Assembly: GCF_002843385.1 (NCBI RefSeq)
Contig: NZ_MVDE01000002.1
Coordinates: 62,001-126,000 of the forward strand
From: Labilibaculum manganireducens
GTDB taxonomy: Bacteria; Bacteroidota; Bacteroidia; Bacteroidales; Marinifilaceae
Direction of reading: 5' to 3'
DNA length: 64,000 nucleotides
Shown: piece by piece, positions 1-64,000 of the stretch
How the letters are laid out: each line of letters starts with the position of its first letter
Numbering within the stretch: position 1 is the stretch's first letter
Notes under the pieces: generated by a model
Told to the model about the DNA's origin: nothing
What the model saw: the letters and a program-made list of their open reading frames with translations, nothing else
Databases searched by the model: none
Made by a program: the position numbers and the translations under genes

Positions 1-362
1 TTCTTTTGCCATAGTTCTATTAATTTAGAATTAATATCTTCCTGTGACATTGTATTTTTTACCTCTTCGAATTTTGACACAAAAAGATTTATATTTTTCT
101 TGTTTTTTCCCCAGTCGAAAATCTGTATACTCGTGCATGCACTTTTGATTGTTACTGATTTTTCTTCAATAGTTATATTTACCTCCTCGCTCCACGAAAC
201 CATCGAAAAGTTTGTGTAAGCAACAAATCCACTTTCATTTATAAAACTTACATCCCAATTAAGTTGCTTGGCTGTTTCTATGGCAAATAGTAAATAATGC
301 TCTTTGTCAATATTATCAAGCTGAAAAATTTCTTTGTGTTTAGGTGGAAATCCAAATGCCAT
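1..362 (-). CDS. N-terminal part of a hypothetical protein, possibly rhomboid family (runs off window)
   Basis: An open minus-strand frame begins at an ATG at 362-360 and continues without a stop through base 1, giving about 120 residues. It starts MAFGFPPKHKEIFQL and contains SGFVAYTNFS and FDWGKNKKNINLF. No membrane segment lies in the visible part. From memory, this type of soluble N-terminus precedes the membrane domain of some Bacteroidota rhomboid-family proteases. That is tentative, because the rhomboid core would lie outside the window. The stop of the first tandem membrane gene is 155 bp away on the same strand. Confidence 0.5.
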   Translation of the reverse strand, partial: MAFGFPPKHKEIFQLDNIDKEHYLLFAIETAKQLNWDVSFINESGFVAYTNFSMVSWSEEVNITIEEKSVTIKSACTSIQIFDWGKNKKNINLFVSKFEEVKNTMSQEDINSKLIELWQK

Positions 363-517
363 ATTTTTTGTTTTTTATAATGGGTTCGAAAAAAAAATGC
401 AATTATTTTGTTCGTTATGTTTTTTATTGTCGTACTTTTTTTTGGTGTTATTCAGGTTATTATCGGAAAATAGTTGGCCGTGAGTAATGGTTTAAATAGA
501 AATTTCATCATTAGTCT

Positions 518-934
518 TTATTTCAATGAATATCCACTAAAATATGTTACGCCTAGATAAAAGAAAAGAGCAAGTCCTCCAAAGAAGAATAGGAATGCAA
601 AAGTATTTCTATTGGATCGTTGGGTTTTGTTTAGAGATTTATATTCTTTTTCTAATCCCCATTTAGAAATTGCCTTTTTTGCTTTTCTCTCTATCGGAAT
701 AGAAGTTGGGAGTAGAACAATCAGTAGTCCAATGAAAATTGGGGTGTAGGTCTCAAATTTGTAATTAATAGACCCAATAAAAGCGAAATACAAGCCACCA
801 AGGACAAATGTAAATGGAGTTGTAAAAGTATGTATTGCAGCAGGAAGTATTTGTTGGGGCATTTTTTCATTCACCCATCTTTTGGCAAAACTGTAGTTTG
901 CGGATAACAAATATTTAAATAGAAATTTCATCAT
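518..934 (-). CDS. Three-helix membrane protein, tandem copy 1 (type A, putative immunity protein)
   Basis: A 138-residue protein and the last of four tandem paralogs. It has a short cationic N-terminus (LLSANYSFAKRWV, called type A here) and three predicted membrane helices near residues 39-56, 63-82 and 112-130. Between helices 2 and 3 is a conserved basic stretch, RKAKKAISKWGLEKEYKSL, followed by NRNTFAFLFF. The start codon overlaps the stop of copy 2 (ATGA), so translation is probably coupled. Its size and topology resemble inner-membrane immunity proteins against pore-forming bacteriocins. That function is inferred only from the multi-copy arrangement behind the 355-aa gene. No known family was recognised. 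Confidence 0.75.
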   Translation of the reverse strand: MMKFLFKYLLSANYSFAKRWVNEKMPQQILPAAIHTFTTPFTFVLGGLYFAFIGSINYKFETYTPIFIGLLIVLLPTSIPIERKAKKAISKWGLEKEYKSLNKTQRSNRNTFAFLFFFGGLALFFYLGVTYFSGYSLK

Positions 935-1347
935 TTTACTAAATATCCTTCAGTAAAAGTTATTATTAAATAAACAGACAAAGCAAAGCCTGCCCAAAAG
1001 AAGAGGAATGCAAAAGTATTTCTGTTTTGTCGTTGATTTTTACTTAAGCTTTTGTATTCTTTTTTAATCCCCCATCTTTCTATAGAATTTTTTGCCTTTT
1101 TTTCCACAAAAAAGGAAACACTAAGCATAACAATTCCTAATCCAATGAAGATTGGAGTGAATGTTTTAAATTTATAATCAATAGATCCTAAGATGACACA
1201 ATATATTCCTGCAGATAAAAAAGCAAAAGGTGAGGTGAAGGTATGTAGGGCAGTAGGAATTACTCGTTGTGGTAAATTTTTGTTAACGATCCATTTGGCA
1301 GCGCAATAATTGGCGGCGAGTAATGGTTTAAATAGAAATTTCATCAT
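931..1347 (-). CDS. Three-helix membrane protein, tandem copy 2 (type B, putative immunity protein)
   Basis: A 138-residue paralog with a type B N-terminus (LLAANYCAAKWIVNKNLPQR) shared with copy 4. Predicted membrane helices lie at about residues 39-56, 63-82 and 111-130. The C-terminal 30 residues match copy 3 exactly, while copy 4 differs there. Four-base overlaps (ATGA) join it to both neighbouring copies. An 89-bp run at its 3' end (914-1002) is identical to 1327-1415 at the copy 3 end, a sign of recent duplication or gene conversion. Immunity to the upstream 355-aa protein is an inference. Confidence 0.75.
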   Translation of the reverse strand: MMKFLFKPLLAANYCAAKWIVNKNLPQRVIPTALHTFTSPFAFLSAGIYCVILGSIDYKFKTFTPIFIGLGIVMLSVSFFVEKKAKNSIERWGIKKEYKSLSKNQRQNRNTFAFLFFWAGFALSVYLIITFTEGYLVK

Positions 1348-1757
1348 TTTACTAAATATCCTTCAGTAAAAGTTATTATTAAATAAACAGACAAAGCAAA
1401 GCCTGCCCAAAAGAATAGAAATGCAAAAGTATTTCTATTGGATCGTTGGCTTTTGTTTAGAGATTTATATTCTTTCTCTATATCCCATTTGTAAATTGCT
1501 TTTTTTGCTTTTTTTTCGATGTAAAAGGAAACTCCTAGCATTACTATTCCTAATCCAATAAATATAGGTAGGAAAGTTTTAAATTTATAATCAATTGTGC
1601 CTATAACAGTGCAGTATAAGCCTGCAGCTATAAATGCAAATGGAGTAGTAAAAGTATGTATTGTAGCAGGAAGTATTTGTTGAGTCATTTTTTTATTGAC
1701 CCATCTTTTGGCAAAACTGTAATTTGCTGATAATAAATATTTAAATAGCAATTTCAT
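1344..1757 (-). CDS. Three-helix membrane protein, tandem copy 3 (A/B mosaic, putative immunity protein)
   Basis: A 137-residue paralog starting MKLLFKYLLSANYSFAKRW. The frame can be extended upstream to 1823, but the homologous start is the ATG at 1757-1755, which overlaps the TAA of copy 4 by one base. The N-terminus is type A (like copy 1) and the last 30 residues are identical to copy 2 (type B), so the gene is a mosaic. It has the same three-helix layout as its neighbours. The function is unknown. Four retained copies with intact frames argue that they are expressed and under selection. Confidence 0.75.
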   Translation of the reverse strand: MKLLFKYLLSANYSFAKRWVNKKMTQQILPATIHTFTTPFAFIAAGLYCTVIGTIDYKFKTFLPIFIGLGIVMLGVSFYIEKKAKKAIYKWDIEKEYKSLNKSQRSNRNTFAFLFFWAGFALSVYLIITFTEGYLVK

Positions 1758-2173
1758 TATTTTACTAAATATCCTCCAGTAAACGTTACTCCCAAATAAA
1801 AAGACAAAATAATGCTTGCCCAAAAGAATAGAAATGCAAAAGTATTTCTGTTTTGTCGTTGATTTTTACTTAAGCTTTTGTATTCTTTTTTAATCCCCCA
1901 TCTTTCAATAGAATTTTTCGCTTTTTTTTCTATGTAAAGGGAAACACTAAGCATTACAATTGCTAGTCCAATGAAGATTGGTGTGAAGGTTTTAAATTTA
2001 AACTCAATAGATCCTATAACGACACAATATATTCCTGCAGATAAAAAAGCAAAAGGAGTTGTAAAGGTATGTAGAGCAGTAGGAATTACTCGTTTGGGTA
2101 ATTTTTTGTTAACAATCCATTTGGCAGCGCAATAATTGGCGGCGAGTAATGGTTTAAATAGAATTTTCATCAT
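1757..2173 (-). CDS. Three-helix membrane protein, tandem copy 4 (type B, putative immunity protein)
   Basis: A 138-residue protein and the first of the tandem copies in transcription order. It begins MMKILFKPLLAANYCAAKW and shares the type B N-terminus with copy 2, while its C-terminus diverges (FWASIILSFYLGVTF). Its start overlaps the end of the 355-aa gene by one base (2173), placing it in the same transcript and probably under coupled translation. That tight coupling is the main argument for a cognate immunity function. Confidence 0.75.
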   Translation of the reverse strand: MMKILFKPLLAANYCAAKWIVNKKLPKRVIPTALHTFTTPFAFLSAGIYCVVIGSIEFKFKTFTPIFIGLAIVMLSVSLYIEKKAKNSIERWGIKKEYKSLSKNQRQNRNTFAFLFFWASIILSFYLGVTFTGGYLVK

Positions 2174-3240
2174 CAGTCTTTAAAATTTAGAGGTTTAATG
2201 AATTGTGGAGCTACATATGTATTGTCAATTCGAGCTTCATTAAATAAGGGTAAAAGTTCAGTTGGATAGCTTTCGATTGCTTGATTGTTCCAAAAATTGG
2301 AGTCTCGGCCAAAAATATCATCAATACCTCCACTTACATCAAAAACAAGGTCAAGTAATCCGTAAATGGCAATTCCTGTTACAATAGGAGCGGATGCAGC
2401 GGATACTGCAATAATACTCACAGCTAATAAACCTGCATTTACGAAAGAGTGTGCATCCCACGTGTCTGTATTATATTCATATAGGAGTGTTCCGAATGTT
2501 ATAATATTACATAATTTACCTAGATGTTTTGTTTTTTTAGCAAATTTTTCTAAGCTCTGAAATATTTCTCCAGACTTTCCTGCTTTTGGGGCTATTTTTG
2601 ATAGTTTGTAAGTGTATTTTCGTTTAAAATCTTTAGTGCGACAATCATATAACGATCTGAAATTATTTGCAGTATTCGCGCTTTTGTCGGCGACTCCGTA
2701 AACTCCTGCACCTAACCGCATCCAATCTAGTTCACCATCATTTAGTCTTAGGTTTTGGCCCTTAACCAATAGTTGTTCGTTGTCTACTAATGGTTTGTTG
2801 CTTTGGTATTGCTGGTAAGTTTCACTCGAGGTATAAGTAGCAGTATCTCCATTGTGACTAATTGTTAGATTGAAGGAAGCCTGAACAGTACCTGCATAAC
2901 TATCTGTTCTTGCATCAAAACGGATGTTGGCATCATTAGGAACCAGCACCCATTTATCACCTACAAATACCTCCTTGTGATTAAATTCACGATTAGAAAT
3001 CCGAACGAATTTGGTAAAGTCAATAGGTTCAGGTGATTTGTCTACCTGATTGAGTTCATCTTCTGCAATTTCGTTTAAAAGTCGAGATAATTCTCCGCTT
3101 CTTGCTTGCAATGTAAATTCAAGGTGCTGTCCAAATCCAGTAGGATTTGGGTCATATTGTGAATTGTTCTGGCTTGCTCTCCAGGCTGTATCAGCAGCAT
3201 TTTGAACAAACTGTTGCAAATTATTTAATTTTCCTGACAT
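2173..3240 (-). CDS. Putative toxin/effector with C-terminal hydrophobic hairpin
   Basis: A 355-residue protein without a Sec signal or lipobox. Residues 1-65 look helical and polar, 70-175 look beta-rich, 176-245 are strongly basic (DFKRKYTYKLSKIAPKAGK), and 266-300 form a long hydrophobic stretch rich in Ala, Ile, Val and Gly with no charge, interrupted by a Pro near 285, as expected for a membrane-inserting hairpin. It is followed, with a one-base overlap, by four paralogous three-helix membrane proteins. This matches the logic of pore-forming toxins with membrane immunity proteins, but no family was recognised. A type VI or other contact-dependent route would be needed for export, and no secretion gene is nearby. 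It could also be a non-toxic membrane-associated protein. Confidence 0.55.
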   Translation of the reverse strand: MSGKLNNLQQFVQNAADTAWRASQNNSQYDPNPTGFGQHLEFTLQARSGELSRLLNEIAEDELNQVDKSPEPIDFTKFVRISNREFNHKEVFVGDKWVLVPNDANIRFDARTDSYAGTVQASFNLTISHNGDTATYTSSETYQQYQSNKPLVDNEQLLVKGQNLRLNDGELDWMRLGAGVYGVADKSANTANNFRSLYDCRTKDFKRKYTYKLSKIAPKAGKSGEIFQSLEKFAKKTKHLGKLCNIITFGTLLYEYNTDTWDAHSFVNAGLLAVSIIAVSAASAPIVTGIAIYGLLDLVFDVSGGIDDIFGRDSNFWNNQAIESYPTELLPLFNEARIDNTYVAPQFIKPLNFKD

Positions 3241-3793
3241 TTTTTTTGATTAAAATCATTCTGCTGGTTAATAGTATAAACTATATTTTTAATAAAAATC
3301 AAATTTATGAAAAATAATTACATGATACCATAAGCGGGATGTAGTTTTGCAATAATTAATTGCAATGTTTATTTATTAAATGATTCAAAGTCGTGTTAAA
3401 GGTGTTCTGAAATTAAAACGGCTCTTTATTCCATTTCGGATTTTAGTATAAAAGAGGTAAAATTTCATTCATATTCAAATCATTTCTGAATTAGGCCAAT
3501 TCTGTTTTTTTTTCAGAATTCATGTACCATTTATAAACATTAATAAAAAGACATTTAAATCCCTATCTATTGTTGCTTCTATTTGTGTTTCATTATGTGA
3601 ATGAATATGATTTATTCGTTTAAATTATTATATTTGGTAGAGAGCGAGGAAGTTACGAAGAAAGTGAGCTCAGCTACCTTAATATAGAATGGTTGGATTG
3701 CAGTAGGATTTGTCAGATAAGGGTTTCGTATTTTGATTTGTATTTTCATTATTGGCTGTTATATAACCCTAATCTGTATCAAATACCTTACTT
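3241..3793. other. Divergent intergenic region, toxin-like operon versus ACIII operon
   Basis: This 553-bp AT-rich spacer separates two divergent operons and has no convincing gene. It contains two matches to the Bacteroidota -7 consensus TAnnTTTG: CAAATTTA at 3300-3307 (read on the minus strand, facing the 355-aa gene) and TATATTTG at 3629-3636 (plus strand, facing actA). Neither has a clear TTTG at -33, so both are weak promoter candidates. A hairpin directly follows the second one and is listed separately. Confidence 0.4.
3629..3678 (+). promoter_or_regulatory. Candidate -7 box and leader hairpin ahead of actA
   Basis: TATATTTG (3629-3636) matches the Bacteroidota -7 element. It runs into an inverted repeat in which GGTAG (3636-3640) and GAGC can pair with GCTC and CTACC (3674-3678), separated by a small internal loop. 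If transcription starts nearby, actA would have a 5' leader of about 150 nt. There is no obvious -33 box, and the structure was found by eye. Confidence 0.25.
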
Positions 3794-4948
3794 ATGAGTA
3801 GACCCTACGGATTTTTTTATGCCCTGATTATACTTTTTCTGTTATTTAGTCCTCCTGCGCTTCTTGCAATTGAAGCCGACAGCACTCATGTTGCTGAAAA
3901 TGATCATCATCATTTTAACTATTTTCTAAACTCCGGGAAAAGGGGAGAACGTCTTTTTAAAGGCTTAACCAGAATTAAAACGGATGTAACATCCTGTGTT
4001 TCCTGTCACAATATTGAATACATCGATACGCTGAATTGGAATCCTTCCGCGATGGATATTGCCGGAACCTATGCTGATAAATCAATTGCAGAATTCAAGT
4101 CTGTATTGATGAGCCCGTTGGGGAAGAAAATGGAGGCATCGCATGTAGGATATACTTATTCGGATGAGGAACTGGGATATATAAAATCATATCTCGTTCA
4201 ATTAAAAGAGGATACTCTCCATGAAGCCAAACCTAAGGTAAATAACCTGATTGTTTTTTTCTTTTTGGGTGCCTTACTTACTATGGCTTTAATTGATTTG
4301 TTCTTCACAAAAAAAATCAAATATAAATTTATTCCAATACTAATTTTTGTACTTGCTTTTGGATACCAGATAAATATGTTGGCTGATGGAGCTATGGCTT
4401 TGGGACGCAAACAAAATTACCAACCGGCACAGCCCATTAAGTTTTCTCATAAAGTTCATGTTACCGGGAATAAAATTGATTGCAGATATTGTCATACAAC
4501 AGCCGACGAAAGCAAATCTGCAGGAATTCCTCATGTAAACCTTTGTATGAACTGCCATATTATTGTAAGGGAAGGACCTAATTCAGGGAAATTCGAAATT
4601 AACAAAATTATCAAGGCAGTAGAAAATAATACTTCTGTAGAATGGGTTCGGATTCATCAGTTGCCCGATCATGTTTTTTTCAGTCATGCCCAGCATGCTA
4701 ATGTGGGAAAAAGAGAATGTCAGGAATGCCATGGCCCTGTTGAAGAGATGGATGTAATTAAGCAAGTTGAAGATTTGTCGATGGGCTGGTGTTTGGATTG
4801 TCATGATAAAACAGCTGTTGATTTTCAGGCCAATGGATATTATTCCAATGGCTTTAAAAAACTGCACGAAGATTTGGCAGCAGGAGTTATTGACAGTGTT
4901 AGAGTTACTGATATTGGAGGAAGGGAATGTGCCCGATGTCATTATTAG
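3794..4948 (+). CDS. actA: ACIII subunit ActA, multiheme cytochrome c
   Basis: A 384-residue multiheme electron-transfer subunit of alternative complex III, the quinol:electron-acceptor oxidoreductase that replaces bc1. A signal anchor lies at residues 6-26, followed by a first CxxCH (68-72), two membrane helices (about 150-171 and 178-196) and five further CxxCH motifs (230, 251, 309, 333, 379), six in total. The C-terminal five-heme part corresponds to the pentaheme ActA. The extra N-terminal heme resembles a fused monoheme domain. It acts on the periplasmic side and should pass electrons to ActE or to soluble cytochromes. It is first in an operon with actB to actE. Confidence 0.9.
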   Translation: MSRPYGFFYALIILFLLFSPPALLAIEADSTHVAENDHHHFNYFLNSGKRGERLFKGLTRIKTDVTSCVSCHNIEYIDTLNWNPSAMDIAGTYADKSIAEFKSVLMSPLGKKMEASHVGYTYSDEELGYIKSYLVQLKEDTLHEAKPKVNNLIVFFFLGALLTMALIDLFFTKKIKYKFIPILIFVLAFGYQINMLADGAMALGRKQNYQPAQPIKFSHKVHVTGNKIDCRYCHTTADESKSAGIPHVNLCMNCHIIVREGPNSGKFEINKIIKAVENNTSVEWVRIHQLPDHVFFSHAQHANVGKRECQECHGPVEEMDVIKQVEDLSMGWCLDCHDKTAVDFQANGYYSNGFKKLHEDLAAGVIDSVRVTDIGGRECARCHY

Positions 4949-5010
4949 GATTGTAGAAGCCAATTATTGCCCTGTTGCATTGCATTTTACCTATTGATAA
5001 CCGTTTATCT

Positions 5011-7995
5011 ATGAAGAAACATTGGAAAAGTCTTGCCGAACGTAAAAATGGATCAGAAACTTCCGAAAAGCAAATTTTGCCTAAGGGGAATCTGGAACAA
5101 ATACTCGATATATTTGATAACGGGAATGAAAAATCACAATCGAACCGTCGTGATTTTCTGAAGCTTTGCGGATACAGTCTGGCAATAAGTACCGTGTTGG
5201 CAAGTTGCGAAAATTCTGTTCAAAAGGCCATTCCATACCTGATTAAACCTGAAGAAATCACTCCGGGGAAAGCAAATTATTATGCATCATCCTATGTAAA
5301 TGGCAGTGAATATTGCAGTATTCTGATTAAAACCCGAGAAGGCCGTCCAATAAAAATTGAAGGCAACGATTTGTCGTCGGTTACTTATGGAGGCACAAGT
5401 GCAAGGGTTCAGGCTTCCATTTTGGGATTGTACGATACCAGCCGTTATAAAAATCCGATGAAAGGCGATACCAAAATTTCCTGGGAGGAGTTGGATCAAG
5501 ACATTATTCAGCAATTAAATCAGCTAAAAGAAAGTAACGGGGAGGCTGTATTGCTTACACCAACTATTTACAGTCCATCCACAAAGGCTGTGATCAATAC
5601 ATTTTTAAAATCTTATCCCAATGTGAAATGGATACAGTACGATAACCGATCTGCATCTGCATTGATAAAGGCGAACGAAATGTGTTTTGGGAAAGCAGGT
5701 GTTTGCGATTACCGTTTCGATTATGCAGATGTAATTGTGAGTTTTGATGCTGATTTTTTGGGAAATTGGCTGATGCCTGTTGAACACATTCGTCAGTACA
5801 CCAAAAAACGCAAATTGAGCGATGGAAATACGAATATGTCACGACACATTCAGTTTGAATCGCGTTTGTCCTTAACCGGCAGTAATGCTGATTATCGGAT
5901 TCCGGTAAAACCTTCCGAACAAACTTTGCTTGTTGCTCAATTGTACAATGAAATACTCAAATTGAAAGGTCTGGATTCCTATTCTATAATTGACACCAAC
6001 GAAGATATTCATGAATTGGCAAAAGAACTGTGGGCAAATAAAGGGAAATCATTGGTTGTTGCAGGTGAGAATGATTTGAATATTCAGATCTTAATCAATG
6101 GGATTAATTACGAGTTGGAAAATTACGGAACAACCTTGCGGATTGATAAACAAATACTGACCAAACAAGCGGTTGATCCGGATATGGAGCAATTGCTTAC
6201 TGATCTGAATTCGGGTAAGGTGAAAGCTTTGTTCTCTTACGGTGTAAATCCGGTATACGATTATTTTAAGGGGGAGGAATTCGGAAAGGCAATAGATAAA
6301 GTGCCATTTTCGGTGTCACTGGATATGGCTCCCAATGAAACCAGTGGTCGTTTTAAATATGCAGCTCCTGATAATCATTTTATAGAAAGCTGGAATGATT
6401 TGGAACCTAAAACAAGCCGTTACAGTCTGATGCAGCCGGGAATTCGTCCGTTATTCAATACCCGGCAATTTCAATCTACTTTGCTTGCATGGTCGGGGCA
6501 GGAAACTGACTATTTAAAATTTATAAAGAATTACTGGGAAGAGAAATTATATCCGTTGCAAACGGTCTATCCAAACTTTACCGGTTTTTGGAACAACAGC
6601 TTACAACAAGGAGTTTTTGAACCCAAAACAAAATCGGTTTTCGATACCAAATTTAAGTTGGATGGCATTGGCGAATTGATTAATAGCATTGCAAATGCAC
6701 CAAAATCTTCTGGTTTTGAGCTTCAGGTATATGAAAGCTCAGCCATGGGCGATGGAAAAATGGCAAACAATCCATGGATTCAGGAACTTCCCGATCCGGT
6801 AACGAAAATTTGTTGGGACAATTATTTGACTGTATCACCAAAACAAGCGGAAGAAATGCGTTTAGAAACAGGTGATGTGGTGGAGTTGAATTCAGGAGTA
6901 AAGCTGCCTGTATATATTTTACCGGGACAAGCATACAATACTGCTGCAGTTGCTTTAGGTTATGGCAGGACAGATTGCGGAGTAGTTGGTAAGAATGTAG
7001 GAGTTAATGTTTCTGGATTATCTCATATAAAAGATAATTACAGAGTAGATTTTTCGACGGGGGTTGAACTAACAAAAACAGAAGAAAAGTATGAATTGGC
7101 AATGACTCAAACTCATCATTCGATGGAGGGAAGAGCAATTGTTCGTGAAGCTTCATTAGGCGAATATTTAAAAGATCCGGCGGCCGGAAATGAATCGCAT
7201 CAGGAATATGAGAATGCAGGTATCTATAAGAAACCAAATTTTCCAAATCATCATTGGGGATTGGTTGTCGATTTAAATTCATGTGTTGGCTGCGGTGCCT
7301 GTTCCATTGCCTGTCAGGCAGAAAATAATGTGCCTGTAGTTGGTAAAAAAGAGGTGATTCGGGCACATGAAATGTCATGGATTCGTATCGACAGATATTT
7401 TTCAGGCAGTGAATTGAATCCGGACGTTTCTTTTCAACCGGTAATGTGTCAGCATTGCGACAATGCACCTTGCGAGAATGTTTGTCCGGTAGCGGCCACC
7501 ACTCACAGCAGCGAAGGACTGAATCAAATGATCTATAACCGTTGCATCGGGACTCGTTACTGCGGAAATAACTGTCCGTATAAAGTGCGTCGGTTCAATT
7601 GGTTTGATTTTACGAAAGCAGATTCGATTCCAAATAACCTGCACGATGTGGCTGACATGACGATCGATTTAAAACGAATGGTTTTGAATCCGGACGTTAC
7701 CGTGCGGGCAAAAGGAGTGATTGAGAAATGCTCTATGTGCGTGCAGCGAATTCAGGAAGGGAAATTGAATGCAAAAATTGACGGAAGAAGGCCTCGGGAC
7801 GGCGAAATAAAAACAGCTTGTCAGCAAGCCTGTCCTGCCGGAGCAATCATATTTGGAGATTTAAACGATAAGGACAGTCAGGTAGTAAAAGAAACTTCGG
7901 GCAAGCGAAATTACCATTTGCTGGAGGAGATTCATACACTGCCATCGGTAAGTTATCTAACAAAGATTAGAAATAAAGAAACGAACAATTCATAA
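5011..7995 (+). CDS. actB: ACIII subunit ActB, molybdopterin-oxidoreductase-like fused to FeS domain
   Basis: A 994-residue protein starting MKKHWKSLAERK. An upstream in-frame start at 4975 would add 12 unlikely residues. RRDFLKLCGYS near residue 47 is a Tat-type signal, followed by LASC, a possible lipobox, so the protein is probably exported folded and lipid-anchored. The N-terminal two thirds resemble molybdopterin oxidoreductases, but in ACIII this domain carries no cofactor. The C-terminal third is ferredoxin-like, with CVGCGACSIAC from residue 758, CQHCDNAPCENVCP from 813, CIGTRYCGNNCP, KCSMC and CQQACP, as expected for several FeS clusters. These clusters would move electrons from the NrfD-like subunits to the hemes. 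Confidence 0.92.
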   Translation: MKKHWKSLAERKNGSETSEKQILPKGNLEQILDIFDNGNEKSQSNRRDFLKLCGYSLAISTVLASCENSVQKAIPYLIKPEEITPGKANYYASSYVNGSEYCSILIKTREGRPIKIEGNDLSSVTYGGTSARVQASILGLYDTSRYKNPMKGDTKISWEELDQDIIQQLNQLKESNGEAVLLTPTIYSPSTKAVINTFLKSYPNVKWIQYDNRSASALIKANEMCFGKAGVCDYRFDYADVIVSFDADFLGNWLMPVEHIRQYTKKRKLSDGNTNMSRHIQFESRLSLTGSNADYRIPVKPSEQTLLVAQLYNEILKLKGLDSYSIIDTNEDIHELAKELWANKGKSLVVAGENDLNIQILINGINYELENYGTTLRIDKQILTKQAVDPDMEQLLTDLNSGKVKALFSYGVNPVYDYFKGEEFGKAIDKVPFSVSLDMAPNETSGRFKYAAPDNHFIESWNDLEPKTSRYSLMQPGIRPLFNTRQFQSTLLAWSGQETDYLKFIKNYWEEKLYPLQTVYPNFTGFWNNSLQQGVFEPKTKSVFDTKFKLDGIGELINSIANAPKSSGFELQVYESSAMGDGKMANNPWIQELPDPVTKICWDNYLTVSPKQAEEMRLETGDVVELNSGVKLPVYILPGQAYNTAAVALGYGRTDCGVVGKNVGVNVSGLSHIKDNYRVDFSTGVELTKTEEKYELAMTQTHHSMEGRAIVREASLGEYLKDPAAGNESHQEYENAGIYKKPNFPNHHWGLVVDLNSCVGCGACSIACQAENNVPVVGKKEVIRAHEMSWIRIDRYFSGSELNPDVSFQPVMCQHCDNAPCENVCPVAATTHSSEGLNQMIYNRCIGTRYCGNNCPYKVRRFNWFDFTKADSIPNNLHDVADMTIDLKRMVLNPDVTVRAKGVIEKCSMCVQRIQEGKLNAKIDGRRPRDGEIKTACQQACPAGAIIFGDLNDKDSQVVKETSGKRNYHLLEEIHTLPSVSYLTKIRNKETNNS

Positions 7996-8005
7996 AACCA
8001 CGCTT

Positions 8006-9385
8006 ATGTATGTGTCGCCAATTCGTGAACCATTAATCACGGGGAAAAAAACGTATCAAAAGATTACCGACGAAATTTCTGCTCCAATTGAAGGAAAGGC
8101 GGGGAAGGCTTGGTATGCTGGAATTGCAATTACTTTATCGGCCTTGTTTTTCGGCTTAGCCATGATGGGTTGGACCATTTGGCAGGGAATCGGAACGTGG
8201 GGATTGAACAAAACCATAGGATGGGGTTGGGGAATTACCAATTTTGTGTGGTGGGTAGGAATCGGTCATGCAGGCACGTTTATTTCAGCCATTCTATTAT
8301 TGTTTCGCCAAAAATGGAGAACAAGTATCAATCGGTCTGCCGAGGCAATGACTCTTTTTGCTGTAATGTGTGCCGGTTTGTTTCCCTTAATTCATATGGG
8401 CCGTCCGCTGCTGGGTTTCTTTGTGTTTCCTTATCCAAATACGCGTGGTCTTTGGGTAAATTTCAACTCACCACTGCTGTGGGATGTATTTGCAATCAGT
8501 ACTTATTTTAGTGTTTCTCTTTTGTTTTGGTATGTTGGTTTAATACCTGATATCGGAACCATCCGCGACAAAGTGAAATCGAAATTTAAGAAAGCGGTTT
8601 ACGGATTTTTAAGTTTTGGATGGACAGGATCTGCCAGACACTGGAGCAGGCACGAAACCATGAGTTTGGTACTGGCAGGATTGGCTGCACCGCTTGTACT
8701 TTCGGTTCACAGTATTGTAAGTGCCGATTTTGCAACTTCGATAATTCCGGGATGGCACACAACAATTTTCCCGCCCTATTTTGTTTCCGGAGCCATATTT
8801 TCTGGCTTTGCGATGGTGCTCACACTATTAATCATTACACGGAAAGTACTAAATCTGGAAAGCTACATTACGGTTGGGCATGTTGAATCGATGAATAAAA
8901 TTATTATCGCAACCGGATCTATTGTGGGGATTGCCTACATCACCGAACTATTTATTGCCTGGTATTCGGGCGTGGAATATGAGCAGTATGCATTTCTGAA
9001 CCGGGCAACCGGGCCTTATTGGTGGGCCTACGCAATCATGATGACCTGTAATGTGATTTCGCCCCAACTGCTTTGGTTCAAAAAACTGAGACGGAATCTG
9101 GCATTTACCTTTGTTCTTTCCATTTTCATCAACATTGGTATGTGGTTCGAACGGTTTGTAATTATCGTAACCTCTTTGCACCGCGATTATCTGCCGTCAA
9201 GTTGGTCGATGTACAGTCCGACTATTGTGGAAGTAGGAATATTTATCGGAACATTAGGTTTGTTTTTTACTTGTTTCCTGCTGTTTATTCGGGTATTCCC
9301 GGTAATTGCAATTGCCGAGGTGAAGACTGTAATGAAAAGTTCAGGAGAGAAATTTATAAATATGGATAAAAACGAATCATCATGA
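8006..9385 (+). CDS. actC: ACIII subunit ActC, NrfD-like quinol-binding membrane protein
   Basis: A 459-residue polytopic membrane protein of the NrfD/PsrC family, with about ten hydrophobic helices (for example residues 37-57, 70-95, 117-134 and 153-173). In ACIII it anchors ActB and forms the quinol site. It starts 10 bp after the actB stop. Its own stop (TGA, 9383-9385) overlaps the ATG that opens repeat-element copy 1, so the repeat follows without any spacer. Confidence 0.92.
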   Translation: MYVSPIREPLITGKKTYQKITDEISAPIEGKAGKAWYAGIAITLSALFFGLAMMGWTIWQGIGTWGLNKTIGWGWGITNFVWWVGIGHAGTFISAILLLFRQKWRTSINRSAEAMTLFAVMCAGLFPLIHMGRPLLGFFVFPYPNTRGLWVNFNSPLLWDVFAISTYFSVSLLFWYVGLIPDIGTIRDKVKSKFKKAVYGFLSFGWTGSARHWSRHETMSLVLAGLAAPLVLSVHSIVSADFATSIIPGWHTTIFPPYFVSGAIFSGFAMVLTLLIITRKVLNLESYITVGHVESMNKIIIATGSIVGIAYITELFIAWYSGVEYEQYAFLNRATGPYWWAYAIMMTCNVISPQLLWFKKLRRNLAFTFVLSIFINIGMWFERFVIIVTSLHRDYLPSSWSMYSPTIVEVGIFIGTLGLFFTCFLLFIRVFPVIAIAEVKTVMKSSGEKFINMDKNESS

Positions 9386-9491
9386 AACGTCCATGTATAA
9401 AGCTTTCCGCACAGGGAGATGATTATTTGGCGAGTTCTCCCGAAACAAGTTCGGGACAGGCTATATGGCAAAAACTTAAAATTATGAACAG
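9382..9491 (+). repeat. Intergenic leader element, copy 1 (with palindrome)
   Basis: This 110-bp unit begins ATGAAACGTCCATGTATAAA and ends ...AAAATTATGAACAG immediately before copy 2. It is the first of five copies in the window, all oriented toward the downstream gene. It contains the 19-bp block TCCCGAAACAAGTTCGGGA (9438-9456), a 7-bp stem with a 5-nt loop, also present in copies 4 and 5 and absent from copies 2 and 3. This copy is open as a 37-codon frame (9382-9495) whose stop overlaps the ATG of copy 2. The function is unknown. Confidence 0.85.
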
Positions 9492-9580
9492 ATGAAACGT
9501 CCATTTATAAAGCTTTCTACACACAGGGAGATGATTGTATGGTAAGTTCCATCTGACAACTGCATAAAAATTATAAACAG
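9492..9580 (+). repeat. Intergenic leader element, copy 2 (no palindrome)
   Basis: This 89-bp unit directly follows copy 1 and ends exactly at the actD start codon. It shares ATGAAACGTCCAT-TATAAAGCTTTC, the ACACAGGG-GATGATT block, GTAAGTTC and the final AAAATTATAAACAG with the other copies. It lacks the 19-bp palindrome, which makes the palindrome look like a later insertion at the GAGTTC/GTAAGTTC position. The small frame from its ATG stops after 17 codons. Confidence 0.85.
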
Positions 9581-10102
9581 ATGAAAAGATATATTTCAGC
9601 CTATTTTGAAGATGAGGAGAATCTTCTCCGCGCGACTAGGGAATTGCGGGCTCAGGATGTTTCCATTCAGGATGTTTTAACTCCTTTCCCGGTTCATGGC
9701 TTGGATCATGCATTGGGATTCAAACGATCAAATTTGCCAACTGTGGCATTTATTTGCGGGGGAATAGGTCTGGCCGTAGCTTTTGGCTTTCAAACCTGGG
9801 CTTTTACGGTTGATTATCCCTTATTTATTGGAGGAAAGCCTCATTTCGCGATTCCTTCCTTTATCCCGATCACTTTTGAACTGACGGTTTTGTTTGCCTC
9901 TTTTGGAATGGCAGCAGCATTCTTTATTCGTTCGAAACTCGGACCCGGAGCGAACAATGTGATTCACGACGAACGAAGTACCAACGATCGTTTTGTGATT
10001 ATAGTAGATCTGGATGAGGCAGGCAGTCAGGATGCTGTTGTGAAAGGCATTTTGGAGAAGGAAGACGCAATGAACATACAAGTTAAGGAGATTGAATTGT
10101 AA
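9581..10102 (+). CDS. actD: ACIII subunit ActD (DUF3341)
   Basis: A 173-residue membrane subunit of ACIII. Residues 1-40 form the typical N-terminal domain (DEENLLRATRELR, TPFPVHGLD), followed by two helices at about 53-75 and 92-116 and a short C-terminal soluble tail. In other ACIII operons actD directly follows actC. Here two copies of the leader element lie between them, and the second ends at the actD ATG, so the element supplies the sequence where a ribosome would bind. Confidence 0.9.
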   Translation: MKRYISAYFEDEENLLRATRELRAQDVSIQDVLTPFPVHGLDHALGFKRSNLPTVAFICGGIGLAVAFGFQTWAFTVDYPLFIGGKPHFAIPSFIPITFELTVLFASFGMAAAFFIRSKLGPGANNVIHDERSTNDRFVIIVDLDEAGSQDAVVKGILEKEDAMNIQVKEIEL

Positions 10103-10116
10103 ACCGCATAAACCAT

Positions 10117-11286
10117 ATGGTGATGGACAAGAATTATACATTTTCCCGAAAAGCGCAAATTGCACTGCTTGCAGCAGGAGGATTCGGAATTCTATTGTTG
10201 CTGCTTGGGTATTTAATAGAAGCCCCCAACGGTCAGCGATTTTGGACAAATATTTTAATTAACAACCTGTTTTTCCTGTTCATTGCTTTGTTTGGAGGTG
10301 TTTTTCAGGCATTGCACAAAATAGCTTATTCCGGATGGCATACCGCATTGCAGCGTATTCCCGAGGCCTTCGCATCATTTCTGCCGGTATCAGCAATTTT
10401 AATGTTCCTTTTGTACTTCGGCATGCATGATATCTATCATTGGTCCCACGAGGGATTACACGATCCGGTATTGGAGGGGAAAGCTGCCTATTTAAATATC
10501 CCGTTCTTTTTCATCCGAATGGCGGTTTATTTTGGTGTTTGGATATGGCTGACGCGCTTGCTGCGAAAAAATTCCTTGCAGCAGGATTTATCTACAGATA
10601 TCAAATACTATAAAAAGGGAAAGTTACTGGGCGCATTATTTATGGTTTTCTTTGCCGTATCAAGTTCTGCCATGAGCTGGGATTGGTTAATGTCTATTGA
10701 TGCACATTGGTACAGTACCCTTTACGGATGGTTTATTTTTATTGGTCTTTTTGAGATTGGCATTGCTGCCATTGTCCTTTTTATCAGTTTTCTGAAATGG
10801 AAAGGCCATTTGGAATTTATCAACAAAGAACACATTCACGACATGGGAAAATACCTGTTTGCATTTAGTATATTTTGGATGTATTTGTGGTTCTCTCAGT
10901 ATCTGTTAATCTGGTACAGTCACATTCCTGAAGAAACGGCCTATTTTGCACCACGACTACACGATCATACCATTCTGTTTTTCACCATTTTGGTTCTTAA
11001 TTTTGTAATTCCATTTCTGGGATTAATGACCCGGAATTCGAAACGAAATTTAAAGTGGTTATCGATTATGGCGGTGATAGTCTTGATTGGGCAATGGTTG
11101 AATATCTATTTACTGGTAATTCCCGGAACAATCGGTAAAACTGCTCAAATTGGTTTAACGGAAATTGGATTTGTGTGTTTGTATCTGGGAGGCTTCTTGT
11201 TTGTCGTCTTAAGCTCTTTAGCCAAAGCGACGCTGTTAAGTAAAAATGATCCTTTACTCGAAGAAAGCTTTCATTACGAAACCTGA
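10117..11286 (+). CDS. actF: ACIII subunit ActF, polytopic membrane protein
   Basis: A 389-residue membrane protein with about ten helices. It matches the ActF type by MSWDWLMSIDAHWYSTLYGW, the HDIYHWSHE motif and a tail of the expected length. In ACIII, ActF is a second large membrane subunit related in fold to ActC and lies next to it in the membrane. It starts 14 bp after actD. In the ACIII operons I know, actE comes before actF. Here actF comes first and actE follows 25 bp later. Confidence 0.85.
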   Translation: MVMDKNYTFSRKAQIALLAAGGFGILLLLLGYLIEAPNGQRFWTNILINNLFFLFIALFGGVFQALHKIAYSGWHTALQRIPEAFASFLPVSAILMFLLYFGMHDIYHWSHEGLHDPVLEGKAAYLNIPFFFIRMAVYFGVWIWLTRLLRKNSLQQDLSTDIKYYKKGKLLGALFMVFFAVSSSAMSWDWLMSIDAHWYSTLYGWFIFIGLFEIGIAAIVLFISFLKWKGHLEFINKEHIHDMGKYLFAFSIFWMYLWFSQYLLIWYSHIPEETAYFAPRLHDHTILFFTILVLNFVIPFLGLMTRNSKRNLKWLSIMAVIVLIGQWLNIYLLVIPGTIGKTAQIGLTEIGFVCLYLGGFLFVVLSSLAKATLLSKNDPLLEESFHYET

Positions 11287-11311
11287 TTCATGACCCCAAA
11301 AAGAAATTGTT

Positions 11312-11878
11312 ATGCAAAAATTCGTATCCTGTTGTAGTGCTTTATTGGTAGTTGTGGTTTTGTTGGCATCCTGCGATAAAGACCGGAACCATCCGGGTTA
11401 TTCCTATTTCCCGGATATGGTACAATCGCGTGCTTTTGAACCTTATTCCGAGAATCCAAATTTTGAAGACGGTTCGAGTTTGCGTTTGCCGGCAGAGGGA
11501 ACTATTCCCAGAGAAATGATTCCTTACCATTTTGAAAAAACGCCGGAAGAAAGAATTTGGGCGGGCGAAAATATCTTTAATCTCAACGAAATGACCGCTG
11601 ATGATGTGCAGAGAGGAAAGAAACTTTTCGGGATTTACTGCATCCATTGTCATGGTGAGAAAGGCGATGGACAAGGATATCTGTTTACGAGCGGCAAATA
11701 TCCATTTCAGCCCAGAAGCTTGGTTACTGATGTGATGAAAACAACTCCCCGTGGCGAGATTTTCCATGTAATAACCGTTGGTTTTGGGGTTATGGGCGCT
11801 CATGGCGCTCAAATTAAGCAAGCCGACAGATGGAAAATTATTGAGTACATAAAAGTGGATCTGCAAGGACAAAAGTAG
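11312..11878 (+). CDS. actE: ACIII subunit ActE, monoheme cytochrome c lipoprotein
   Basis: A 188-residue periplasmic lipoprotein cytochrome, the electron exit subunit of ACIII. The lipobox is LLASC (Cys21). The conserved DMVQSRAFEPYSENP segment is typical of ActE. One CxxCH lies at residues 110-114 (CIHCH), with a likely Met ligand at 161 (GVMGAHG). It is the last gene of the act operon. The cox genes that often follow it are displaced: a defence island and repeats occupy the next 4.7 kb, and the cox operon lies on the other strand. Confidence 0.9.
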   Translation: MQKFVSCCSALLVVVVLLASCDKDRNHPGYSYFPDMVQSRAFEPYSENPNFEDGSSLRLPAEGTIPREMIPYHFEKTPEERIWAGENIFNLNEMTADDVQRGKKLFGIYCIHCHGEKGDGQGYLFTSGKYPFQPRSLVTDVMKTTPRGEIFHVITVGFGVMGAHGAQIKQADRWKIIEYIKVDLQGQK

Positions 11879-12007
11879 GGCGGGATCTTATGAATTAGCT
11901 TGAGATTTATTTTAGGAATAAGCACACTTGGTTTAGGCTGAGCACGCGAAGTGTTTAGTCGTGGGAGAGGTGCATCCCAACTATATTAGTCGGGACCATT
12001 TACTCGA

Positions 12008-12862
12008 TTATGCCTTCGTTCTTTTTTCTTGTATATATTTTTTAAATCTATCATCATTGATTAATGCAAGCTTCAAAACACACTTCCAATGATTGAAACC
12101 ATATGCTTTTTGATCGTTAATAATGTTTTGCTTGATCTCATCAAAAATGAAATCTATTGATAATTTATTGAGACCACATAAAATTAAATTTTCAATCTCA
12201 GAATAATCTTCATTTGCTTTTAGTCTCATTCTCTCCAATAAATAAAGCTTTTCGAAATGACTTTTTATTAATGCGAACGTGTCAACATTTATCTCATATT
12301 TATTAAAAAGAAAATATTCAAAGTCAATTTCATTATTATCATCAAATTCAAACTTTACAAAAAGGTATTGCTCATTGGGAAGATTATCTAAATACAAGTT
12401 TAGAAACAGTTTTATACCATTACTCTCTAAATATTTATTCTTGTATGAATTACATTGAGAACAACAGGGGAATAAATTTTTGGGATTTACAATGAATTCA
12501 GGAAACTCACCTTGTGGCAGAACATGATCTAAGGTATTAGCGCTATTAATTGTACAGTTTTGGCAAGTATATCGTATAGTCCTTTCTTGTAATTTCTCAA
12601 TATGACCTCTTACGTCGATTATTGTTTTGCTTTGAAAATTATAAAGACTTTGTAAATCGAGTTTAAACGGAATATAGAATTGACGCTTAGGAATATTTTC
12701 TATATCATTTTCACTAAAGTGTACATCGTAGTCTAAATAATCTTTACGCACATTATTTTCAATATGGATTAAATTTTCTTTCGAATCACTAGCATTCTTC
12801 CTTTTAACAGCATTTAAATGAACATCTATGGAATTATGAGGATAAGATTTAAGATTTTTCAT
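12008..12862 (-). CDS. ptuB: HNH endonuclease, PtuB-like (Septu-type defence)
   Basis: A 284-residue protein with an HNH nuclease domain in the middle: a zinc knuckle CQNC at 100-103, the catalytic LDHVLP (His113), NPKNL (Asn129) and CCSQCNSYK (133-141). The remainder is helical and AT-rich. Its start overlaps the end of the ATPase gene by 14 bp, so the two are one operon. The pairing of a RecF/OLD-like ATPase with a small HNH nuclease of this kind is the Septu (PtuA-PtuB) anti-phage arrangement, also found attached to some retrons. No reverse transcriptase is present here. Confidence 0.75.
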   Translation of the reverse strand: MKNLKSYPHNSIDVHLNAVKRKNASDSKENLIHIENNVRKDYLDYDVHFSENDIENIPKRQFYIPFKLDLQSLYNFQSKTIIDVRGHIEKLQERTIRYTCQNCTINSANTLDHVLPQGEFPEFIVNPKNLFPCCSQCNSYKNKYLESNGIKLFLNLYLDNLPNEQYLFVKFEFDDNNEIDFEYFLFNKYEINVDTFALIKSHFEKLYLLERMRLKANEDYSEIENLILCGLNKLSIDFIFDEIKQNIINDQKAYGFNHWKCVLKLALINDDRFKKYIQEKRTKA

Positions 12863-14753
12863 GTTTTTGTTGAATTAATGCTTTAATAAATAACCTCAGA
12901 TTTAGACTAATAGGCACATCATCAGATTCTATATGAGAAATAATGTCTTCAAATGACTTACCACTTGAGATCATATCTTTTAATAATGACGTATGATATT
13001 TATCAACTTCTCTACGACCAAATACTTCTTCAGTTATAACAGTTAGGTTCTCACCAAATGATTCCTGTTCAAGATGTCTAATTTGAGCTATGGATTCATT
13101 TCTTTCAATTATAATTACATTTCGAGATGGTATCTCCTGAACAACTAATGGTGAATGTGTTCCTATTATACAAAATGATTCAAATTTTTCAGTCAATTTA
13201 AAAATTGTATTCATTAATTGACTTATAGCATTAGGATGTAAATGTGTTTCTGGTTCATCAAAAAGAATCAATGAGTTTAATCTGATCTGTGCAATAACTT
13301 CAGTTAACACAAATAATAGGATATTCTGACCAGAACTTAATTGCCTATAAAATATTGAAAAATTAGAAACATTGAATTCGTGAGTATCTTCGAATGCTAA
13401 ATCTAACATGTCTACCGTAAGAAATGATTTTAATATTCTGTACCAAATTGTATCTAAATCTCTTTCATTTATAATATTTACTGATTCTAAAAAACGTTGT
13501 TTAAGTTCTTCTTCAGTTAACCAAATCCCATCGCTTTTCTTTAGTCCACAGTAAGAATAATTGTATGCAAGATTAGCTTCTGGTAATTTGAAATGATCAA
13601 AAAAGCTATAAGAAATTGTAAATATTTTAGCAAATAAAGGTTTGTGTGGGCTTATATTTTTAGGTTCAGTAAGTGATAATTCGTTTGCTAACTCGGTAAG
13701 AAACGTAGTTTTACCGGAACCATTTTTTCCAATTAGTGCGTAAACTCTATTTGTATTCCAAGGGTTATCATCTTCAAAGTGAAAACTTAAATCAATACTA
13801 TTCGTTGCATATGGAAGAGTAATGTCATAAGTGAATTTATATCTATCTTTTATATCAATACCTGCTATTGAAAATCTAACAGTACGTAATATTTTTTCTG
13901 CAGTGTTGACTCTAATTAAAGATTTAACAAAACCTCTCTCTTCTTCAAACTCTTCAGCAATTTTCGGAAATAATGCTGAATCACGCAATGCAAGAAATAC
14001 ACTTTGATATTGATTACCTATAGTCTTCTGTAAATTTGAGTAGTAATTAAATGACTGGCCTAAGGAACAAAAATCTTTAGATAATGTATAAAATTTTTCA
14101 GATAAATGTTCGTTAGTAATCATTTCACCTTTTTTGTGAATCTTAACTTCACCAATCCTAATTGATGATCTATCATCTGCACAATAATCAAGATAAAATT
14201 GACTATAATAGTCATAATCATTCCAAAAACCATTATCTAATACAAAACAAGGAAATGTTTTCTCTTTTTGGAAACTTGATAAATAAAAAGGGATAGAATT
14301 CTCCTTAATATCTACAGGTAAACCTATTGTATCTAGGCCTTCTTTAATTTTATAAACTGGAAGATTCTCAAAATAATCAGATATAACTAATTTAAGAGTT
14401 GCTCTAGATAAAATGTAATTTAAATTTCCAACATATAATTCGATATCATCTTTGTCAATACGAACTTCAGGAGATACAACTAATTCTAGAAATGAAATAA
14501 AGTACATTTCATCATCATCAATTAACCGAAATCTGTCAATAAAAGTTTCTTCCAATGTCCAATCATCATTATTTACTAAATGCTGGTAGGCATCACCCTT
14601 AGCGTCTTTATAACGAGAATCTTCTGAAGGCATAGAACGTAAGTCCCATATTTTTTCTAGAAAATTTATAATTCTATCATCATAATTACCCAAAAAGGTG
14701 GGTAGACTCAATACTTTATCGAATGTTTGTTTCTTTATATGTTTTGGTATCAT
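12849..14753 (-). CDS. ptuA: ABC/OLD-like ATPase, PtuA-like (Septu-type defence)
   Basis: A 634-residue SMC/RecF-type ATPase. Walker A is GKNGSGKTT (342-350), the ABC signature LSSGQ (472-476), Walker B LILFDEPETHLHP (495-507) and the H-loop THS (532-534). About 340 residues precede the ATPase core, longer than in simple OLD-type ATPases. The first 100 residues may resemble the N-terminal domains of AbiJ-type abortive-infection proteins, which is a weak impression. The gene is visibly more AT-rich than the flanking respiratory genes, consistent with horizontal acquisition. It is cotranscribed with the HNH gene. Confidence 0.75.
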   Translation of the reverse strand: MIPKHIKKQTFDKVLSLPTFLGNYDDRIINFLEKIWDLRSMPSEDSRYKDAKGDAYQHLVNNDDWTLEETFIDRFRLIDDDEMYFISFLELVVSPEVRIDKDDIELYVGNLNYILSRATLKLVISDYFENLPVYKIKEGLDTIGLPVDIKENSIPFYLSSFQKEKTFPCFVLDNGFWNDYDYYSQFYLDYCADDRSSIRIGEVKIHKKGEMITNEHLSEKFYTLSKDFCSLGQSFNYYSNLQKTIGNQYQSVFLALRDSALFPKIAEEFEEERGFVKSLIRVNTAEKILRTVRFSIAGIDIKDRYKFTYDITLPYATNSIDLSFHFEDDNPWNTNRVYALIGKNGSGKTTFLTELANELSLTEPKNISPHKPLFAKIFTISYSFFDHFKLPEANLAYNYSYCGLKKSDGIWLTEEELKQRFLESVNIINERDLDTIWYRILKSFLTVDMLDLAFEDTHEFNVSNFSIFYRQLSSGQNILLFVLTEVIAQIRLNSLILFDEPETHLHPNAISQLMNTIFKLTEKFESFCIIGTHSPLVVQEIPSRNVIIIERNESIAQIRHLEQESFGENLTVITEEVFGRREVDKYHTSLLKDMISSGKSFEDIISHIESDDVPISLNLRLFIKALIQQKHEKS

Positions 14754-15229
14754 TTATTATTTTGAATTTCTAATGGCAATCAAATTCTGCGTGAATGACA
14801 TTATTTTGGCTCATATTATTTACAATTAATACTTATTCACCTTTCCCCTAGAATGAGGCATAACGTTTTTGAATGTCTATGTACATTTATATTTCTTTTA
14901 TCGATCTTAATACATCTCATCGGTAAAAGCTTTACTAAAGTAGTAAATCGAACTGATGATTCAGGCTGTCAAAGCTGCCAACTTGCAGGCCTAAAGAATA
15001 ATTGCCTAAAAAAGGCTTTTTTATCTGGGGCGAGAATCAAAAAGGGAACTGCTTTTTCCTATTTGCTTTGTGTTGTTTCAGCATCTTGCGGTATTATTTA
15101 TTTTATGTGACTAAAGCCTGTTTATTACTTTTATAATATCAGTTGCTTAAAAGCAACAGCAATAGATGTTTTGCATTTGTTTGATTTCACTTCTTCAATC
15201 ATTTGTATTTTCAATTATCAGTTGCCTGA

Positions 15230-15310
15230 AACTCTGTCAGGTCTATCGACTCTGACAGGTTATTTTAAGTAAATGAAATCCTGACAGAGTCCGAAGGTCC
15301 TGTCAGAGTT
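15230..15310. repeat. Clustered direct and inverted 11-bp repeats (ACTCTGACAGG type)
   Basis: Two related words, ACTCTGTCAGG (15231-15241) and ACTCTGACAGG (15249-15259), are followed by their complements CCTGACAGAGT (15280-15290) and CCTGTCAGAGTT (15299-15310). They can form two nested hairpins. From memory, similar words occur as dispersed intergenic repeats in Bacteroidota genomes. A second copy was not found in this window. Confidence 0.6.
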
Positions 15311-15474
15311 GAATTTGAAAAAAGCAAAGCAATAGATGCTGAACTTTTCTCTTTTAATCAGCAAAAGCTTTGTATTTTTTTATCTATTGCAGTTTGGCTT
15401 TAGGCCACTGAAATTAAAATAATCCAGAGACTGATTTGTTTTTGTATTTATTGAGTTTTCAAAATTTCATTTCG

Positions 15475-15871
15475 TGCTTTCACTAAATAGTTATAGAGTG
15501 AAAACTCAAGTTTTCATGCTTTCACTAAATAGTTATTGAGTGAAAGCTCAAGTTTTCATGCTTTCACTAAATAGTCATGGGGTTAAAACTCAAGTTTTCG
15601 TACTTTCACTAAATAGTTATAGAGTGAAAACTCAAGTTTTTAGGCTTTGTACTCAGTACATTGAGTCAAAACCCAAGTTTTTAGGCTTTGTACTCAGTAC
15701 ATTGAGTCAAAACCCAAGTTTTTAAGCTTTGTACTGAGTACATTGAGTCAAAACCCAGGTTTTTAAGCTTTGTACTGAGTACATTGTGTCAAAACTGAGG
15801 TTTTCAGGCTTTGCTACAATTAGCATGGGGCAAAAACTCAATTTTTCATGCTTTCCCTAAATGGGTAAAAG
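15475..15871. repeat. Tandem array of nine 41-42 bp units plus a partial tenth, with covarying stems
   Basis: Units 1-4 are 42 bp (15475-15642), units 5-8 are 41 bp (15643-15806), unit 9 is 42 bp (15807-15848) and a partial unit 10 ends at 15871. Most units hold two dyads. The first is TTTCACT with AGTGAAA in unit types 1, 2 and 4. In units 5 and 6 both arms change together to TTTG-ACTCA with TGAGTCAAA, and in unit 9 to TTTGC with GCAAA. The second is GAAAACT-CA-AGTTTTC or the AAAAC/GTTTT equivalent. Paired changes in both arms suggest that structure, not just sequence, is maintained. There are no spacers, so this is not a CRISPR array. Confidence 0.85.
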
Positions 15872-15904
15872 AAAAAACATCTTTGTCCTCAAAGATGTTT
15901 TTGT
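15872..15904 (-). terminator. Intrinsic terminator after the HMA lipoprotein gene
   Basis: AAAACATCTTTG (15874-15885), a TCCT loop and CAAAGATGTTTT (15890-15901) form a perfect 12-bp stem ending 27 bp before the stop of the minus-strand HMA gene. The minus-strand transcript continues into a U-rich tail. Confidence 0.75.
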
Positions 15905-15928
15905 AATACAGATTCGCAGCATCTTATT

Positions 15929-16246
15929 TTACTTCTCAACACTATAGCCAATGGCTTCAATTTGCTGGGCTATTTCTTCATGGGTAACTTTATCTTTTTC
16001 CACCTTAATGGTAACCTTATTGTTTGTATGGGAAGCTTCCACTTCAACAACACCATCAATTTGTTTCAAACCATTTTTAATTGTGTTTTCGCAGCCCGTG
16101 CAGGTCATCCCGGTTACGGTTAGTTCCATTGTTTCATAGTCAACAACTTGTGTTGTTTCTGTTTTTGTACTCTCTGCTTTTTTAGTATTCGACTGACAAG
16201 CAGTTAAAAAACCAACTGCAAATACTACTATTAGAATTTTTCTCAT
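15929..16246 (-). CDS. HMA-domain lipoprotein, probable copper-binding protein
   Basis: A 105-residue protein with a lipoprotein signal (FLTAC, Cys17), a Thr/Lys-rich linker and a complete heavy-metal-associated domain. GMTCTGC carries the CxxC metal ligands at 49 and 52, and a typical VTHEEIAQQIEAIGYSVEK C-terminus closes the fold. The anchored form suggests periplasmic or outer-envelope copper or another soft-metal capture, not cytoplasmic delivery. It lies upstream of the ctaB/cox operon on the map, and copper supply for the oxidase is a reasonable guess. It has its own terminator. Confidence 0.85.
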   Translation of the reverse strand: MRKILIVVFAVGFLTACQSNTKKAESTKTETTQVVDYETMELTVTGMTCTGCENTIKNGLKQIDGVVEVEASHTNNKVTIKVEKDKVTHEEIAQQIEAIGYSVEK

Positions 16247-16366
16247 TTTAACAGGGTTTAGTTGAATTGTAAATATAAAAAGGATTGATGTAAATGTCTA
16301 GTTTATAGGTTGCGATAACAATAATGGGGCTGTAGTTTTGCATAGCTGTGTTTTTAGTTTCTGATT

Positions 16367-16563
16367 GCACCCCTCTCCCTGCCGGGTTTCTCCTCAAAAG
16401 GCTACTCTTTAATTTACATCTAGTGGAGTGAAAAAAATAATTTCAAGATTTAACACCCTTTTCCCGACGTGTCGGGATCGGCACTTCCCCTCAAGATGGG
16501 AAGGTCTCGGTTGTGAAGTTTTCTCCCATTTTAATGGGAGATGTCCGAAGGACAGAGGGGTGC
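16367..16563. repeat. 197-bp element with terminal inverted repeats, MITE-like
   Basis: GCACCCCTCT (16367-16376) and AGAGGGGTGC (16554-16563) are perfect 10-bp terminal inverted repeats. Inside are CCCGAC-GT-GTCGGG and a 9-bp hairpin TCTCCCATT/AATGGGAGA (16522-16541). There is no coding capacity. It fills most of the spacer between the HMA gene and ctaB. The small size, inverted termini and internal hairpins fit a non-autonomous mobile element or a large intergenic hairpin repeat. Confidence 0.6.
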
Positions 16564-16623
16564 TTTATGTTTACAATAAAACTTTTGAGCAAGAAATGTA
16601 ATATTTGAGTGTTAAGAGTAGTT

Positions 16624-17490
16624 CTAAAAGTAAAGTTTATCGATGCTGATTAGGATCATGATGATCAGGAAATATAGATTCAGGCGCAAAAATAATTTTC
16701 GAACCGTTATTCTGTCGTAGTTTTTTAAAAGGATAAAACTGTTTGGAATAATCCATAAGGATAGGGCCAGTAGAGACCAAATCAGAATTTTCGATGAGAG
16801 AACATCAAAGATGGGAAGCAGCAAAGCAACCATTATTGTTGCCAGCATCCATATTAATGTGATGTTGTGAATTTGTTTTACGCTAAACACATCAGTCAGT
16901 ACTTTAAAGCCTCCTTTTTTATAATCTTCGCCATAGAGCAGCAACAAGAGCCAAAAGTGCGGAATCTGACCAATAAAGAAGAAAAACGACAGGGCTAAAA
17001 TTGGCCAGTCTAAAAAATTACCGCCTGCTGCTGCGTAACCAATCATTGGTGGAAATGCACCGCTTAACGCTCCGGGAACAACGGCAAATGCCGAAATTTG
17101 TTTTAATGGAGTATATACCAGATTGTACCAAAAGATGGAGAAAATGGCCAGCCATAAACTTTCGGTAGTTCCTCCTAATGCTAGTAAACCGCAACCCGAA
17201 AGTAAAAAGAAAACACTCCATTTTACTGCTTCCGAAATGCTGATTTTTCCTGAGGGGATTGGCCGGAATTTGGTGCGGTTCATTAATGCATCTTTTTTGT
17301 GTTCCTGAATGTGATTTAAGGCAGATGCACCGGCCACAATCAAAAAAATACCCAACACCACATAAGCCATATTCAATGAAAATTCCGGCGCATACAATAA
17401 ATATCCCGTGAAACAGGAAATGGCTATTGGAACAGCAATTTTAATTTTTCCTAATTCAAAAAGGGTAGATATTTTAGAGGATATGTTCAT
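16624..17490 (-). CDS. ctaB: Heme O synthase (protoheme IX farnesyltransferase)
   Basis: A 288-residue UbiA-family membrane enzyme that attaches a farnesyl group to heme b to give heme O, the precursor of heme A for the caa3 oxidase. The prenyl-diphosphate-binding region reads NHIQEHKKDALMNRTKFRP, a variant of the usual NxxxDxxxD in which the first Asp is Glu. About eight helices follow. The frame can be extended to a GTG at 17511 overlapping the cox2 stop, but the ATG at 17490-17488 is preferred. It is the last gene of the cox operon. No heme A synthase (ctaA) was seen in the window. Confidence 0.9.
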   Translation of the reverse strand: MNISSKISTLFELGKIKIAVPIAISCFTGYLLYAPEFSLNMAYVVLGIFLIVAGASALNHIQEHKKDALMNRTKFRPIPSGKISISEAVKWSVFFLLSGCGLLALGGTTESLWLAIFSIFWYNLVYTPLKQISAFAVVPGALSGAFPPMIGYAAAGGNFLDWPILALSFFFFIGQIPHFWLLLLLYGEDYKKGGFKVLTDVFSVKQIHNITLIWMLATIMVALLLPIFDVLSSKILIWSLLALSLWIIPNSFILLKNYDRITVRKLFLRLNLYFLIIMILISIDKLYF

Positions 17491-17503
17491 GTGCTGGCTT
17501 TTG

Positions 17504-18448
17504 TTAATCACTTAGAGTCTTCATAAATTCAATTATTTCGCCGATATCATCTTCTGTTAATTCATTTTTATAGGACAGCATCAAGCCTTTATTAAAACCC
17601 TTTACAACATCATCGTTAGGATTGTAAACGGAGTTGATTACATAGGCAGTGTCTACATTTATTTCTCGTGATTGTCCGTTGGTAATAACCGTTTCTGTTT
17701 TGCCGAATAAACCTTTCCAGCTGGGGCCAACCAACTTCGATCCATCGAGCGAGTGACAGGCCAGACAACCATTCTTTTTTACAATGATTAAGCCTAAAGC
17801 CCCGGGTTTATCAGAAATAAGAGGAGCGGTTTTAGTTGTGTCAATATACCAGCTGTCGAATTTATCCTGTGGCATTACAATCACAGATGTTTGCATAGAG
17901 GAATGTCTCAAGCCGCAATATTCTGTGCAAAACAAATCGTATTCGCCTTCGCGGCCGGGTATGAACCACATCATTTGTTTTTTTCCGGGAACAACATCCT
18001 GCTTTAGTCTAAACGAAGGAATGTACAAACTATGTATTACATCCAGAGCCTTCAAATCCAATTTTACAGCACGATTTAAAGGAACATACAGAGTGTCTGT
18101 TCTTTTGCCGTTTTCGTATTCGAATTGCCAGTTCCACATTCTGCCAACGCTTTTAACTACAAAAGCATCGTCAGGAACTTCCTTCATTGGTTTGTAACCC
18201 ATCCAGCCGTAGTAGAACATCACCATCACCAATATTGTTGGGATCACGGTCCATATTATTTCAAGACTTACACTTCCGTGGATTTGAGTAGCGACCGGAT
18301 TTTTTTCTTTGCGGTATCGAAATACAAAGTAAATCATGGTAGCTGTGATGGCGATGAGGAAAAAGAAAATGATTCCCAATATCACTTCGAAAGAAGTATC
18401 TACACCTTTCACAAAATTAGAAGCATCGGGTATTGCTTTAGAAGTCAT
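17504..18448 (-). CDS. coxB: Cytochrome c oxidase subunit II with fused cytochrome c domain (caa3 type)
   Basis: A 314-residue protein. Two N-terminal helices (about 22-45 and 60-80) precede the periplasmic cupredoxin domain with the CuA ligands CTEYCGLRHSSM. A C-terminal cytochrome c domain has CLACH near residue 227 and a likely Met ligand in KGLMLSYKNEL. The fused heme domain defines a caa3-type oxidase, which receives electrons from ACIII either directly or through a small cytochrome. It lies in the operon coxA-coxC-cox4-coxB-ctaB. Confidence 0.95.
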   Translation of the reverse strand: MTSKAIPDASNFVKGVDTSFEVILGIIFFFLIAITATMIYFVFRYRKEKNPVATQIHGSVSLEIIWTVIPTILVMVMFYYGWMGYKPMKEVPDDAFVVKSVGRMWNWQFEYENGKRTDTLYVPLNRAVKLDLKALDVIHSLYIPSFRLKQDVVPGKKQMMWFIPGREGEYDLFCTEYCGLRHSSMQTSVIVMPQDKFDSWYIDTTKTAPLISDKPGALGLIIVKKNGCLACHSLDGSKLVGPSWKGLFGKTETVITNGQSREINVDTAYVINSVYNPNDDVVKGFNKGLMLSYKNELTEDDIGEIIEFMKTLSD

Positions 18449-18451
18449 AAG

Positions 18452-18739
18452 CTATCGGTATAAGTAGTCTAAGAATGTAATAAAAATAACACAGCCCAGC
18501 AGTAAAAATACGCTGGCTGCCATTATGGCATAGAACTTTTTATCGAATTTAAGATGCATGAAAATCAGTAATACCAATAAGGATTTACAACCAGCCAGCA
18601 GTAAAGCTGCTGAAACTGTGTACGGACCTAAATTAAGACTGGTTATGGCAACTGATGTAAACGTCATGAAAAGCAAAGCAATCAAAACAAATACATAGGT
18701 TTTGTATTTTACAATGTGGGTGTGTTGTTCTTTTTCCAT
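18452..18739 (-). CDS. Cytochrome c oxidase subunit IV (caa3 small subunit)
   Basis: A 95-residue protein with three hydrophobic helices (about 10-32, 38-59 and 69-90) of the prokaryotic COX4 type, including the conserved LLIFMHLKFDKKFY segment. It is a structural subunit of the caa3 oxidase. It lies 3 bp before coxB and 10 bp after coxC. Confidence 0.85.
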   Translation of the reverse strand: MEKEQHTHIVKYKTYVFVLIALLFMTFTSVAITSLNLGPYTVSAALLLAGCKSLLVLLIFMHLKFDKKFYAIMAASVFLLLGCVIFITFLDYLYR

Positions 18740-18749
18740 AGCAGTACAA

Positions 18750-19364
18750 TTAAGTGATTAGGTAGAATAAGGGGAAAAGGAAAATCCAGATTAAATCGAC
18801 CAAATGCCAATACAAACCACTGTTTTCAAGTATTGTGAAATTGTCGTGTTGAACTTCATCTTTTACTACCAGTCTCATAACATAGGCAATAAAAGCTACG
18901 CCAATAATAATGTGCAGGGCATGAAGACCGGTCATGGCATAGTACAAACCAAAAAAGAGGATTTCTCCCTGGCTGGCTTCCATCAGTGTTGGGCTGCCGG
19001 GATAAATTCCATGTGATATTTTTCCACTCCATTCAAAATATTTATTCACCATAAATGCCACAGCCAGTAAAATGGTAACACCCATTAATATCAACGTAAG
19101 TTTTTTATTCTGATATTGTATGGCACTGATAGACATGGCAATTGTCATACTGCTGATAAGTAGAATTACAGTATTTGCTGTGCCAATAAAAGTATCCAGC
19201 TCTTCGGCAGCCAAATGAAAAGCCGCCGGGTTTAAGTAACGGTATACCGAATAAACAATAAACAGTCCGCCAAAAAGGATCAATTCAGTAAATATGAAGA
19301 TCCACATTCCTGTTTTAGCACCTTCATCGTCCCGGTGTTCATCAATGTGTGCGTGATTACTCAT
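18750..19364 (-). CDS. coxC: Cytochrome c oxidase subunit III
   Basis: A 204-residue membrane protein with five helices, the short form of COX3. Typical segments are GMWIFIFTELILFGGLF near the N-terminus, MTGLHALHIIIG and the terminal LYWHLVDLIWIFLFPLFY. It stabilises the catalytic subunit. It overlaps the end of coxA by 8 bp, indicating coupled translation. Confidence 0.93.
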   Translation of the reverse strand: MSNHAHIDEHRDDEGAKTGMWIFIFTELILFGGLFIVYSVYRYLNPAAFHLAAEELDTFIGTANTVILLISSMTIAMSISAIQYQNKKLTLILMGVTILLAVAFMVNKYFEWSGKISHGIYPGSPTLMEASQGEILFFGLYYAMTGLHALHIIIGVAFIAYVMRLVVKDEVQHDNFTILENSGLYWHLVDLIWIFLFPLFYLIT

Positions 19365-20967
19365 AGTCGTATGGTCGTTTCGTTACTACTGGTATTTCCG
19401 CAAAATTCTCTAAAGGCGGAGGACTGGCAACTGTCCATTCAAGTGTTTTTCCTTTCCAGGGATCGGCTTCTGCAATTTCTCCTTTTCGGGCCGATCGAAC
19501 CAGATTGGTGATGATAATGATTAAACCGGAAATCATGAGCATGGCTCCAAATGAGGATACAATATTTGGTCCGTGAAATTCTTCAACATAGTCGTAATAC
19601 CTGCGGGGCATTCCAATCATTCCTAAATAAAACATCGGAAGATAAAGAGTGTTAAAGCCAGTAAAGAATACTGCCAAACCAATATTTGCCCAGCCTTTGT
19701 CGTACATTCTTCCAAACATTTTAGGATACCAATAGTGCAGAGCTCCAAAAAATGCATATCCGGTACCTCCAAAAACAATAAAGTGAAAGTGAGCAACAAC
19801 AAATGCAGTATCGTGCAAATGAACATTCGCCGATAAAGCACCAAGCACCATTCCGGACAGTCCGCCAATCATAAAAACAAAAAGAAAACAAAGAGCCCAT
19901 AAGAAAGGCGTTTGAATATCGATGGACGCTTTATGAAGGGTAGCCACCCAATTGAATATTTTAATAGCACTGGGTATGGCTACCAAAAATGTAAGAATCG
20001 AAAATGTATACAAGGCCGTTCCACTCATTCCGGATGTAAACATGTGATGTCCCCAAACAAAGTAGCCTACAAATGCAATTGCTAAAGTAGATACAACAAT
20101 TGCTTTGTAACCAAAAATAGTTTTTCGCGCAAATGTTGGAATAATTTCTGAAATGACGCCCATTGCCGGCAATATCATGATGTAAACGGCAGGGTGGGAG
20201 TAAATCCAGAATAAATGCTGATATAAGATTGGATCGCCACCCAAAGCAGGATCGAAAAAACCGATTTGCAGGGTACGTTCCAGTACAATCATTAATAATG
20301 TAATACCTACAATTGGTGTTGCCAGTACTTGAATCCAGCTTGTTCCGTATATAGCCCATGGGAAAAGAGGCATTTTCATCCAAGCCATACCTGGTGCCCT
20401 CATTCTGTGAATAGTTACGATAAAGTTGAGTCCTGTAGCAATAGAGGAAAATCCCAGGATAAACGCTCCGGTAACTGCAGGGAGCATATTTGTTCCTGTT
20501 CTAAAACTGTAGGGAGCGTAAAATGTCCAGCCGGTATCCGGAGGTCCATCACCAAAAAACTGAGCCGAAAGAGCAACGGCCGCACCTAAAATATAGATCC
20601 ACCACGACAAAAGATTGAGCTTGGGAAATGCCACATCTTTCGCTCCAATCATCAGAGGCAGAAAAAAATTTCCAAACACAGCAGGTAAGCCGGGAACTAC
20701 AATTAAAAAAATCATGGTTATCCCGTGAAGGGTAAAAAAGCTGTTGTAAGTCTGGGCATCCATAATGGTTTTTCCGGGTGCAATCAGCTCTATTTTCATT
20801 AACAGACCCAGAATAGCTGCAACACTAAAAAGCACCAGCATACTGTATAAATACAATAAGCCAATTCGTTTGTGATCTGTTGAGAAAATCCATGCAAATA
20901 TTCCTTTGTACCGTCCTTGATATTCAAGGTAATTTGGTTCAGGGTTTTGAATTACGGTATCAGACAT
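19357..20967 (-). CDS. coxA: Cytochrome c oxidase subunit I, A2-type heme-copper oxidase
   Basis: A 536-residue catalytic subunit that reduces O2 and pumps protons. The heme and CuB ligand regions are visible (WIYSHPAVYIMILPAMG, GHHMFTSGM, HDTAFVVAHFHFIVFGG). The motif reads YSHP followed by Ala and not HPEV, so the protein lacks the channel glutamate of A1 enzymes and belongs to the A2 (YS) subfamily, as in the Rhodothermus caa3 oxidase. It is first of the oxidase genes, 95 bp downstream of the SCO gene. Confidence 0.95.
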   Translation of the reverse strand: MSDTVIQNPEPNYLEYQGRYKGIFAWIFSTDHKRIGLLYLYSMLVLFSVAAILGLLMKIELIAPGKTIMDAQTYNSFFTLHGITMIFLIVVPGLPAVFGNFFLPLMIGAKDVAFPKLNLLSWWIYILGAAVALSAQFFGDGPPDTGWTFYAPYSFRTGTNMLPAVTGAFILGFSSIATGLNFIVTIHRMRAPGMAWMKMPLFPWAIYGTSWIQVLATPIVGITLLMIVLERTLQIGFFDPALGGDPILYQHLFWIYSHPAVYIMILPAMGVISEIIPTFARKTIFGYKAIVVSTLAIAFVGYFVWGHHMFTSGMSGTALYTFSILTFLVAIPSAIKIFNWVATLHKASIDIQTPFLWALCFLFVFMIGGLSGMVLGALSANVHLHDTAFVVAHFHFIVFGGTGYAFFGALHYWYPKMFGRMYDKGWANIGLAVFFTGFNTLYLPMFYLGMIGMPRRYYDYVEEFHGPNIVSSFGAMLMISGLIIIITNLVRSARKGEIAEADPWKGKTLEWTVASPPPLENFAEIPVVTKRPYDYE

Positions 20968-21011
20968 ATGTATTGTGTTAATTTTTTATCTTAATTAGAA
21001 GCAAAGATTTC

Positions 21012-21054
21012 ACAAATTCTGACAGATCGTATTTGTATTGATCTGAGGATTTGT
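21012..21054 (-). other. Hairpin between sco and coxA
   Basis: ACAAAT (21012) and AGATC (21024) pair with GATCT (21040) and ATTTGT (21049-21054) across the only sizeable spacer of the sco-cox operon. There is no U tract, so it is more likely an RNA processing or stability element than a terminator. Confidence 0.3.
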
Positions 21055-21062
21055 GGTTTGTA

Positions 21063-21845
21063 TTATTGTTGTTTTCTTTTTGTTTTCACAAACACCAATA
21101 ATAGAAAAACAATCAATCCCATTATCAATATAATGGCTCCGGTTATTTTGGTAATATTTAAAACGTAGGCTTGTCCTACCGGATCGTAGGAATAGCAATA
21201 TTGAAGTATTTTGTTGATAGTTGGTCCTGCCTGGCCTTTAGAAGCTTCCATAATAGCCAGTTTAAACTCAAAAGGCAAAAAGTAGGTGCCATTTAAATAG
21301 CGGGTGATTTTTCCATCGGGACTTGTCACAATAACAGTAGCAGCGTGTGTGTATTCGTTGCCTACTTTTTTATATCTAAAGCCCAATGCTTTTGTTGCTT
21401 TAGCAATATTCAGGCTGTCGCCGGTATAGAATTTCCAGCCCTCTTGCGTGTTTTTACCTTTAATTAAGGACTTGTAATTGTTTTTCTTTTTAACTGCCAA
21501 ATCATAAGTTTCTGCAGGATCAAAACTAATTGTGATGACTTGATAATCTTTGGCGATTTCCAAATCACTTTTTTGAATGACATCAGCCAAACCGTCCATA
21601 AGAGGGCTGCAGATTCCCGGGCAACGGAAATAGACAAATACAATTGCTGTAGGTTTATCAATCTGATCTTTTAAAAAGACCAATTCACCGGCTTCGTTGG
21701 TTAATTGTATGTTCTGCGGAACGGTGTCGTTAAGATTTTCTATAACTCCAACTTCCATGTCGTAATACAAATCCTTGACACCTTGGCTAAAGGACAATGA
21801 AGTAATCAAGATTAGCAGAAAAGAAACAGTAAGTTTTAATTTCAT
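21063..21845 (-). CDS. sco: SCO1/SenC-family copper chaperone
   Basis: A 260-residue protein with a signal peptide (cleavage near residue 21), a thioredoxin-fold SCO domain with the copper ligands CPGIC (Cys75 and Cys79) and a distal His in EYTHAATV, and a C-terminal membrane helix (about 233-254) ending in KTKRKQQ. It should deliver copper to the CuA centre of coxB. It heads the cox operon. The region directly upstream of its ATG is copy 3 of the leader element, so that element lies at the promoter-proximal end of the operon. Confidence 0.9.
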   Translation of the reverse strand: MKLKLTVSFLLILITSLSFSQGVKDLYYDMEVGVIENLNDTVPQNIQLTNEAGELVFLKDQIDKPTAIVFVYFRCPGICSPLMDGLADVIQKSDLEIAKDYQVITISFDPAETYDLAVKKKNNYKSLIKGKNTQEGWKFYTGDSLNIAKATKALGFRYKKVGNEYTHAATVIVTSPDGKITRYLNGTYFLPFEFKLAIMEASKGQAGPTINKILQYCYSYDPVGQAYVLNITKITGAIILIMGLIVFLLLVFVKTKRKQQ

Positions 21846-21932
21846 ATGATTATAATTTTAAGTTTTTGTCATATGGAACTCCCAAATTACACTCATTCTC
21901 TCGTTGTAAGGCTTTTTGCATGGTCGTTTCAT
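21846..21932 (-). repeat. Intergenic leader element, copy 3 (no palindrome)
   Basis: Read on the minus strand, this 87-bp unit starts ATGAAACGACCATG and ends GACAAAAACTTAAAATTATAATCAT directly before the sco start codon. It is the most diverged copy (AAAAAGCCTTACAACGAGAGAATG in place of the AAAGCTTTC block). The central site reads GGAGTTCCATATGAC, with no palindrome, and so shows the probable uninterrupted form. No gene lies behind it on the same strand, so here it may contain the promoter. Confidence 0.75.
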
Positions 21933-22138
21933 AAATAGTCCTCCATGTTTTAGAGTTAAGGAGATAATTGGGGTAATTATATGGTAATCATTACTCAGGT
22001 CTTTATAAATATATAAAAATATTTGATGGGTTCTTATGGTTAATTGGCTTTTTTTGCGGTAGTTAGCTATTTAGAATGTGAAATAATTTTGAAAATGCAC
22101 TGTGTGTTTACTATTTTTACTGGATCTAAAAAAGAATA

Positions 22139-22576
22139 ATGAATATGAATAAATTGAACGTAATATTTTTGATAATTGTATTTTTTTTAACCTCCTGCGT
22201 AGGATCGGATAAGAAACCGGCAAAGAAAGAAGTTGTGAGTGCCGAAATACCAGCATCTGAAATGGAAAATGGTGCTCAATTGTATAGAGCCAAGTGCATG
22301 AACTGTCATATGAAAACGGGTAGTGGTATTGAGAAATTTTATCCACCCCTGGCTAATTCCGATTACTTGAAGAAACATACGGAAGATGCCATAAAAATGG
22401 TAAAATTCGGAAGCAATAAACCCATTAAAGTAAATGGTATTAAATACAATAGTTTAATGCCAGCATCCGGTTTAACCGATAAGGAATTGGTCGCAGTGTT
22501 TAATTATATTCTGAATTCCTGGGGAAACAATTACGGTCAGGTTTCTTTGGAACAGATTGAGGCAGTGGAAAGATAA
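22139..22576 (+). CDS. Monoheme cytochrome c lipoprotein
   Basis: A 145-residue class I cytochrome with a lipoprotein signal (FFLTSC, Cys20), a CMNCH heme motif at 53-57 and a SLMPASG segment holding the likely axial Met. It probably shuttles electrons between the quinol oxidoreductases and the caa3 or cbb3 oxidase while anchored to the membrane. It is transcribed divergently from sco and stands alone. An inverted repeat follows its stop. Confidence 0.85.
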   Translation: MNMNKLNVIFLIIVFFLTSCVGSDKKPAKKEVVSAEIPASEMENGAQLYRAKCMNCHMKTGSGIEKFYPPLANSDYLKKHTEDAIKMVKFGSNKPIKVNGIKYNSLMPASGLTDKELVAVFNYILNSWGNNYGQVSLEQIEAVER

Positions 22577-22580
22577 ATGA

Positions 22581-22636
22581 GCTTTTGGCTATGGTATTTG
22601 AGTTATAGGGAATAGGTAAAGCCATGAGCCAAAAGC
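22581..22636. terminator. Inverted repeat between convergent genes
   Basis: GCTTTTGGCT (22581-22590) and AGCCAAAAGC (22627-22636) are perfect complements around a 36-nt loop, between the ends of the convergent cytochrome and SEC-C genes. The long loop makes an intrinsic terminator uncertain. Confidence 0.35.
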
Positions 22637-22645
22637 ACAGATCGT

Positions 22646-22909
22646 TTAATTTACATTCGATTTTACACGATAATATTCTTTACGAAGGCGTTTTACACTT
22701 AGAACCTTAATTTGTTCTTCTCCGGTAGTTTCACTAATTTTTTTAACGGCAACTCTACTTTTTTTCTGATGATCAGGATAATGGCAGGCTTTGTATTTTT
22801 TACCGCTGTTGCAGAAACATTTATCGTTACGTTCAATTCTTACATAATAAAAGGTATCGTCATTTTCAGTGTTGAAAAATGTCAACAAATTGTTAAGTAT
22901 TTTTTTCAT
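22646..22909 (-). CDS. Small SEC-C motif protein
   Basis: An 87-residue basic protein with the zinc-binding SEC-C motif CFCNSGKKYKACH, as at the C-terminus of SecA and in many small stand-alone proteins. The rest is Lys-rich. Nothing points to a specific partner, and its place beside respiratory genes may be incidental. Confidence 0.75.
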   Translation of the reverse strand: MKKILNNLLTFFNTENDDTFYYVRIERNDKCFCNSGKKYKACHYPDHQKKSRVAVKKISETTGEEQIKVLSVKRLRKEYYRVKSNVN

Positions 22910-23052
22910 AGTGCTGGAATATCTTTAGTAAAAGTTAGGTTCCCCTTAATTTACAAGATATCCTGATTGGAAACAATTAAAATAAGTTATCAGCTGAAGA
23001 GTTCGTTTTTAGTGTGTAATTTGAGTAAAGTTTTGAGCAAATAAGTGAATTT

Positions 23053-23784
23053 TTAATGACAGCAATCTGGTTTTGGTTTGCTTACATCCACTTGTTCGGT
23101 TGGAACATGCATAGCTTTTTCGGGTGGACTTAGGAAAGGAATTCCTAAACTCAATCCGCGAAGCACGAACAGAATACCGATAAATACAATGGCATAAGGA
23201 ATCAACCGGGTAATTTTCTTTCTCAATTCAAGAGTGATTAAATTACCAATTAGTGAAATCGCCAACATCATGGGAAGAGTTCCCAAACCAAAAATGAACA
23301 TGAAAAGTCCGCCGCCAACAGATGATCCTGTGGCAATTGCTGCTGCGATAGCAACGTAAACCAATCCGCACGGAAGTAGTCCATTTAATAATCCGATCAG
23401 AAAAAGAGAACCATAACTTCGTTGAGTGAACAGTTTTCCCAAGGAAAGTTTTACTTTTCCCACAAAGGAGAATATCCCTTTTTCAGCGTTAAAGCGATTC
23501 TTATAAATGGAAGGAGTAATTACGGATAGAATCATGATAACACCCATGATAACAGAAACCCATTGCTGAAATCCACTCATAACCAAACCTCTTCCCAGTA
23601 AACCAAATATGGCTCCCATTATTGCATAGGTAAGGGCACGTCCGATGTTGTAAATCACACCGCCCGAAATTCTTGTCAGCCATGAAGTTGTTTTTAATGG
23701 AATTGCCAGTGCAATAGGACCACACATTCCCACACAGTGAAAACTGCCCATAAGTCCAAGTATTAATGCTGATAGATATACCAT
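23053..23784 (-). CDS. TauE/SafE-like membrane protein of the cbb3 cluster
   Basis: A 243-residue protein with six or seven helices, starting MVYLSALILGLMGSFHCVGMCGP, which carries the conserved HCxGMCGP motif of this family (UreH/TauE type). The C-terminus is Cys/His-rich (PDCCH). Family members occur regularly in cbb3 oxidase clusters and are thought to serve oxidase assembly, perhaps copper handling. The name sulfite exporter is only a family label. It would follow ccoH in the operon, but a GxxExxY gene now separates the two. Confidence 0.8.
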   Translation of the reverse strand: MVYLSALILGLMGSFHCVGMCGPIALAIPLKTTSWLTRISGGVIYNIGRALTYAIMGAIFGLLGRGLVMSGFQQWVSVIMGVIMILSVITPSIYKNRFNAEKGIFSFVGKVKLSLGKLFTQRSYGSLFLIGLLNGLLPCGLVYVAIAAAIATGSSVGGGLFMFIFGLGTLPMMLAISLIGNLITLELRKKITRLIPYAIVFIGILFVLRGLSLGIPFLSPPEKAMHVPTEQVDVSKPKPDCCH

Positions 23785-23844
23785 GTTTTTCTTTTTTATC
23801 TAACCACAAAGTGCACAAAGTATTTTCACAAAGGACACTAAGGT

Positions 23845-24219
23845 TTAAAATATTACTCTTTTAATGCCATATTTAAGTGATTTGACATTGAAGTTAACCA
23901 GTAAACCCAGTTTACACTTTGACAGTTTCATGTAGGTTAAAATCTGTGCCAGATGCTTATCGTTTAAAGTTTCTATTGCTTTAATCTCAACTATTACTGA
24001 ATCTTCAACTAATAGATCAAGTCTGTAGCCAGATTCTAATCTAATTTCTTTATAAATTAGAGGTAGTTCTTTTTGTTTCTCAACTTTGAGTCCTTCTTGA
24101 GAAAGTTCATAGTAAAGGCATTCTTCATAAGCACTCTCTAATAGTCCTGGGCCGAGTTCGGTATGCACCCTAAATGCACAATCTAATACTTTCTTGTAAA
24201 CTATTTCTAAGTCTTTCAT
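23845..24219 (-). CDS. GxxExxY family protein
   Basis: A 124-residue protein with the family motif GPGLLESAYEECLYYEL and a nuclease-like core (SGYRLDLLVEDSVIVEIKAI, with D-x(n)-ExK spacing as in PD-(D/E)XK folds). No role is established. From memory, such genes are scattered singly through Bacteroidota genomes and flanked by repeats like the CCACAAAGTGCACAAAG seen at 23803-23820. It interrupts the conserved ccoH-safE order and has probably moved in. Confidence 0.85.
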   Translation of the reverse strand: MKDLEIVYKKVLDCAFRVHTELGPGLLESAYEECLYYELSQEGLKVEKQKELPLIYKEIRLESGYRLDLLVEDSVIVEIKAIETLNDKHLAQILTYMKLSKCKLGLLVNFNVKSLKYGIKRVIF

Positions 24220-24289
24220 TTACTTTAAGATCTTATTTTTTTCTTGGTGTTACTTCGTGCAGGACTTCATTACCTTCGTGGTTAAACAC

Positions 24290-24736
24290 TTATTTATTCA
24301 AGTAAACAGCCTCTTCTTTATAATATCCTTTGCCACCGTGTTCCCAATCTATTTTGACGGTGTACATGCCTTTTAAAAGTTGGTCTGTATTAAGTTCCTG
24401 CAATCCGTTTTCGTCAAGCTCAATTGAAGTTTTAAAATCTGATTCATAATCGGCAGGACGATAAAATATGATTTCGCCTTTTACCTGATCGTGCATATTG
24501 GCCGGAAACTGTAATTGTAATTTCCCATTTTCCTGCGAGATAAGGATCGTCTCATTTAATTTTTTGGCATTATTTAATTTATCAATTTGTTGTTGATATT
24601 CCACCTCTTTAGGATAGTAATCTTTTGATACTAAATTGATTTTTTGCGTTGTACTAAATGCAACAAAAGTAAGAATCCCGATAACATATATCGAAGCTCC
24701 TATTGCTAGTTTTGTCCCCCAACTCATCTTTTTCAT
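24290..24736 (-). CDS. ccoH: cbb3 oxidase assembly protein FixH/CcoH
   Basis: A 148-residue protein with one N-terminal helix (about 9-27) and a periplasmic FixH domain (KDYYPKEVEYQQQIDKLNNA). CcoH is needed for stable assembly of the cbb3 oxidase. It lies 36 bp downstream of ccoG. Confidence 0.88.
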   Translation of the reverse strand: MKKMSWGTKLAIGASIYVIGILTFVAFSTTQKINLVSKDYYPKEVEYQQQIDKLNNAKKLNETILISQENGKLQLQFPANMHDQVKGEIIFYRPADYESDFKTSIELDENGLQELNTDQLLKGMYTVKIDWEHGGKGYYKEEAVYLNK

Positions 24737-24772
24737 TTTGATCCTCTCTACTTTATCCTTATTACTTTTACT

Positions 24773-26170
24773 TTAGTTTGGTCCTACAAAAGTTAGTTTA
24801 ACTTCTTCTATTAATCGTTTATCGGCATACACACCAATGGTAATTGGAATGTTATCGCTTGTAATTTCTTTTTGTGGTAAAATTGCGAAGAATACACCTT
24901 CTTTTATTGAACTTGCTTTGGCTTTTAATTCTTCTCCAATTACTCTAATAACACCTTCGTGATTCATAATCTTAAAATGAATAGGAACCTCGGCAACCGT
25001 TTTGTTAACAACTTTAAAGCTGTACATATTACTAATACCGCCTTCCTGAGGTTGATACATTAAGCCTGGAGTTCGCAGGATAACGGCTTCCAAATCGCTT
25101 CTGGAAGCAAATAAAGCAGCAACAATTCCCAGCAGAATGCACAGAACTATGGTATAAGCAATTTTACGGGCAGGCCATTTTTGTTTTTTGCCTTCGGCGA
25201 TATTTTTTTCAGAATCGAATCGAATTAAACCTTTTGGTTTTCCTATCCACTCCATTACAGAATTGCATTCATCTATGCATGCAGTACAGTTGATGCATTC
25301 CAATTGAGTCCCATCGCGCACATCAATTCCGGTAGGACAAACATCAACACACTGATAACAGTCAATACAATCTCCTTTGCCATCTTTTTTTCGATCTTCG
25401 CCAGCCTCCAGCGGAGCTCTTTCTTCGCCTCGTTTGTAATCGTAAGCAACAACTATCGAATTGGAGTCTAATAGTACACCCTGTAGTCTCCCATAAGGGC
25501 AAATCATCGAGCATACCTGCTCTCGCAATTTTGTAAAAACAAAGAACATAACGCCCGAGAACAAAACTGCCACAGTAAATCCAACGCTATGTTCGGATAT
25601 TGGGGCTTTCATTATTTCCAGCAATTGGTCAATTCCAATAATGTAGGATAAAAAGGCATTGGTGATTAAAAAGCATATTGCATAAAAAAGAATGATTTTC
25701 AAGCTCTTTTTCCAGAATTTAGTGAAATTCATTGGTTGGGAATCCAATTTGCGCTGTTGGCTTGGATTTCCTTCAATTAAGTACTCAATTCTTCTGAAAA
25801 TAAATTCTAAAAAAACAGTTTGCGGACAGGTCCAGCCACACCATATTCGACCATAGCTAACGGTAAATAGTACCACAAATACAAAAAGAGTAATCATGGA
25901 ATACAGGAAAAGATGAAAATCCTGGGGCCAAAAATGAACACCAAATAAAATGAATTTTCGCTCTAAAATATTCAACATCAGAAATGGCTCACCATTTAAC
26001 TTCACAAAAGGAATGGCAAATAACAAAAATAGTAAGGTATAGCTAACAATATTCCGATAGTTATATAATTTCCCTTTTGGTTTTTGTGCGTATACCCATC
26101 TGCGTTTTCCTGTCTCATTAAGAGTCGCAAGTTGGTCACGATAACCTGTGTATGGATTTTTAGGAGCCAT
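24773..26170 (-). CDS. ccoG: cbb3 maturation ferredoxin CcoG (RdxA/FixG)
   Basis: A 465-residue membrane protein with about five helices and two [4Fe-4S] motifs on the cytoplasmic side (CIDCYQCVDVCPTGIDVRDG and CINCTACIDECNSVM), plus a WCGWTCPQTVFLE motif in a loop. The C-terminal 120 residues form a beta-rich periplasmic domain. CcoG is linked to copper reduction for cbb3 biogenesis. A dense inverted repeat lies between it and ccoP. Confidence 0.92.
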   Translation of the reverse strand: MAPKNPYTGYRDQLATLNETGKRRWVYAQKPKGKLYNYRNIVSYTLLFLLFAIPFVKLNGEPFLMLNILERKFILFGVHFWPQDFHLFLYSMITLFVFVVLFTVSYGRIWCGWTCPQTVFLEFIFRRIEYLIEGNPSQQRKLDSQPMNFTKFWKKSLKIILFYAICFLITNAFLSYIIGIDQLLEIMKAPISEHSVGFTVAVLFSGVMFFVFTKLREQVCSMICPYGRLQGVLLDSNSIVVAYDYKRGEERAPLEAGEDRKKDGKGDCIDCYQCVDVCPTGIDVRDGTQLECINCTACIDECNSVMEWIGKPKGLIRFDSEKNIAEGKKQKWPARKIAYTIVLCILLGIVAALFASRSDLEAVILRTPGLMYQPQEGGISNMYSFKVVNKTVAEVPIHFKIMNHEGVIRVIGEELKAKASSIKEGVFFAILPQKEITSDNIPITIGVYADKRLIEEVKLTFVGPN

Positions 26171-26191
26171 TGTTGTTTTGTTTATGGATTA

Positions 26192-26252
26192 GTTACGAGC
26201 TTCAAGTCTCAAGCTGAATTACTTGAAACTTGTAACTAACAGCTTGAAGCTT
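26192..26252. repeat. Compound inverted repeat between ccoP and ccoG
   Basis: GTTACGAGCTTCAAGT (from 26192) pairs with ACTTGAAACTTGTAAC (to 26236) at 14 of 16 positions. AGCTTCAAG (26198-26206) and CTTGAAGCT (26243-26251) offer a competing stem. It resembles dispersed intergenic repeats of the AGCTTCAAG type. It could affect the relative expression of ccoP and ccoG. Confidence 0.6.
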
Positions 26253-26257
26253 AAATA

Positions 26258-26824
26258 TTATTCAACCAATTCACCCTGAGCGTCTTTTGCATTAGGAGGA
26301 TTTGTTCCCTGCAGTCCCATTATATAACTGGCAACCTGCAGCATTTGTTCAGGCGCCAATTGATTTTGCCAGGCTAACATCCCCTTCATAGGTTTTCCTA
26401 CTTTAATGATTTGATAAACATCTTTAAGACTGCCGCCATTCAACCAATATTTATCGGTAAGGTTAGGTCCAATTGCATTCCCTTCTCCCAAGGCTCCGTG
26501 ACATGCAATGCAGTTTTTGTCGTAGATGGCTTTTCCATTGTCCAAATCTGCCGGCGCAGTCATTAAAACAAGAGCATTCTCGTCAAAAGCAGTTTTCGGT
26601 TTATTTGCTTCGGCAAGAGCCATTTCCTTATTGTACTCTGCAATTTGTAAATCATCACCAAAAACATGATAACGAAACATGTATACTGCGGCAAAAACAA
26701 TTGTGATATAAAACAAGTAACGCCACCAAGTTGGCATTGGGTTGTTTAATTCTCTAATCCCATCATAATCATGATCGCTGATCAGATGCTCGTTTTCTTC
26801 TAAGAATTTATCTTTTTTCTCCAT
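26258..26824 (-). CDS. ccoP: cbb3 oxidase subunit III, monoheme CcoP
   Basis: A 188-residue protein with a cytoplasmic N-terminus containing NNPMPTWWRYLFY, one helix (about 33-51) and one periplasmic cytochrome c domain with CIACH at 105-109 and a Met in KPMKGMLAW. Proteobacterial CcoP has two hemes. Only one is present here, giving a shorter electron relay into CcoO. It lies 23 bp after ccoQ. Confidence 0.9.
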   Translation of the reverse strand: MEKKDKFLEENEHLISDHDYDGIRELNNPMPTWWRYLFYITIVFAAVYMFRYHVFGDDLQIAEYNKEMALAEANKPKTAFDENALVLMTAPADLDNGKAIYDKNCIACHGALGEGNAIGPNLTDKYWLNGGSLKDVYQIIKVGKPMKGMLAWQNQLAPEQMLQVASYIMGLQGTNPPNAKDAQGELVE

Positions 26825-26847
26825 TTTATCTTGATTTTTGGGCCTGT

Positions 26848-27048
26848 TTATTCTTTTGCTTCCGATGATGGATTTACACCATCCTCGTCAAGAGCATAAC
26901 TTTCCATTTCCGTAAAGAATTCTTTGTTGCTTTTTTTGAAAGTCCACCAAAGCATTCCTGCGAAGAACAGGAAGAAAATCAGTAATGAGATGCTTGGGAA
27001 AAAACCAACATCAGCAATGCCTTGTAAATAATGACTAACTATTTTCAT
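26848..27048 (-). CDS. ccoQ: cbb3 small subunit CcoQ (FixQ)
   Basis: A 66-residue single-helix protein (about residues 17-34) with WWTFKKSNKEFF after the helix, the CcoQ pattern. It helps stabilise the interaction of CcoP with the core. Copy 4 of the leader element ends at its ATG, so unlike the rest of the operon it is not tightly coupled to ccoNO. Confidence 0.8.
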   Translation of the reverse strand: MKIVSHYLQGIADVGFFPSISLLIFFLFFAGMLWWTFKKSNKEFFTEMESYALDEDGVNPSSEAKE

Positions 27049-27161
27049 GTGTTTATAATTTTAAGTTTTTGTCATATAGCCTGTCCCGAACTTGTTTCGG
27101 GAGAACTTACCATTATAATCATTTCCCTGTGTGTAGAAAGCTTTATACATGGACGTTTCAT
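27049..27161 (-). repeat. Intergenic leader element, copy 4 (with palindrome)
   Basis: Read on the minus strand, this 113-bp unit begins ATGAAACGTCCATG, contains TATAAAGCTTTC and the 19-bp palindrome (27084-27102), and ends AAACTTAAAATTATAAACAC directly before the ccoQ start codon. An 88-bp stretch without features (27162-27249) separates it from the ccoNO stop. The small frame from its first ATG stops at the TGA in CTATATGACAAA. Confidence 0.85.
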
Positions 27162-27249
27162 TTATTTTTTTTTAGATAGGTGATCTGAGAAGTGAGGTAA
27201 AATCACTATAAAAGTATTTTTCTCATTTCTCACACCTAATATCTGATAT

Positions 27250-29379
27250 CTATTTTTGCACCGAAATATCTCTGCCCAAGCGTTGCAGATACGCAATTAC
27301 AGCTAATATTTCTTTATCACTAGCTACTTCAATACCCGATTTTTTAAGATCGGCAGCAATTTCTTCTGCTTGTTTCTTCAAATCGTCATTGGCAATTTGA
27401 TCGTATCCTTCAGCATATGGCACACCTAAAGTGGTCATCGCCCGAATTTTTGCCGGAGTTGATGAAGTATCCAATACGTCTTTTATCAGCCAGGGATATT
27501 TAGGCATAATGGATTGAGCATTCATTTTTTGCGGATCCAACATATGGTTAAAATGCCAAACATTAGTTTTGTACATTTTTCCACCGGGAACACCTTCGCG
27601 GGCCAAATCCGGACCAGTACGTTTCGATCCCCACAAGTGCGGATGATCGTAAACCGATTCGCCTGCTTTTGAATACTCACCATATCGTTCTGTTTCTGAA
27701 CGGAACGGACGAACCATTTGGGAGTGACAAGTATTACAGCCTTCACGGATATAAATATCTCTACCCTGCAACTCAAGAGGAGTATAAGGTTTTACACTCT
27801 CGATGGTCGGGATATTTGATTTGATCAGGTACGTTGGGATAATTTCAAAAGCACCACCAATTAAGATCGCAACTGTAGCCAAAATCATAAACTGAACAGG
27901 TTTTCTTTCCAGCCAACGGTGTAAACCTTCACTATTGCTGCGTTTTGTGTCGGTAACAATAGCAGGAGCCGAAGCTTCTTCATTGTCTGTGCATTTACCG
28001 GATGCGGCAGTTTTTAATAGATTATAAACCATTAAGAACAGTCCGGAGAAGTAAAGAAGTCCTCCTAAAACTCTGACGTGATACATTGGCAGAATCTGAG
28101 TGACAGTTTCTAAGAAATTAGGATAAGCCAACAATCCGTCCGGAGTGAATTCTTTCCACATTAGGGTTTGAACAATGGCACCCCAATACAATGGAAGCGC
28201 ATAAAAAATCATTCCTAATGTTCCAACCCAGAAGTGTGCATTGGCTAATTTTTCAGAGTACAGTTTGGTATTCCACATTTTTGGGAACAAGTAGTACAAC
28301 ATTCCAAAAGTAAGGAAGCCATTCCAGCCCATTGCTCCAATGTGAACGTGAGCAATCGTCCAGTCGGTATAGTGTGTCAGTGAATTTACCCATTTAAGAG
28401 ACATCATCGGGCCTTCAAAGGTCGACATTCCGTAACAAGTTACAGCAACCACCATAAATTTTAGAGTTGCACTGTCGCGAACTTTATCCCAGGCACCGCG
28501 AAGTGTAAGCAGTCCGTTAAACATTCCTCCCCACGAAGGAGCAAGTAACATGATTGAGAAAACAACACCTAAAGATTGCGCCCAATCCGGTAACGAGGTA
28601 TAAAGTAAGTGATGAGGTCCGGCCCAGATATAAAGAAAAACCAATGCCCAGAAGTGAATAATCGAAAGTCGGTAGGAATACACCGGACGATTGGCTGCTT
28701 TGGGCAGGAAATAGTACATTAAACCTAAATAGGGTGTAGTCAGGAAAAATGCAACTGCATTGTGACCATACCACCACTGCACCAAAGCATCCTGCACACC
28801 GGCATAAACAGGATATGACTGAATCCAGCTGTAAGGCAGGGAGATTGAATTACCTATATGAAGAACGGCAACTGTTACAAAAGTTGCGATATAAAACCAT
28901 ATGGCAACATAAAGGTGATCGGCTCTTCTTCTTAGAATGGTACCAAACATGTTCCAGCCAAACACAACCCAAATAATAGTAATGGCAATATCGATCGGCC
29001 ATTCCAACTCAGCATATTCTTTACTGGTAGTGATTCCTAAAACAAAGGTGACAGCCGCCGAAACAATTATGGCCTGCCATCCCCAGAAATGGATCCAACT
29101 AAGTCTGTCATTAAACATTCTGGCTTTCAATAAGCGCTGAAGTGAATAATAAACTGCGGTAAATATTCCATTCCCAACAAATGCAAAAATTACTGCATTG
29201 GTGTGAATCGGACGAATTCTACCAAAAGAGGTATAAGCCAGATTGAAATTAAAAATCGGGAATGCCAATTGCAGTGCTGCCAAAAGCCCTACCAGCATTC
29301 CAACTACTCCCCAAAGAATGGTTGCGTAGGCGAAAAATTTCACGATTTTGTTATCGTACGAAAAATGTTGTGTTTCCAT
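27250..29379 (-). CDS. ccoNO: cbb3 oxidase subunits I and II fused (CcoN-CcoO)
   Basis: A 709-residue fusion. Residues 1 to about 470 are CcoN, with 12 helices and the heme/CuB ligand regions (HTNAVIFAFVGNG, WWYGHNAVAFFLT, WAGPHHLLYT, HVHIGAMGWNGF). A linker and a helix (about 492-515) lead into CcoO with CNTCH at 548-552 followed by SQMVRPFRSE. Fusion of the two subunits is seen in other Bacteroidota. It is the high-affinity oxidase core for low oxygen. It lies 4 bp downstream of ccoS. Confidence 0.95.
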   Translation of the reverse strand: METQHFSYDNKIVKFFAYATILWGVVGMLVGLLAALQLAFPIFNFNLAYTSFGRIRPIHTNAVIFAFVGNGIFTAVYYSLQRLLKARMFNDRLSWIHFWGWQAIIVSAAVTFVLGITTSKEYAELEWPIDIAITIIWVVFGWNMFGTILRRRADHLYVAIWFYIATFVTVAVLHIGNSISLPYSWIQSYPVYAGVQDALVQWWYGHNAVAFFLTTPYLGLMYYFLPKAANRPVYSYRLSIIHFWALVFLYIWAGPHHLLYTSLPDWAQSLGVVFSIMLLAPSWGGMFNGLLTLRGAWDKVRDSATLKFMVVAVTCYGMSTFEGPMMSLKWVNSLTHYTDWTIAHVHIGAMGWNGFLTFGMLYYLFPKMWNTKLYSEKLANAHFWVGTLGMIFYALPLYWGAIVQTLMWKEFTPDGLLAYPNFLETVTQILPMYHVRVLGGLLYFSGLFLMVYNLLKTAASGKCTDNEEASAPAIVTDTKRSNSEGLHRWLERKPVQFMILATVAILIGGAFEIIPTYLIKSNIPTIESVKPYTPLELQGRDIYIREGCNTCHSQMVRPFRSETERYGEYSKAGESVYDHPHLWGSKRTGPDLAREGVPGGKMYKTNVWHFNHMLDPQKMNAQSIMPKYPWLIKDVLDTSSTPAKIRAMTTLGVPYAEGYDQIANDDLKKQAEEIAADLKKSGIEVASDKEILAVIAYLQRLGRDISVQK

Positions 29380-29383
29380 TAAA

Positions 29384-29593
29384 TTAAGATTTATGGTTTT
29401 TCTTAGTTGTATCCTTTTCTATTTGTTTTTTTTCTTCTTTTTGCGCTTCATTTTCCTGATCGTCGAATAAAATTCGAACAGATGGGGAATAAGAATCATC
29501 ATATTGTCCTTTCTTTACAGCCCAAAGGAATCCGACAAGAAATCCTCCTGCTACAAGCATGCTAACACCTATCAAAACGAACAATACACTCAT
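29384..29593 (-). CDS. ccoS: cbb3 maturation protein CcoS
   Basis: A 69-residue single-helix protein (about 4-27) with the CcoS hallmark FLWAVKKGQYDD and a charged tail. It is needed for cofactor insertion into CcoN. It lies between ccoI (7-bp gap) and ccoNO (4-bp gap). Confidence 0.88.
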   Translation of the reverse strand: MSVLFVLIGVSMLVAGGFLVGFLWAVKKGQYDDSYSPSVRILFDDQENEAQKEEKKQIEKDTTKKNHKS

Positions 29594-29600
29594 TTACTAT

Positions 29601-32072
29601 TTAATTTAGTTGAACCGATTTTTTTAGAAAAACAGATGTTTTTGCTTCTTTAATATTCGATTTGGTTTTATTATTTATCTCTTTCGATTTAGCAATGTAA
29701 TTGGTTGTAAAAGTTGCAAAAGCCACCACCGAGATGGAACTGATTGGCATTAGCAGAGCCGCAACAATAGGCGATAAGATTCCTTGTACTGCGAAATACA
29801 ATCCAAATAAATTGTAAAGAAAGGAGAGTATGAAACTTAGTTTTACTATCCAAACACTTTTTGCTGATATTTTTAGGAAGTACTTTAACTCTTGAAATTT
29901 TGAAGCTTCCAAAATAGCATCGCATGCAGGCGAAAAATGGTAAATGTCATCGGCAATTGAAATACCAACATCGCTGGTTTTTAATGCTCCGGCATCATTT
30001 AATCCATCACCAATCATTAACACACACTTGTTTTGTTTTTTTAAATTATTGATGTATTCCAATTTATCATTTGGCGACTGATTGAACCTGATAATTGATG
30101 TTGTTGGAAATATCTGTTTCAGATTTTCCATTTCCGAATCATTATCACCCGATAAAATGTGCAGATCGTATTTAGGAGCCAGTTCGTTTATTAATTCTGA
30201 CAAACCGGTTCTGTATTGATTACTCAAAGAGAAATGTCCCTTTATTTTTCCATCTGCCGAAAGGTAAACTTCAGTGTTTAAAGAACTGGTTTCTGTTTTT
30301 CCTTCCCGAATAAATTTTGCAGAGCCCAACTTAATTTTCCGGCCATTAATTGTACCCGAAATTCCCATTGATGGCAATTCAGTATAGTCAGCAACCGTTT
30401 CGGGCGGAATACTTTTGTAAAATTCGTACAAAGTAGAACTTAGAACATGAGTAGAATGTCTGGTTAATGATTTTACTGCGATTTTGTCATCATCACTTAA
30501 TGCATCTCCATGAAATTTAACCTTTACCTCATCGGCTTGTGTTATCGTTCCTGTTTTGTCAAAAACGATGGTGGTGATTGAATTCAATTTTTCGACCACT
30601 GCCGAGCTTTTTAGATAGATTCCCATTCTGCCCATCAATCGCATGGTGTTTCCCATAGCGAAAGGAGCGGAGAGAGCCAGTGCGCACGGACAGGCAACAA
30701 TCAGAACCGAAGTAAAGGCAAAAACAGCTTTGCCTGAATCATTTATCAGCCAGTAGATTCCTGCAAACAGTCCAATTGCAATAATTACAATGGTGAAATA
30801 TTTGCTGATCTGATCGATTAATGAGTTTAGTTTGGTATTTGAAGAATCCTCACCTTCAAATTGATTCCACAATTGGGTCAAACGACTTTGAATTACATCT
30901 TTTTCGATTGTCAGTTCAATGGCGCTTCCCATTTGTTTTCCCCCTGCAAAAACGGCGTCGCCGCTTTCTTTAAATACAGGTTTCGATTCACCGGTTACAA
31001 AGCTGTAATCAATTTGGGCTTCTCCCTTCATTAAAATACCATCGGCAGGAATCAATTCCTGATTACGGATTAATATGATGTCGCCTTTTTCCAGTTTTTC
31101 GATAGGAGTACTTATCTCAATTCCGTTTTCCAATTTACTTACCGCAACCGGAAAGTAAGATCGATAATCCCGTTCGAACGAGAGTGCCTGATATGTTCTG
31201 TTTTGATACCACTTTCCTATTAAGAGAAAGAAAATTAATCCGGTAAGGGAATCCATATAACCAGCTCCCGAACCGCTGAAAATCTCAATACTACTTTGAA
31301 TAAAGAGCATCAGTATTCCCATCGAAATAGGAACATCAATATTAATAAATTTGTGTTTTATTGCCTTTCCGGCAGATAGCAGATAATCACTTCCGCTGTA
31401 AAAGAAAACAGGTAAAACAAGGAAGAAATTCATCATCCCAAAAAATTCTTTGAAATGAGTTTCCAAATACTCATGACCCGGAACGTATTCGGGCAAGCTT
31501 AAAAGCATGATGTTTCCAAAACAAAATCCGGCAATACCGATTTTGTAAAGAAGACTTTTGTTTACTTCTTCATTTTGTTTTAATTGTAATTTATCAAGAG
31601 TAATCTCAGGAATATAATGAATGGAAGAAAGTAATTCAGCCAATTCTCTAATTGATATTTCATCGGAATTAAATGTAATGGCCACTTCTTTCTTAACGAA
31701 ATTGACCATCGACTTAATAACTCCCTGATTTAAAATATTGAGATGTTCCAACAGCCAAATACAAGAACTACAATGTATGCTTGGGATATAAAGAGTTATT
31801 TTTCTGATATTTCCTTCTGCGAATTCATAAAGTTGCTCTGCAATTTCGTTGTCATCTAAAAAAGCAAATTTCTCTTTGTATTTTCCGGCTTCAATTTTAA
31901 TTCCAGGGTTTGATTCAAAATCGTAGTAGGTACAAAGTTCATTTTCGTGCAAAATCTGATATACAGTAGAACAACCATTGCAGCAAAATGGCTTCTCATC
32001 CCAAATTACGGGATGTGAACCACAGTCGTCGCCACAGTGTACACAAATGTGTTTTTTTGATTCTTCCTGCAT
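29601..32072 (-). CDS. ccoI: Copper-translocating P1B-type ATPase CcoI (FixI)
   Basis: An 823-residue ATPase. The frame can be extended to a TTG at 32081, but the ATG at 32072-32070 is the better start. The Cys-rich N-terminus (CVHCGDDC, FCCNGC) is followed by an HMA-like domain with CSSC, eight helices, the CPC metal-binding motif in ACPCALALS, the phosphorylation site DKTGTIT and the hinge GDGLNDAGAL. CcoI-type ATPases export copper slowly for the CuB site of CcoN. It is the first gene of the cbb3 operon. A divergent small membrane gene starts only 41 bp upstream. Confidence 0.93.
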   Translation of the reverse strand: MQEESKKHICVHCGDDCGSHPVIWDEKPFCCNGCSTVYQILHENELCTYYDFESNPGIKIEAGKYKEKFAFLDDNEIAEQLYEFAEGNIRKITLYIPSIHCSSCIWLLEHLNILNQGVIKSMVNFVKKEVAITFNSDEISIRELAELLSSIHYIPEITLDKLQLKQNEEVNKSLLYKIGIAGFCFGNIMLLSLPEYVPGHEYLETHFKEFFGMMNFFLVLPVFFYSGSDYLLSAGKAIKHKFINIDVPISMGILMLFIQSSIEIFSGSGAGYMDSLTGLIFFLLIGKWYQNRTYQALSFERDYRSYFPVAVSKLENGIEISTPIEKLEKGDIILIRNQELIPADGILMKGEAQIDYSFVTGESKPVFKESGDAVFAGGKQMGSAIELTIEKDVIQSRLTQLWNQFEGEDSSNTKLNSLIDQISKYFTIVIIAIGLFAGIYWLINDSGKAVFAFTSVLIVACPCALALSAPFAMGNTMRLMGRMGIYLKSSAVVEKLNSITTIVFDKTGTITQADEVKVKFHGDALSDDDKIAVKSLTRHSTHVLSSTLYEFYKSIPPETVADYTELPSMGISGTINGRKIKLGSAKFIREGKTETSSLNTEVYLSADGKIKGHFSLSNQYRTGLSELINELAPKYDLHILSGDNDSEMENLKQIFPTTSIIRFNQSPNDKLEYINNLKKQNKCVLMIGDGLNDAGALKTSDVGISIADDIYHFSPACDAILEASKFQELKYFLKISAKSVWIVKLSFILSFLYNLFGLYFAVQGILSPIVAALLMPISSISVVAFATFTTNYIAKSKEINNKTKSNIKEAKTSVFLKKSVQLN

Positions 32073-32113
32073 TTTCACCAACTTGCAGACCTTACAGTCT
32101 TAGATTATTTGAT

Positions 32114-32245
32114 ATGAAATCTGATTCAACTCTTGTTTACATTATAGCTGGAATTACAGCTCTTCACTTTTTAGTGGGGATGGGATACCTTTTGTATAAA
32201 TTAGGTGCACCATCAAAAAAGAAGAAAGAGAATGATTCCGAGTAG
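32114..32245 (+). CDS. 43-aa single-helix membrane protein
   Basis: A small protein starting MKSDSTLVYIIAG, with one helix (about residues 8-29) and a Lys-rich tail (PSKKKKENDSE), so the N-terminus is probably outside. The frame is open further upstream, but that part overlaps ccoI antisense, so the ATG at 32114 is chosen. It is wedged between the divergent ccoI start and the convergent cytochrome stop (3-bp gap). No family was recognised. The position suggests a small accessory subunit of a respiratory complex. Confidence 0.6.
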   Translation: MKSDSTLVYIIAGITALHFLVGMGYLLYKLGAPSKKKKENDSE

Positions 32246-32248
32246 TTT

Positions 32249-33169
32249 TTATTCTTTGTTTTTTGCGAGTTTAGGTAGTTGAATTAGTTGAAATAGTATC
32301 AGAAAGATAACTCCCCAAATGCAGATGACTCCACCAACATAGCTGAAAATAATCCATATCGGAGCATTTGCCCGGGTTCCCCACATAGCTCTTTCATCCA
32401 AAGGATTTACCGGGTTGGTCGGTATACCAAGGCTGGCAATTCTATCAACAATTACTTCTCCATAGTAGGCATCATCGGTTACTTTGGCTAAAAGATTCAC
32501 ATGTCCTTCACGATCGCCGGGTAAATCTTCCGGAAATTGAACACTGACTTCCCCTTTTTCGTTTGTGTATGCATCGTCGCCCGAAATATCTAAATAGCCA
32601 AAGTTTCTTTTCACCTTAACGCTTAGTTCAATGCCTTGCAAGGCAACACGATCACCTTTTGCAGTAACACCTGTTAGGTTAGCTAATATTCTTTTGTTCT
32701 CATTATTGATGTCTAAAAGAAGTTTCACATCAGTTACTTCAGGATTTTTCACCTCTGCAATTTTCTTGCTTTCCTTTTTATTCTGATCGAAAGAGCGCAG
32801 ATAGGTAATAACCATCCATTTGTCCTCGTCACTTAAAGTTTTTTCGAAAGTGGGCATTGCGCCATTGCCTTTGTTAACCTTGTAATAGATTTCTCCATCT
32901 GTTTGGATTAAAAATGCCTGCGATCCTAGATCGGAAGGAGCAACTGGTTGAAGAGGCAGCATGTTTCCCATGGCAGCATCACCATGACAGGACTTGCAAT
33001 TAATATTGTAAATCTTTTTACCAGAACTAATATTTCTTGTGCTGGCCTCGTAAGGATTTTGTTTCTTTTTCGACGATACTGGTGCCTGCCATTTTTGGGC
33101 ATTTACAACAGAGGCGGTGAATACAAAAAGTAGAAACAAACTGGCAATTATTTTGATAGCATTTTTCAT
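32249..33169 (-). CDS. Membrane-anchored monoheme cytochrome c of the NrfD module
   Basis: A 306-residue protein starting MKNAIKIIASLFLLF, whose signal peptide ends near residue 24. In-frame starts upstream (ATG at 33178, TTG at 33193) overlap or crowd the preceding gene. CKSCH at 58-62 with GAMPTFEKTL as the Met ligand region forms a cytochrome c domain of about 100 residues. A beta-rich domain of about 130 residues follows (NLTGVTAKGDRVALQGIEL, QFPEDLPGDREGHVN), and one C-terminal helix (about 275-298) anchors the protein. It is last in an operon with an FeS protein and an NrfD protein and is probably their electron acceptor. Confidence 0.85.
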   Translation of the reverse strand: MKNAIKIIASLFLLFVFTASVVNAQKWQAPVSSKKKQNPYEASTRNISSGKKIYNINCKSCHGDAAMGNMLPLQPVAPSDLGSQAFLIQTDGEIYYKVNKGNGAMPTFEKTLSDEDKWMVITYLRSFDQNKKESKKIAEVKNPEVTDVKLLLDINNENKRILANLTGVTAKGDRVALQGIELSVKVKRNFGYLDISGDDAYTNEKGEVSVQFPEDLPGDREGHVNLLAKVTDDAYYGEVIVDRIASLGIPTNPVNPLDERAMWGTRANAPIWIIFSYVGGVICIWGVIFLILFQLIQLPKLAKNKE

Positions 33170-33182
33170 TGTTTGCATGTTT

Positions 33183-34523
33183 TTAAGCTTCAATTTTCAC
33201 TTCGATTCCTTTTTGTTCGGCAATTTCACATATGGGAACTACCGGGAATATTTTTGATAAAACGGTGATGATTAAGAGTGCTAAAGCAAAACTTAAAACG
33301 GTTACAGAAATTTCTATCGCACTAGGATAGTAGTGTACAAAGTTTTGTGGTACATTCTGAATGGGTAAATGAGGATGAAGTAATGTTGGGATAACAATTA
33401 CATATCTTTTGATCCAGGCTCCTGCTAAAATAAATAATGAAATAATCATGATAGGAAAAGGCTTTCTGAATTTTTTGGTAACCAATAGCATAATTGGAAT
33501 CACATTACCCAACAATTGAGACGACCAGAACATGATTGCCCAATGGCCGGCGAATAATTCCGTTAAATGAATATCATCTCCGGTTTTCATTTTGTACCCG
33601 GGAACCAAGAACTCATTTAAATTGAAATATAAATATACCAAACATACAGCCACCATCAGTTTTCCCATTTTATCGAACTGGACGTCGGTAATGTAATCCT
33701 TCAGTTTATAACTAACGCGAAAAAAATACATAGCTACGATTAATCCTGCCGAACCTGCTACAAATGCTCCTGCAACGAAGTAGGGACCAAAAATTGTAGT
33801 ATCCCAACCATTTCGCAAGGTTGCAGCAAACAACCACGAGGTGACGGTATGAATTGCCAAACCTACCGGAACAATAAGAACCATTAATGTCCGGATCATT
33901 TTGTGTAAGTGCTTGTATTGACTGGGAGTATTGATGTAACCAAATGATAGGATATTGTACAGCTTTTTCAGAATAGGAGAAGCTTTCTTTAATTCATTTT
34001 TGCAGATCGCCAAATCTGGAATCATTGGTAAAATCAGTAACAGAAGACTTATTGTCAGATAGGTTGTTACTACGGTTATATCCCAAAGAATTGGAGATTG
34101 AAAACGACCATGGATAAGCACATTAACTACTCTGTCGGGACGCCCCATATCCATAATAATTACCAGACCGGCAACGGCAACAAAGGCAACTGCTATTATC
34201 TCAGCAATTCTCGATATTGGTGTTATCCAATCGATTCGGAGCAAACCCAGAATCGACGAAATAAGCATTCCAACTAAACTCACGGCAACAAAAAATACAA
34301 AGTTGGCAATGTACAGTCCCCAGGATACGTAATCGCGCATGCCGGTAACTCCCAATCCGTCACGTAATTGTACGTAGTAGGCCCAAGCACAAACACTTAT
34401 TACTGTTATTAGAAACGCAATCCAAAGTTCCAGACCTTTGTGGTTTTGCATCGGACGAAGAATGTCTTTTTTTATTTTCTCAAACGAAAGAGTCGTTTCT
34501 TTCTGTTCTTGTAAGTCATTCAT
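33183..34523 (-). CDS. NrfD/PsrC-family quinone-interacting membrane subunit
   Basis: A 446-residue protein with about ten helices, related in fold to ActC. Features include WGLYIANFVFFVAVSLVGM near the N-terminus and a long periplasmic or cytoplasmic loop around 180-220. Such subunits oxidise or reduce quinone and pass electrons to an attached FeS subunit. Its start is preceded exactly by copy 5 of the leader element. The partners are the FeS protein upstream and the cytochrome downstream (13-bp gap). Confidence 0.88.
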   Translation of the reverse strand: MNDLQEQKETTLSFEKIKKDILRPMQNHKGLELWIAFLITVISVCAWAYYVQLRDGLGVTGMRDYVSWGLYIANFVFFVAVSLVGMLISSILGLLRIDWITPISRIAEIIAVAFVAVAGLVIIMDMGRPDRVVNVLIHGRFQSPILWDITVVTTYLTISLLLLILPMIPDLAICKNELKKASPILKKLYNILSFGYINTPSQYKHLHKMIRTLMVLIVPVGLAIHTVTSWLFAATLRNGWDTTIFGPYFVAGAFVAGSAGLIVAMYFFRVSYKLKDYITDVQFDKMGKLMVAVCLVYLYFNLNEFLVPGYKMKTGDDIHLTELFAGHWAIMFWSSQLLGNVIPIMLLVTKKFRKPFPIMIISLFILAGAWIKRYVIVIPTLLHPHLPIQNVPQNFVHYYPSAIEISVTVLSFALALLIITVLSKIFPVVPICEIAEQKGIEVKIEA

Positions 34524-34635
34524 ATGTTTATTATTTTAAGTTTTTGCCATATAACCTGTCCCGAACTTGTTTCGGGAGAACTTACCTTACAATCATTTTC
34601 TTGTGTGCAGAAAGCTTTATATATGGACGTTTCAT
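34524..34635 (-). repeat. Intergenic leader element, copy 5 (with palindrome)
   Basis: Read on the minus strand, this 112-bp unit begins ATGAAACGTCCATATATAAA and ends AAACTTAAAATAATAAACAT directly before the start codon of the NrfD-family gene. It carries the 19-bp palindrome at 34559-34577 in the same position as copies 1 and 4. It lies between the FeS gene and the NrfD-family gene, inside what would otherwise be one operon. Confidence 0.85.
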
Positions 34636-34702
34636 AAGACTAAATTATTTAGGGCAAATAAAATCTGTTTATTATTTTTTTATTGATGATTGAAACAATG
34701 CT

Positions 34703-35638
34703 TTAATGAAGATTTTCTTCGTTTAAAAGATCACCATTAAACTCAAAAGCTCTGTTTTTTGGAGGCAGGTAATAAACGCGGGGTTTTGTTCCTAATTCCG
34801 GCATTAATGTATATCCTGCATTTTCTTCAATCAACTTCGAAAAACGAACTGTTTCGTGAGTTGTACCGTTGGTAACAGCATCCTCATTTTGATCTCCAAA
34901 ATAGTAAACGCCATTCGGACAAGAAGAAACGCAGGAAGGAAGTTTGTTTTCGCGAAGTCTGTCGGCACTAAATAAACATTTACTTACTGTACCTTTCTTT
35001 TGAGGAACGTTAGCTTCGATATTGTAAGTGAGATTTTTGTATTTTTCTGCATCCTTAGGTTCTGTCCATTGGAAAATACGTGCAGAGTAAGGACAGGCTG
35101 CTATACAAAACCGACAACCAATACATCTTTCATTATCTATTAGTACAATTCCATCCTGACGTTTGAAAGTTGCATCTACCGGACAAACTTTGGTACACGG
35201 AGGATTGTCGCAATGCTGACAAGGTTTGGGCATAAAATAAGGAGCCGTATGTTCAGCATCCTGCATTTGAAGAACATTAATATGGTGTTGATCCGGTCTT
35301 AATTGGTGATGATTTTGACATGCATCCATACATTTTCGGGCATTTCTGCATTTACTAAGATCAATAACCATTACAAACGACTTTCCGGCAATACCTTCAC
35401 GTCCTCTTTTTTGCAATTCGGTAAGTGGTCCTGTTACTGTTGGGCGCAATTGATTTTTATCAACTTGAACGAGTTGTCCATCTTGTGTTAACAGATTTAC
35501 TGTTTCTCCAGGTTCTTGTGCTGCAGCTTTAGCCGCACCAAGAAGAGAAAATCCACTAACAACACCTGCTGCGCCAACGGTAAGTCCAACGCTTTTAAGG
35601 AACTTTCGTCTGCTGTTGTTTGATGTTTCTTCTTTCAT
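34703..35638 (-). CDS. Tat-exported 4Fe-4S protein with two missing Cys ligands
   Basis: A 311-residue FeS subunit. SRRKFLKSVGLT (9-20) plus a hydrophobic stretch and AKAAAQ form a Tat signal. Two complete 4Cys sets are seen (140, 143, 148, 152 and 172, 175, 178, 182). The first set reads CRNARKCMDAC, with Ala100 where the second Cys is expected, and the last set reads CLFSADR, with Ser224 where Cys is expected. One or two clusters may therefore be 3Fe-4S, differently ligated or absent. It is first gene of a three-gene module with the NrfD-family protein and a cytochrome. It resembles PsrB/NrfC-type subunits, but no Mo subunit is encoded nearby. Confidence 0.87.
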   Translation of the reverse strand: MKEETSNNSRRKFLKSVGLTVGAAGVVSGFSLLGAAKAAAQEPGETVNLLTQDGQLVQVDKNQLRPTVTGPLTELQKRGREGIAGKSFVMVIDLSKCRNARKCMDACQNHHQLRPDQHHINVLQMQDAEHTAPYFMPKPCQHCDNPPCTKVCPVDATFKRQDGIVLIDNERCIGCRFCIAACPYSARIFQWTEPKDAEKYKNLTYNIEANVPQKKGTVSKCLFSADRLRENKLPSCVSSCPNGVYYFGDQNEDAVTNGTTHETVRFSKLIEENAGYTLMPELGTKPRVYYLPPKNRAFEFNGDLLNEENLH

Positions 35639-36265
35639 TATGCAATTAGGTTAGTTTTCTATTTAAGTACGTCCATTTTATCAAATGGGAGTAATTGAAA
35701 TAAGAGCTGAAAATACTTTTTAAAACAATTCTAAATAAGGAGATAGATTCCTTATTAACAGGGCTTTTGTCCTATGTTTGTTTAATTGTATTATGCTTTA
35801 CAAACGATTACGAACTAACTCAAATATAAATAAATATTTTCATTTGTAATGACCTGTCAAATAGAGAAGCTAATAAACAGATCTCAATGTGTTTTTATCA
35901 TTCTTTTGAGTTGTTGAAGTGTAATGGCTTGATAATATGAATTTTAACACTTTCTTTTTAAGTTTCTAATGTTTTGTGAGATAAAACACTGGAATTTATT
36001 ACAAGAGGCAGTAAATTATCGGATACCTTTAAAATCAGTATGTTTGAAGGTGTTTAGTTTGGTGGCTGGTGTTTCAACTAATTGTAAATTAAATATTTAT
36101 TGATTTTCTATATGGCTACATAAAATCTATCTATAAACAATTTAGTTAATGGCTCTCAAATAAGCTTACCTTTGTAAGATATTTTGATAAACAGTATAAG
36201 AGGTCTTAGTCTTTTATTATTTCAAAATAAATATCAAAGAATAAAATACATTAGTTCTTATTACA
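35639..36265. other. Divergent intergenic region, FeS/NrfD module versus cydAB
   Basis: This 627-bp AT-rich spacer has no convincing gene. TACCTTTG (36167-36174) matches the -7 consensus and faces the cyd operon. CAAATATA (35821-35828) matches it on the minus strand and faces the FeS gene. No clear FNR- or CRP-type palindrome was found by eye. Confidence 0.4.
36141..36174 (+). promoter_or_regulatory. Candidate promoter of the cyd operon
   Basis: TACCTTTG (36167-36174) fits the Bacteroidota -7 box TAnnTTTG. TTTAG at 36141-36145 is a weak -33 candidate about 22 bp upstream. Transcription would start near 36181, about 85 nt before the DUF4492 start codon. Such boxes are common by chance in AT-rich DNA. 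Confidence 0.3.
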
Positions 36266-36517
36266 ATGAATAATGTCCTCAACAGATTAGTGAAATTGCC
36301 AAAAACTATTTGGGAATTCTATTATGAAGGTTTTCGAAATCAAAGTAAATGGAGTCGTCAGCTTTGGCTTATTATTTTGATAAAGCTATTTGTTATGTTT
36401 TTTATTTTAAAGTTGTTATTCTTTCCAAATTTCTTAAAAACAAAATATGACAGCGATCAGGAGCGTAGTGATTATGTGATTGATCAATTAACTAATCCTA
36501 AAAAATCAATAAAATGA
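36266..36517 (+). CDS. DUF4492 small membrane protein, cyd operon leader gene
   Basis: An 83-residue protein with a basic N-terminus (KTIWEFYYEGFRNQSKWSRQ), one helix (about 33-54) and a polar tail. This DUF4492 type regularly precedes cydA in Bacteroidota, and its role is unknown. Its stop overlaps the cydA start (ATGA), so it is translationally coupled and probably belongs to oxidase assembly. Confidence 0.85.
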   Translation: MNNVLNRLVKLPKTIWEFYYEGFRNQSKWSRQLWLIILIKLFVMFFILKLLFFPNFLKTKYDSDQERSDYVIDQLTNPKKSIK

Positions 36518-38070
36518 TCGAAAATTTAGATCTTTCTTTAGTGGATTGGTCCAGGGCGCAGTTTGCACTTACTGCGATGTATCACTGGATTTTTGTCCCT
36601 TTAACGTTAGGTATGGCTTTCATTATTGCTATCATGGAAACCATTTATGTGAAAACCAATGATCCGGCATGGAAAAAGATTACCAAGTTTTGGATGACTC
36701 TTTTTGGAATTAATTTTGCGATTGGTGTTGCAACAGGAATTATTCTTGAATTTGAGTTTGGTACCAATTGGTCGAATTATTCATGGTTCGTGGGTGATAT
36801 ATTTGGAGCACCTCTTGCTATAGAAGGAATTATGGCCTTTTTTATGGAATCTACATTTATTGCAGTGATGTTTTTTGGCTGGAATAAAGTAAGTAAAAAG
36901 TTTCATTTAATTTCTACATGGTTAGTTGCAATTGGTTCCAATCTGTCTGCTTTGTGGATTTTAGTTGCCAATGGCTGGATGCAGAATCCTGTTGGGATGA
37001 AATTTAATCCGGACACGGCACGCAACGAAATGGATAACTTTTGGGATGTCCTGTTTTCACCAACCGCGGTTAATAAATTTTTGCATACAATTTCTTCAGC
37101 TTATATTCTTGCGTCAGTTTTCGTGATAGGTGTAAGTGCCTGGTATATTTTGAAAAAAACGAATGTGGTTTTTGCAAAAAGAAGTATTGTTGTGGCTGCT
37201 GTTTTTGGATTGCTTACCTCTTTATTTACGGTTATGACCGGCGATAATTCGGCGAGAGAAATTGTTCGCGATCAACCAATGAAATTTGCTGCTTTTGAGG
37301 GTTTGTATAATGGATCGAAAGGAGCTGGTTTGGTTGCATTGGGAATTATGTCAACAAGTGAAGGAGATGGAACCAATGAAAATATGAAGGATTTTAATTT
37401 TAAAATTGAAATTCCAAACATGCTTTCTTATATGGCTTATCTGGATGGAAATGCTTTTGTTCCCGGAGTGAATGATATCATTAAAGGATATACCGATAAC
37501 GATGGTGAAGTTCATCCGCCTGTAACTGAAAAGATGGAAATGGGGCGCAAAGCCATTGCCGCGTTAAAAGCGTATAAAGCGGCGAAGAAAATTGATGATA
37601 CAGTTGGTGCAAACGAAGCTGAAAAAGAGCTGAAAGCTAATTTTAAATATTTTGGGTACGGTTATTTTTCTGATCCGTATGAAGTGGTTCCTCCGGTTTC
37701 AATATCCTTTTACAGTTTCCATATTATGGTTGGACTGGGAATGTATTTTATTTTGTTGTTTGTATTGTGTTTGGTATATATCTATAAAGGAAACGTAGTT
37801 AATAAAAAATGGTTTTTACGTATGGCGATTTGGAGTATTCCGCTGGCATATTTAGCTTCTGAGTGTGGGTGGATTCTGGCCGAGATGGGACGCCAGCCAT
37901 GGGTGATTCAGGATTTGATGCCTACAATGGCCGCAGTTTCAAGTATTGATAGTATGTCTGTAATAATTACATTCTTCCTTTTCTTGCTTGTATTTACCGG
38001 ACTATTGATTGCAGAAATCAAAATCATGTTAAAGCAAATTAAAATCGGACCTAATCACGGAGGAAACTAA
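36514..38070 (+). CDS. cydA: Cytochrome bd ubiquinol/menaquinol oxidase subunit I
   Basis: A 518-residue quinol oxidase subunit with nine helices. RAQFALTAMYHWIFVPLTLG includes the heme ligand His near residue 23. EFGTNWSNYSWFVGDIFG and GRQPWVIQDLMPT are conserved in CydA. The periplasmic Q-loop between helices 6 and 7 lacks the long C-terminal insertion of the E. coli protein. The enzyme oxidises quinol with O2 without pumping protons and has high oxygen affinity. Two bp separate it from cydB. Confidence 0.95.
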   Translation: MIENLDLSLVDWSRAQFALTAMYHWIFVPLTLGMAFIIAIMETIYVKTNDPAWKKITKFWMTLFGINFAIGVATGIILEFEFGTNWSNYSWFVGDIFGAPLAIEGIMAFFMESTFIAVMFFGWNKVSKKFHLISTWLVAIGSNLSALWILVANGWMQNPVGMKFNPDTARNEMDNFWDVLFSPTAVNKFLHTISSAYILASVFVIGVSAWYILKKTNVVFAKRSIVVAAVFGLLTSLFTVMTGDNSAREIVRDQPMKFAAFEGLYNGSKGAGLVALGIMSTSEGDGTNENMKDFNFKIEIPNMLSYMAYLDGNAFVPGVNDIIKGYTDNDGEVHPPVTEKMEMGRKAIAALKAYKAAKKIDDTVGANEAEKELKANFKYFGYGYFSDPYEVVPPVSISFYSFHIMVGLGMYFILLFVLCLVYIYKGNVVNKKWFLRMAIWSIPLAYLASECGWILAEMGRQPWVIQDLMPTMAAVSSIDSMSVIITFFLFLLVFTGLLIAEIKIMLKQIKIGPNHGGN

Positions 38071-38072
38071 TC

Positions 38073-39206
38073 ATGTTTGAAAATTTATCGCATTTAGCAT
38101 TGCAGCAGTATTGGTGGATTATTGATTCATTACTAGGTAGTTTGCTGGTATTTCTGATGTTTGTTCAGGGAGGACAGACGCTAATCTATCGAATAGGAAA
38201 ATCAGAATTGGAAAGAACCATGGTAGTTAATGCACTGGGTAGGAAATGGGAATTCACTTTCACAACCTTGGTAACTTTTGGTGGTGCCATGTTTGCATCT
38301 TTTCCTCTGTTTTATTCTACCTCGTTTGGAGGTGCCTATTGGGTTTGGATGGCAATTCTTTTTTGTTTTATCATTCAGGCCGTAGCTTACGAATTTAGAA
38401 GTAAACCCAATAATGTTTGGGGAGCTAAAACTTTCGAGGCTTTCTTGTTTATTAACGGATTATTGGGAACCATACTTATTGGAACAGCCGTTGGAACCTT
38501 TTTTAATGGAGCGGAGTTTACAGTTAATGATTTCAATCAATCCAAATGGGCAACACCTTACGGTGGATTGGAGGCAGTACTTAATTTACACAATGTAGCC
38601 TTGGGATTAACAGTCTTTTTTCTGGCAAGAGTATTGGGAAGTCTTTATTTTATGAACAGTATAGAAAATGATCAAATATTTGCCCGGTCAAAAAAGCAAT
38701 TGCTGGTTTCAGGAATTCCATTCCTGGTATTTTTTCTGTTTTTCGCTGTTCGTTTGTTGATAATAAATGGATTTGCTGTCGATCCACAAACAAGTATCGT
38801 AAGTATGGAGTCCTTTAAATATCTTCATAATCTTATCGCTATGCCTGTTGTGGCCGTTTTATTTTTAGCAGGTGTAGTAGGAGTATTGTTTGGATTGGCA
38901 AAATCTTATTTGCTTGAAAAATACACAAAAGGAATCTGGTTTGCCGGCGGAGGAACAGTTTTTGTAGTTTTCTCCTTATTTCTTTTGGCAGGATTAAATA
39001 ACACTTCATTTTATCCTTCTTTGGCTGATTTGCAATCATCATTAACCATTCAGAATGCATCATCGTCGCACTATACATTAACAGCGATGAGTTATGTTTC
39101 TTTGATGGTTCCTTTTGTAATTGCCTATATTGTTTGGGCATGGCGAGCTATGAATAGTAAAAAGATTGATGCTCAGGAAATCAGTTCGGAAGATCATTTG
39201 TATTAA
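38073..39206 (+). CDS. cydB: Cytochrome bd oxidase subunit II
   Basis: A 377-residue protein with eight or nine helices. It starts MFENLSHLALQQYWWIIDSLLG and contains LVFLMFVQGGQTLIYRIG, the typical CydB N-terminus. It pairs with CydA. The stop is followed 15 bp later by a 37-codon frame that may encode a third subunit. Confidence 0.93.
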   Translation: MFENLSHLALQQYWWIIDSLLGSLLVFLMFVQGGQTLIYRIGKSELERTMVVNALGRKWEFTFTTLVTFGGAMFASFPLFYSTSFGGAYWVWMAILFCFIIQAVAYEFRSKPNNVWGAKTFEAFLFINGLLGTILIGTAVGTFFNGAEFTVNDFNQSKWATPYGGLEAVLNLHNVALGLTVFFLARVLGSLYFMNSIENDQIFARSKKQLLVSGIPFLVFFLFFAVRLLIINGFAVDPQTSIVSMESFKYLHNLIAMPVVAVLFLAGVVGVLFGLAKSYLLEKYTKGIWFAGGGTVFVVFSLFLLAGLNNTSFYPSLADLQSSLTIQNASSSHYTLTAMSYVSLMVPFVIAYIVWAWRAMNSKKIDAQEISSEDHLY

Positions 39207-39221
39207 TTTAAATCGTAAGAC

Positions 39222-39335
39222 ATGTACACATCATCTATAATATGGCTGTTAACCTGGCCACTTTTGATTTTTATTTGTTACAAAACCATTCGGTTTGCAC
39301 TTAAGAAATTGAAAACTCAAATAGAAAAAGAATAA
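39222..39335 (+). CDS. 37-aa single-helix protein after cydB, possible CydX/CydS analogue
   Basis: A small frame beginning MYTSSIIWLLTWPLLIF. One helix spans about residues 5-24 and is followed by a basic amphipathic tail (RFALKKLKTQIEKE). It starts 15 bp after cydB on the same strand. Proteobacterial CydX (about 37 aa) and Geobacillus CydS are similar-sized single-helix subunits of cytochrome bd. There is no clear sequence similarity to either, so the role is inferred from position, size and topology. Confidence 0.6.
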   Translation: MYTSSIIWLLTWPLLIFICYKTIRFALKKLKTQIEKE

Positions 39336-39463
39336 TAATTATTTGATTGGCATCCTGTTTTAGGATGCCAATTCTAATTGCGCACATTTCCCGATGTCAT
39401 TTAAAAGTGTATTTTTGTGTGACTAATATCAGTTTTGGTATTAGACAGTCTTAAAATGAAGAT

Positions 39464-40555
39464 ATGAGCGGATTGGAGAATTGTAAACCAATGAATACTT
39501 GGTTTAAGAAGTTGGATACAAGACCAATAGTGATAAGTGGTCCTTCGATAGTAGAGTCGGAGGAACAATTATTGAGTACTGCCAGAGAATTAAAAAAAGT
39601 AGAACAGGTAAAGATTTTTAAGGCCGGAGCATGGAAACCACAGACAACTGCAAAGTCTTTTGGTGACCGTGGTTTGGATATTCTGCAATGGCTGAATCAG
39701 GTTAAGCTCGAAACTGGTTTGCTTACTATGGTGGAGGTTGCATCGCCAAAGCATGTGGAAATGTGTTTAAGGCACAATGTTGATATATTATGGATTGGCG
39801 CCAGAACTACATCCAACCCATTTTCCGTTCAGGAACTGGCCAGTGCTCTTCAAGGAATGAGTGTTCCTGTTATGGTAAAGAATCCAATAAACCCTGATAT
39901 TAATTTATGGATTGAAGCTTTGGAAACCATTAATAAAGCTGGTATTTCCAGATTGGCTGCAATTCACAGAGGATTTTACCCTTTCGAGAAAACGAGGCTT
40001 CATAATATTCCAAAATGGGAAATTCCTATCGAATTAAAATCACGATTTCATAACCTTCCTATTATCTGCGATCCTAGTCATATCGCCGGAGCAAATAAAT
40101 ATGTGCAGGAAATGGCACAAAAGGCAATGGATCTGAATATGGATGGATTGATGTTTGAAAGCCATTTTAATGCAGCTGAAGGGATAAGTGATCAGGAGCG
40201 ACAATTAACTCCTTCAGATTTAAATCAAGTTTTAAGAAAGTTGATTTGCCGATTGCCTTCTGTTGAAGATATTGAAGAGAACCGGCTTGAAAAGTACCGC
40301 GATCAAATAGATTCGGTGGATTCGCAGTTGATAGAATTACTTGCCCAGCGAATGAATATTGTTGAGGGGATTGGGAAATACAAGGCAGAGAAGAATATGA
40401 CAATTCTTCAGCTTCAACGATGGGAAAAGGTGCGTGAAAAAGGAATTGAATTGGGGAAATCCTTAGGTTTATCTGAGCCATTCGTTGCGCAACTACTGCG
40501 AATGATTCATAAGGAAGCCATTTTGAAACAGAATGAGGTAATGAATCGAAAATAG
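39464..40555 (+). CDS. Bifunctional DAHP synthase / chorismate mutase
   Basis: A 363-residue cytoplasmic enzyme of aromatic amino acid synthesis. Residues about 20-265 form a type I-beta DAHP synthase barrel (KIFKAGAWKPQT, WIGARTTSNPFSVQEL, MVKNPINPD, IICDPSHIAG). Residues about 275-355 form an AroQ-type chorismate mutase (RDQIDSVDSQLIELLAQRM, KYKAEKN). In related fusions the mutase part mediates feedback control of the synthase. An internal ATG at codon 10 is an alternative start. The gene stands alone and ends in a terminator shared with pssA. Confidence 0.9.
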   Translation: MSGLENCKPMNTWFKKLDTRPIVISGPSIVESEEQLLSTARELKKVEQVKIFKAGAWKPQTTAKSFGDRGLDILQWLNQVKLETGLLTMVEVASPKHVEMCLRHNVDILWIGARTTSNPFSVQELASALQGMSVPVMVKNPINPDINLWIEALETINKAGISRLAAIHRGFYPFEKTRLHNIPKWEIPIELKSRFHNLPIICDPSHIAGANKYVQEMAQKAMDLNMDGLMFESHFNAAEGISDQERQLTPSDLNQVLRKLICRLPSVEDIEENRLEKYRDQIDSVDSQLIELLAQRMNIVEGIGKYKAEKNMTILQLQRWEKVREKGIELGKSLGLSEPFVAQLLRMIHKEAILKQNEVMNRK

Positions 40556-40572
40556 TACCAATCAAAAAATAA

Positions 40573-40612
40573 GAAAAGAGGGCATCCATTTTTGAACACC
40601 CTCTTCTTTTTA
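40573..40612. terminator. Bidirectional terminator between convergent genes
   Basis: AAGAGGG (from about 40575) pairs with CCCTCTT (40599-40605), with A-rich sequence on the left and TCTTTTT on the right, between the plus-strand DAHP synthase gene and the minus-strand pssA. Confidence 0.6.
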
Positions 40613-40637
40613 CCTTATAACTGCCAAAAGCAGTTGT

Positions 40638-41393
40638 TTATTTTTTACTGATCAGGTTGTTAATCAACGAGAAGATAATGTAAACAAACAGAATCATTGG
40701 AATCACCAGCGATTTTAAAAGAATAGCAAGAACAAGTAAGGTAATCAGAAATAGGTAGCGGATTTTATTTTCTTTCCAGGCTAAGCTTTTTACTTTAAGG
40801 GCAAACATTGGGATTTCTGTTACCAATAAAAATGATGTTATAAGGATAGCTCCGATAATAACGAATTCGTTTGAAAGCCATTCCTCAATTAATGGATAAT
40901 TTCCATAGAATAGCACCAATGGAAGCGAGGCCCAAAACATTGCATTTGCCGGAGTTGGTACACCAATAAATGAGGAAGTTTGCCGGGTGTCAATATTAAA
41001 TTTAGCCAATCGCAGGGCTGAAAATATTGGGATAATAAATGCCGATAACAAGAGAGCAATTTGCGGATAACTTAATTCTGCGGGCACAAAATCGGCAGAA
41101 GGACTGCCTAAAACAGCATTTTTTAAATAAGCCAAAGCAATAACCCCCGGAGCAAAACCAAAACTAACCATGTCGGCAAGTGAGTCTAGTTCCTTGCCCA
41201 TAGGAGAATAAGCTTTAAGCACTCGGGCCGCTAAGCCGTCAAAAAAGTCGAATACAGCAGCTAAAAGAATCAGAAAAGCGGCATTTACTAAATAGCCTTC
41301 CATCGCCATAAGGCTCGCAGTGCATCCTGATAGTAAGTTTAAACAAGTAATTGAATTTGGAATGTGTTTGATAATCCCTTTTGCTTCTGACAT
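40638..41393 (-). CDS. pssA: Phosphatidylserine synthase (CDP-diacylglycerol-serine O-phosphatidyltransferase)
   Basis: A 251-residue membrane enzyme that makes phosphatidylserine from CDP-diacylglycerol and serine. The CDP-alcohol phosphotransferase signature is seen as DGLAARVLKAYSPMGKELD followed by SLAD (D-G-x2-A-R-x8-G-x3-D-x3-D). The ATG at 41393-41391 (MSEAKGIIKHIPN) is chosen over an upstream start at 41420. Together with psd and cdsA in the same window it completes the route to phosphatidylethanolamine. Confidence 0.92.
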   Translation of the reverse strand: MSEAKGIIKHIPNSITCLNLLSGCTASLMAMEGYLVNAAFLILLAAVFDFFDGLAARVLKAYSPMGKELDSLADMVSFGFAPGVIALAYLKNAVLGSPSADFVPAELSYPQIALLLSAFIIPIFSALRLAKFNIDTRQTSSFIGVPTPANAMFWASLPLVLFYGNYPLIEEWLSNEFVIIGAILITSFLLVTEIPMFALKVKSLAWKENKIRYLFLITLLVLAILLKSLVIPMILFVYIIFSLINNLISKK

Positions 41394-41504
41394 GAATTTT
41401 GATTTTGTATGGTACGCCACAAAAATAATGGATTTTTTCGAAACTTATGATTTCTTTTGCTTCGATGCATAAGTTTAAAAAAAGCATAGTATTTTTACCT
41501 GTCA

Positions 41505-42584
41505 ATGAAAATTAACTATATGTCCAGAATTATTGCATTTTTTATTTGCTTATGTCTTGCTGAGCTTGCATTCGGACAGACTTCAGCTCCAACATATAGT
41601 AATGAATTTCTGTCTATTGGAGTAGGTGCAAGATCTTTTGGAATGGGAAATGCCACCATTGCTTCTCAAAATGATGTTGAATCGTCTTATTGGAATCCTG
41701 CTAATTTAGTGGAGTTAAGAACAAAGTTTGATGTTTCGGCGATGCATGCCGAATATTTCGGAGGCTTATCAGCATACGATTATTTGGGTTTTGGCATGAA
41801 AATAAATGAGAAAAGTGCGGTTGGTTTAAGTTTGCTGCGTTACGGGGTTGATGATATTCCGAATACACTGGAATTAATTGACAAAGATGGAAACATCCGC
41901 TACGATTTGGTAACGACCTTCTCGGCAGCCGATTATGCATTTCTTTTTTCATATTCCCGAAAAACAGAAATAGAAGGATTGAGCATAGGTGGAAATCTGA
42001 AATTAATTTATCGGCACACTGGTGATTTTGCTTCGGCTTACGGCTTTGGATTTGATATTGCAGGAACATACCGAAAAGGGAAATGGCGAATGGGGGCTGT
42101 TCTTAGAGATGCCACAAGCACTTTTAATGCATGGGTGTTTAAAACCGGAGATCTTGAAAAAGTGTTTGAACTAACAGGCAACGAAATACCTGAGAATTCT
42201 ACGGAAATTACTTTGCCAAGATTGATTCTTGCAGTAAGCCGGGAATTTACCATTTCAGACAAATTTTCATTGTTAACGGAGCTCGATATGGATATGACTT
42301 TCGACGGACAGAGAAATGTTTTGATTCAGGGAGATCCAATCAGTATCGATCCTCACTTTGGTTTGGAAGCTTCCTACAAACAGTTTATATTTCTTCGTGC
42401 CGGACTAAGTAATTTTCAGGAAGAAACCGATTTTGACCAAACTAAGTCGTGGACTTTTCAACCCAATTTAGGTTTGGGGATTCGTTATAAAAATTTCAGA
42501 TTGGATTATGCCTTAACGGATATTGGAGATCAGTCAATAGCTAAATATTCCAACGTATTTTCCTTGTCTTATGCTTTTGATTAG
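41505..42584 (+). CDS. PorV/PorQ-family outer-membrane barrel protein
   Basis: A 359-residue protein with a signal peptide ending near AFGQ (residue 25) and beta-strand-rich repeats of alternating hydrophobic residues to the last residue. The N-terminus (EFLSIGVGARSFGMGNATIA, SSYWNPANL) is the family pattern seen in PorV and PorQ of type IX secretion and in FadL-like barrels. No other type IX gene is nearby. A specific secretion role cannot be claimed. Confidence 0.7.
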   Translation: MKINYMSRIIAFFICLCLAELAFGQTSAPTYSNEFLSIGVGARSFGMGNATIASQNDVESSYWNPANLVELRTKFDVSAMHAEYFGGLSAYDYLGFGMKINEKSAVGLSLLRYGVDDIPNTLELIDKDGNIRYDLVTTFSAADYAFLFSYSRKTEIEGLSIGGNLKLIYRHTGDFASAYGFGFDIAGTYRKGKWRMGAVLRDATSTFNAWVFKTGDLEKVFELTGNEIPENSTEITLPRLILAVSREFTISDKFSLLTELDMDMTFDGQRNVLIQGDPISIDPHFGLEASYKQFIFLRAGLSNFQEETDFDQTKSWTFQPNLGLGIRYKNFRLDYALTDIGDQSIAKYSNVFSLSYAFD

Positions 42585-42623
42585 ATAAGACTTACAATCA
42601 TTTTAATAGAATTACAATAACGC

Positions 42624-43652
42624 ATGGCAAATGTTATTATCCAAATTCATGGTTTAGGCAATAAACCACCTAAGGACTTATTGGAACGTTGGTGGGAACG
42701 AGCCATGATTGAAGGCTTAAAAAACAACAATTACAAAACTGATTTACCAAAACATGAAATGGTTTATTGGGCCGATATTCTGCACGATAAACCGTTAAAT
42801 CAGTTCGAAAAAGATAAAGAAAGTCCTTATTACCTGGATGAAATTTATGCAAAACCAAGCAAAGAGCTCTTGCCCGAAAATCATGATACAAGAAAAAAGA
42901 TCATTGGATTTTTGAACCGGCAACTAAACCGGATTTTCCTAAACGAAGACTTCTCTTTAAATTATTCTTTTATAACGGACAGTATTTTAAGTAATTACTT
43001 TACAGATCTGGAGACTTACTACAAAGAGGAAACTACTGTAGAAGCAGCATCCACCACCAAAATAAAAGATCTGATAAGAGAGAGATTATTAAAAGTACTC
43101 GAAAAATATCAGAAGGATAATATCATGTTGATCGCTCATTCAATGGGATCGATAGTGGCTTTTGATGTTCTGACTTTTTTAGCTGATCAAATTAAGATTC
43201 ATACTTTAATTTCCATTGGTTCTCCTCTGGGTTTGCCAATAGTTGTTAGTAAAATTGCCGCAGAACAAAGGCAAAAATTAAACGGACAAAGTTTCATGAT
43301 TACACCTGAAGGTGTTAAGAACAATTGGTACAACTTTTCTGATATTTTGGATAAAGTAGCTTTAAACTATGAATTGGCTGATGATTTTTCTGAGAATAAA
43401 TTTGGCGTAAAACCTGTCGATTTTTTAGTTGTAAACAACTATGAAATAAATGGTGTCGCTAATCCTCATAAATCCTATGGTTATTTGCGTACGCCCGAAT
43501 TTTCCAAAATACTGAATGGGTTCATTCTCTCCGAACGCTTAACATTCAAAGAAAAATTAGTTGGAAGAACAAATAAATACTTTAAAATAACCAAACTGAA
43601 ATTTTCTATTCAGAAAAGGAAAGTTCGATCGTGGTTTCGCAGAAAGAGATAA
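42624..43652 (+). CDS. Alpha/beta hydrolase of unknown substrate
   Basis: A 342-residue cytoplasmic protein. IIQIHGLGNKPP near residue 5 is the oxyanion region, and LIAHSMGSIVAFDVL (about 170-184) is the nucleophile elbow with Ser in the G/AxSxG motif. The acid and His should lie in the DFLVVNNYEINGVANPHKSY segment. A strongly basic C-terminus (KLKFSIQKRKVRSWFRRKR) could bind membranes or nucleic acid. It follows the PorV-like gene by 39 bp. Confidence 0.65.
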   Translation: MANVIIQIHGLGNKPPKDLLERWWERAMIEGLKNNNYKTDLPKHEMVYWADILHDKPLNQFEKDKESPYYLDEIYAKPSKELLPENHDTRKKIIGFLNRQLNRIFLNEDFSLNYSFITDSILSNYFTDLETYYKEETTVEAASTTKIKDLIRERLLKVLEKYQKDNIMLIAHSMGSIVAFDVLTFLADQIKIHTLISIGSPLGLPIVVSKIAAEQRQKLNGQSFMITPEGVKNNWYNFSDILDKVALNYELADDFSENKFGVKPVDFLVVNNYEINGVANPHKSYGYLRTPEFSKILNGFILSERLTFKEKLVGRTNKYFKITKLKFSIQKRKVRSWFRRKR

Positions 43653-43756
43653 GAAAAATTTTACTGACTACATTATATGATGTTGATTTTACCTGACCTA
43701 ACATGCAACGCACACTGTCAATTTTGCATGAATGAGTAAGAATTGCAGCTGTGGGG

Positions 43757-43924
43757 AATGTGATTGTAGTCTTCGGGAGCGAAAATGTAAGTCAAAACAC
43801 TTCCAATGTTGCTTCCGGGAATTTGAATGTTGATAAAGGGATCGTAAATGTTTCTTTTGGGAATCTGAATGTAGACCAAGGAAATGAAAATGTAAGTGTT
43901 GGAATTCCATATGTTGTTTGCGGG
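43757..43924 (+). repeat. Eight tandem 21-bp units, heptad-coding if translated
   Basis: Eight contiguous units of exactly 21 bp with the shared core xAATGTxxxxxxxxGGG. Read in frame on the plus strand, each unit gives seven residues of the form x-x-N-V-x-x-G (NLNVDKG, IVNVSFG, NLNVDQG, NENVSVG). The only in-frame start is a GTG at 43751 with no obvious ribosome site, and the frame ends at 43936. The array is called as DNA, not as a gene, and it could be a remnant of a repeat protein. Confidence 0.75.
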
Positions 43925-44095
43925 AATTCAGCATAACCTGTGTTAAAAGAACACCCTATGTTATGCAATTTCAAGAATTACTCTTTATTTTGGTTTTGTC
44001 AGTTTTGATTGTCTGGCTGTCTAGTATTGTTGCTAATGTAGTACATTAAATTTTCCCCTTGGGATATGGAAATAACATACGAAGGAAAAAATAAT

Positions 44096-44128
44096 AACCC
44101 CAAAGAATTTTATTCTTTGGGGTTTGTT
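44096..44128. terminator. Strong bidirectional terminator
   Basis: AACCCCAAAGAA (44096-44107), a 5-nt loop and TTCTTTGGGGTT (44113-44124) form a perfect 12-bp stem. T-rich sequence follows on both strands. It ends the minus-strand SDR gene (stop at 44130) and would also stop transcripts from the hydrolase gene. Confidence 0.85.
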
Positions 44129-44129
44129 T

Positions 44130-44906
44130 TTATCCGTGAATTCCTAATATTTGTCCGCCGTCAACGCTGATGGTTTGCCCGGTGATGTAGCCTGAGGAAG
44201 GAGAAAGCAACCAAGCGGCCAGTTGACCCAAATCTTCAGGATTTCCCATTCGTTTCATTCTGATGCCCGAGGCAATTTTATCTTTAGCTTCCTGTGAAGT
44301 GATATTTTCCTGTTCAGCTTTTTTCTCTAATAATCTATTAATGGCAGGTGTTTCATGATATCCCGGGCCAACAATGTTTAGTGTTACTCCCGATTCGGCA
44401 ATTTCCTGCGAAAGGGTTTTTACAAAACCAACAACCGAAAGACGCAGTGAGGTACTCAATACCAAATTATCAATGGGTTGTTTTACCGACGAACTTTCTA
44501 AAAAAACCATTCTTCCGTAACCTTCTTTCATCATCAAAGGAACAAGAGTCTGGGTCAATTCTACTTTCCAACGCAATAGCTGATGATAGGCATTATCCCA
44601 ATCGTCAAGTTTTGTCTCCAAGGTTTTCATTGCCGGTGGACCGCCGGCATTTACAAAAGCACCAGAGAGCTTTCTATTGCCTATTTTTTCCAATAACAGA
44701 CGGACGGTTTCCGATTGAGTGATATCACCGCAAAAGCTTTCTATTTGATCTGGATTGGAATGTTGCAATTCATCCAGTTTCTCTTGTCCGCGGGCAATGG
44801 CAATTACATTAGCACCATCAGCGACTAAATTTTTTAATACGGCACTCCCGAATCCCGATGTGGCGCCACAAACCACAAAGAGTTGATTTTTAATGTGTAA
44901 ATCCAT
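44130..44906 (-). CDS. SDR-family oxidoreductase with atypical active site
   Basis: A 258-residue Rossmann-fold protein. CGATSGFGSAVL is the nucleotide-binding loop, NAGGPP the NAG motif, and a Ser sits in LESSSVKQP. The expected YxxxK is replaced: the aligned segment reads LSTSLRLSVVGF, with no Tyr and with Arg near the Lys position. SDR proteins with this change exist and may use a different chemistry. It ends TGQTISVDGGQILG, as in FabG-like proteins. It lies 4 bp downstream of the beta-propeller gene. Confidence 0.8.
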   Translation of the reverse strand: MDLHIKNQLFVVCGATSGFGSAVLKNLVADGANVIAIARGQEKLDELQHSNPDQIESFCGDITQSETVRLLLEKIGNRKLSGAFVNAGGPPAMKTLETKLDDWDNAYHQLLRWKVELTQTLVPLMMKEGYGRMVFLESSSVKQPIDNLVLSTSLRLSVVGFVKTLSQEIAESGVTLNIVGPGYHETPAINRLLEKKAEQENITSQEAKDKIASGIRMKRMGNPEDLGQLAAWLLSPSSGYITGQTISVDGGQILGIHG

Positions 44907-44910
44907 AAAA

Positions 44911-45780
44911 TTATTTTTTTAACTGATAGGCAATTACCCTATTGTTATGAAATGTAGGAACTAAAATTATTTTTTGTTCGGGAATATAGCCTAAATCGGC
45001 TGCGTTTATTTGCTGTTCGGCCGAGCTTAGCAGCTTTTTAGCTTTTCCCGATTTAATCATCTGTATGTTGCCCACCCAATCTGATATTATCCAGGTGTTG
45101 TCATCAATACTTATCAATCCATCTATGCTTCCTGTGTTATCAGCAAGAGTTTTAATCGATTTAGTGTCTGTCTCAATTTTAATAATTTTGTTGAGAACAC
45201 CGGCACAAAGATAATCATCCTTAAAGGTTAAGCCGTTTACATGATCCAGTTGATCGTCTTTTAACCAGACTGTAAAATTTCCATTTTTCAGACGGTGAAT
45301 ACTCCCTGTCATATTATCGGAAACATAAACAGTTCCGGTTTTAGGATTTACTGCAACATCATTTAGAAAAATGGCCGTTGGGGCAGGATATTTCTTTACA
45401 ATTTCACCTTTTGCAATATCAATTACTGCCAAATCGTTAATATCACTAACAAAAAGGAAATTGCCGTATTTGGCCATTCCTTTAGGAGCGTCAAGTCCGG
45501 TAATCCATTTGTGTGTAGTAATTTCACCTTTTAGGTTAAGCTTGGAAATGTATCCATTACCATCCTGATTGCTGGGCGTTCCTTTTATATTCGAAACATA
45601 TATGCAGGAATTGTCAGCATCGAAAAATACCGATTCAGGAACTTCAAGAGTGTTTTCACTTTCCCAAACAAATTCAAGTTCCGGGCTGAGAAACGCGGGA
45701 ACATCTGTTTGCTGTCCAAAACTTGCAGAGCTTTGTATGCAAATTAGGGCGATGGCTGTAAACTGAATAATTTTTGTCAT
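44911..45780 (-). CDS. Secreted SMP-30/gluconolactonase-like beta-propeller protein
   Basis: A 289-residue exported protein whose signal peptide ends at ASFGQ. The ATG at 45780-45778 (MTKIIQFTAIALIC) is preferred over an in-frame start at 45804. Repeated blade motifs such as VYVSDNMTGSIHRL, LFVSDINDLAVIDI and WIISDWVGNIQMI indicate a six-bladed propeller of the SMP-30/NHL type. Calcium-dependent lactonase activity is possible but unproven. It is cotranscribed with the SDR gene. Confidence 0.75.
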   Translation of the reverse strand: MTKIIQFTAIALICIQSSASFGQQTDVPAFLSPELEFVWESENTLEVPESVFFDADNSCIYVSNIKGTPSNQDGNGYISKLNLKGEITTHKWITGLDAPKGMAKYGNFLFVSDINDLAVIDIAKGEIVKKYPAPTAIFLNDVAVNPKTGTVYVSDNMTGSIHRLKNGNFTVWLKDDQLDHVNGLTFKDDYLCAGVLNKIIKIETDTKSIKTLADNTGSIDGLISIDDNTWIISDWVGNIQMIKSGKAKKLLSSAEQQINAADLGYIPEQKIILVPTFHNNRVIAYQLKK

Positions 45781-45874
45781 GATATATTGGTTAAAAGTTC
45801 GCAAACGTGAAGTTACGACTTTTTACAGATCAGACCTGAAATATTATTCGCGATAAGGATATGTTACTGTTAAT

Positions 45875-46534
45875 TTAATCGGAGAAACGGCCAATGATAG
45901 TTTGAGAACCAGTTACTTTCTGGTTTAATTTCACATCAATTTTTGTTCCCAAGGGAAGGTAAAGATCAACTCTTGAACCAAATTTAATGAATCCTTCCTG
46001 CTCACATTGCTCTACTTTTTCGCCTTCTACCGAGTAAGACACGATTCTACGGGCAACAGCACCGGCAATTTGTCTCATTAAAATGGTGATGTTCTTGTCT
46101 TTCTCGATTACGATTGTAGTTCTTTCGTTTTCGGTAGAAGATTTAGGCAACCAGGCTTTTAAGAATAAGCCACTATGGTGTTTGCAATATTTTATCAATC
46201 CTTGTACAGGATACCAGTTAATATGAACGTTTAAGGGTGACATAAAGATAGAAACCTGAAGTCTTCTATCTTTAAAATACTCCGATTCTTCTGTTTCTTC
46301 TATCACAACCACTTTTCCATCTGCAGGAGCAATAATCAAATTATCTCCAATAACAGGGGTACGTTTAGGAACCCTGAAAAAAGATACAACCAACAAGAAA
46401 AATGCGATGCTTACCGCTAAGAAGATATCGAATAAAAGTCCGGAACCAATGGTGAAAAACAGTATTGCATCTATAACTGCAATAGCGATAAAAAATACTG
46501 CAATAATTCCGAATCCTTCCTTGTGAATTGTCAT
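45875..46534 (-). CDS. psd: Phosphatidylserine decarboxylase proenzyme
   Basis: A 219-residue short-form decarboxylase. Two N-terminal helices lead into the catalytic domain. FIKFGSRVDLYLP contains the Gly-Ser pair at which the proenzyme cleaves itself to form the pyruvoyl group. It converts phosphatidylserine to phosphatidylethanolamine. It lies 25 bp downstream of cdsA. Confidence 0.92.
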   Translation of the reverse strand: MTIHKEGFGIIAVFFIAIAVIDAILFFTIGSGLLFDIFLAVSIAFFLLVVSFFRVPKRTPVIGDNLIIAPADGKVVVIEETEESEYFKDRRLQVSIFMSPLNVHINWYPVQGLIKYCKHHSGLFLKAWLPKSSTENERTTIVIEKDKNITILMRQIAGAVARRIVSYSVEGEKVEQCEQEGFIKFGSRVDLYLPLGTKIDVKLNQKVTGSQTIIGRFSD

Positions 46535-46559
46535 ATTTTGAATTTAAATTTTGGCAAAT

Positions 46560-47384
46560 TTAATGAAAAAATTCTTTGATTGTTTGCAAGAATACAAAAA
46601 CCATAGGAGATACTAACAAAATGGCATCAAAGCGATCAAGAATGCCACCGTGTCCAGGCAGGATATTTCCTGAATCTTTAATGTTGATACTCCGCTTGAA
46701 AAGAGATTCGACTAAATCACCAATTGATCCGAAAACAACAACGATTACTCCGGTTACCAACCATTGAATCAGAGTTAAGTCGTTGGAGTAATTGGAGTAT
46801 AACCAAGCAATTCCCAGTGTTATAATTGCACCGCCAATGCTTCCTTCCCATGATTTTTTCGGCGAAATGCGCTCAAAAAGTCTGTGTTTTCCAAAATTAA
46901 CACCTACTAAATAAGCTCCTGTATCATTCGCCCAAATCATCACAAAAACACCCAGAATTATTTCGTAATGAAATTGGTGACTATTAAATGGAAAAACCAT
47001 ATAATTCAATAATGAGAAGGGTAGTGCCACATATAGTAAACCCAACAATGTAAATGCGATATTCACAAATGGATTTTCTTTTTTTCGGTACAATTCAATA
47101 ATGGGGATCATCACAACCGTTACTGCGAACAAAAGAAAAATACCAGAGTTGTTTAAGTAAGTGTTCGCGAAACAGGCTAAAAATAATATTCCAGCAGCAA
47201 ACATACCAGTATAACATTGTGGTGTGCTGTTTGCTTTTTTAGCCAATTTGTAAAATTCAAAAGTACCTAATAGGGTAATTCCAAGAAAAACGACTAAAAA
47301 GCCAATTGGGTGCAGGGTAATTCCCGCTATTAAAACAATTGCAAAAATTGCAGCTGATAATGTTCTCTTGATAAAGTTCCCCAC
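46560..47384 (-). CDS. cdsA: Phosphatidate cytidylyltransferase
   Basis: A 274-residue membrane enzyme making CDP-diacylglycerol. The signature near the C-terminus is KRSINIKDSGNILPGHGGIL followed by DRFD. About eight helices. The start appears to be GTG (47384-47382), since no ATG fits the N-terminus. A strong terminator for ftsH lies upstream, so cdsA-psd probably has its own promoter in 47385-47541. Confidence 0.92.
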   Translation of the reverse strand: MGNFIKRTLSAAIFAIVLIAGITLHPIGFLVVFLGITLLGTFEFYKLAKKANSTPQCYTGMFAAGILFLACFANTYLNNSGIFLLFAVTVVMIPIIELYRKKENPFVNIAFTLLGLLYVALPFSLLNYMVFPFNSHQFHYEIILGVFVMIWANDTGAYLVGVNFGKHRLFERISPKKSWEGSIGGAIITLGIAWLYSNYSNDLTLIQWLVTGVIVVVFGSIGDLVESLFKRSINIKDSGNILPGHGGILDRFDAILLVSPMVFVFLQTIKEFFH

Positions 47385-47541
47385 TTGATATATTTTATAT
47401 AGTTGAATCTGACCCTAACCTGCAGATTTTGCTTTTGTAATTATTCGATCCCAAAAATAGTGTTTTTTCAGCACTTATTACAATCGGGTATCTTAAGCGA
47501 ATCTTTTAGGAGTGGATAAGAAAAAAAGAGGTTAAAAAAAA

Positions 47542-47573
47542 GCTAAATTATTGAGTTTCCTCAATAATTTAGC
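47542..47573 (-). terminator. Intrinsic terminator of ftsH
   Basis: A perfect 14-bp stem, GCTAAATTATTGAG (47542-47555) and CTCAATAATTTAGC (47560-47573), with a 4-nt loop. On the minus strand it is followed by eight T residues, 28 bp after the ftsH stop. Confidence 0.9.
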
Positions 47574-47600
47574 AATTTAAGTTATGATGGTAAGGACTGA

Positions 47601-49637
47601 TTAAACAGCCTGACTTTCATTGTCTTTAGTTGTGTTTTCAGCTTCAGTAGTTGGAGTAATTTTCTTTTCACCTAAACCTTGAGGCTCTCCAAATTTTCGT
47701 TTGCCAAAAATTGCTTCTAAATCTTCACTGAAGATAACTTCACGTTCCAAAAGTAATTCTGCAAGTTTTTTGTGTTTCGACATATTGTCTAAAAGAACTT
47801 GTTTGGCTCTTTTGTAACTTGTTTCGATTAAGATTTTAATTTCAGAATCAATTAGTTCAGCAGTTTTCTCACTGTATGGTTTTGAAAACCCATAATCTGA
47901 TTGTCCTGATGAGTCGTAATAACTAACATTTCCCACTTTCTCACTCATACCGAATATTGAAACCATCGCCATTGCTTGCTTGGTTACTTTTTCCAAATCG
48001 TTTTGAGCACCAGTTGAAATTTTAGCAAAAGTTATTTCTTCCGCAGCACGTCCACCCAATGTAGAACACATTTCGTCCAGCATTTGTTCTTTGGTTGTAA
48101 TGCTTCTTTCTTCAGGTAAATACCAAGCTGCACCCAAGGCTTTTCCACGTGGCACAATTGTTACTTTCACTAAAGGATGAGCATGTTCCAGTATCCAGGA
48201 AATAGTGGCATGACCAGCTTCGTGATAAGCAATGGTCTTCTTTTCCTGAAGTGATATGATTTTATTTTTCTTTTCCAATCCACCAATAATACGGTCAATT
48301 GCATCTAAGAAATCTTGTTTCTCAATAATTTCTTTCTTTTTCCTTGCCGCAATCAAAGCTGATTCATTACACACATTTGCAATATCAGCACCCGAGAACC
48401 CCGGAGTTTGCTTGGCCAAAAATTCCTTATCAAGATTTGGATCTAATTTTAGAGGACGTAAGTGAACACCAAAAATTTCTCTGCGTTCATTTAAATCAGG
48501 CAGTTCAACATGAATCTGACGATCGAAACGACCTGCACGCATCAAGGCGCGGTCCAAAATATCAGCGCGGTTGGTTGCGGCTAAAATAATTACACCTGAA
48601 TTGGTGTCAAAACCATCCATTTCAGTTAGCAGCTGATTCAATGTATTTTCACGTTCGTCGTTCGAACCCATGTTAGGATTTTTACCACGTGCTCTACCAA
48701 TTGCATCTATCTCATCGATAAATACAATACAAGGCGATTTTTCTTTTGCCTGCTTAAACAAATCACGAACACGACTCGCTCCAACACCAACAAACATCTC
48801 CACAAAATCGGAACCCGACATGCTAAAGAAAGGAACATTTGCTTCACCTGCAACGGCTTTTGCCAATAAGGTTTTACCAGTTCCAGGAGGTCCTACAAGT
48901 AGAGCTCCTTTAGGGATTTTACCTCCCAATTTGGTGTATCTTTGCGGATGTTTAAGAAATTCAACAATTTCTTCCACTTCCTGTTTTGCTTCCGCTAAGC
49001 CTGCAACATCTTTAAAATTGATGCTAATGTTAGATTCCTTATCGAATACTTTGGCTTTCGATTTACCAACATTAAAGATGTTACCACCTCCGCCACCTCC
49101 GCCGGCACCTTTACTCATCCGGCGGAACACATAAAACCAAATACCAATAATTAAGGCAAATGGAAGTATCCATCCAATAAAATCACCGAAATAATTTTCT
49201 TGAGTTGTATACTCAGGTTCAATCCGGTTTAAATCAGAAACCCCTTCCTGAGCACTTTCTAATTGATCAGCAAATTGCTCAATAGAACCAATTGGGAAAG
49301 TATAATGCGGACCTGTTTTTGAAGGAGAATCAAAACTACTTTCGAAAAGAGCTGGATATTTGTCCAGACTTTCCTGTTTAAGATAAACATTCACAGCAAG
49401 AAGATTCCGGATCACAACAATTCGTTCAACATCAGAGTTGCGAATCATATCATTTTTCACCTTTTGCCAGCTGGTTTCCTGTGGTTTTTGGCCAATGTTT
49501 AGAAGATTAAGAGCAATAAATGCTACGGCAATTAATCCGTAAACCCAGTATGCGTTAAATTTTGGGGGTTTAAGCATACTGTTGCCATTCTTTCCTTTTT
49601 GGTAAGGAGATTTATTTTGATCATTATTTTCTGCCAT
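47601..49637 (-). CDS. ftsH: ATP-dependent zinc metalloprotease FtsH
   Basis: A 678-residue membrane-anchored AAA+ protease for quality control of membrane proteins and short-lived regulators. Helices lie at 30-47 and 152-171 with a periplasmic domain between them. A Gly-rich linker (about 177-185) precedes the AAA domain with Walker A GPPGTGKT (249-256), [11 protein letters not shown] and the arginine-finger helix. The zinc site is HEAGH (472-476). It lies 28 bp downstream of rsfS. Confidence 0.97.
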
Positions 49638-49665
49638 TCTTTTTAGTTAAAGGTTATTGTATTGG

Positions 49666-50037
49666 CTAAGCATTCTGAATTTTAGTTACAGCAGCATCTG
49701 CCCATAAACTTTCAAGTCGATAAAAATCTCTGTATTCTTTTTGAAAAATATGAACTACTACATCAGCATAATCCAATAAAATCCATTGAGAATTTTGATA
49801 TCCTTCTATTCGCCATAATTTTTCATTGATTTTTTCTCTCACATATTCTTCTGCCGATGCGGCGATTCCGTTTACGTGAGTGGATGATGTTCCATGGCAA
49901 ATAAGGAAATACTTGCAAACGGAACTATCAATATTTCTTAAGTCAATCTTAACAATTTCTACTGCTTTATTTTTTTGCAATCCCTCAATTAAGGACTCAA
50001 CGAGTTCTTCTGTTGTATTTCCTTGTTTTTCTGCCAT
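49666..50037 (-). CDS. rsfS: Ribosomal silencing factor RsfS
   Basis: A 123-residue protein that binds uL14 of the 50S subunit and blocks subunit joining in poor conditions. Family motifs are VKIDLRNIDSSVCKYFLICHG, split around DSS, and WILLDYADVVVHIFQ with YRLESLWADA. The order rsfS-ftsH-cdsA is common in Bacteroidota. Confidence 0.93.
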   Translation of the reverse strand: MAEKQGNTTEELVESLIEGLQKNKAVEIVKIDLRNIDSSVCKYFLICHGTSSTHVNGIAASAEEYVREKINEKLWRIEGYQNSQWILLDYADVVVHIFQKEYRDFYRLESLWADAAVTKIQNA

Positions 50038-50373
50038 TATTACTATTTTAATTACAAAGATAATTTTTTTTCAAATGAATAAAATTTGTTTTTCAATTTG
50101 ATTGAAATAAGCTTTTAAAATCTTTAATTCGTATCTAATTCAATAGAAACCAGTCATTTATTTTTATTGATCTTGCTTTTTATTTCGTTTTAATCGATTG
50201 TAATGTCTGTTAAATGATTCTTGTATCCCTAGTTTTCAAGAGTGATTAAGCGAATTCAAAGTTTTACATTTGTCTTTCATTATGCAAGGTAATGATTAAT
50301 TTCACCAAAGATTACCAAAATATCAATTGTTAACAGAACAGTATTGTCTCGTTGAAACTAATAATTTTCATTC
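50038..50373. other. Divergent spacer rsfS/birA
   Basis: This 336-bp AT-rich region has no gene. CAAAGATA (50055-50062, minus-strand -7 box TATCTTTG) lies just upstream of rsfS. TACATTTG (50265-50272) fits a -7 box facing birA. Neither has a clear -33 partner. Confidence 0.35.
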
Positions 50374-51123
50374 ATGAACAGATGTTTATTTTCTCCCCAT
50401 TTATTAATTCGCAAAAACGAAATGCATTCAACAAATGATTTTGCTTTGGAGTTGATAAAAACTCAAAAACCGTCAGCTGGAACTGTCGTTTTGACATTAA
50501 GTCAGACAAAAGGCCGAGGACAGCGTGCAAATATTTGGGAAAGTGAAGAAGGCAAAAACCTTACCATAAGTATCATTCTTACACCGGAATTTCTACCAAT
50601 ACCACATCAATTCCAAATTTCTATGGTTATTTCTTTGGGTGTTTACGATTATTTGAGTGGATATTTAAAGAATGTTTCTATAAAATGGCCTAATGATATT
50701 TATGTTGGAAATGAGAAGATTGCCGGCATATTAATAGAACATTCCATTATGGGATCAGCCTTAAGTCACAGTATTTGTGGTTTAGGTTTAAATATTAATC
50801 AGTTAGAATTTGTATCAGATGCGCCAAATCCAACTTCACTGGCAATTTGTACCAATAAAGAATACAATTTGGACGAAGAACTGACAAAATTGTTAGCCTG
50901 CATTGAAAATCGTTATTTTCAGTTGGTGGATCAAAAGTCAGACCTGCTGGAAAAGGATTATCTGCAATCTATGTATTGGATGAGTGAAATGCACCGGTTT
51001 TCGGATGAAAATGGTGCGTTTGAGGGACAAATTGTTGGCATCACAGAGTATGGGCAGCTGCGAATTAAGGCTAATGGTACAGAGCGGATTTATAATTTTA
51101 AAGAGGTGAACTTTATTCATTAG
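50374..51123 (+). CDS. birA: Biotin-[acetyl-CoA-carboxylase] ligase
   Basis: A 249-residue enzyme that forms biotinyl-AMP and attaches biotin to the carboxylase carrier. Visible motifs are STNDFA, LSQTKGRGQRANIWES (the GRGRxG-like biotin loop), IKWPNDIYVGNEKIAGILIE and GLGLNIN. There is no N-terminal DNA-binding domain, so it is not a repressor. It transcribes divergently from rsfS. Confidence 0.92.
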   Translation: MNRCLFSPHLLIRKNEMHSTNDFALELIKTQKPSAGTVVLTLSQTKGRGQRANIWESEEGKNLTISIILTPEFLPIPHQFQISMVISLGVYDYLSGYLKNVSIKWPNDIYVGNEKIAGILIEHSIMGSALSHSICGLGLNINQLEFVSDAPNPTSLAICTNKEYNLDEELTKLLACIENRYFQLVDQKSDLLEKDYLQSMYWMSEMHRFSDENGAFEGQIVGITEYGQLRIKANGTERIYNFKEVNFIH

Positions 51124-51140
51124 CTCACCTCTTATTTTTA
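51101..51140. terminator. Terminator overlapping the birA stop codon
   Basis: AAGAGGTGA (51101-51109) pairs with TCACCTCTT (51125-51133), followed by ATTTTTATT. The left arm lies inside the birA reading frame. It may also serve the convergent TonB receptor gene. Confidence 0.7.
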
Positions 51141-51142
51141 TT

Positions 51143-53413
51143 CTAAAAATGAACAGTAAATTTTACACTGGCATTTCTTCCTGGATTATAGAAGTTTAAT
51201 GCTTTTAAGCTTGATAAATGATCTATGTAAACCTCGTTGAAAATATTATTTACGCTAAATAGTAAACTTGTTTGGTATTTGCCTAATTTAATATCTGTAC
51301 CGGTTTGAATGGCGATTAAATCATAAGCAGATGTTTTGCTTTCGAATTTAGCTGGATGTTTTTGCCCGAAAGAATGTTTCCAGCTTAAGCTGATAAAAGG
51401 AGCATCGAAAACTTCATTTCCTTTAGCAAATAATCGAACAGAAGTATTTAGCTTGTGCTGAGGAATAAATGGTAAGCGTTCTCCATTATCTTGTTTTGCA
51501 ATTACCATGGCATAGTCGGTATGAAATTTCATAAAGGAAGCTGGAGCTGCATTTATTGCAAGTTCTCCGCCATATAATTTGGCATCCTGTTGTGAATAAG
51601 AATATACAAAGCCTGTTCCTTCGGGAGCAGGTTCATCGGTCGGTGCCAAATACATATAATCATAAATCTTGTTGTAAAAAACAGAAAAATCGATATTGTG
51701 ATTACGAGTATGGTAATGAATTCCCAAATCGGATTCCAGACTTTTTTGTGGATCAAGATTTGCATTTCCTTCCTCAAATCGGTTTCCGTGTAGGCCATGT
51801 TGAGTTAGTTCTGCTAAATTTGGTACCCGATAACCGGTCGCAAAGTTTGTTCGCATAAGTAATTTTTCTGACAGATGAAATGTTGCTCCCACTGATGCAT
51901 TTAGATTGTCAAATTGTCGGTTGATGTGAACTGTTTCTTCTTCATGGTCATCATGTACTCCCGGTTCAGCATGTGAATGTCCGCCGGCCTCTTGTTCGGG
52001 AACATATAATGACCGGTGATCATATCTTAGTCCTAATTGAATTCCTACAGTATTAATCTCCTTCTTTAAAAGAGCAAATGTCGAGAAATCATCAATTTGA
52101 GCGTTTGGAATGATATGATTTGGTGCTTCGTGATTGGTATTGGATTGATGCATTCCCTGAATTCCGATAAGGAATTCGGTTGTTTCAGAGCTTGGGAAAT
52201 ATAATTTACTATCATATGTAAAGGTATTTAAATCCATATCCACCAATCGGAAAACAGTTGATTCAGGGTTTCCGTTCAATCTTCGTTGGTTGAATTGATA
52301 AGCTGCATTCAATTCTAATTTATAGTTTCCCAAAAACAATTTGTTCCTCGATGAAATTAAATGTTGAGTCAGGTTTTGGTACCAACGATTATTTTTTCGG
52401 TTCCCTGCATTCACTAAATCTATTGACTCCTCATTGGTCATGCCAAGTTTGGGCTGCAGGTAATCGTAGTAAATTTTAAAACTTCCAAAATCTTTAACCA
52501 TTCCCATGCCTAACTGCAATCCATCTGAGTTGAAGCGGGTATTGGGAACGTATTCACCATTGCCATCTTTGTAATCTTTGTGAGATTGTTTGTTGGCGCG
52601 CAGCATCCAGAACCAATCTTTTTGAGAAGCTTTTACTCCAACAGTTGTTGCCAATCCCTGAGTTACGCTGTGGTATTCACTTGAGATATCTGCCTTTAAA
52701 CTATTGGCAGGTGCAGGTTTCTCCCGTACGATATTGATTACACCTCCCATGGCATCCGATCCGTAAAGTAAAGATGCAGGACCTTTAATTACTTCGATAT
52801 GATCAGCTCCTTCTTCGTTAATTAAAAATGGATGATCAGTTGAGAATTGAAAGTTTTCCAAACGAACTCCATTGTTTAGAAAAAGAATATTATTTAGGGA
52901 AAGACCACGAATTACGGGAGTGCTGACTCCTGGACTCCGGGAGATTACATCAACTCCGGGAATACTTGCTAATTTTTCTCCCAAGGAAGGTGTCGACAGT
53001 CTTTTAAGATCTTCTTGTGCAAGCACCGAAATTTTAATTGCATTTTCGTGTTGTGCAGAAGGAAACCCCCCCGAAACAACAATGTCCTGAGTAGTGACCG
53101 AAGTGAACTGCATGCTAATGTTTAGTTCTGTATTTTCTTTTGTTATTGATATGGTGTTGATTGAACTTTCGTAACCGACAAATGAAAATTGCACTTTAAT
53201 TTTGCCATTGGGCAAGTTTTCTAAGGCATAGTTTCCATCAGAATCACTAACAGTTCCTTTTTGCAGTTCGGGAATGAAAATACTTACACCGGGAAGAGCT
53301 GTTCCATTATCAAAATCGGTGATTTTTCCAGAAATTTTATTGTTTTTTATTTCACCTAAGGCATAGGTGTATTGCGGCAATAGTAATAGTATTGCCAGGA
53401 TATATCGTATCAT
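51143..53413 (-). CDS. TonB-dependent outer-membrane receptor with His-rich loop
   Basis: A 756-residue receptor. A signal peptide is followed by a carboxypeptidase-regulatory-like domain (about 28-110), a plug domain (about 112-225, with SVLAQEDLKRLSTPSLGEKL and DAMGGVINI) and a 22-strand barrel ending NPGRNASVKFTVHF. An extracellular loop near residues 472-497 is rich in His, Glu and Asp (GGHSHAEPGVHDDHEEE). Together with the His/Cys-rich small protein encoded upstream, this suggests uptake of a metal such as zinc, cobalt or copper. The substrate is not proven. Confidence 0.9.
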   Translation of the reverse strand: MIRYILAILLLLPQYTYALGEIKNNKISGKITDFDNGTALPGVSIFIPELQKGTVSDSDGNYALENLPNGKIKVQFSFVGYESSINTISITKENTELNISMQFTSVTTQDIVVSGGFPSAQHENAIKISVLAQEDLKRLSTPSLGEKLASIPGVDVISRSPGVSTPVIRGLSLNNILFLNNGVRLENFQFSTDHPFLINEEGADHIEVIKGPASLLYGSDAMGGVINIVREKPAPANSLKADISSEYHSVTQGLATTVGVKASQKDWFWMLRANKQSHKDYKDGNGEYVPNTRFNSDGLQLGMGMVKDFGSFKIYYDYLQPKLGMTNEESIDLVNAGNRKNNRWYQNLTQHLISSRNKLFLGNYKLELNAAYQFNQRRLNGNPESTVFRLVDMDLNTFTYDSKLYFPSSETTEFLIGIQGMHQSNTNHEAPNHIIPNAQIDDFSTFALLKKEINTVGIQLGLRYDHRSLYVPEQEAGGHSHAEPGVHDDHEEETVHINRQFDNLNASVGATFHLSEKLLMRTNFATGYRVPNLAELTQHGLHGNRFEEGNANLDPQKSLESDLGIHYHTRNHNIDFSVFYNKIYDYMYLAPTDEPAPEGTGFVYSYSQQDAKLYGGELAINAAPASFMKFHTDYAMVIAKQDNGERLPFIPQHKLNTSVRLFAKGNEVFDAPFISLSWKHSFGQKHPAKFESKTSAYDLIAIQTGTDIKLGKYQTSLLFSVNNIFNEVYIDHLSSLKALNFYNPGRNASVKFTVHF

Positions 53414-53534
53414 GATAACTCTGAGTTATATTAATTTACGTAGTAAAATTTGAAATACATAGATATAATCGATAAGCTTTTCAAAAACTCATCCACAGTA
53501 TATCTTCTGATCTCTTTCAATCAGATTAATAAAT

Positions 53535-53858
53535 TTAACCTACGATAATTGGCGGAGCTCTTAAACTATAGGAAAGCTTTGATTCGGTATACGATTTTTT
53601 GGTTGATTCTACTCTTTGATTTTCGAATTTGAAAATTGCCGAGACAGGAATATTGGTAATGCCTGCCGGTGTAAAGTAGAAATAATCGAATGCTAATATC
53701 TCGCAAATATCCTCAACAGAAGCAGTCTTATCGGTGCAGGAATGACAGTGATGTTCATGATTTGGGAACAGTACGTGTTGTGTTTTTATCAGTATTGGCA
53801 ATGCAAATGCCAATGATAAAAACCAAGCAAGAATTCGATATCTTCTATTTAGAATCAT
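53535..53858 (-). CDS. Small His/Cys-rich envelope protein upstream of the TonB receptor
   Basis: A 107-residue protein with an N-terminal helix or signal (about 8-26) and a motif NHEHHCHSCTDK that looks like a metal-binding site. The C-terminal SYSLRAPPIIVG is unusual. It is encoded 121 bp upstream of the TonB receptor on the same strand, and the receptor also has a His-rich loop. No family was recognised. A role as metal sensor or handover protein is a guess. Confidence 0.6.
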   Translation of the reverse strand: MILNRRYRILAWFLSLAFALPILIKTQHVLFPNHEHHCHSCTDKTASVEDICEILAFDYFYFTPAGITNIPVSAIFKFENQRVESTKKSYTESKLSYSLRAPPIIVG

Positions 53859-53896
53859 TTAAAACAAAGCTATCTAAAAAAACGAAATGTACAAAA

Positions 53897-53923
53897 AAAG
53901 CTGTTGAGATTTTCAACAGCTTT
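53897..53923 (-). terminator. Intrinsic terminator of the SRPBCC gene
   Basis: AAAGCTGTTGA (53897-53907) and TCAACAGCTTT (53913-53923) form an 11-bp stem with a 5-nt loop, followed on the minus strand by a run of T residues, 19 bp past the stop of the SRPBCC gene. Confidence 0.8.
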
Positions 53924-53941
53924 CATAAGATTGATTAATCT

Positions 53942-54439
53942 TTATTCAATACTTTGAAGCATATTGTAAGGAATTTGGGTCAGACCTTCGGCCAATTGAT
54001 CAATTCCTTTTTCCAATTTCTTTTTCAGCATCATTTTCATCATGGCATTCAATTCTGCATGCACTGTCAGTCGTATTCTGGTGTCATAAGCATCTTTTTC
54101 AACCAGTTGAATCCAAATGTAGAATTCGAAAGGACTTCTGCCATATCCGGTCATTTTCAATACTTTGTTTTCTTCTTTTTCAACAAATTCCAAACCAGCC
54201 TCGCCAAAACCTTTAATCACGAAAGTGCAGTTGTTTTCGGTAGCTTCCCAATGCTCAATGTATTCTTTAAAATTTACTTTTTTCTTGGCTTGAGCTTCAA
54301 TTTGTTCCTGAATCTGAGGATTGTTGGCAGCCAATTCGAATACCTTGGCAATTTTTCTGAAATCGGAAAAGAAACCATATACATCACCTACTGTATGGGG
54401 AATCTTTTTTACTTCACTAATAATTTTTGTTGTCGACAT
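53942..54439 (-). CDS. SRPBCC-fold protein
   Basis: A 165-residue cytoplasmic protein with a START/SRPBCC-like pattern: an N-terminal strand (STTKIISEVKKIPHTVGDVY), a curved sheet and a long C-terminal helix (MMKMMLKKKLEKGIDQLAEG). Such proteins bind hydrophobic ligands. It commonly sits beside pyrE in Bacteroidota, but no function is known. Confidence 0.75.
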   Translation of the reverse strand: MSTTKIISEVKKIPHTVGDVYGFFSDFRKIAKVFELAANNPQIQEQIEAQAKKKVNFKEYIEHWEATENNCTFVIKGFGEAGLEFVEKEENKVLKMTGYGRSPFEFYIWIQLVEKDAYDTRIRLTVHAELNAMMKMMLKKKLEKGIDQLAEGLTQIPYNMLQSIE

Positions 54440-54464
54440 TTGTCTGTTCCTCCTTTAGAATGCA

Positions 54465-54496
54465 AAAGAGGGCATTCGCATTGGAATACTCTCTTT
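54465..54496 (-). terminator. Probable pyrE terminator
   Basis: AAAGAGGGCATTC (54465-54477) pairs with GAATACTCTCTTT (54484-54496), with two wobble or mismatch positions, in the spacer between pyrE and the SRPBCC gene. Confidence 0.5.
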
Positions 54497-54527
54497 CGAC
54501 TATTATTTTTTATAAAAAATGCGGCGC

Positions 54528-55160
54528 TTATTTTCTCCAGTTAGCCGGATCTTTTCTCCATTCTTTTAACTGATCAACATCTTCAGCTTTCACGTATCCA
54601 ATTTCCTGAGCACGATCAATCATTACGTTGTAATTGCTTAATGTGTCTAATTTACAGTTTGCATTTGCGAAATTGTCAGCTGCAGTTTGAAAACCGTAAG
54701 TGAATATTGCCAGCATTCCCAACACTTCGCAATTTGCTTCACGCAGTGCTTCAACAGCTTTTAAACTGCTGCCACCAGTCGAAATTAAATCCTCAATAAC
54801 TACAACTTTTTGTCCTGCTTTAATTTCACCTTCAATTAGGTTTGTCATCCCATGGGCTTTCGCCGATGAACGGATATAAACCATTGGTAAATTCATCTCT
54901 TCGGCCACTAAAGCACCTAGTGCAATTGCTCCTGTCGCTACGCCGGCAATTACTTCCACATCAGGATATTTTGTCAATACTGCCTCAGCAAAGGCTTTTT
55001 TAATGTAAGTTCTAACTTCCGGATACGAAAGTGTTTTGCGATTATCACAATAAATTGGCGATTTCCATCCCGAAGCCCAAGTAAACGGGTTTGTTGGTTC
55101 TAGTTTAATTGCTTTTATTTGCAACAAATATTCAGCGACTTGTTTAGCAGTATCTTGCAT
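54528..55160 (-). CDS. pyrE: Orotate phosphoribosyltransferase
   Basis: A 210-residue enzyme of pyrimidine synthesis that joins orotate and PRPP to give OMP. The PRPP-binding motif is VVVIEDLISTGGSSL. SGWKSPIYCDNRKTLS and YIRSSAKAHGMTNLIEG are conserved in PyrE. It is transcribed divergently from the Nudix gene. Confidence 0.95.
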   Translation of the reverse strand: MQDTAKQVAEYLLQIKAIKLEPTNPFTWASGWKSPIYCDNRKTLSYPEVRTYIKKAFAEAVLTKYPDVEVIAGVATGAIALGALVAEEMNLPMVYIRSSAKAHGMTNLIEGEIKAGQKVVVIEDLISTGGSSLKAVEALREANCEVLGMLAIFTYGFQTAADNFANANCKLDTLSNYNVMIDRAQEIGYVKAEDVDQLKEWRKDPANWRK

Positions 55161-55253
55161 TCTTTCAATGGATTTATGGATTGTTAAATGAATTCAAAAA
55201 GCGGAAATTCAGTTGATTGTATTTTTCCGAAGCATTTTAAAATTCTACCGCAA

Positions 55254-55853
55254 ATGTATAAAGTATTTTTTAAAGATCGAATCATTTTTTTAGGAGATAA
55301 AAGTGAGAGTGTAAATTTTGAAGGGATGGTTTATGCTTGGGTGGAAAACGAGTCATTAGAAGGTCTTATTCTTCAGTTTGCTGAAGATGAAAGTAAGGAT
55401 GCAATTTTTATTGTTGCTGAAGATTTAGAACAGCTTTACGACCACTTTGCATCCTGTTTTAAATATATCGAAGCGGCGGGTGGAAAAGTGTTCAATTTCA
55501 AGCAGCAGATTTTGGCCATTTACCGACTCGAAAAATGGGATTTACCCAAGGGGAAGGTTGAAAAAGGTGAGTTGGTTCGTGAGGCTGCAGTTCGTGAAGT
55601 AGAGGAGGAATGTGGTATTACTGATTTGAAAATTGAAAAGGAATTGAATTCAACTTACCACACCTATTGGATGAAAGGCAAACACATATTGAAACGAACC
55701 TACTGGTATAAAATGAGTTACTTAGGTTCAGAAAATTTGGTTCCTCAAACCGAAGAAGACATACAGGAAGCTAAGTGGCTTTCGCCGGATCAACTGGATG
55801 AATTTAAAGCAAATACTTATGCTTCTATTTTAGAGGTGATGAATGAGGCTTAA
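55254..55853 (+). CDS. Nudix hydrolase
   Basis: A 199-residue protein. The ATG at 55254 (MYKVFFKDRIIFLGD) is preferred over an in-frame start at 55188. The Nudix box GKVEKGELVREAAVREVEEE with CGI (about residues 103-125) is complete (GX5EX7REUXEEXGU). The N-terminal 65 residues are family-specific. The substrate is unknown, possibly a nucleotide derivative or diphosphate. Confidence 0.85.
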   Translation: MYKVFFKDRIIFLGDKSESVNFEGMVYAWVENESLEGLILQFAEDESKDAIFIVAEDLEQLYDHFASCFKYIEAAGGKVFNFKQQILAIYRLEKWDLPKGKVEKGELVREAAVREVEEECGITDLKIEKELNSTYHTYWMKGKHILKRTYWYKMSYLGSENLVPQTEEDIQEAKWLSPDQLDEFKANTYASILEVMNEA

Positions 55854-55867
55854 TAGTGTTTTAGTAC

Positions 55868-57271
55868 CTATTTTTTATAAGCCTTTCTTGCTGCATCCCG
55901 GGCAATCTTAATAAATTCCAATTGAATATTTTCTTTTGGTCCCTGTGCCGGAGCTTTAACGATTTTGCCTTCGGGATTGATAAGAATGTAAGTTGGAAAG
56001 GCTTTTACCTTATAGTCCCCAAGTAAATGCTGTTGATCGCCTATATGGATGATTGGCCAATCAATCGTTTTTTTTGATGCGAAATCGAGATACTTGCTTA
56101 CATCCCAATCACAGGCAATACTTAAAAATTCGATGTGTTCACCAAATTGTTTTTTCAGTTTTGTCATTTCTTTAAAATCCTGCAGGCAAGGATAGCTTTC
56201 TGTGTTGCAGAAATTCAGATACAGATATTTCCCCTTGTAATTTGCCAATTGATATTTTCCAACAGAGAAATCAGGAGCAGGGTAATTGGTATGCAAATGG
56301 GTGATTTTTCTGATGAAATTTTCACACAGATCCTGATTGTATTGGTTTGTACTATGCTCTTTTAATTGAGATAGTATTTCAATCGTTTTGTTTCTGCTGT
56401 AGAATTTTCTTGTAAATGCATCAAAAACTGATGTTGCGATAATCAACTCCCTGAACTGGATATTTTTATAGGCAGGATAATTCCGCATCAGTTCATAGAT
56501 GTCACGATAAGTGTTTTCTGATTTTAGGGCATTGGAAAGCCCTGCACTTTCCAACTGACTAAAATATCCGGTTAGGAAATTGCCGTATTGTTTTTTATAA
56601 AGACTGGTATAGGCAGAATTGTTTAGTTTTATTTCCTGATTTTCAAAATATTTTTCTTCAATTTTTGCAAACGAAGCAGGGAATGCCAGGTATTCGATAA
56701 ACCCCAGGCGATAGGTCAGATAATCTTGAAAAAAAGGATTGTTTATGTCTTTATATTCCAGTTTTAATTCTTCTGAGAATTTGATGCCTGGGGAATTCTT
56801 TTTTTTTCGGTAAATTTTATTAAAGTTTTGATTGACAAAGGAATCTATCCTGTCATCCAGTTTGCGAACCAACAGGTTAATATCATTTGGGTGGGTATTC
56901 GCCACGCCAATAAGAAGCTCTTCCTGTTCAAAAAACGGATTTAATTTTTGAACGGGCGATAAATCTTTTTTAGGAGGTAATTTGATTTCGTACTCTTTAC
57001 CAGGTTCTAAATAGAGGAATCCTTTGTAAATACCAAGAGGCAGAAATACTAAAGTAACTTCATCGAGGTCTAAATTGACCGAAAAGGAACCATCAGCCGG
57101 AACAGTGAATTCTGTTATTGTTTTTTCTGAGTAGGTAAATACATCAGTATGATACTTGATCTCAATTTTTGATCCTGCATAACTTGTATTTGTACCATGA
57201 ATACGCACAGTATCTGCCAAAGAGACAGAAATTGAGACAAGCGACAAAAACAATAATAAAAGAATTCTCAT
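55868..57271 (-). CDS. Exported thioredoxin-fold protein with SYPC active site
   Basis: A 467-residue protein with a signal peptide, an N-terminal beta-domain (about 20-105), a helical middle region and a C-terminal TlpA/AhpC-like domain (about 325-460). At the position of the WCxxC motif it reads CNTESYPC, so the first Cys of the usual pair is Ser and an extra Cys sits six residues earlier. The cis-Pro segment KAFPTYILINPEGKI is present. It is probably a modified thiol-redox or folding factor of the envelope. The gene at 60052-61188 has the same overall design. Confidence 0.75.
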   Translation of the reverse strand: MRILLLLFLSLVSISVSLADTVRIHGTNTSYAGSKIEIKYHTDVFTYSEKTITEFTVPADGSFSVNLDLDEVTLVFLPLGIYKGFLYLEPGKEYEIKLPPKKDLSPVQKLNPFFEQEELLIGVANTHPNDINLLVRKLDDRIDSFVNQNFNKIYRKKKNSPGIKFSEELKLEYKDINNPFFQDYLTYRLGFIEYLAFPASFAKIEEKYFENQEIKLNNSAYTSLYKKQYGNFLTGYFSQLESAGLSNALKSENTYRDIYELMRNYPAYKNIQFRELIIATSVFDAFTRKFYSRNKTIEILSQLKEHSTNQYNQDLCENFIRKITHLHTNYPAPDFSVGKYQLANYKGKYLYLNFCNTESYPCLQDFKEMTKLKKQFGEHIEFLSIACDWDVSKYLDFASKKTIDWPIIHIGDQQHLLGDYKVKAFPTYILINPEGKIVKAPAQGPKENIQLEFIKIARDAARKAYKK

Positions 57272-57295
57272 TGGGGCAAATGCTTTGTGATGATT

Positions 57296-58432
57296 TTACT
57301 TGATTATTTTCAGGGCAATGTCAACATACTTTGGAATATCTAAAGTGATCTGACCTTGCTTAATCTTGTCCTTTTGCTTTCCTAAACGAACAACAACTGT
57401 ATTTTTTTCAGCAATGCTGTAAATGTACTGACCGAGATGTCCTCTCATATAGGGAATATTCATCCTTGAATAAGGAAGAATCCAATACTGAAATCCGTAG
57501 AAATTTAACGGCTCTGTTTTTTCTTCATTTAAAAGATATGAAGCCGCCTTAGTTGCTTCCGTAATATATTCTTCCGATACCAGTTGTACTCCATTCCATT
57601 TTCCTTTATTCAAAACCAGTTGTCCGAAACGGGCAGCATCTCTGGCGTTTGTATTGAAGCAGCAAAATGCTTTTTCATCTCCTTCTTTTTTATCCAAACT
57701 CCATAAAGCAGGTTGTGTTGCCTGCATTGGTTTCCAAAGCATACGTTCGGCATATTTTGCAATTGTTTCGCCTGTAGCTTCCTCTATAATGAACGATAAA
57801 AGTTGGGTGTTTCCACTTTGATATCTGAAACGAACCCCGGGTTTTTCAACCAGATGCTGATTGGTGGAAACTTCTCTAAGGTTTTTGCCATAGTAAGCTT
57901 TTGTAGTAATTGATGTTGGACTGCTGTATGCTTCGTCCCAATCCAATCCAGAGCTCATGGTAAGTAGATTCTTAATGGTTATGTTGCCGCGTTCATCTTT
58001 CGAAAACTCTTTAAGATATTTACCAATAGGATCATTTATAGAATTAATTTTCCCTTGATCAATAGCAATACCAATTAGTAAACTAACGATACTTTTTGTT
58101 GCAGAAAATAAATTGGAAAGTGATTCTGTTCCGTAATCGTCCCAATATTCTTCATATACAACGGTGCCGTTTTGAATGACCAAAAAAGCAACAGTTTCAT
58201 TGTCTTCAAGATAATTCCGATCAGCCGAATCAAGGATGTATTCGTTATATTCTGAATCTTCCTGCCAGTCTTCACCATTTTCTACGGACACTTCTTTATT
58301 TTCAAAGATGGTATAGTCATCAATATTTGCATACCAATAAATAAGACTTGTTCTAAGGTAATTTGGAGCAATAAGCATCCATGCACCAGCTAGAATCAAA
58401 ATAATGACAAGTATCTTTACGAGCTTAGACAT
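57296..58432 (-). CDS. Serine hydrolase of the beta-lactamase family (class C type)
   Basis: A 378-residue protein with an N-terminal membrane anchor (about 5-22). SATKSIVSLLIG contains the catalytic SxxK, YQSGNTQLL the Tyr-x-Ser/Asn motif and MRGHLGQYIY the HxG-type motif. Family members are esterases, peptidases or carboxylate hydrolases and rarely true beta-lactamases. It lies between the thioredoxin-fold gene and coaD on the same strand. Confidence 0.85.
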   Translation of the reverse strand: MSKLVKILVIILILAGAWMLIAPNYLRTSLIYWYANIDDYTIFENKEVSVENGEDWQEDSEYNEYILDSADRNYLEDNETVAFLVIQNGTVVYEEYWDDYGTESLSNLFSATKSIVSLLIGIAIDQGKINSINDPIGKYLKEFSKDERGNITIKNLLTMSSGLDWDEAYSSPTSITTKAYYGKNLREVSTNQHLVEKPGVRFRYQSGNTQLLSFIIEEATGETIAKYAERMLWKPMQATQPALWSLDKKEGDEKAFCCFNTNARDAARFGQLVLNKGKWNGVQLVSEEYITEATKAASYLLNEEKTEPLNFYGFQYWILPYSRMNIPYMRGHLGQYIYSIAEKNTVVVRLGKQKDKIKQGQITLDIPKYVDIALKIIK

Positions 58433-58436
58433 AAGG

Positions 58437-58916
58437 TTATTGTTTGTATTTATAGGCTTCAGGATCTTTCACTTTGGGTAAAAACTGCAAGGCATTTCCA
58501 CCGTGGCGGATAATATCCCTTACAATGGTGGAAGTAATAGGAGTATGTTCAGGAGTGGTTAACAGAAATATGGATTCCAATTCGTAAACCATTTTTTTAT
58601 TGATCTGAGCAATGGCTCTTTCGTACTCAAAATCGGCGGCAGTTCTAAGCCCTCGCAGGATAAATTTTGCATTTTTAGACTGACAATATTCGACCGTTAA
58701 TCCGCTGAATGTTTCTACCTCAATCTTTGGATTGTTCGCAAATGCCTCTTTTATCCACTGTATTCGCTTTTCAATAGGGAAAAATTGTTTTTTTTCTGAA
58801 TTGTATCCTATACATATGATGATTTTATCAAATAAAGGCAATGCTCTGGTCACAATTGATTCGTGACCAACGGTAAAAGGGTCAAATGAACCTGGGAATA
58901 TGGCAATGTGTTTCAT
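58437..58916 (-). CDS. coaD: Phosphopantetheine adenylyltransferase
   Basis: A 159-residue enzyme of coenzyme A synthesis. FPGSFDPFTVGHESIV carries the T/HxGH nucleotidyltransferase motif. ILRGLRTAADFEYE and the ISSTIVR equivalent ITSTIVRDI are conserved. The length is typical. It is 4 bp upstream of the serine hydrolase gene. Confidence 0.95.
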   Translation of the reverse strand: MKHIAIFPGSFDPFTVGHESIVTRALPLFDKIIICIGYNSEKKQFFPIEKRIQWIKEAFANNPKIEVETFSGLTVEYCQSKNAKFILRGLRTAADFEYERAIAQINKKMVYELESIFLLTTPEHTPITSTIVRDIIRHGGNALQFLPKVKDPEAYKYKQ

Positions 58917-58977
58917 TAAAAAAATTTTAAGTGCTAAACAAAAATAGTAAGAATTATTGTAATGATTTTTGCTTTGG

Positions 58978-59778
58978 TCAAGAGTTTATTTTTTGAATTA
59001 AATCCTTAAAATACTTTCCTGCTTTAAGCAGATGAGATTCAAACCAGGAAAACATTTCACCATCAACCAGTTCAATTTTTGTATTTGGCAATAAGTTCTG
59101 GATTTCCGGTATATGTTTTTGCGTAAAAGGAAATGGCTCCGATGATAAAAAGATTAGATCAGGATTAAGTGCCTGAATTTCTTCCTCAGTTAGTTGTGGA
59201 TACCTTGAATTGTTATCTTCAATTGCATTTTTAAAACCACATTTATCAATCATAGAATTAATAAATGTATCTTTTCCTGCTGCCATATATGGATTTTTCC
59301 AAATCAGATAAAGCACGCTTAGCGAATTTTGCATGATTGGCAATTGCGAAAAACCGGTATGAATATGATTGGCAATTTCGAAAGCCTTGGTTTCAGCTCC
59401 AACAATTTTACCGGTATTCAGAATGTTTTGGAGAGCTTCGGCGTAATTGCGGACTTTGCATACATAAACTGTGAATTTATCCATTAAGGCTTCAATCTGA
59501 TTCTTACTGTTTTCCTCTTCGTTGGCAAATATTATATCCGGATCTAGTAAGTTAATCTTATCAAAGTATAAATCTTTTGTGCCTCCTATATTTGGGAGTT
59601 TAGCGATCTTGTCTTTGGGATATTTGCAAAATTTTGTTTTGGAAATAACACGGTCTCCCAATCCTAAATCAAATAGAAATTCGGTTGTGGATGGAACCGT
59701 AGAAATAATTCTTTTGGGAGGAAAAGGGATGTTTACTTCTCTTCCCAAATCATCAGTAACTTTAATGAAATTTTCCAT
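58978..59778 (-). CDS. Helical-backbone metal/cobalamin substrate-binding-like protein
   Basis: A 266-residue protein of the BtuF/TroA-like fold (PKRIISTVPSTTEFLFDLGL, GGTKDLYFDKINLLDPDII, NPDLIFLSSEPFPF). No signal peptide or lipobox is visible at the start MENFIKVTDDLGREV, which is unusual for a transporter component. No permease or ATPase is nearby. It may be a cytoplasmic homologue with another role. Confidence 0.75.
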   Translation of the reverse strand: MENFIKVTDDLGREVNIPFPPKRIISTVPSTTEFLFDLGLGDRVISKTKFCKYPKDKIAKLPNIGGTKDLYFDKINLLDPDIIFANEEENSKNQIEALMDKFTVYVCKVRNYAEALQNILNTGKIVGAETKAFEIANHIHTGFSQLPIMQNSLSVLYLIWKNPYMAAGKDTFINSMIDKCGFKNAIEDNNSRYPQLTEEEIQALNPDLIFLSSEPFPFTQKHIPEIQNLLPNTKIELVDGEMFSWFESHLLKAGKYFKDLIQKINS

Positions 59779-59879
59779 TCTTTACTATTTATTTCTTTGT
59801 ACAAACATACAAAGAGAATATTTCCCATGTTTTTGAAGCCCGTAAATAATTAAAATCCTTCCTCTTCACATCTTCATGA

Positions 59880-59927
59880 CTGAATTAATCTGAACAGTTT
59901 TCTTTCGGACTGTCTGTTCTAATTCAG
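59880..59927. other. Long hairpin in the 59779-60051 spacer
   Basis: CTGAATTAATCTGAACAG (59880-59897) pairs with CTGTTC and AATTCAG (59914-59927). It is the only visible structure in this 273-bp spacer. It has no U tract, and no cobalamin-riboswitch motif was seen. Confidence 0.35.
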
Positions 59928-60051
59928 TAGGATATATTCATGGAACTATTTATCCTTCTTTCCAATTTCAGTAAATTAACGGGTATCGTATCCATGTTTA
60001 TTTTTGTTAGCAAGCAGATAAATATAGTTAATCAGAATTAAAATAAACTCT

Positions 60052-61188
60052 TTAAGGCTTTGAAACAAACTTAGTCAGTTCCGATATCAGTAAGTCAGTA
60101 TCAAAAATATCCTGATGATAAATAATTTTACCTTCTCGATTGACTAAAAATGCGTGAAATTGTCGATCCAGATACTTAATAAGGTCAACACTGTTGTCTA
60201 TACTCTCTATTTCGATGTATTTATGAGAGGGATCAATTGTTGGTCTCCACTGCTTCCATTTTTTTGTTTCTGGAACAGGAAGCAGGTTGTAGGATGAATT
60301 TCGAATAAGGCTTACCAGTTCAATCCCATTTTCTTTGCAGCTGGTCTGTAATTGATCTAAAGCCAGATAATTAGGCTCGTTTTTATCCGGAGTCCAGGCT
60401 CTCCAGATATAAAATAAGTAATACTGGGCTTTCCGGTCTGCAAAATTGTATTCTTGCCCTTTAAGTGTAGTGGAGCTTAAGTCAGGGAATTCGTTTCTGG
60501 TGAAAATTTGTTCAATTGTTTCAACACGTTTGTTTAAATTCTGCACATAAATTCCGTTTGGGTTGGCTGTGTTAAGAGTTTTTAAGTAGATTTTCACATC
60601 GTCTAAACTGCATTTGGCGCCAAAATATTCCTGAAAAATTAAATAAGACACAACCGGAGAAGATGCATAATTGTGAAAATATTCTTTCTTAAATTTATTC
60701 AGTCTTTTGTACTCTGCAAGCAGCATTTTCTTTTTAATTGAATCGGAATTTACTTCCGGTAATTCAAGATCATTGGCTATTTTTAATTTTTGCTGATTAT
60801 TTTTCTGTAGTTTATCTTGAAAATCTTCGTATCGGGATTGAGCTTCGGATCCCGTGAGTTTCTTGATCAGGAAATTGTGTTTAAACTCATCTTTATGAAC
60901 CAATAGATTCATTTTGGATGGCGATATGAAAATTTTTGCCCGTCTGTTTTTAGATAATCCAAGTTGTGCAACGAATGCATGATCTGTTTTTCCTGTAAAC
61001 TGAAATTCACCGTTTTTTGTAATTACAGAGTCAAGAAGAATTACATTTTCCCCGGTTTCCTGATAAAGAAACAGAGTTTCGTTCTGAATTCCTCCTATCA
61101 TTCCTGTTAGTACAAATTCTTTTTCTTGAGAGTAAGTGTTCAAGATGTTGATAGATAGGAATAGAAATGCAATAAATAATTTTTTCAT
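60052..61188 (-). CDS. Exported thioredoxin-fold protein without catalytic Cys
   Basis: A 378-residue protein with a signal peptide ending near NTYSQ, an N-terminal beta-domain of DUF4369 type (about 24-115), a helical linker and a C-terminal thioredoxin-like domain (about 235-375). The active-site strand reads YLFYIWRAWTPDKNEP, with no Cys at all, so redox catalysis is not expected. It belongs to the same general class as the 467-aa protein at 55868. A binding or scaffold role in the envelope is possible. Confidence 0.7.
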   Translation of the reverse strand: MKKLFIAFLFLSINILNTYSQEKEFVLTGMIGGIQNETLFLYQETGENVILLDSVITKNGEFQFTGKTDHAFVAQLGLSKNRRAKIFISPSKMNLLVHKDEFKHNFLIKKLTGSEAQSRYEDFQDKLQKNNQQKLKIANDLELPEVNSDSIKKKMLLAEYKRLNKFKKEYFHNYASSPVVSYLIFQEYFGAKCSLDDVKIYLKTLNTANPNGIYVQNLNKRVETIEQIFTRNEFPDLSSTTLKGQEYNFADRKAQYYLFYIWRAWTPDKNEPNYLALDQLQTSCKENGIELVSLIRNSSYNLLPVPETKKWKQWRPTIDPSHKYIEIESIDNSVDLIKYLDRQFHAFLVNREGKIIYHQDIFDTDLLISELTKFVSKP

Positions 61189-61214
61189 AGTATAATCACT
61201 TTATCTAAAACTCG

Positions 61215-62435
61215 CTATAGGTAGTCTGAGTTTGAATCTTCAATTTTAGCAAATGGAGCAACTGCACGATTGTAAATTCCTTGAACGTAGGCGATTGCCA
61301 TTCCGTAATTTGTGACAGGTATTCCTGCATCTATGGCGGGTTGCAGACGATTGCCCAATTGTTTTGGGGTAATCATACAGCCGCCACATTGAATCAAAAG
61401 AGCGTAATCCGTTATTTCTCCCGGGATTTCATCCAAACCGGCAATTACCACGAATTCCAGTTTTTTACCTGTAAAGTTGGAAATCCAGCGAGGAATTTTC
61501 ACTCTTCCGATATCGTCACAAGAGCTGTGATGAGTACAGCTTTCCAATAGTATAATCTTATCACCATCAACTAGTTCCGATATTTTTGGTGTTCCTTTTA
61601 AGTAAGCATTAAAATTTCCTTTGAAATGTGCCAGCATGATGCTGAAACTTGTTAATGGAATATCAGAAGGAATGGAAGCTCCGGCTTTTAAAAATACCTG
61701 ACTATCGGTGACAACCAGCTTTGGTTTAATTCCGGTTTTACGTAAAAATGCATCAACTTCCCTTTCTTTTAAAACAATACACACAGCATCATTATCCAAA
61801 ATATCTCTTATTGCCTGAACTTGCGGCAAAATCAATCTACCTTCAGGAGCTTCAATATCAATTGGAGTTATTAAAAGAATGATATCGCCGTATGAGATCA
61901 AATCTCCCAAAAGGGAAGGAGTAGTATAGGCCGATTCGGGAATTGTTATTTTAATACTTTTAACAATAGGTTCGATATTGGCTTTGCAATTGGAAAAGTG
62001 AAGAATGTCTTTAGATCCGTACTGTTTTAGTAAATCAGTTGTTTGCTGATTTAAAATCTCAATGTCTTCTTTGTTGTGTATTGTAATGAAAGGAATATTT
62101 TGCTTGTTGAAATTATCAATAAGACCCAATTCAAAATCACCAAAAGTATTTTGAGTGATTACAAGAACAGCAAGATCTATGATTTTTATGATTTGATTGG
62201 TTTTTGTGATCCGCTTGTCCCCCAACTCACCGGTATCATCAATTCCCGCCGTATCAATGAGAATAACCGGGCCAAATCCGGTAATCTCAAAAGACTTTTT
62301 TACCGGATCAGTTGTTGTGCCTGCAACATCCGAAACGATTGCAATATCTTGTCCGGCCAAAAAATTGATGAGAGTACTTTTCCCATTGTTTCTTCTTCCA
62401 AAAATTCCAATATGAGGACGTCTTTCTCTTCCCAT
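61215..62435 (-). CDS. hydF: [FeFe] hydrogenase maturation GTPase HydF
   Basis: A 406-residue protein. The N-terminal GTPase domain has GRRNNGKSTL (G1), DVAGTT (G2/G3 region), DTAGI and HNKED. The C-terminal cluster-binding domain has the conserved CTHH, then CGGC about 50 residues later (CxHx46-53CxxC), which ligate the [4Fe-4S] cluster. HydF is the scaffold that builds the diiron subcluster and delivers it to hydrogenase. It is 23 bp downstream of aspA. Confidence 0.95.
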   Translation of the reverse strand: MGRERRPHIGIFGRRNNGKSTLINFLAGQDIAIVSDVAGTTTDPVKKSFEITGFGPVILIDTAGIDDTGELGDKRITKTNQIIKIIDLAVLVITQNTFGDFELGLIDNFNKQNIPFITIHNKEDIEILNQQTTDLLKQYGSKDILHFSNCKANIEPIVKSIKITIPESAYTTPSLLGDLISYGDIILLITPIDIEAPEGRLILPQVQAIRDILDNDAVCIVLKEREVDAFLRKTGIKPKLVVTDSQVFLKAGASIPSDIPLTSFSIMLAHFKGNFNAYLKGTPKISELVDGDKIILLESCTHHSSCDDIGRVKIPRWISNFTGKKLEFVVIAGLDEIPGEITDYALLIQCGGCMITPKQLGNRLQPAIDAGIPVTNYGMAIAYVQGIYNRAVAPFAKIEDSNSDYL

Positions 62436-62458
62436 TTTCTTCAGTTTACAGTAATCGG

Positions 62459-63904
62459 TTATCTGTTCAGAGTTTCACCAATTCGAAATCCCATTTTTAG
62501 CAATTCTTCCGGCTGAATTAGTTTGTTCAGTAATTCAGCCGTAACTAAATTTAGTTTGGCATTTGCTTCCCGAATTGATATTTGGTTGGTTTTCATTTCT
62601 TTGGCAAGCTTGGCTGCCTGATGATAGCCAATGTAAGGCGATAATGCTGTTGCAACAGATGGGTTTTTCAGGATACTTTCTTCGAGAGGATTGGTTTTTA
62701 TTTCCAATTCCAGAAATAAATTCCTGACCAAACTGTTGTTGGCTGCAATCAGTAGTTTTATGCTGTCAAGTAAAGCATGACCGATTGAAGGTAAATAAGC
62801 ATTTAACTCCAGACAGCCCTGTCCTGAAAGATTGCTAATCATCAAATCGTTAGCGTAAACTTTATGAGCAACACTGATTACAAATTCAGGAATTACCGGA
62901 TTTATTTTCCCGGGCATTATGGAGCTGCCGACCTGTTTTTGTGGCAAATATACTTCCCGGTTCACAAATAAATCGGATCCCAGTAAACGGAGATCAGAAA
63001 CCATTTTCTCCAAATTCACAGCATGAGCTTTTAGAGTTGCATGAACTTCGACAAAAGAATCCTGGTTTGCAGTTGCATCCGATAAATTCTCTGATCGGGT
63101 TATAGGCAAACCGGTTAATTTTTGAAGATTAGGAACCACTTCCATAATAAAAAACCGTGGAATCGACAGCCCTGTTCCAATGGCTCCGCCACCTAAATTC
63201 ACTTCTTTTATTCGCTCGAAACATTTCGAAACTCTCCACCAATCTCTCGAAAGAGCATTGTTGTACGTACTAAATAATTTATCGTAAGAGGAAGGAACAG
63301 CAGTCTGCATTTGAGTATAAGCCTGACGCAATACATTCCTGTATTTACTTTCTGTTTTTTCCACTTCCATACGAAGAGTATTGATCGACTCTTCCAATTC
63401 CTGTAAGAGACGAATGCATGCTACTTTTAGAGAAGTGGGAATAACATCATTTGTGGATTGAAATACGTTGGCGTGTTCGAAAGGATCAATATCATGGTAT
63501 GAACCTGCAGGTTTTCCAACATTTAGAAGAGCCCGGTTGGAAATTATTTCGTTTACATTCATGTTGATGCTTGTGCCGGCACCGCCTTGAATTGCAGGGA
63601 TTATAAAATGCTCAAAGTGTTTTCCTGCATTAATTTCTATCGAGACTTTTTCCAAATCTTCAATTAAATTGGATTCGATCAATTGAAAAGGAAATTCTTC
63701 ATTCGGAAATTTGTCTTGAATCGCTTTTAAAAAGCTTGAATAAGTTTGGTAACAGGCTTGTTTCACAATACCAATGGCCATAAACCACTCTTTATGAAAA
63801 GTTGTTTGGTCTGGGAAATTTTCTTTGGCCCGAAGAGAATGAATTCCCCAAAGAGCATCTTTTGGAATTTCCCTTTGTCCTATAAAATCAGATTCGGTTC
63901 TCAT
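62459..63904 (-). CDS. aspA: Aspartate ammonia-lyase
   Basis: A 481-residue lyase of the fumarase/aspartase family. The signature GSSIMPGKINP (about residue 320) and TSINMNVNEI are conserved. It interconverts aspartate with fumarate and ammonia. An aspA-like gene next to hydrogenase maturation genes recurs in anaerobes. Ammonium release may support the radical chemistry of H-cluster assembly. That link is an inference. Confidence 0.88.
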   Translation of the reverse strand: MRTESDFIGQREIPKDALWGIHSLRAKENFPDQTTFHKEWFMAIGIVKQACYQTYSSFLKAIQDKFPNEEFPFQLIESNLIEDLEKVSIEINAGKHFEHFIIPAIQGGAGTSINMNVNEIISNRALLNVGKPAGSYHDIDPFEHANVFQSTNDVIPTSLKVACIRLLQELEESINTLRMEVEKTESKYRNVLRQAYTQMQTAVPSSYDKLFSTYNNALSRDWWRVSKCFERIKEVNLGGGAIGTGLSIPRFFIMEVVPNLQKLTGLPITRSENLSDATANQDSFVEVHATLKAHAVNLEKMVSDLRLLGSDLFVNREVYLPQKQVGSSIMPGKINPVIPEFVISVAHKVYANDLMISNLSGQGCLELNAYLPSIGHALLDSIKLLIAANNSLVRNLFLELEIKTNPLEESILKNPSVATALSPYIGYHQAAKLAKEMKTNQISIREANAKLNLVTAELLNKLIQPEELLKMGFRIGETLNR

Positions 63905-63906
63905 GA

Positions 63907-64000
63907 TCAGCTTGAAGATTTGGTATAGGATTTTACATCCTCTGCTGAAATTCTTTCCTGGCCCAGAATGATCAATCGCTCAATTATATTTCTGAATTCA
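63907..64000 (-). CDS. C-terminal end of a sigma-54-type AAA+ regulator (partial)
   Basis: The last 30 codons of a gene entering from the right edge. The reading EFRNIIERLIILGQERISAE followed by DVKSY resembles the end of the AAA+ domain of NtrC-type activators (the LRNVVERLVIL segment). The protein stops just after this point, so a C-terminal Fis-type DNA-binding domain would be absent. The call rests on a short stretch. Confidence 0.45.
   Translation of the reverse strand, partial: EFRNIIERLIILGQERISAEDVKSYTKSSS

Follow-up and report, generated by a model that had tools for sequence, protein, structure and literature searches.

Iteron and operator arrays that lie beside the gene of the protein that binds them, as in parC/ParR, consist of direct repeats phased with the helix, and at type III toxin-antitoxin (TA) loci a terminator stands between the repeats and the toxin gene. 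P. gingivalis belongs to the same phylum as Labilibaculum manganireducens, the organism analyzed here. The cited portion of PMC4596501 describes 464/PgRS of P. gingivalis as MITE-like elements with 10–20 copies and 41-nucleotide tandem direct repeats, while the cited portions of two other papers describe type III TA repeats as varying greatly between loci in sequence and length (PMC4627078), and REPs as repeat families dispersed through the genome with which RAYTs are associated (PMC3733652). A gene of the DUF6261 family (PF19775) and the private array upstream of it form a two-part unit for which we found no description in the literature on 41-bp Bacteroidetes repeats, type III repeats, BrickBuilt, PgRS, phased operators and ParR/parC; the sole mention of DUF6261 that we found was, judging by its title on Streptococcus, unrelated.

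The array in the window and its surroundings

The window analyzed is a 64,000-nucleotide stretch of contig NZ_MVDE01000002.1, and it contains an intergenic tandem array at 15476–15871. The first-pass annotation, made from the letters alone, had reported nine contiguous units of 41–42 bp plus a partial tenth, and this description was borne out. The array, its words and its flanks are laid out as follows, in window coordinates.

15430–15475, minus strand: stretch resembling the end of a DUF6261 leader (AACTCAATAAATAC...), identified by eye
15476–15871, minus strand (the reading direction of gene-linked homologues): putative solo DUF6261-type array
15476–15517, 15518–15559, 15560–15601, 15602–15643: units 1–4, 42 bp each
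15644–15684, 15685–15725, 15726–15766, 15767–15807: units 5–8, 41 bp each
15808–15849: unit 9, 42 bp
15850–15871: partial unit 10
15482–15491, 15524–15533, 15566–15575, 15608–15617, unstranded: inner dyad word ACTAAATAGT, units 1–4
15649–15659, 15690–15700, 15731–15741, 15772–15782, unstranded: inner dyad word GTACT(C/G)AGTAC (GTACTCAGTAC or GTACTGAGTAC), units 5–8
15813–15824, unstranded: inner dyad word GCTACAATTAGC, unit 9
15855–15865, unstranded: inner dyad word CCCTAAATGGG, partial unit 10
15501–15514 (first) to 15833–15846 (last), unstranded: A/T-rich dyads of AAAACTCAAGTTTT type, one per full unit
15873–15902, minus strand: hairpin resembling an intrinsic terminator, past the HMA gene and immediately ahead of the array on that strand
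15929–16246, minus strand: HMA (heavy-metal-associated) domain gene, the neighbour used for locating the orthologous locus

All words of the array are symmetric, and the A/T-rich dyads are centred ~21 bp from the inner ones. Folding of 15466–15920 gave z-scores against shuffles of −8.7 and −10.3 on the two strands, values to which the terminator hairpin inside this region contributes, and the array is far from chance. Scanning the window with Rfam 15 at gathering score returned 0 matches, in keeping with the earlier remark that the array fits no repeat class familiar to that annotation.

The strand of the terminator-like hairpin (15902–15873) corresponds to the sense strand in gene-linked homologues. 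Gene-linked copies are followed by a AACTCAATAAATAC-type leader end and then the ATG; at the window array no gene comes after this stretch, and a tblastn search of the window gave no DUF6261-like match. The flank at 15430–15475 recurs beside six further solo arrays in the genus.

Some 720 bp separate the array from a two-gene candidate defence system (12008–14753), upstream of which it lies. PADLOC assigned this pair to PDC-M01A/B (AbiJ_NTD3 and a PtuA-like AAA ATPase, with a partner giving a PtuB-like match), which agrees with its initial description as a defence operon. We rejected this operon as the partner of the array because its ATPase was found in only one of nine genus genomes, that of the window, while two others (G003 and G006) keep arrays at the same locus.

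Three further repeats were observed in the window. A high-copy REP-like element (GGCTAAAGCC, CAATAGATG) at 15120–15420 adjoins the array, is also found without it, and has at least 10 matches in six of nine genus genomes. At 518–2173, a 413-bp tandem repeat runs across successive ORFs of ~138 aa, probably tandemly duplicated small genes. A second intergenic array, of AATGT...GGGA type with a 21/42-bp period, occupies 43740–43930; it recurs at 90–96% identity in four other genomes of the genus (G006, G007, G008 and G002), more weakly in G004, and in two further places (L271, G000:C12:106719–106856; L269, G003:C20:43046–43161). None of the places of this type coincided with a DUF6261 match, and they showed no clear dyads.

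DUF6261 genes and their upstream arrays

Gene-linked homologues of the window array precede a gene with a DUF6261 product. Arrays homologous to that of the window are also present at C34 and C32 of the same genome, and matches were found in 15 of 96 genomes searched, this one included. Named relatives of the array-linked gene come from Labilibaculum, Ancylomarina, Marinifilum and Marinifilaceae MAGs, homologous array copies were seen within this Marinifilaceae subfamily, and an array of G003, from the genus of the window, is alike to that of Labilibaculum filiforme (L037, L059). The genome of the window has nine DUF6261 matches. Two other genomes, G148 and G137, have 18 and 15, spread over many contigs, 18 being the most in any one genome.

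We assembled 102 DUF6261 genes, several of them close relatives: 8 from the genome of the window, 19 from named Marinifilaceae loci and 75 from order- and phylum-wide searches, in which DUF6261 matches occurred in 15 of 149 and 6 of 296 genomes (own genome counted in each); a fragment (L057) and a partial gene (L078) were excluded. For each gene, the 700 bp upstream were examined for direct repeats with z ≥ 6 relative to 20 Markov shuffles per region. Significant repeats preceded 79 of the 102 genes and were not detected at the remaining 23; the Marinifilaceae subfamily contributes 21 of the 102, and among the other 81 genes 58 were significant. The best period was 40–44 bp in 68 of the 79, 81–86 in nine and 122–128 in two, with no others, such that every period equals one, two or three times 41–43 bp. 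Downstream of the genes, significant repeats were seen in 6 of 98 cases, one with a period of 40–44 bp and one of 122–128. The 40–44 bp class was thus found upstream of 68/102 genes vs. downstream of 1/98 (Fisher 2.4e-26, ignoring gene relatedness). Two loci with significant downstream repeats, L058 and L132 (periods 124 and 43), may carry the arrays of neighbouring modules there. The association of DUF6261 genes with arrays spans the order and reaches a few genomes outside it.

Mean unit spacing was 41.68 bp, or 4 × 10.42, so that one unit spans an integral number of helical turns (four), as in phased arrays. In the 79 arrays, the distance to the ATG ranged from 18 to 428 bp, with a median of 97. 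We rejected coding repeats, because neither 41 nor 43 is divisible by three.

The constancy of the pitch is not shared by the sequence. For 48 of 51 arrays another array existed in the same genome; the best identity to a same-genome array averaged 0.51 and reached at most 0.64, compared with 0.48 for arrays of other genomes and 0.82 within an array. By these values the repeat sequence is private to each gene, even among paralogs of one genome. Across 20 Marinifilaceae modules, word similarity tracked protein identity (r 0.42, permutation p 0.0005), a correlation limited by the fact that common descent alone would give some of it; three module pairs at ≥90% protein identity had a word similarity of 1.00, and six pairs at 80–89% ranged from 0.34 to 0.74.

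These identities bear on the idea that the arrays are REP- or MITE-type dispersed elements brought by a transposase. The REP-like element next to the window array would fit such an origin, as would a REP-associated-tyrosine-transposase-like gene near the C32 module (56 bits, below the model cut-off of 80). That element nevertheless occurs in many copies without an array, and same-genome arrays of different DUF6261 genes are unrelated in sequence, rather than one sequence dispersed through the genome. We therefore regard a REP or MITE origin as largely refuted and very improbable.

Dyads, covariation and the form of the signal

To establish which positions pair, we cut 142 distinct homologous units by their A-run, T-run and AAAG-type boundary, the dyad word playing no part in the choice; removal of one misplaced row left 141 units from 36 arrays, with equal array weights and duplicate loci skipped. 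Pairs within the A/T runs are partly fixed by selection, because units were chosen by these runs. All columns at least 4 apart were compared and ranked by excess Watson-Crick pairing. The top seven column pairs, observed vs. expected, were 27-36 (0.95 vs. 0.35), 28-35 (0.90 vs. 0.34), 29-34 (0.70 vs. 0.32), 8-13 (0.87 vs. 0.54), 26-37 (0.66 vs. 0.33), 27-32 (0.66 vs. 0.37) and 7-14 (0.93 vs. 0.74). Two dyads hold six of these, 27-32 being the outsider, and the dyad 26-29/34-37 has a four-base centre without covariation (30-33, 0.56 vs. 0.54; 31-32, 0.23 vs. 0.48).

The first-pass annotation had placed the covariation in outer hairpin arms and had inferred selection for pairing, in RNA or cruciform DNA. 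Within the window the arm changes are partly visible: pairing of TTTG-ACTCA with TGAGTCAAA is perfect in units 5 and 6 and imperfect in units 7 (one mismatch) and 8 (two mismatches). Over the 141 units and 36 arrays, however, these arms do not covary (mean Watson-Crick pairing 0.55 vs. 0.56 when shuffled; 0.46 vs. 0.47 in the bulged register), and we rejected them as a covarying stem in both registers. What covaries is a short dyad that the arms overlap and that changes its word across the units of the window array; its words elsewhere in homologous arrays include TACCTAAATAGGTA, TGTCAAAATGACA and TTCCTAAACAGGAA. The second stem of the annotation (AAAACTCAAGTTTT) is indeed kept, and its two inner pairs covary (0.93 vs. 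0.76; 0.87 vs. 0.52), although its outer A/T pairs provide no evidence because they hardly vary. Thus, a constraint on pairing or on dyad symmetry holds up, whereas the arms named were the wrong ones and pairing as RNA is not favoured by the data below.

We then consider dyads in 76 of the 79 arrays, L110, L123 and L124 being dropped as too short. Short dyads numbered 384 vs. 138 ± 15 in column-permuted controls, with loops of 3–4 the most enriched, so that dyad-symmetric sites like those of phased operators and iterons are present. Distances between dyad centres peaked at 20–21 bp (87 vs. about 2.4 expected) and also at 41–43 and 61–63, from which it follows that dyads recur every two helical turns. 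This half-unit spacing is not fully independent evidence, because one long dyad per period forces a second at half the unit length; the Marinifilaceae unit, however, contains two short dyads that are distinct from each other.

A rival account makes the array a 5′ leader of DUF6261 mRNA, each 41–42 nt unit folding into hairpins that are bound or processed by the protein or inhibit it, much as in type III TA systems; the window copy would then be a silent relic or an RNA sponge. The placement of the repeats, a median of 97 bp ahead of the ATG of one small protein gene, suits this account, as do their strong folding energy and the enriched 3–4 base loops. Were the sense RNA folded, mismatches that form G.U should exceed A.C mismatches; in this comparison, run without a positive control, G.T and A.C mismatches were about equally frequent overall (136 vs. 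118 in all arrays, p 0.29; 89 vs. 93 outside Marinifilaceae; 67 vs. 71 within arrays; 0.22 vs. 0.26 summed over four word pairs of Marinifilaceae units), and RNA pairing is for that reason not favoured. The Marinifilaceae subset alone leans to G.T (47 vs. 25, p 0.013), in rows that are not independent and have a skewed composition.

Changes within arrays point the same way. In 44 arrays whose consensus arm was at least 5, one-sided changes numbered 255, and two-sided changes kept the pair in only 15 cases and broke it in 25; conservation was 0.887 in arms, 0.818 in loops and 0.847 in linkers. Dyad spacing and pitch suit B-DNA and not A-form helices, a terminator-like site lies between array and gene in just 5 of 79 cases, and the window array itself sits behind a terminator-like hairpin. 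On the other side, 12 of 21 Marinifilaceae modules have a Bacteroidetes-type promoter match ahead of the array, and none of the 21 has one in the interval from array to ATG (counts made without a shuffled control), and those Marinifilaceae arrays are therefore probably transcribed; outside the family, promoter position was uninformative (9 upstream, 10 between and 5 inside, in 58 arrays). Taken together, the patterns favour a signal in double-stranded DNA over RNA hairpins, and we consider the RNA account rather unlikely.

DUF6261 was the only Pfam match above cut-off in the two members scanned, with no ToxN-family match, which also speaks against a type III-like module. An AlphaFold2 model was all-helical and poor (pLDDT 56), and a Foldseek search with it gave no match at E ≤ 0.001; a PDB sequence search gave 7 matches, the best at E 0.039, and no significant solved relative. 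No DNA-binding fold was recognised by way of this poor model, Foldseek or PDB sequences. Searches of phages and plasmids (tblastn with one DUF6261 protein) and of viral contigs (with the Marinifilaceae alignment) yielded nothing useful.

Solo arrays, a proposed reading and known systems

Arrays without an adjacent gene are common in the genus: of 21 clusters of at least two pattern hits in 9 genomes, 7 precede a full-length DUF6261 gene of the subfamily and 14 do not. The orthologous locus at the metal gene holds, in G003, a partial unit and five full ones that all carry ACTATTTAGT; in G006 there are two GCTAATTGTAGC units, and in G004 a promoter-like site and a decayed array, with no gene in the stretch read. 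G002, G007 and G008 lack an array there and show a DUF6261 match of 16–41 residues at 41–69% identity, with E values of 0.002–0.11 in a small database where a chance-like match in G001 scored 0.55; the G001 stretch ends too soon for comparison and the G005 locus was not found. Downstream of the metal gene in G008, G007 and G002 (L223, L224 and L225), we also observed CCACGTGTGG/CCACACGTGG repeats with AAAAGC spacing beside the DUF6261-like fragment. Elsewhere, in G007 (C1:36k) and G008 (C89), an array is followed by a 20-residue match to the DUF6261 N-terminus (E 0.24). Judging from the gene-less arrays and these weak fragments, arrays seem to persist longer than the genes they belonged to. 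For the window array the best reading is a solo array with no DUF6261 gene beside it, its own gene having probably been lost.

Eight of the nine full window units carry words that also occur in the DUF6261 array at C32, and the word of the DUF6261 array at C15 of G003 is the only one that G003 has at the same locus. Comparing by eye the solo words of G000, G002, G003 and G005–G008 with DUF6261 arrays of the same genome, we found agreement for both solo arrays in G000, the single one in G002, and one of two each in G003 and G007; matching was partial in G005 and G008 and failed in G006, whose solo-array words match no full-length module of the subfamily found. Because of this failure, binding of solo arrays in trans stays a suggestion.

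At this one locus, both copy number and words turn over quickly from species to species. That, and the abundance of solo copies (14 of 21 clusters), would be expected of a neutral or selfish tandem repeat, amplified because its dyads promote slippage and read by no protein. A mutational process of this sort leaves unexplained how unrelated sequences share one fixed pitch and why they are linked to one gene family, and we judge it improbable.

The reading that we prefer, and hold to be somewhat more probable than its negation, is that DUF6261 reads its own helically phased array as duplex DNA, the window array being a solo copy. We infer, beyond the observed association, that DUF6261, or a complex containing it, would bind the array as double-stranded DNA, with dimers on dyads two helical turns apart and on the same face of the helix, and that binding would most likely control DUF6261's own gene. 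Each paralog would have its own dyad word, and with the same protein reading both half-sites, word changes would be symmetric and appear as covariation. In the window array the dyads are intact and most words are shared with the C32 array, and it may still be bound in trans. Its position behind a terminator-like hairpin and the symmetry of all its words were counted for a DNA signal. Several words in one array, as in the window, speak against a strictly sequence-specific binder. Also to be set against DNA binding are the 23 of 102 genes without a significant array, the lack of a recognised DNA-binding fold, the weakness of the gene fragments, the word mismatch in G006, the G.T lean of Marinifilaceae and the probable transcription of their arrays, which would suit an RNA role too.

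More tentatively, DUF6261 and its array might constitute a self-addressing module, in which paralogs of a fast-diverging protein family with their own words at a four-turn pitch coexist as many mutually insulated copies and solo arrays serve as extra addresses in trans. In any case, a protein family listed without a function gains a near-constant DNA neighbour, and with it a direct handle on its role. A fixed pitch with free sequence amounts to a natural experiment on how protein and DNA words may evolve jointly, in dozens of presumably orthogonal DUF6261-array pairs, some of them sharing one genome. If binding holds true, these pairs would be ready-made orthogonal DNA addresses; if the RNA account does, they would represent a novel type of partnership between repeat RNA and protein.

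Among known systems, type III TA loci (ToxIN, CptIN, TenpIN) differ from DUF6261 loci in that the latter rarely have a terminator between array and gene, have no Pfam match to the ToxN/Kid-like endoribonucleases in the two members scanned, and show no overall wobble bias, with one Marinifilaceae subset leaning to G.T. The two are alike in having a short tandem-repeat array of locus-variable sequence upstream of one small protein gene, as is the case for the 79 array-bearing DUF6261 genes, although repeat length is variable in type III loci according to the cited portion of PMC4627078 and fixed near 41.7 bp here. The 464/PgRS repeats share the 41-nucleotide tandem arrangement and the phylum, and differ in being described, in the cited portion of PMC4596501, as part of MITE-like elements of 10–20 copies. 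REP/RAYT systems likewise involve short palindromes between genes (PMC3733652, cited portion), whereas DUF6261 arrays are private to each gene. The arrays resemble those of parC/ParR in their helix-phased direct repeats adjoining the presumed binder's gene, and are set apart by a four-turn pitch, a dyad every two turns, a binder that is predicted, and the private words of many paralogs in one genome.
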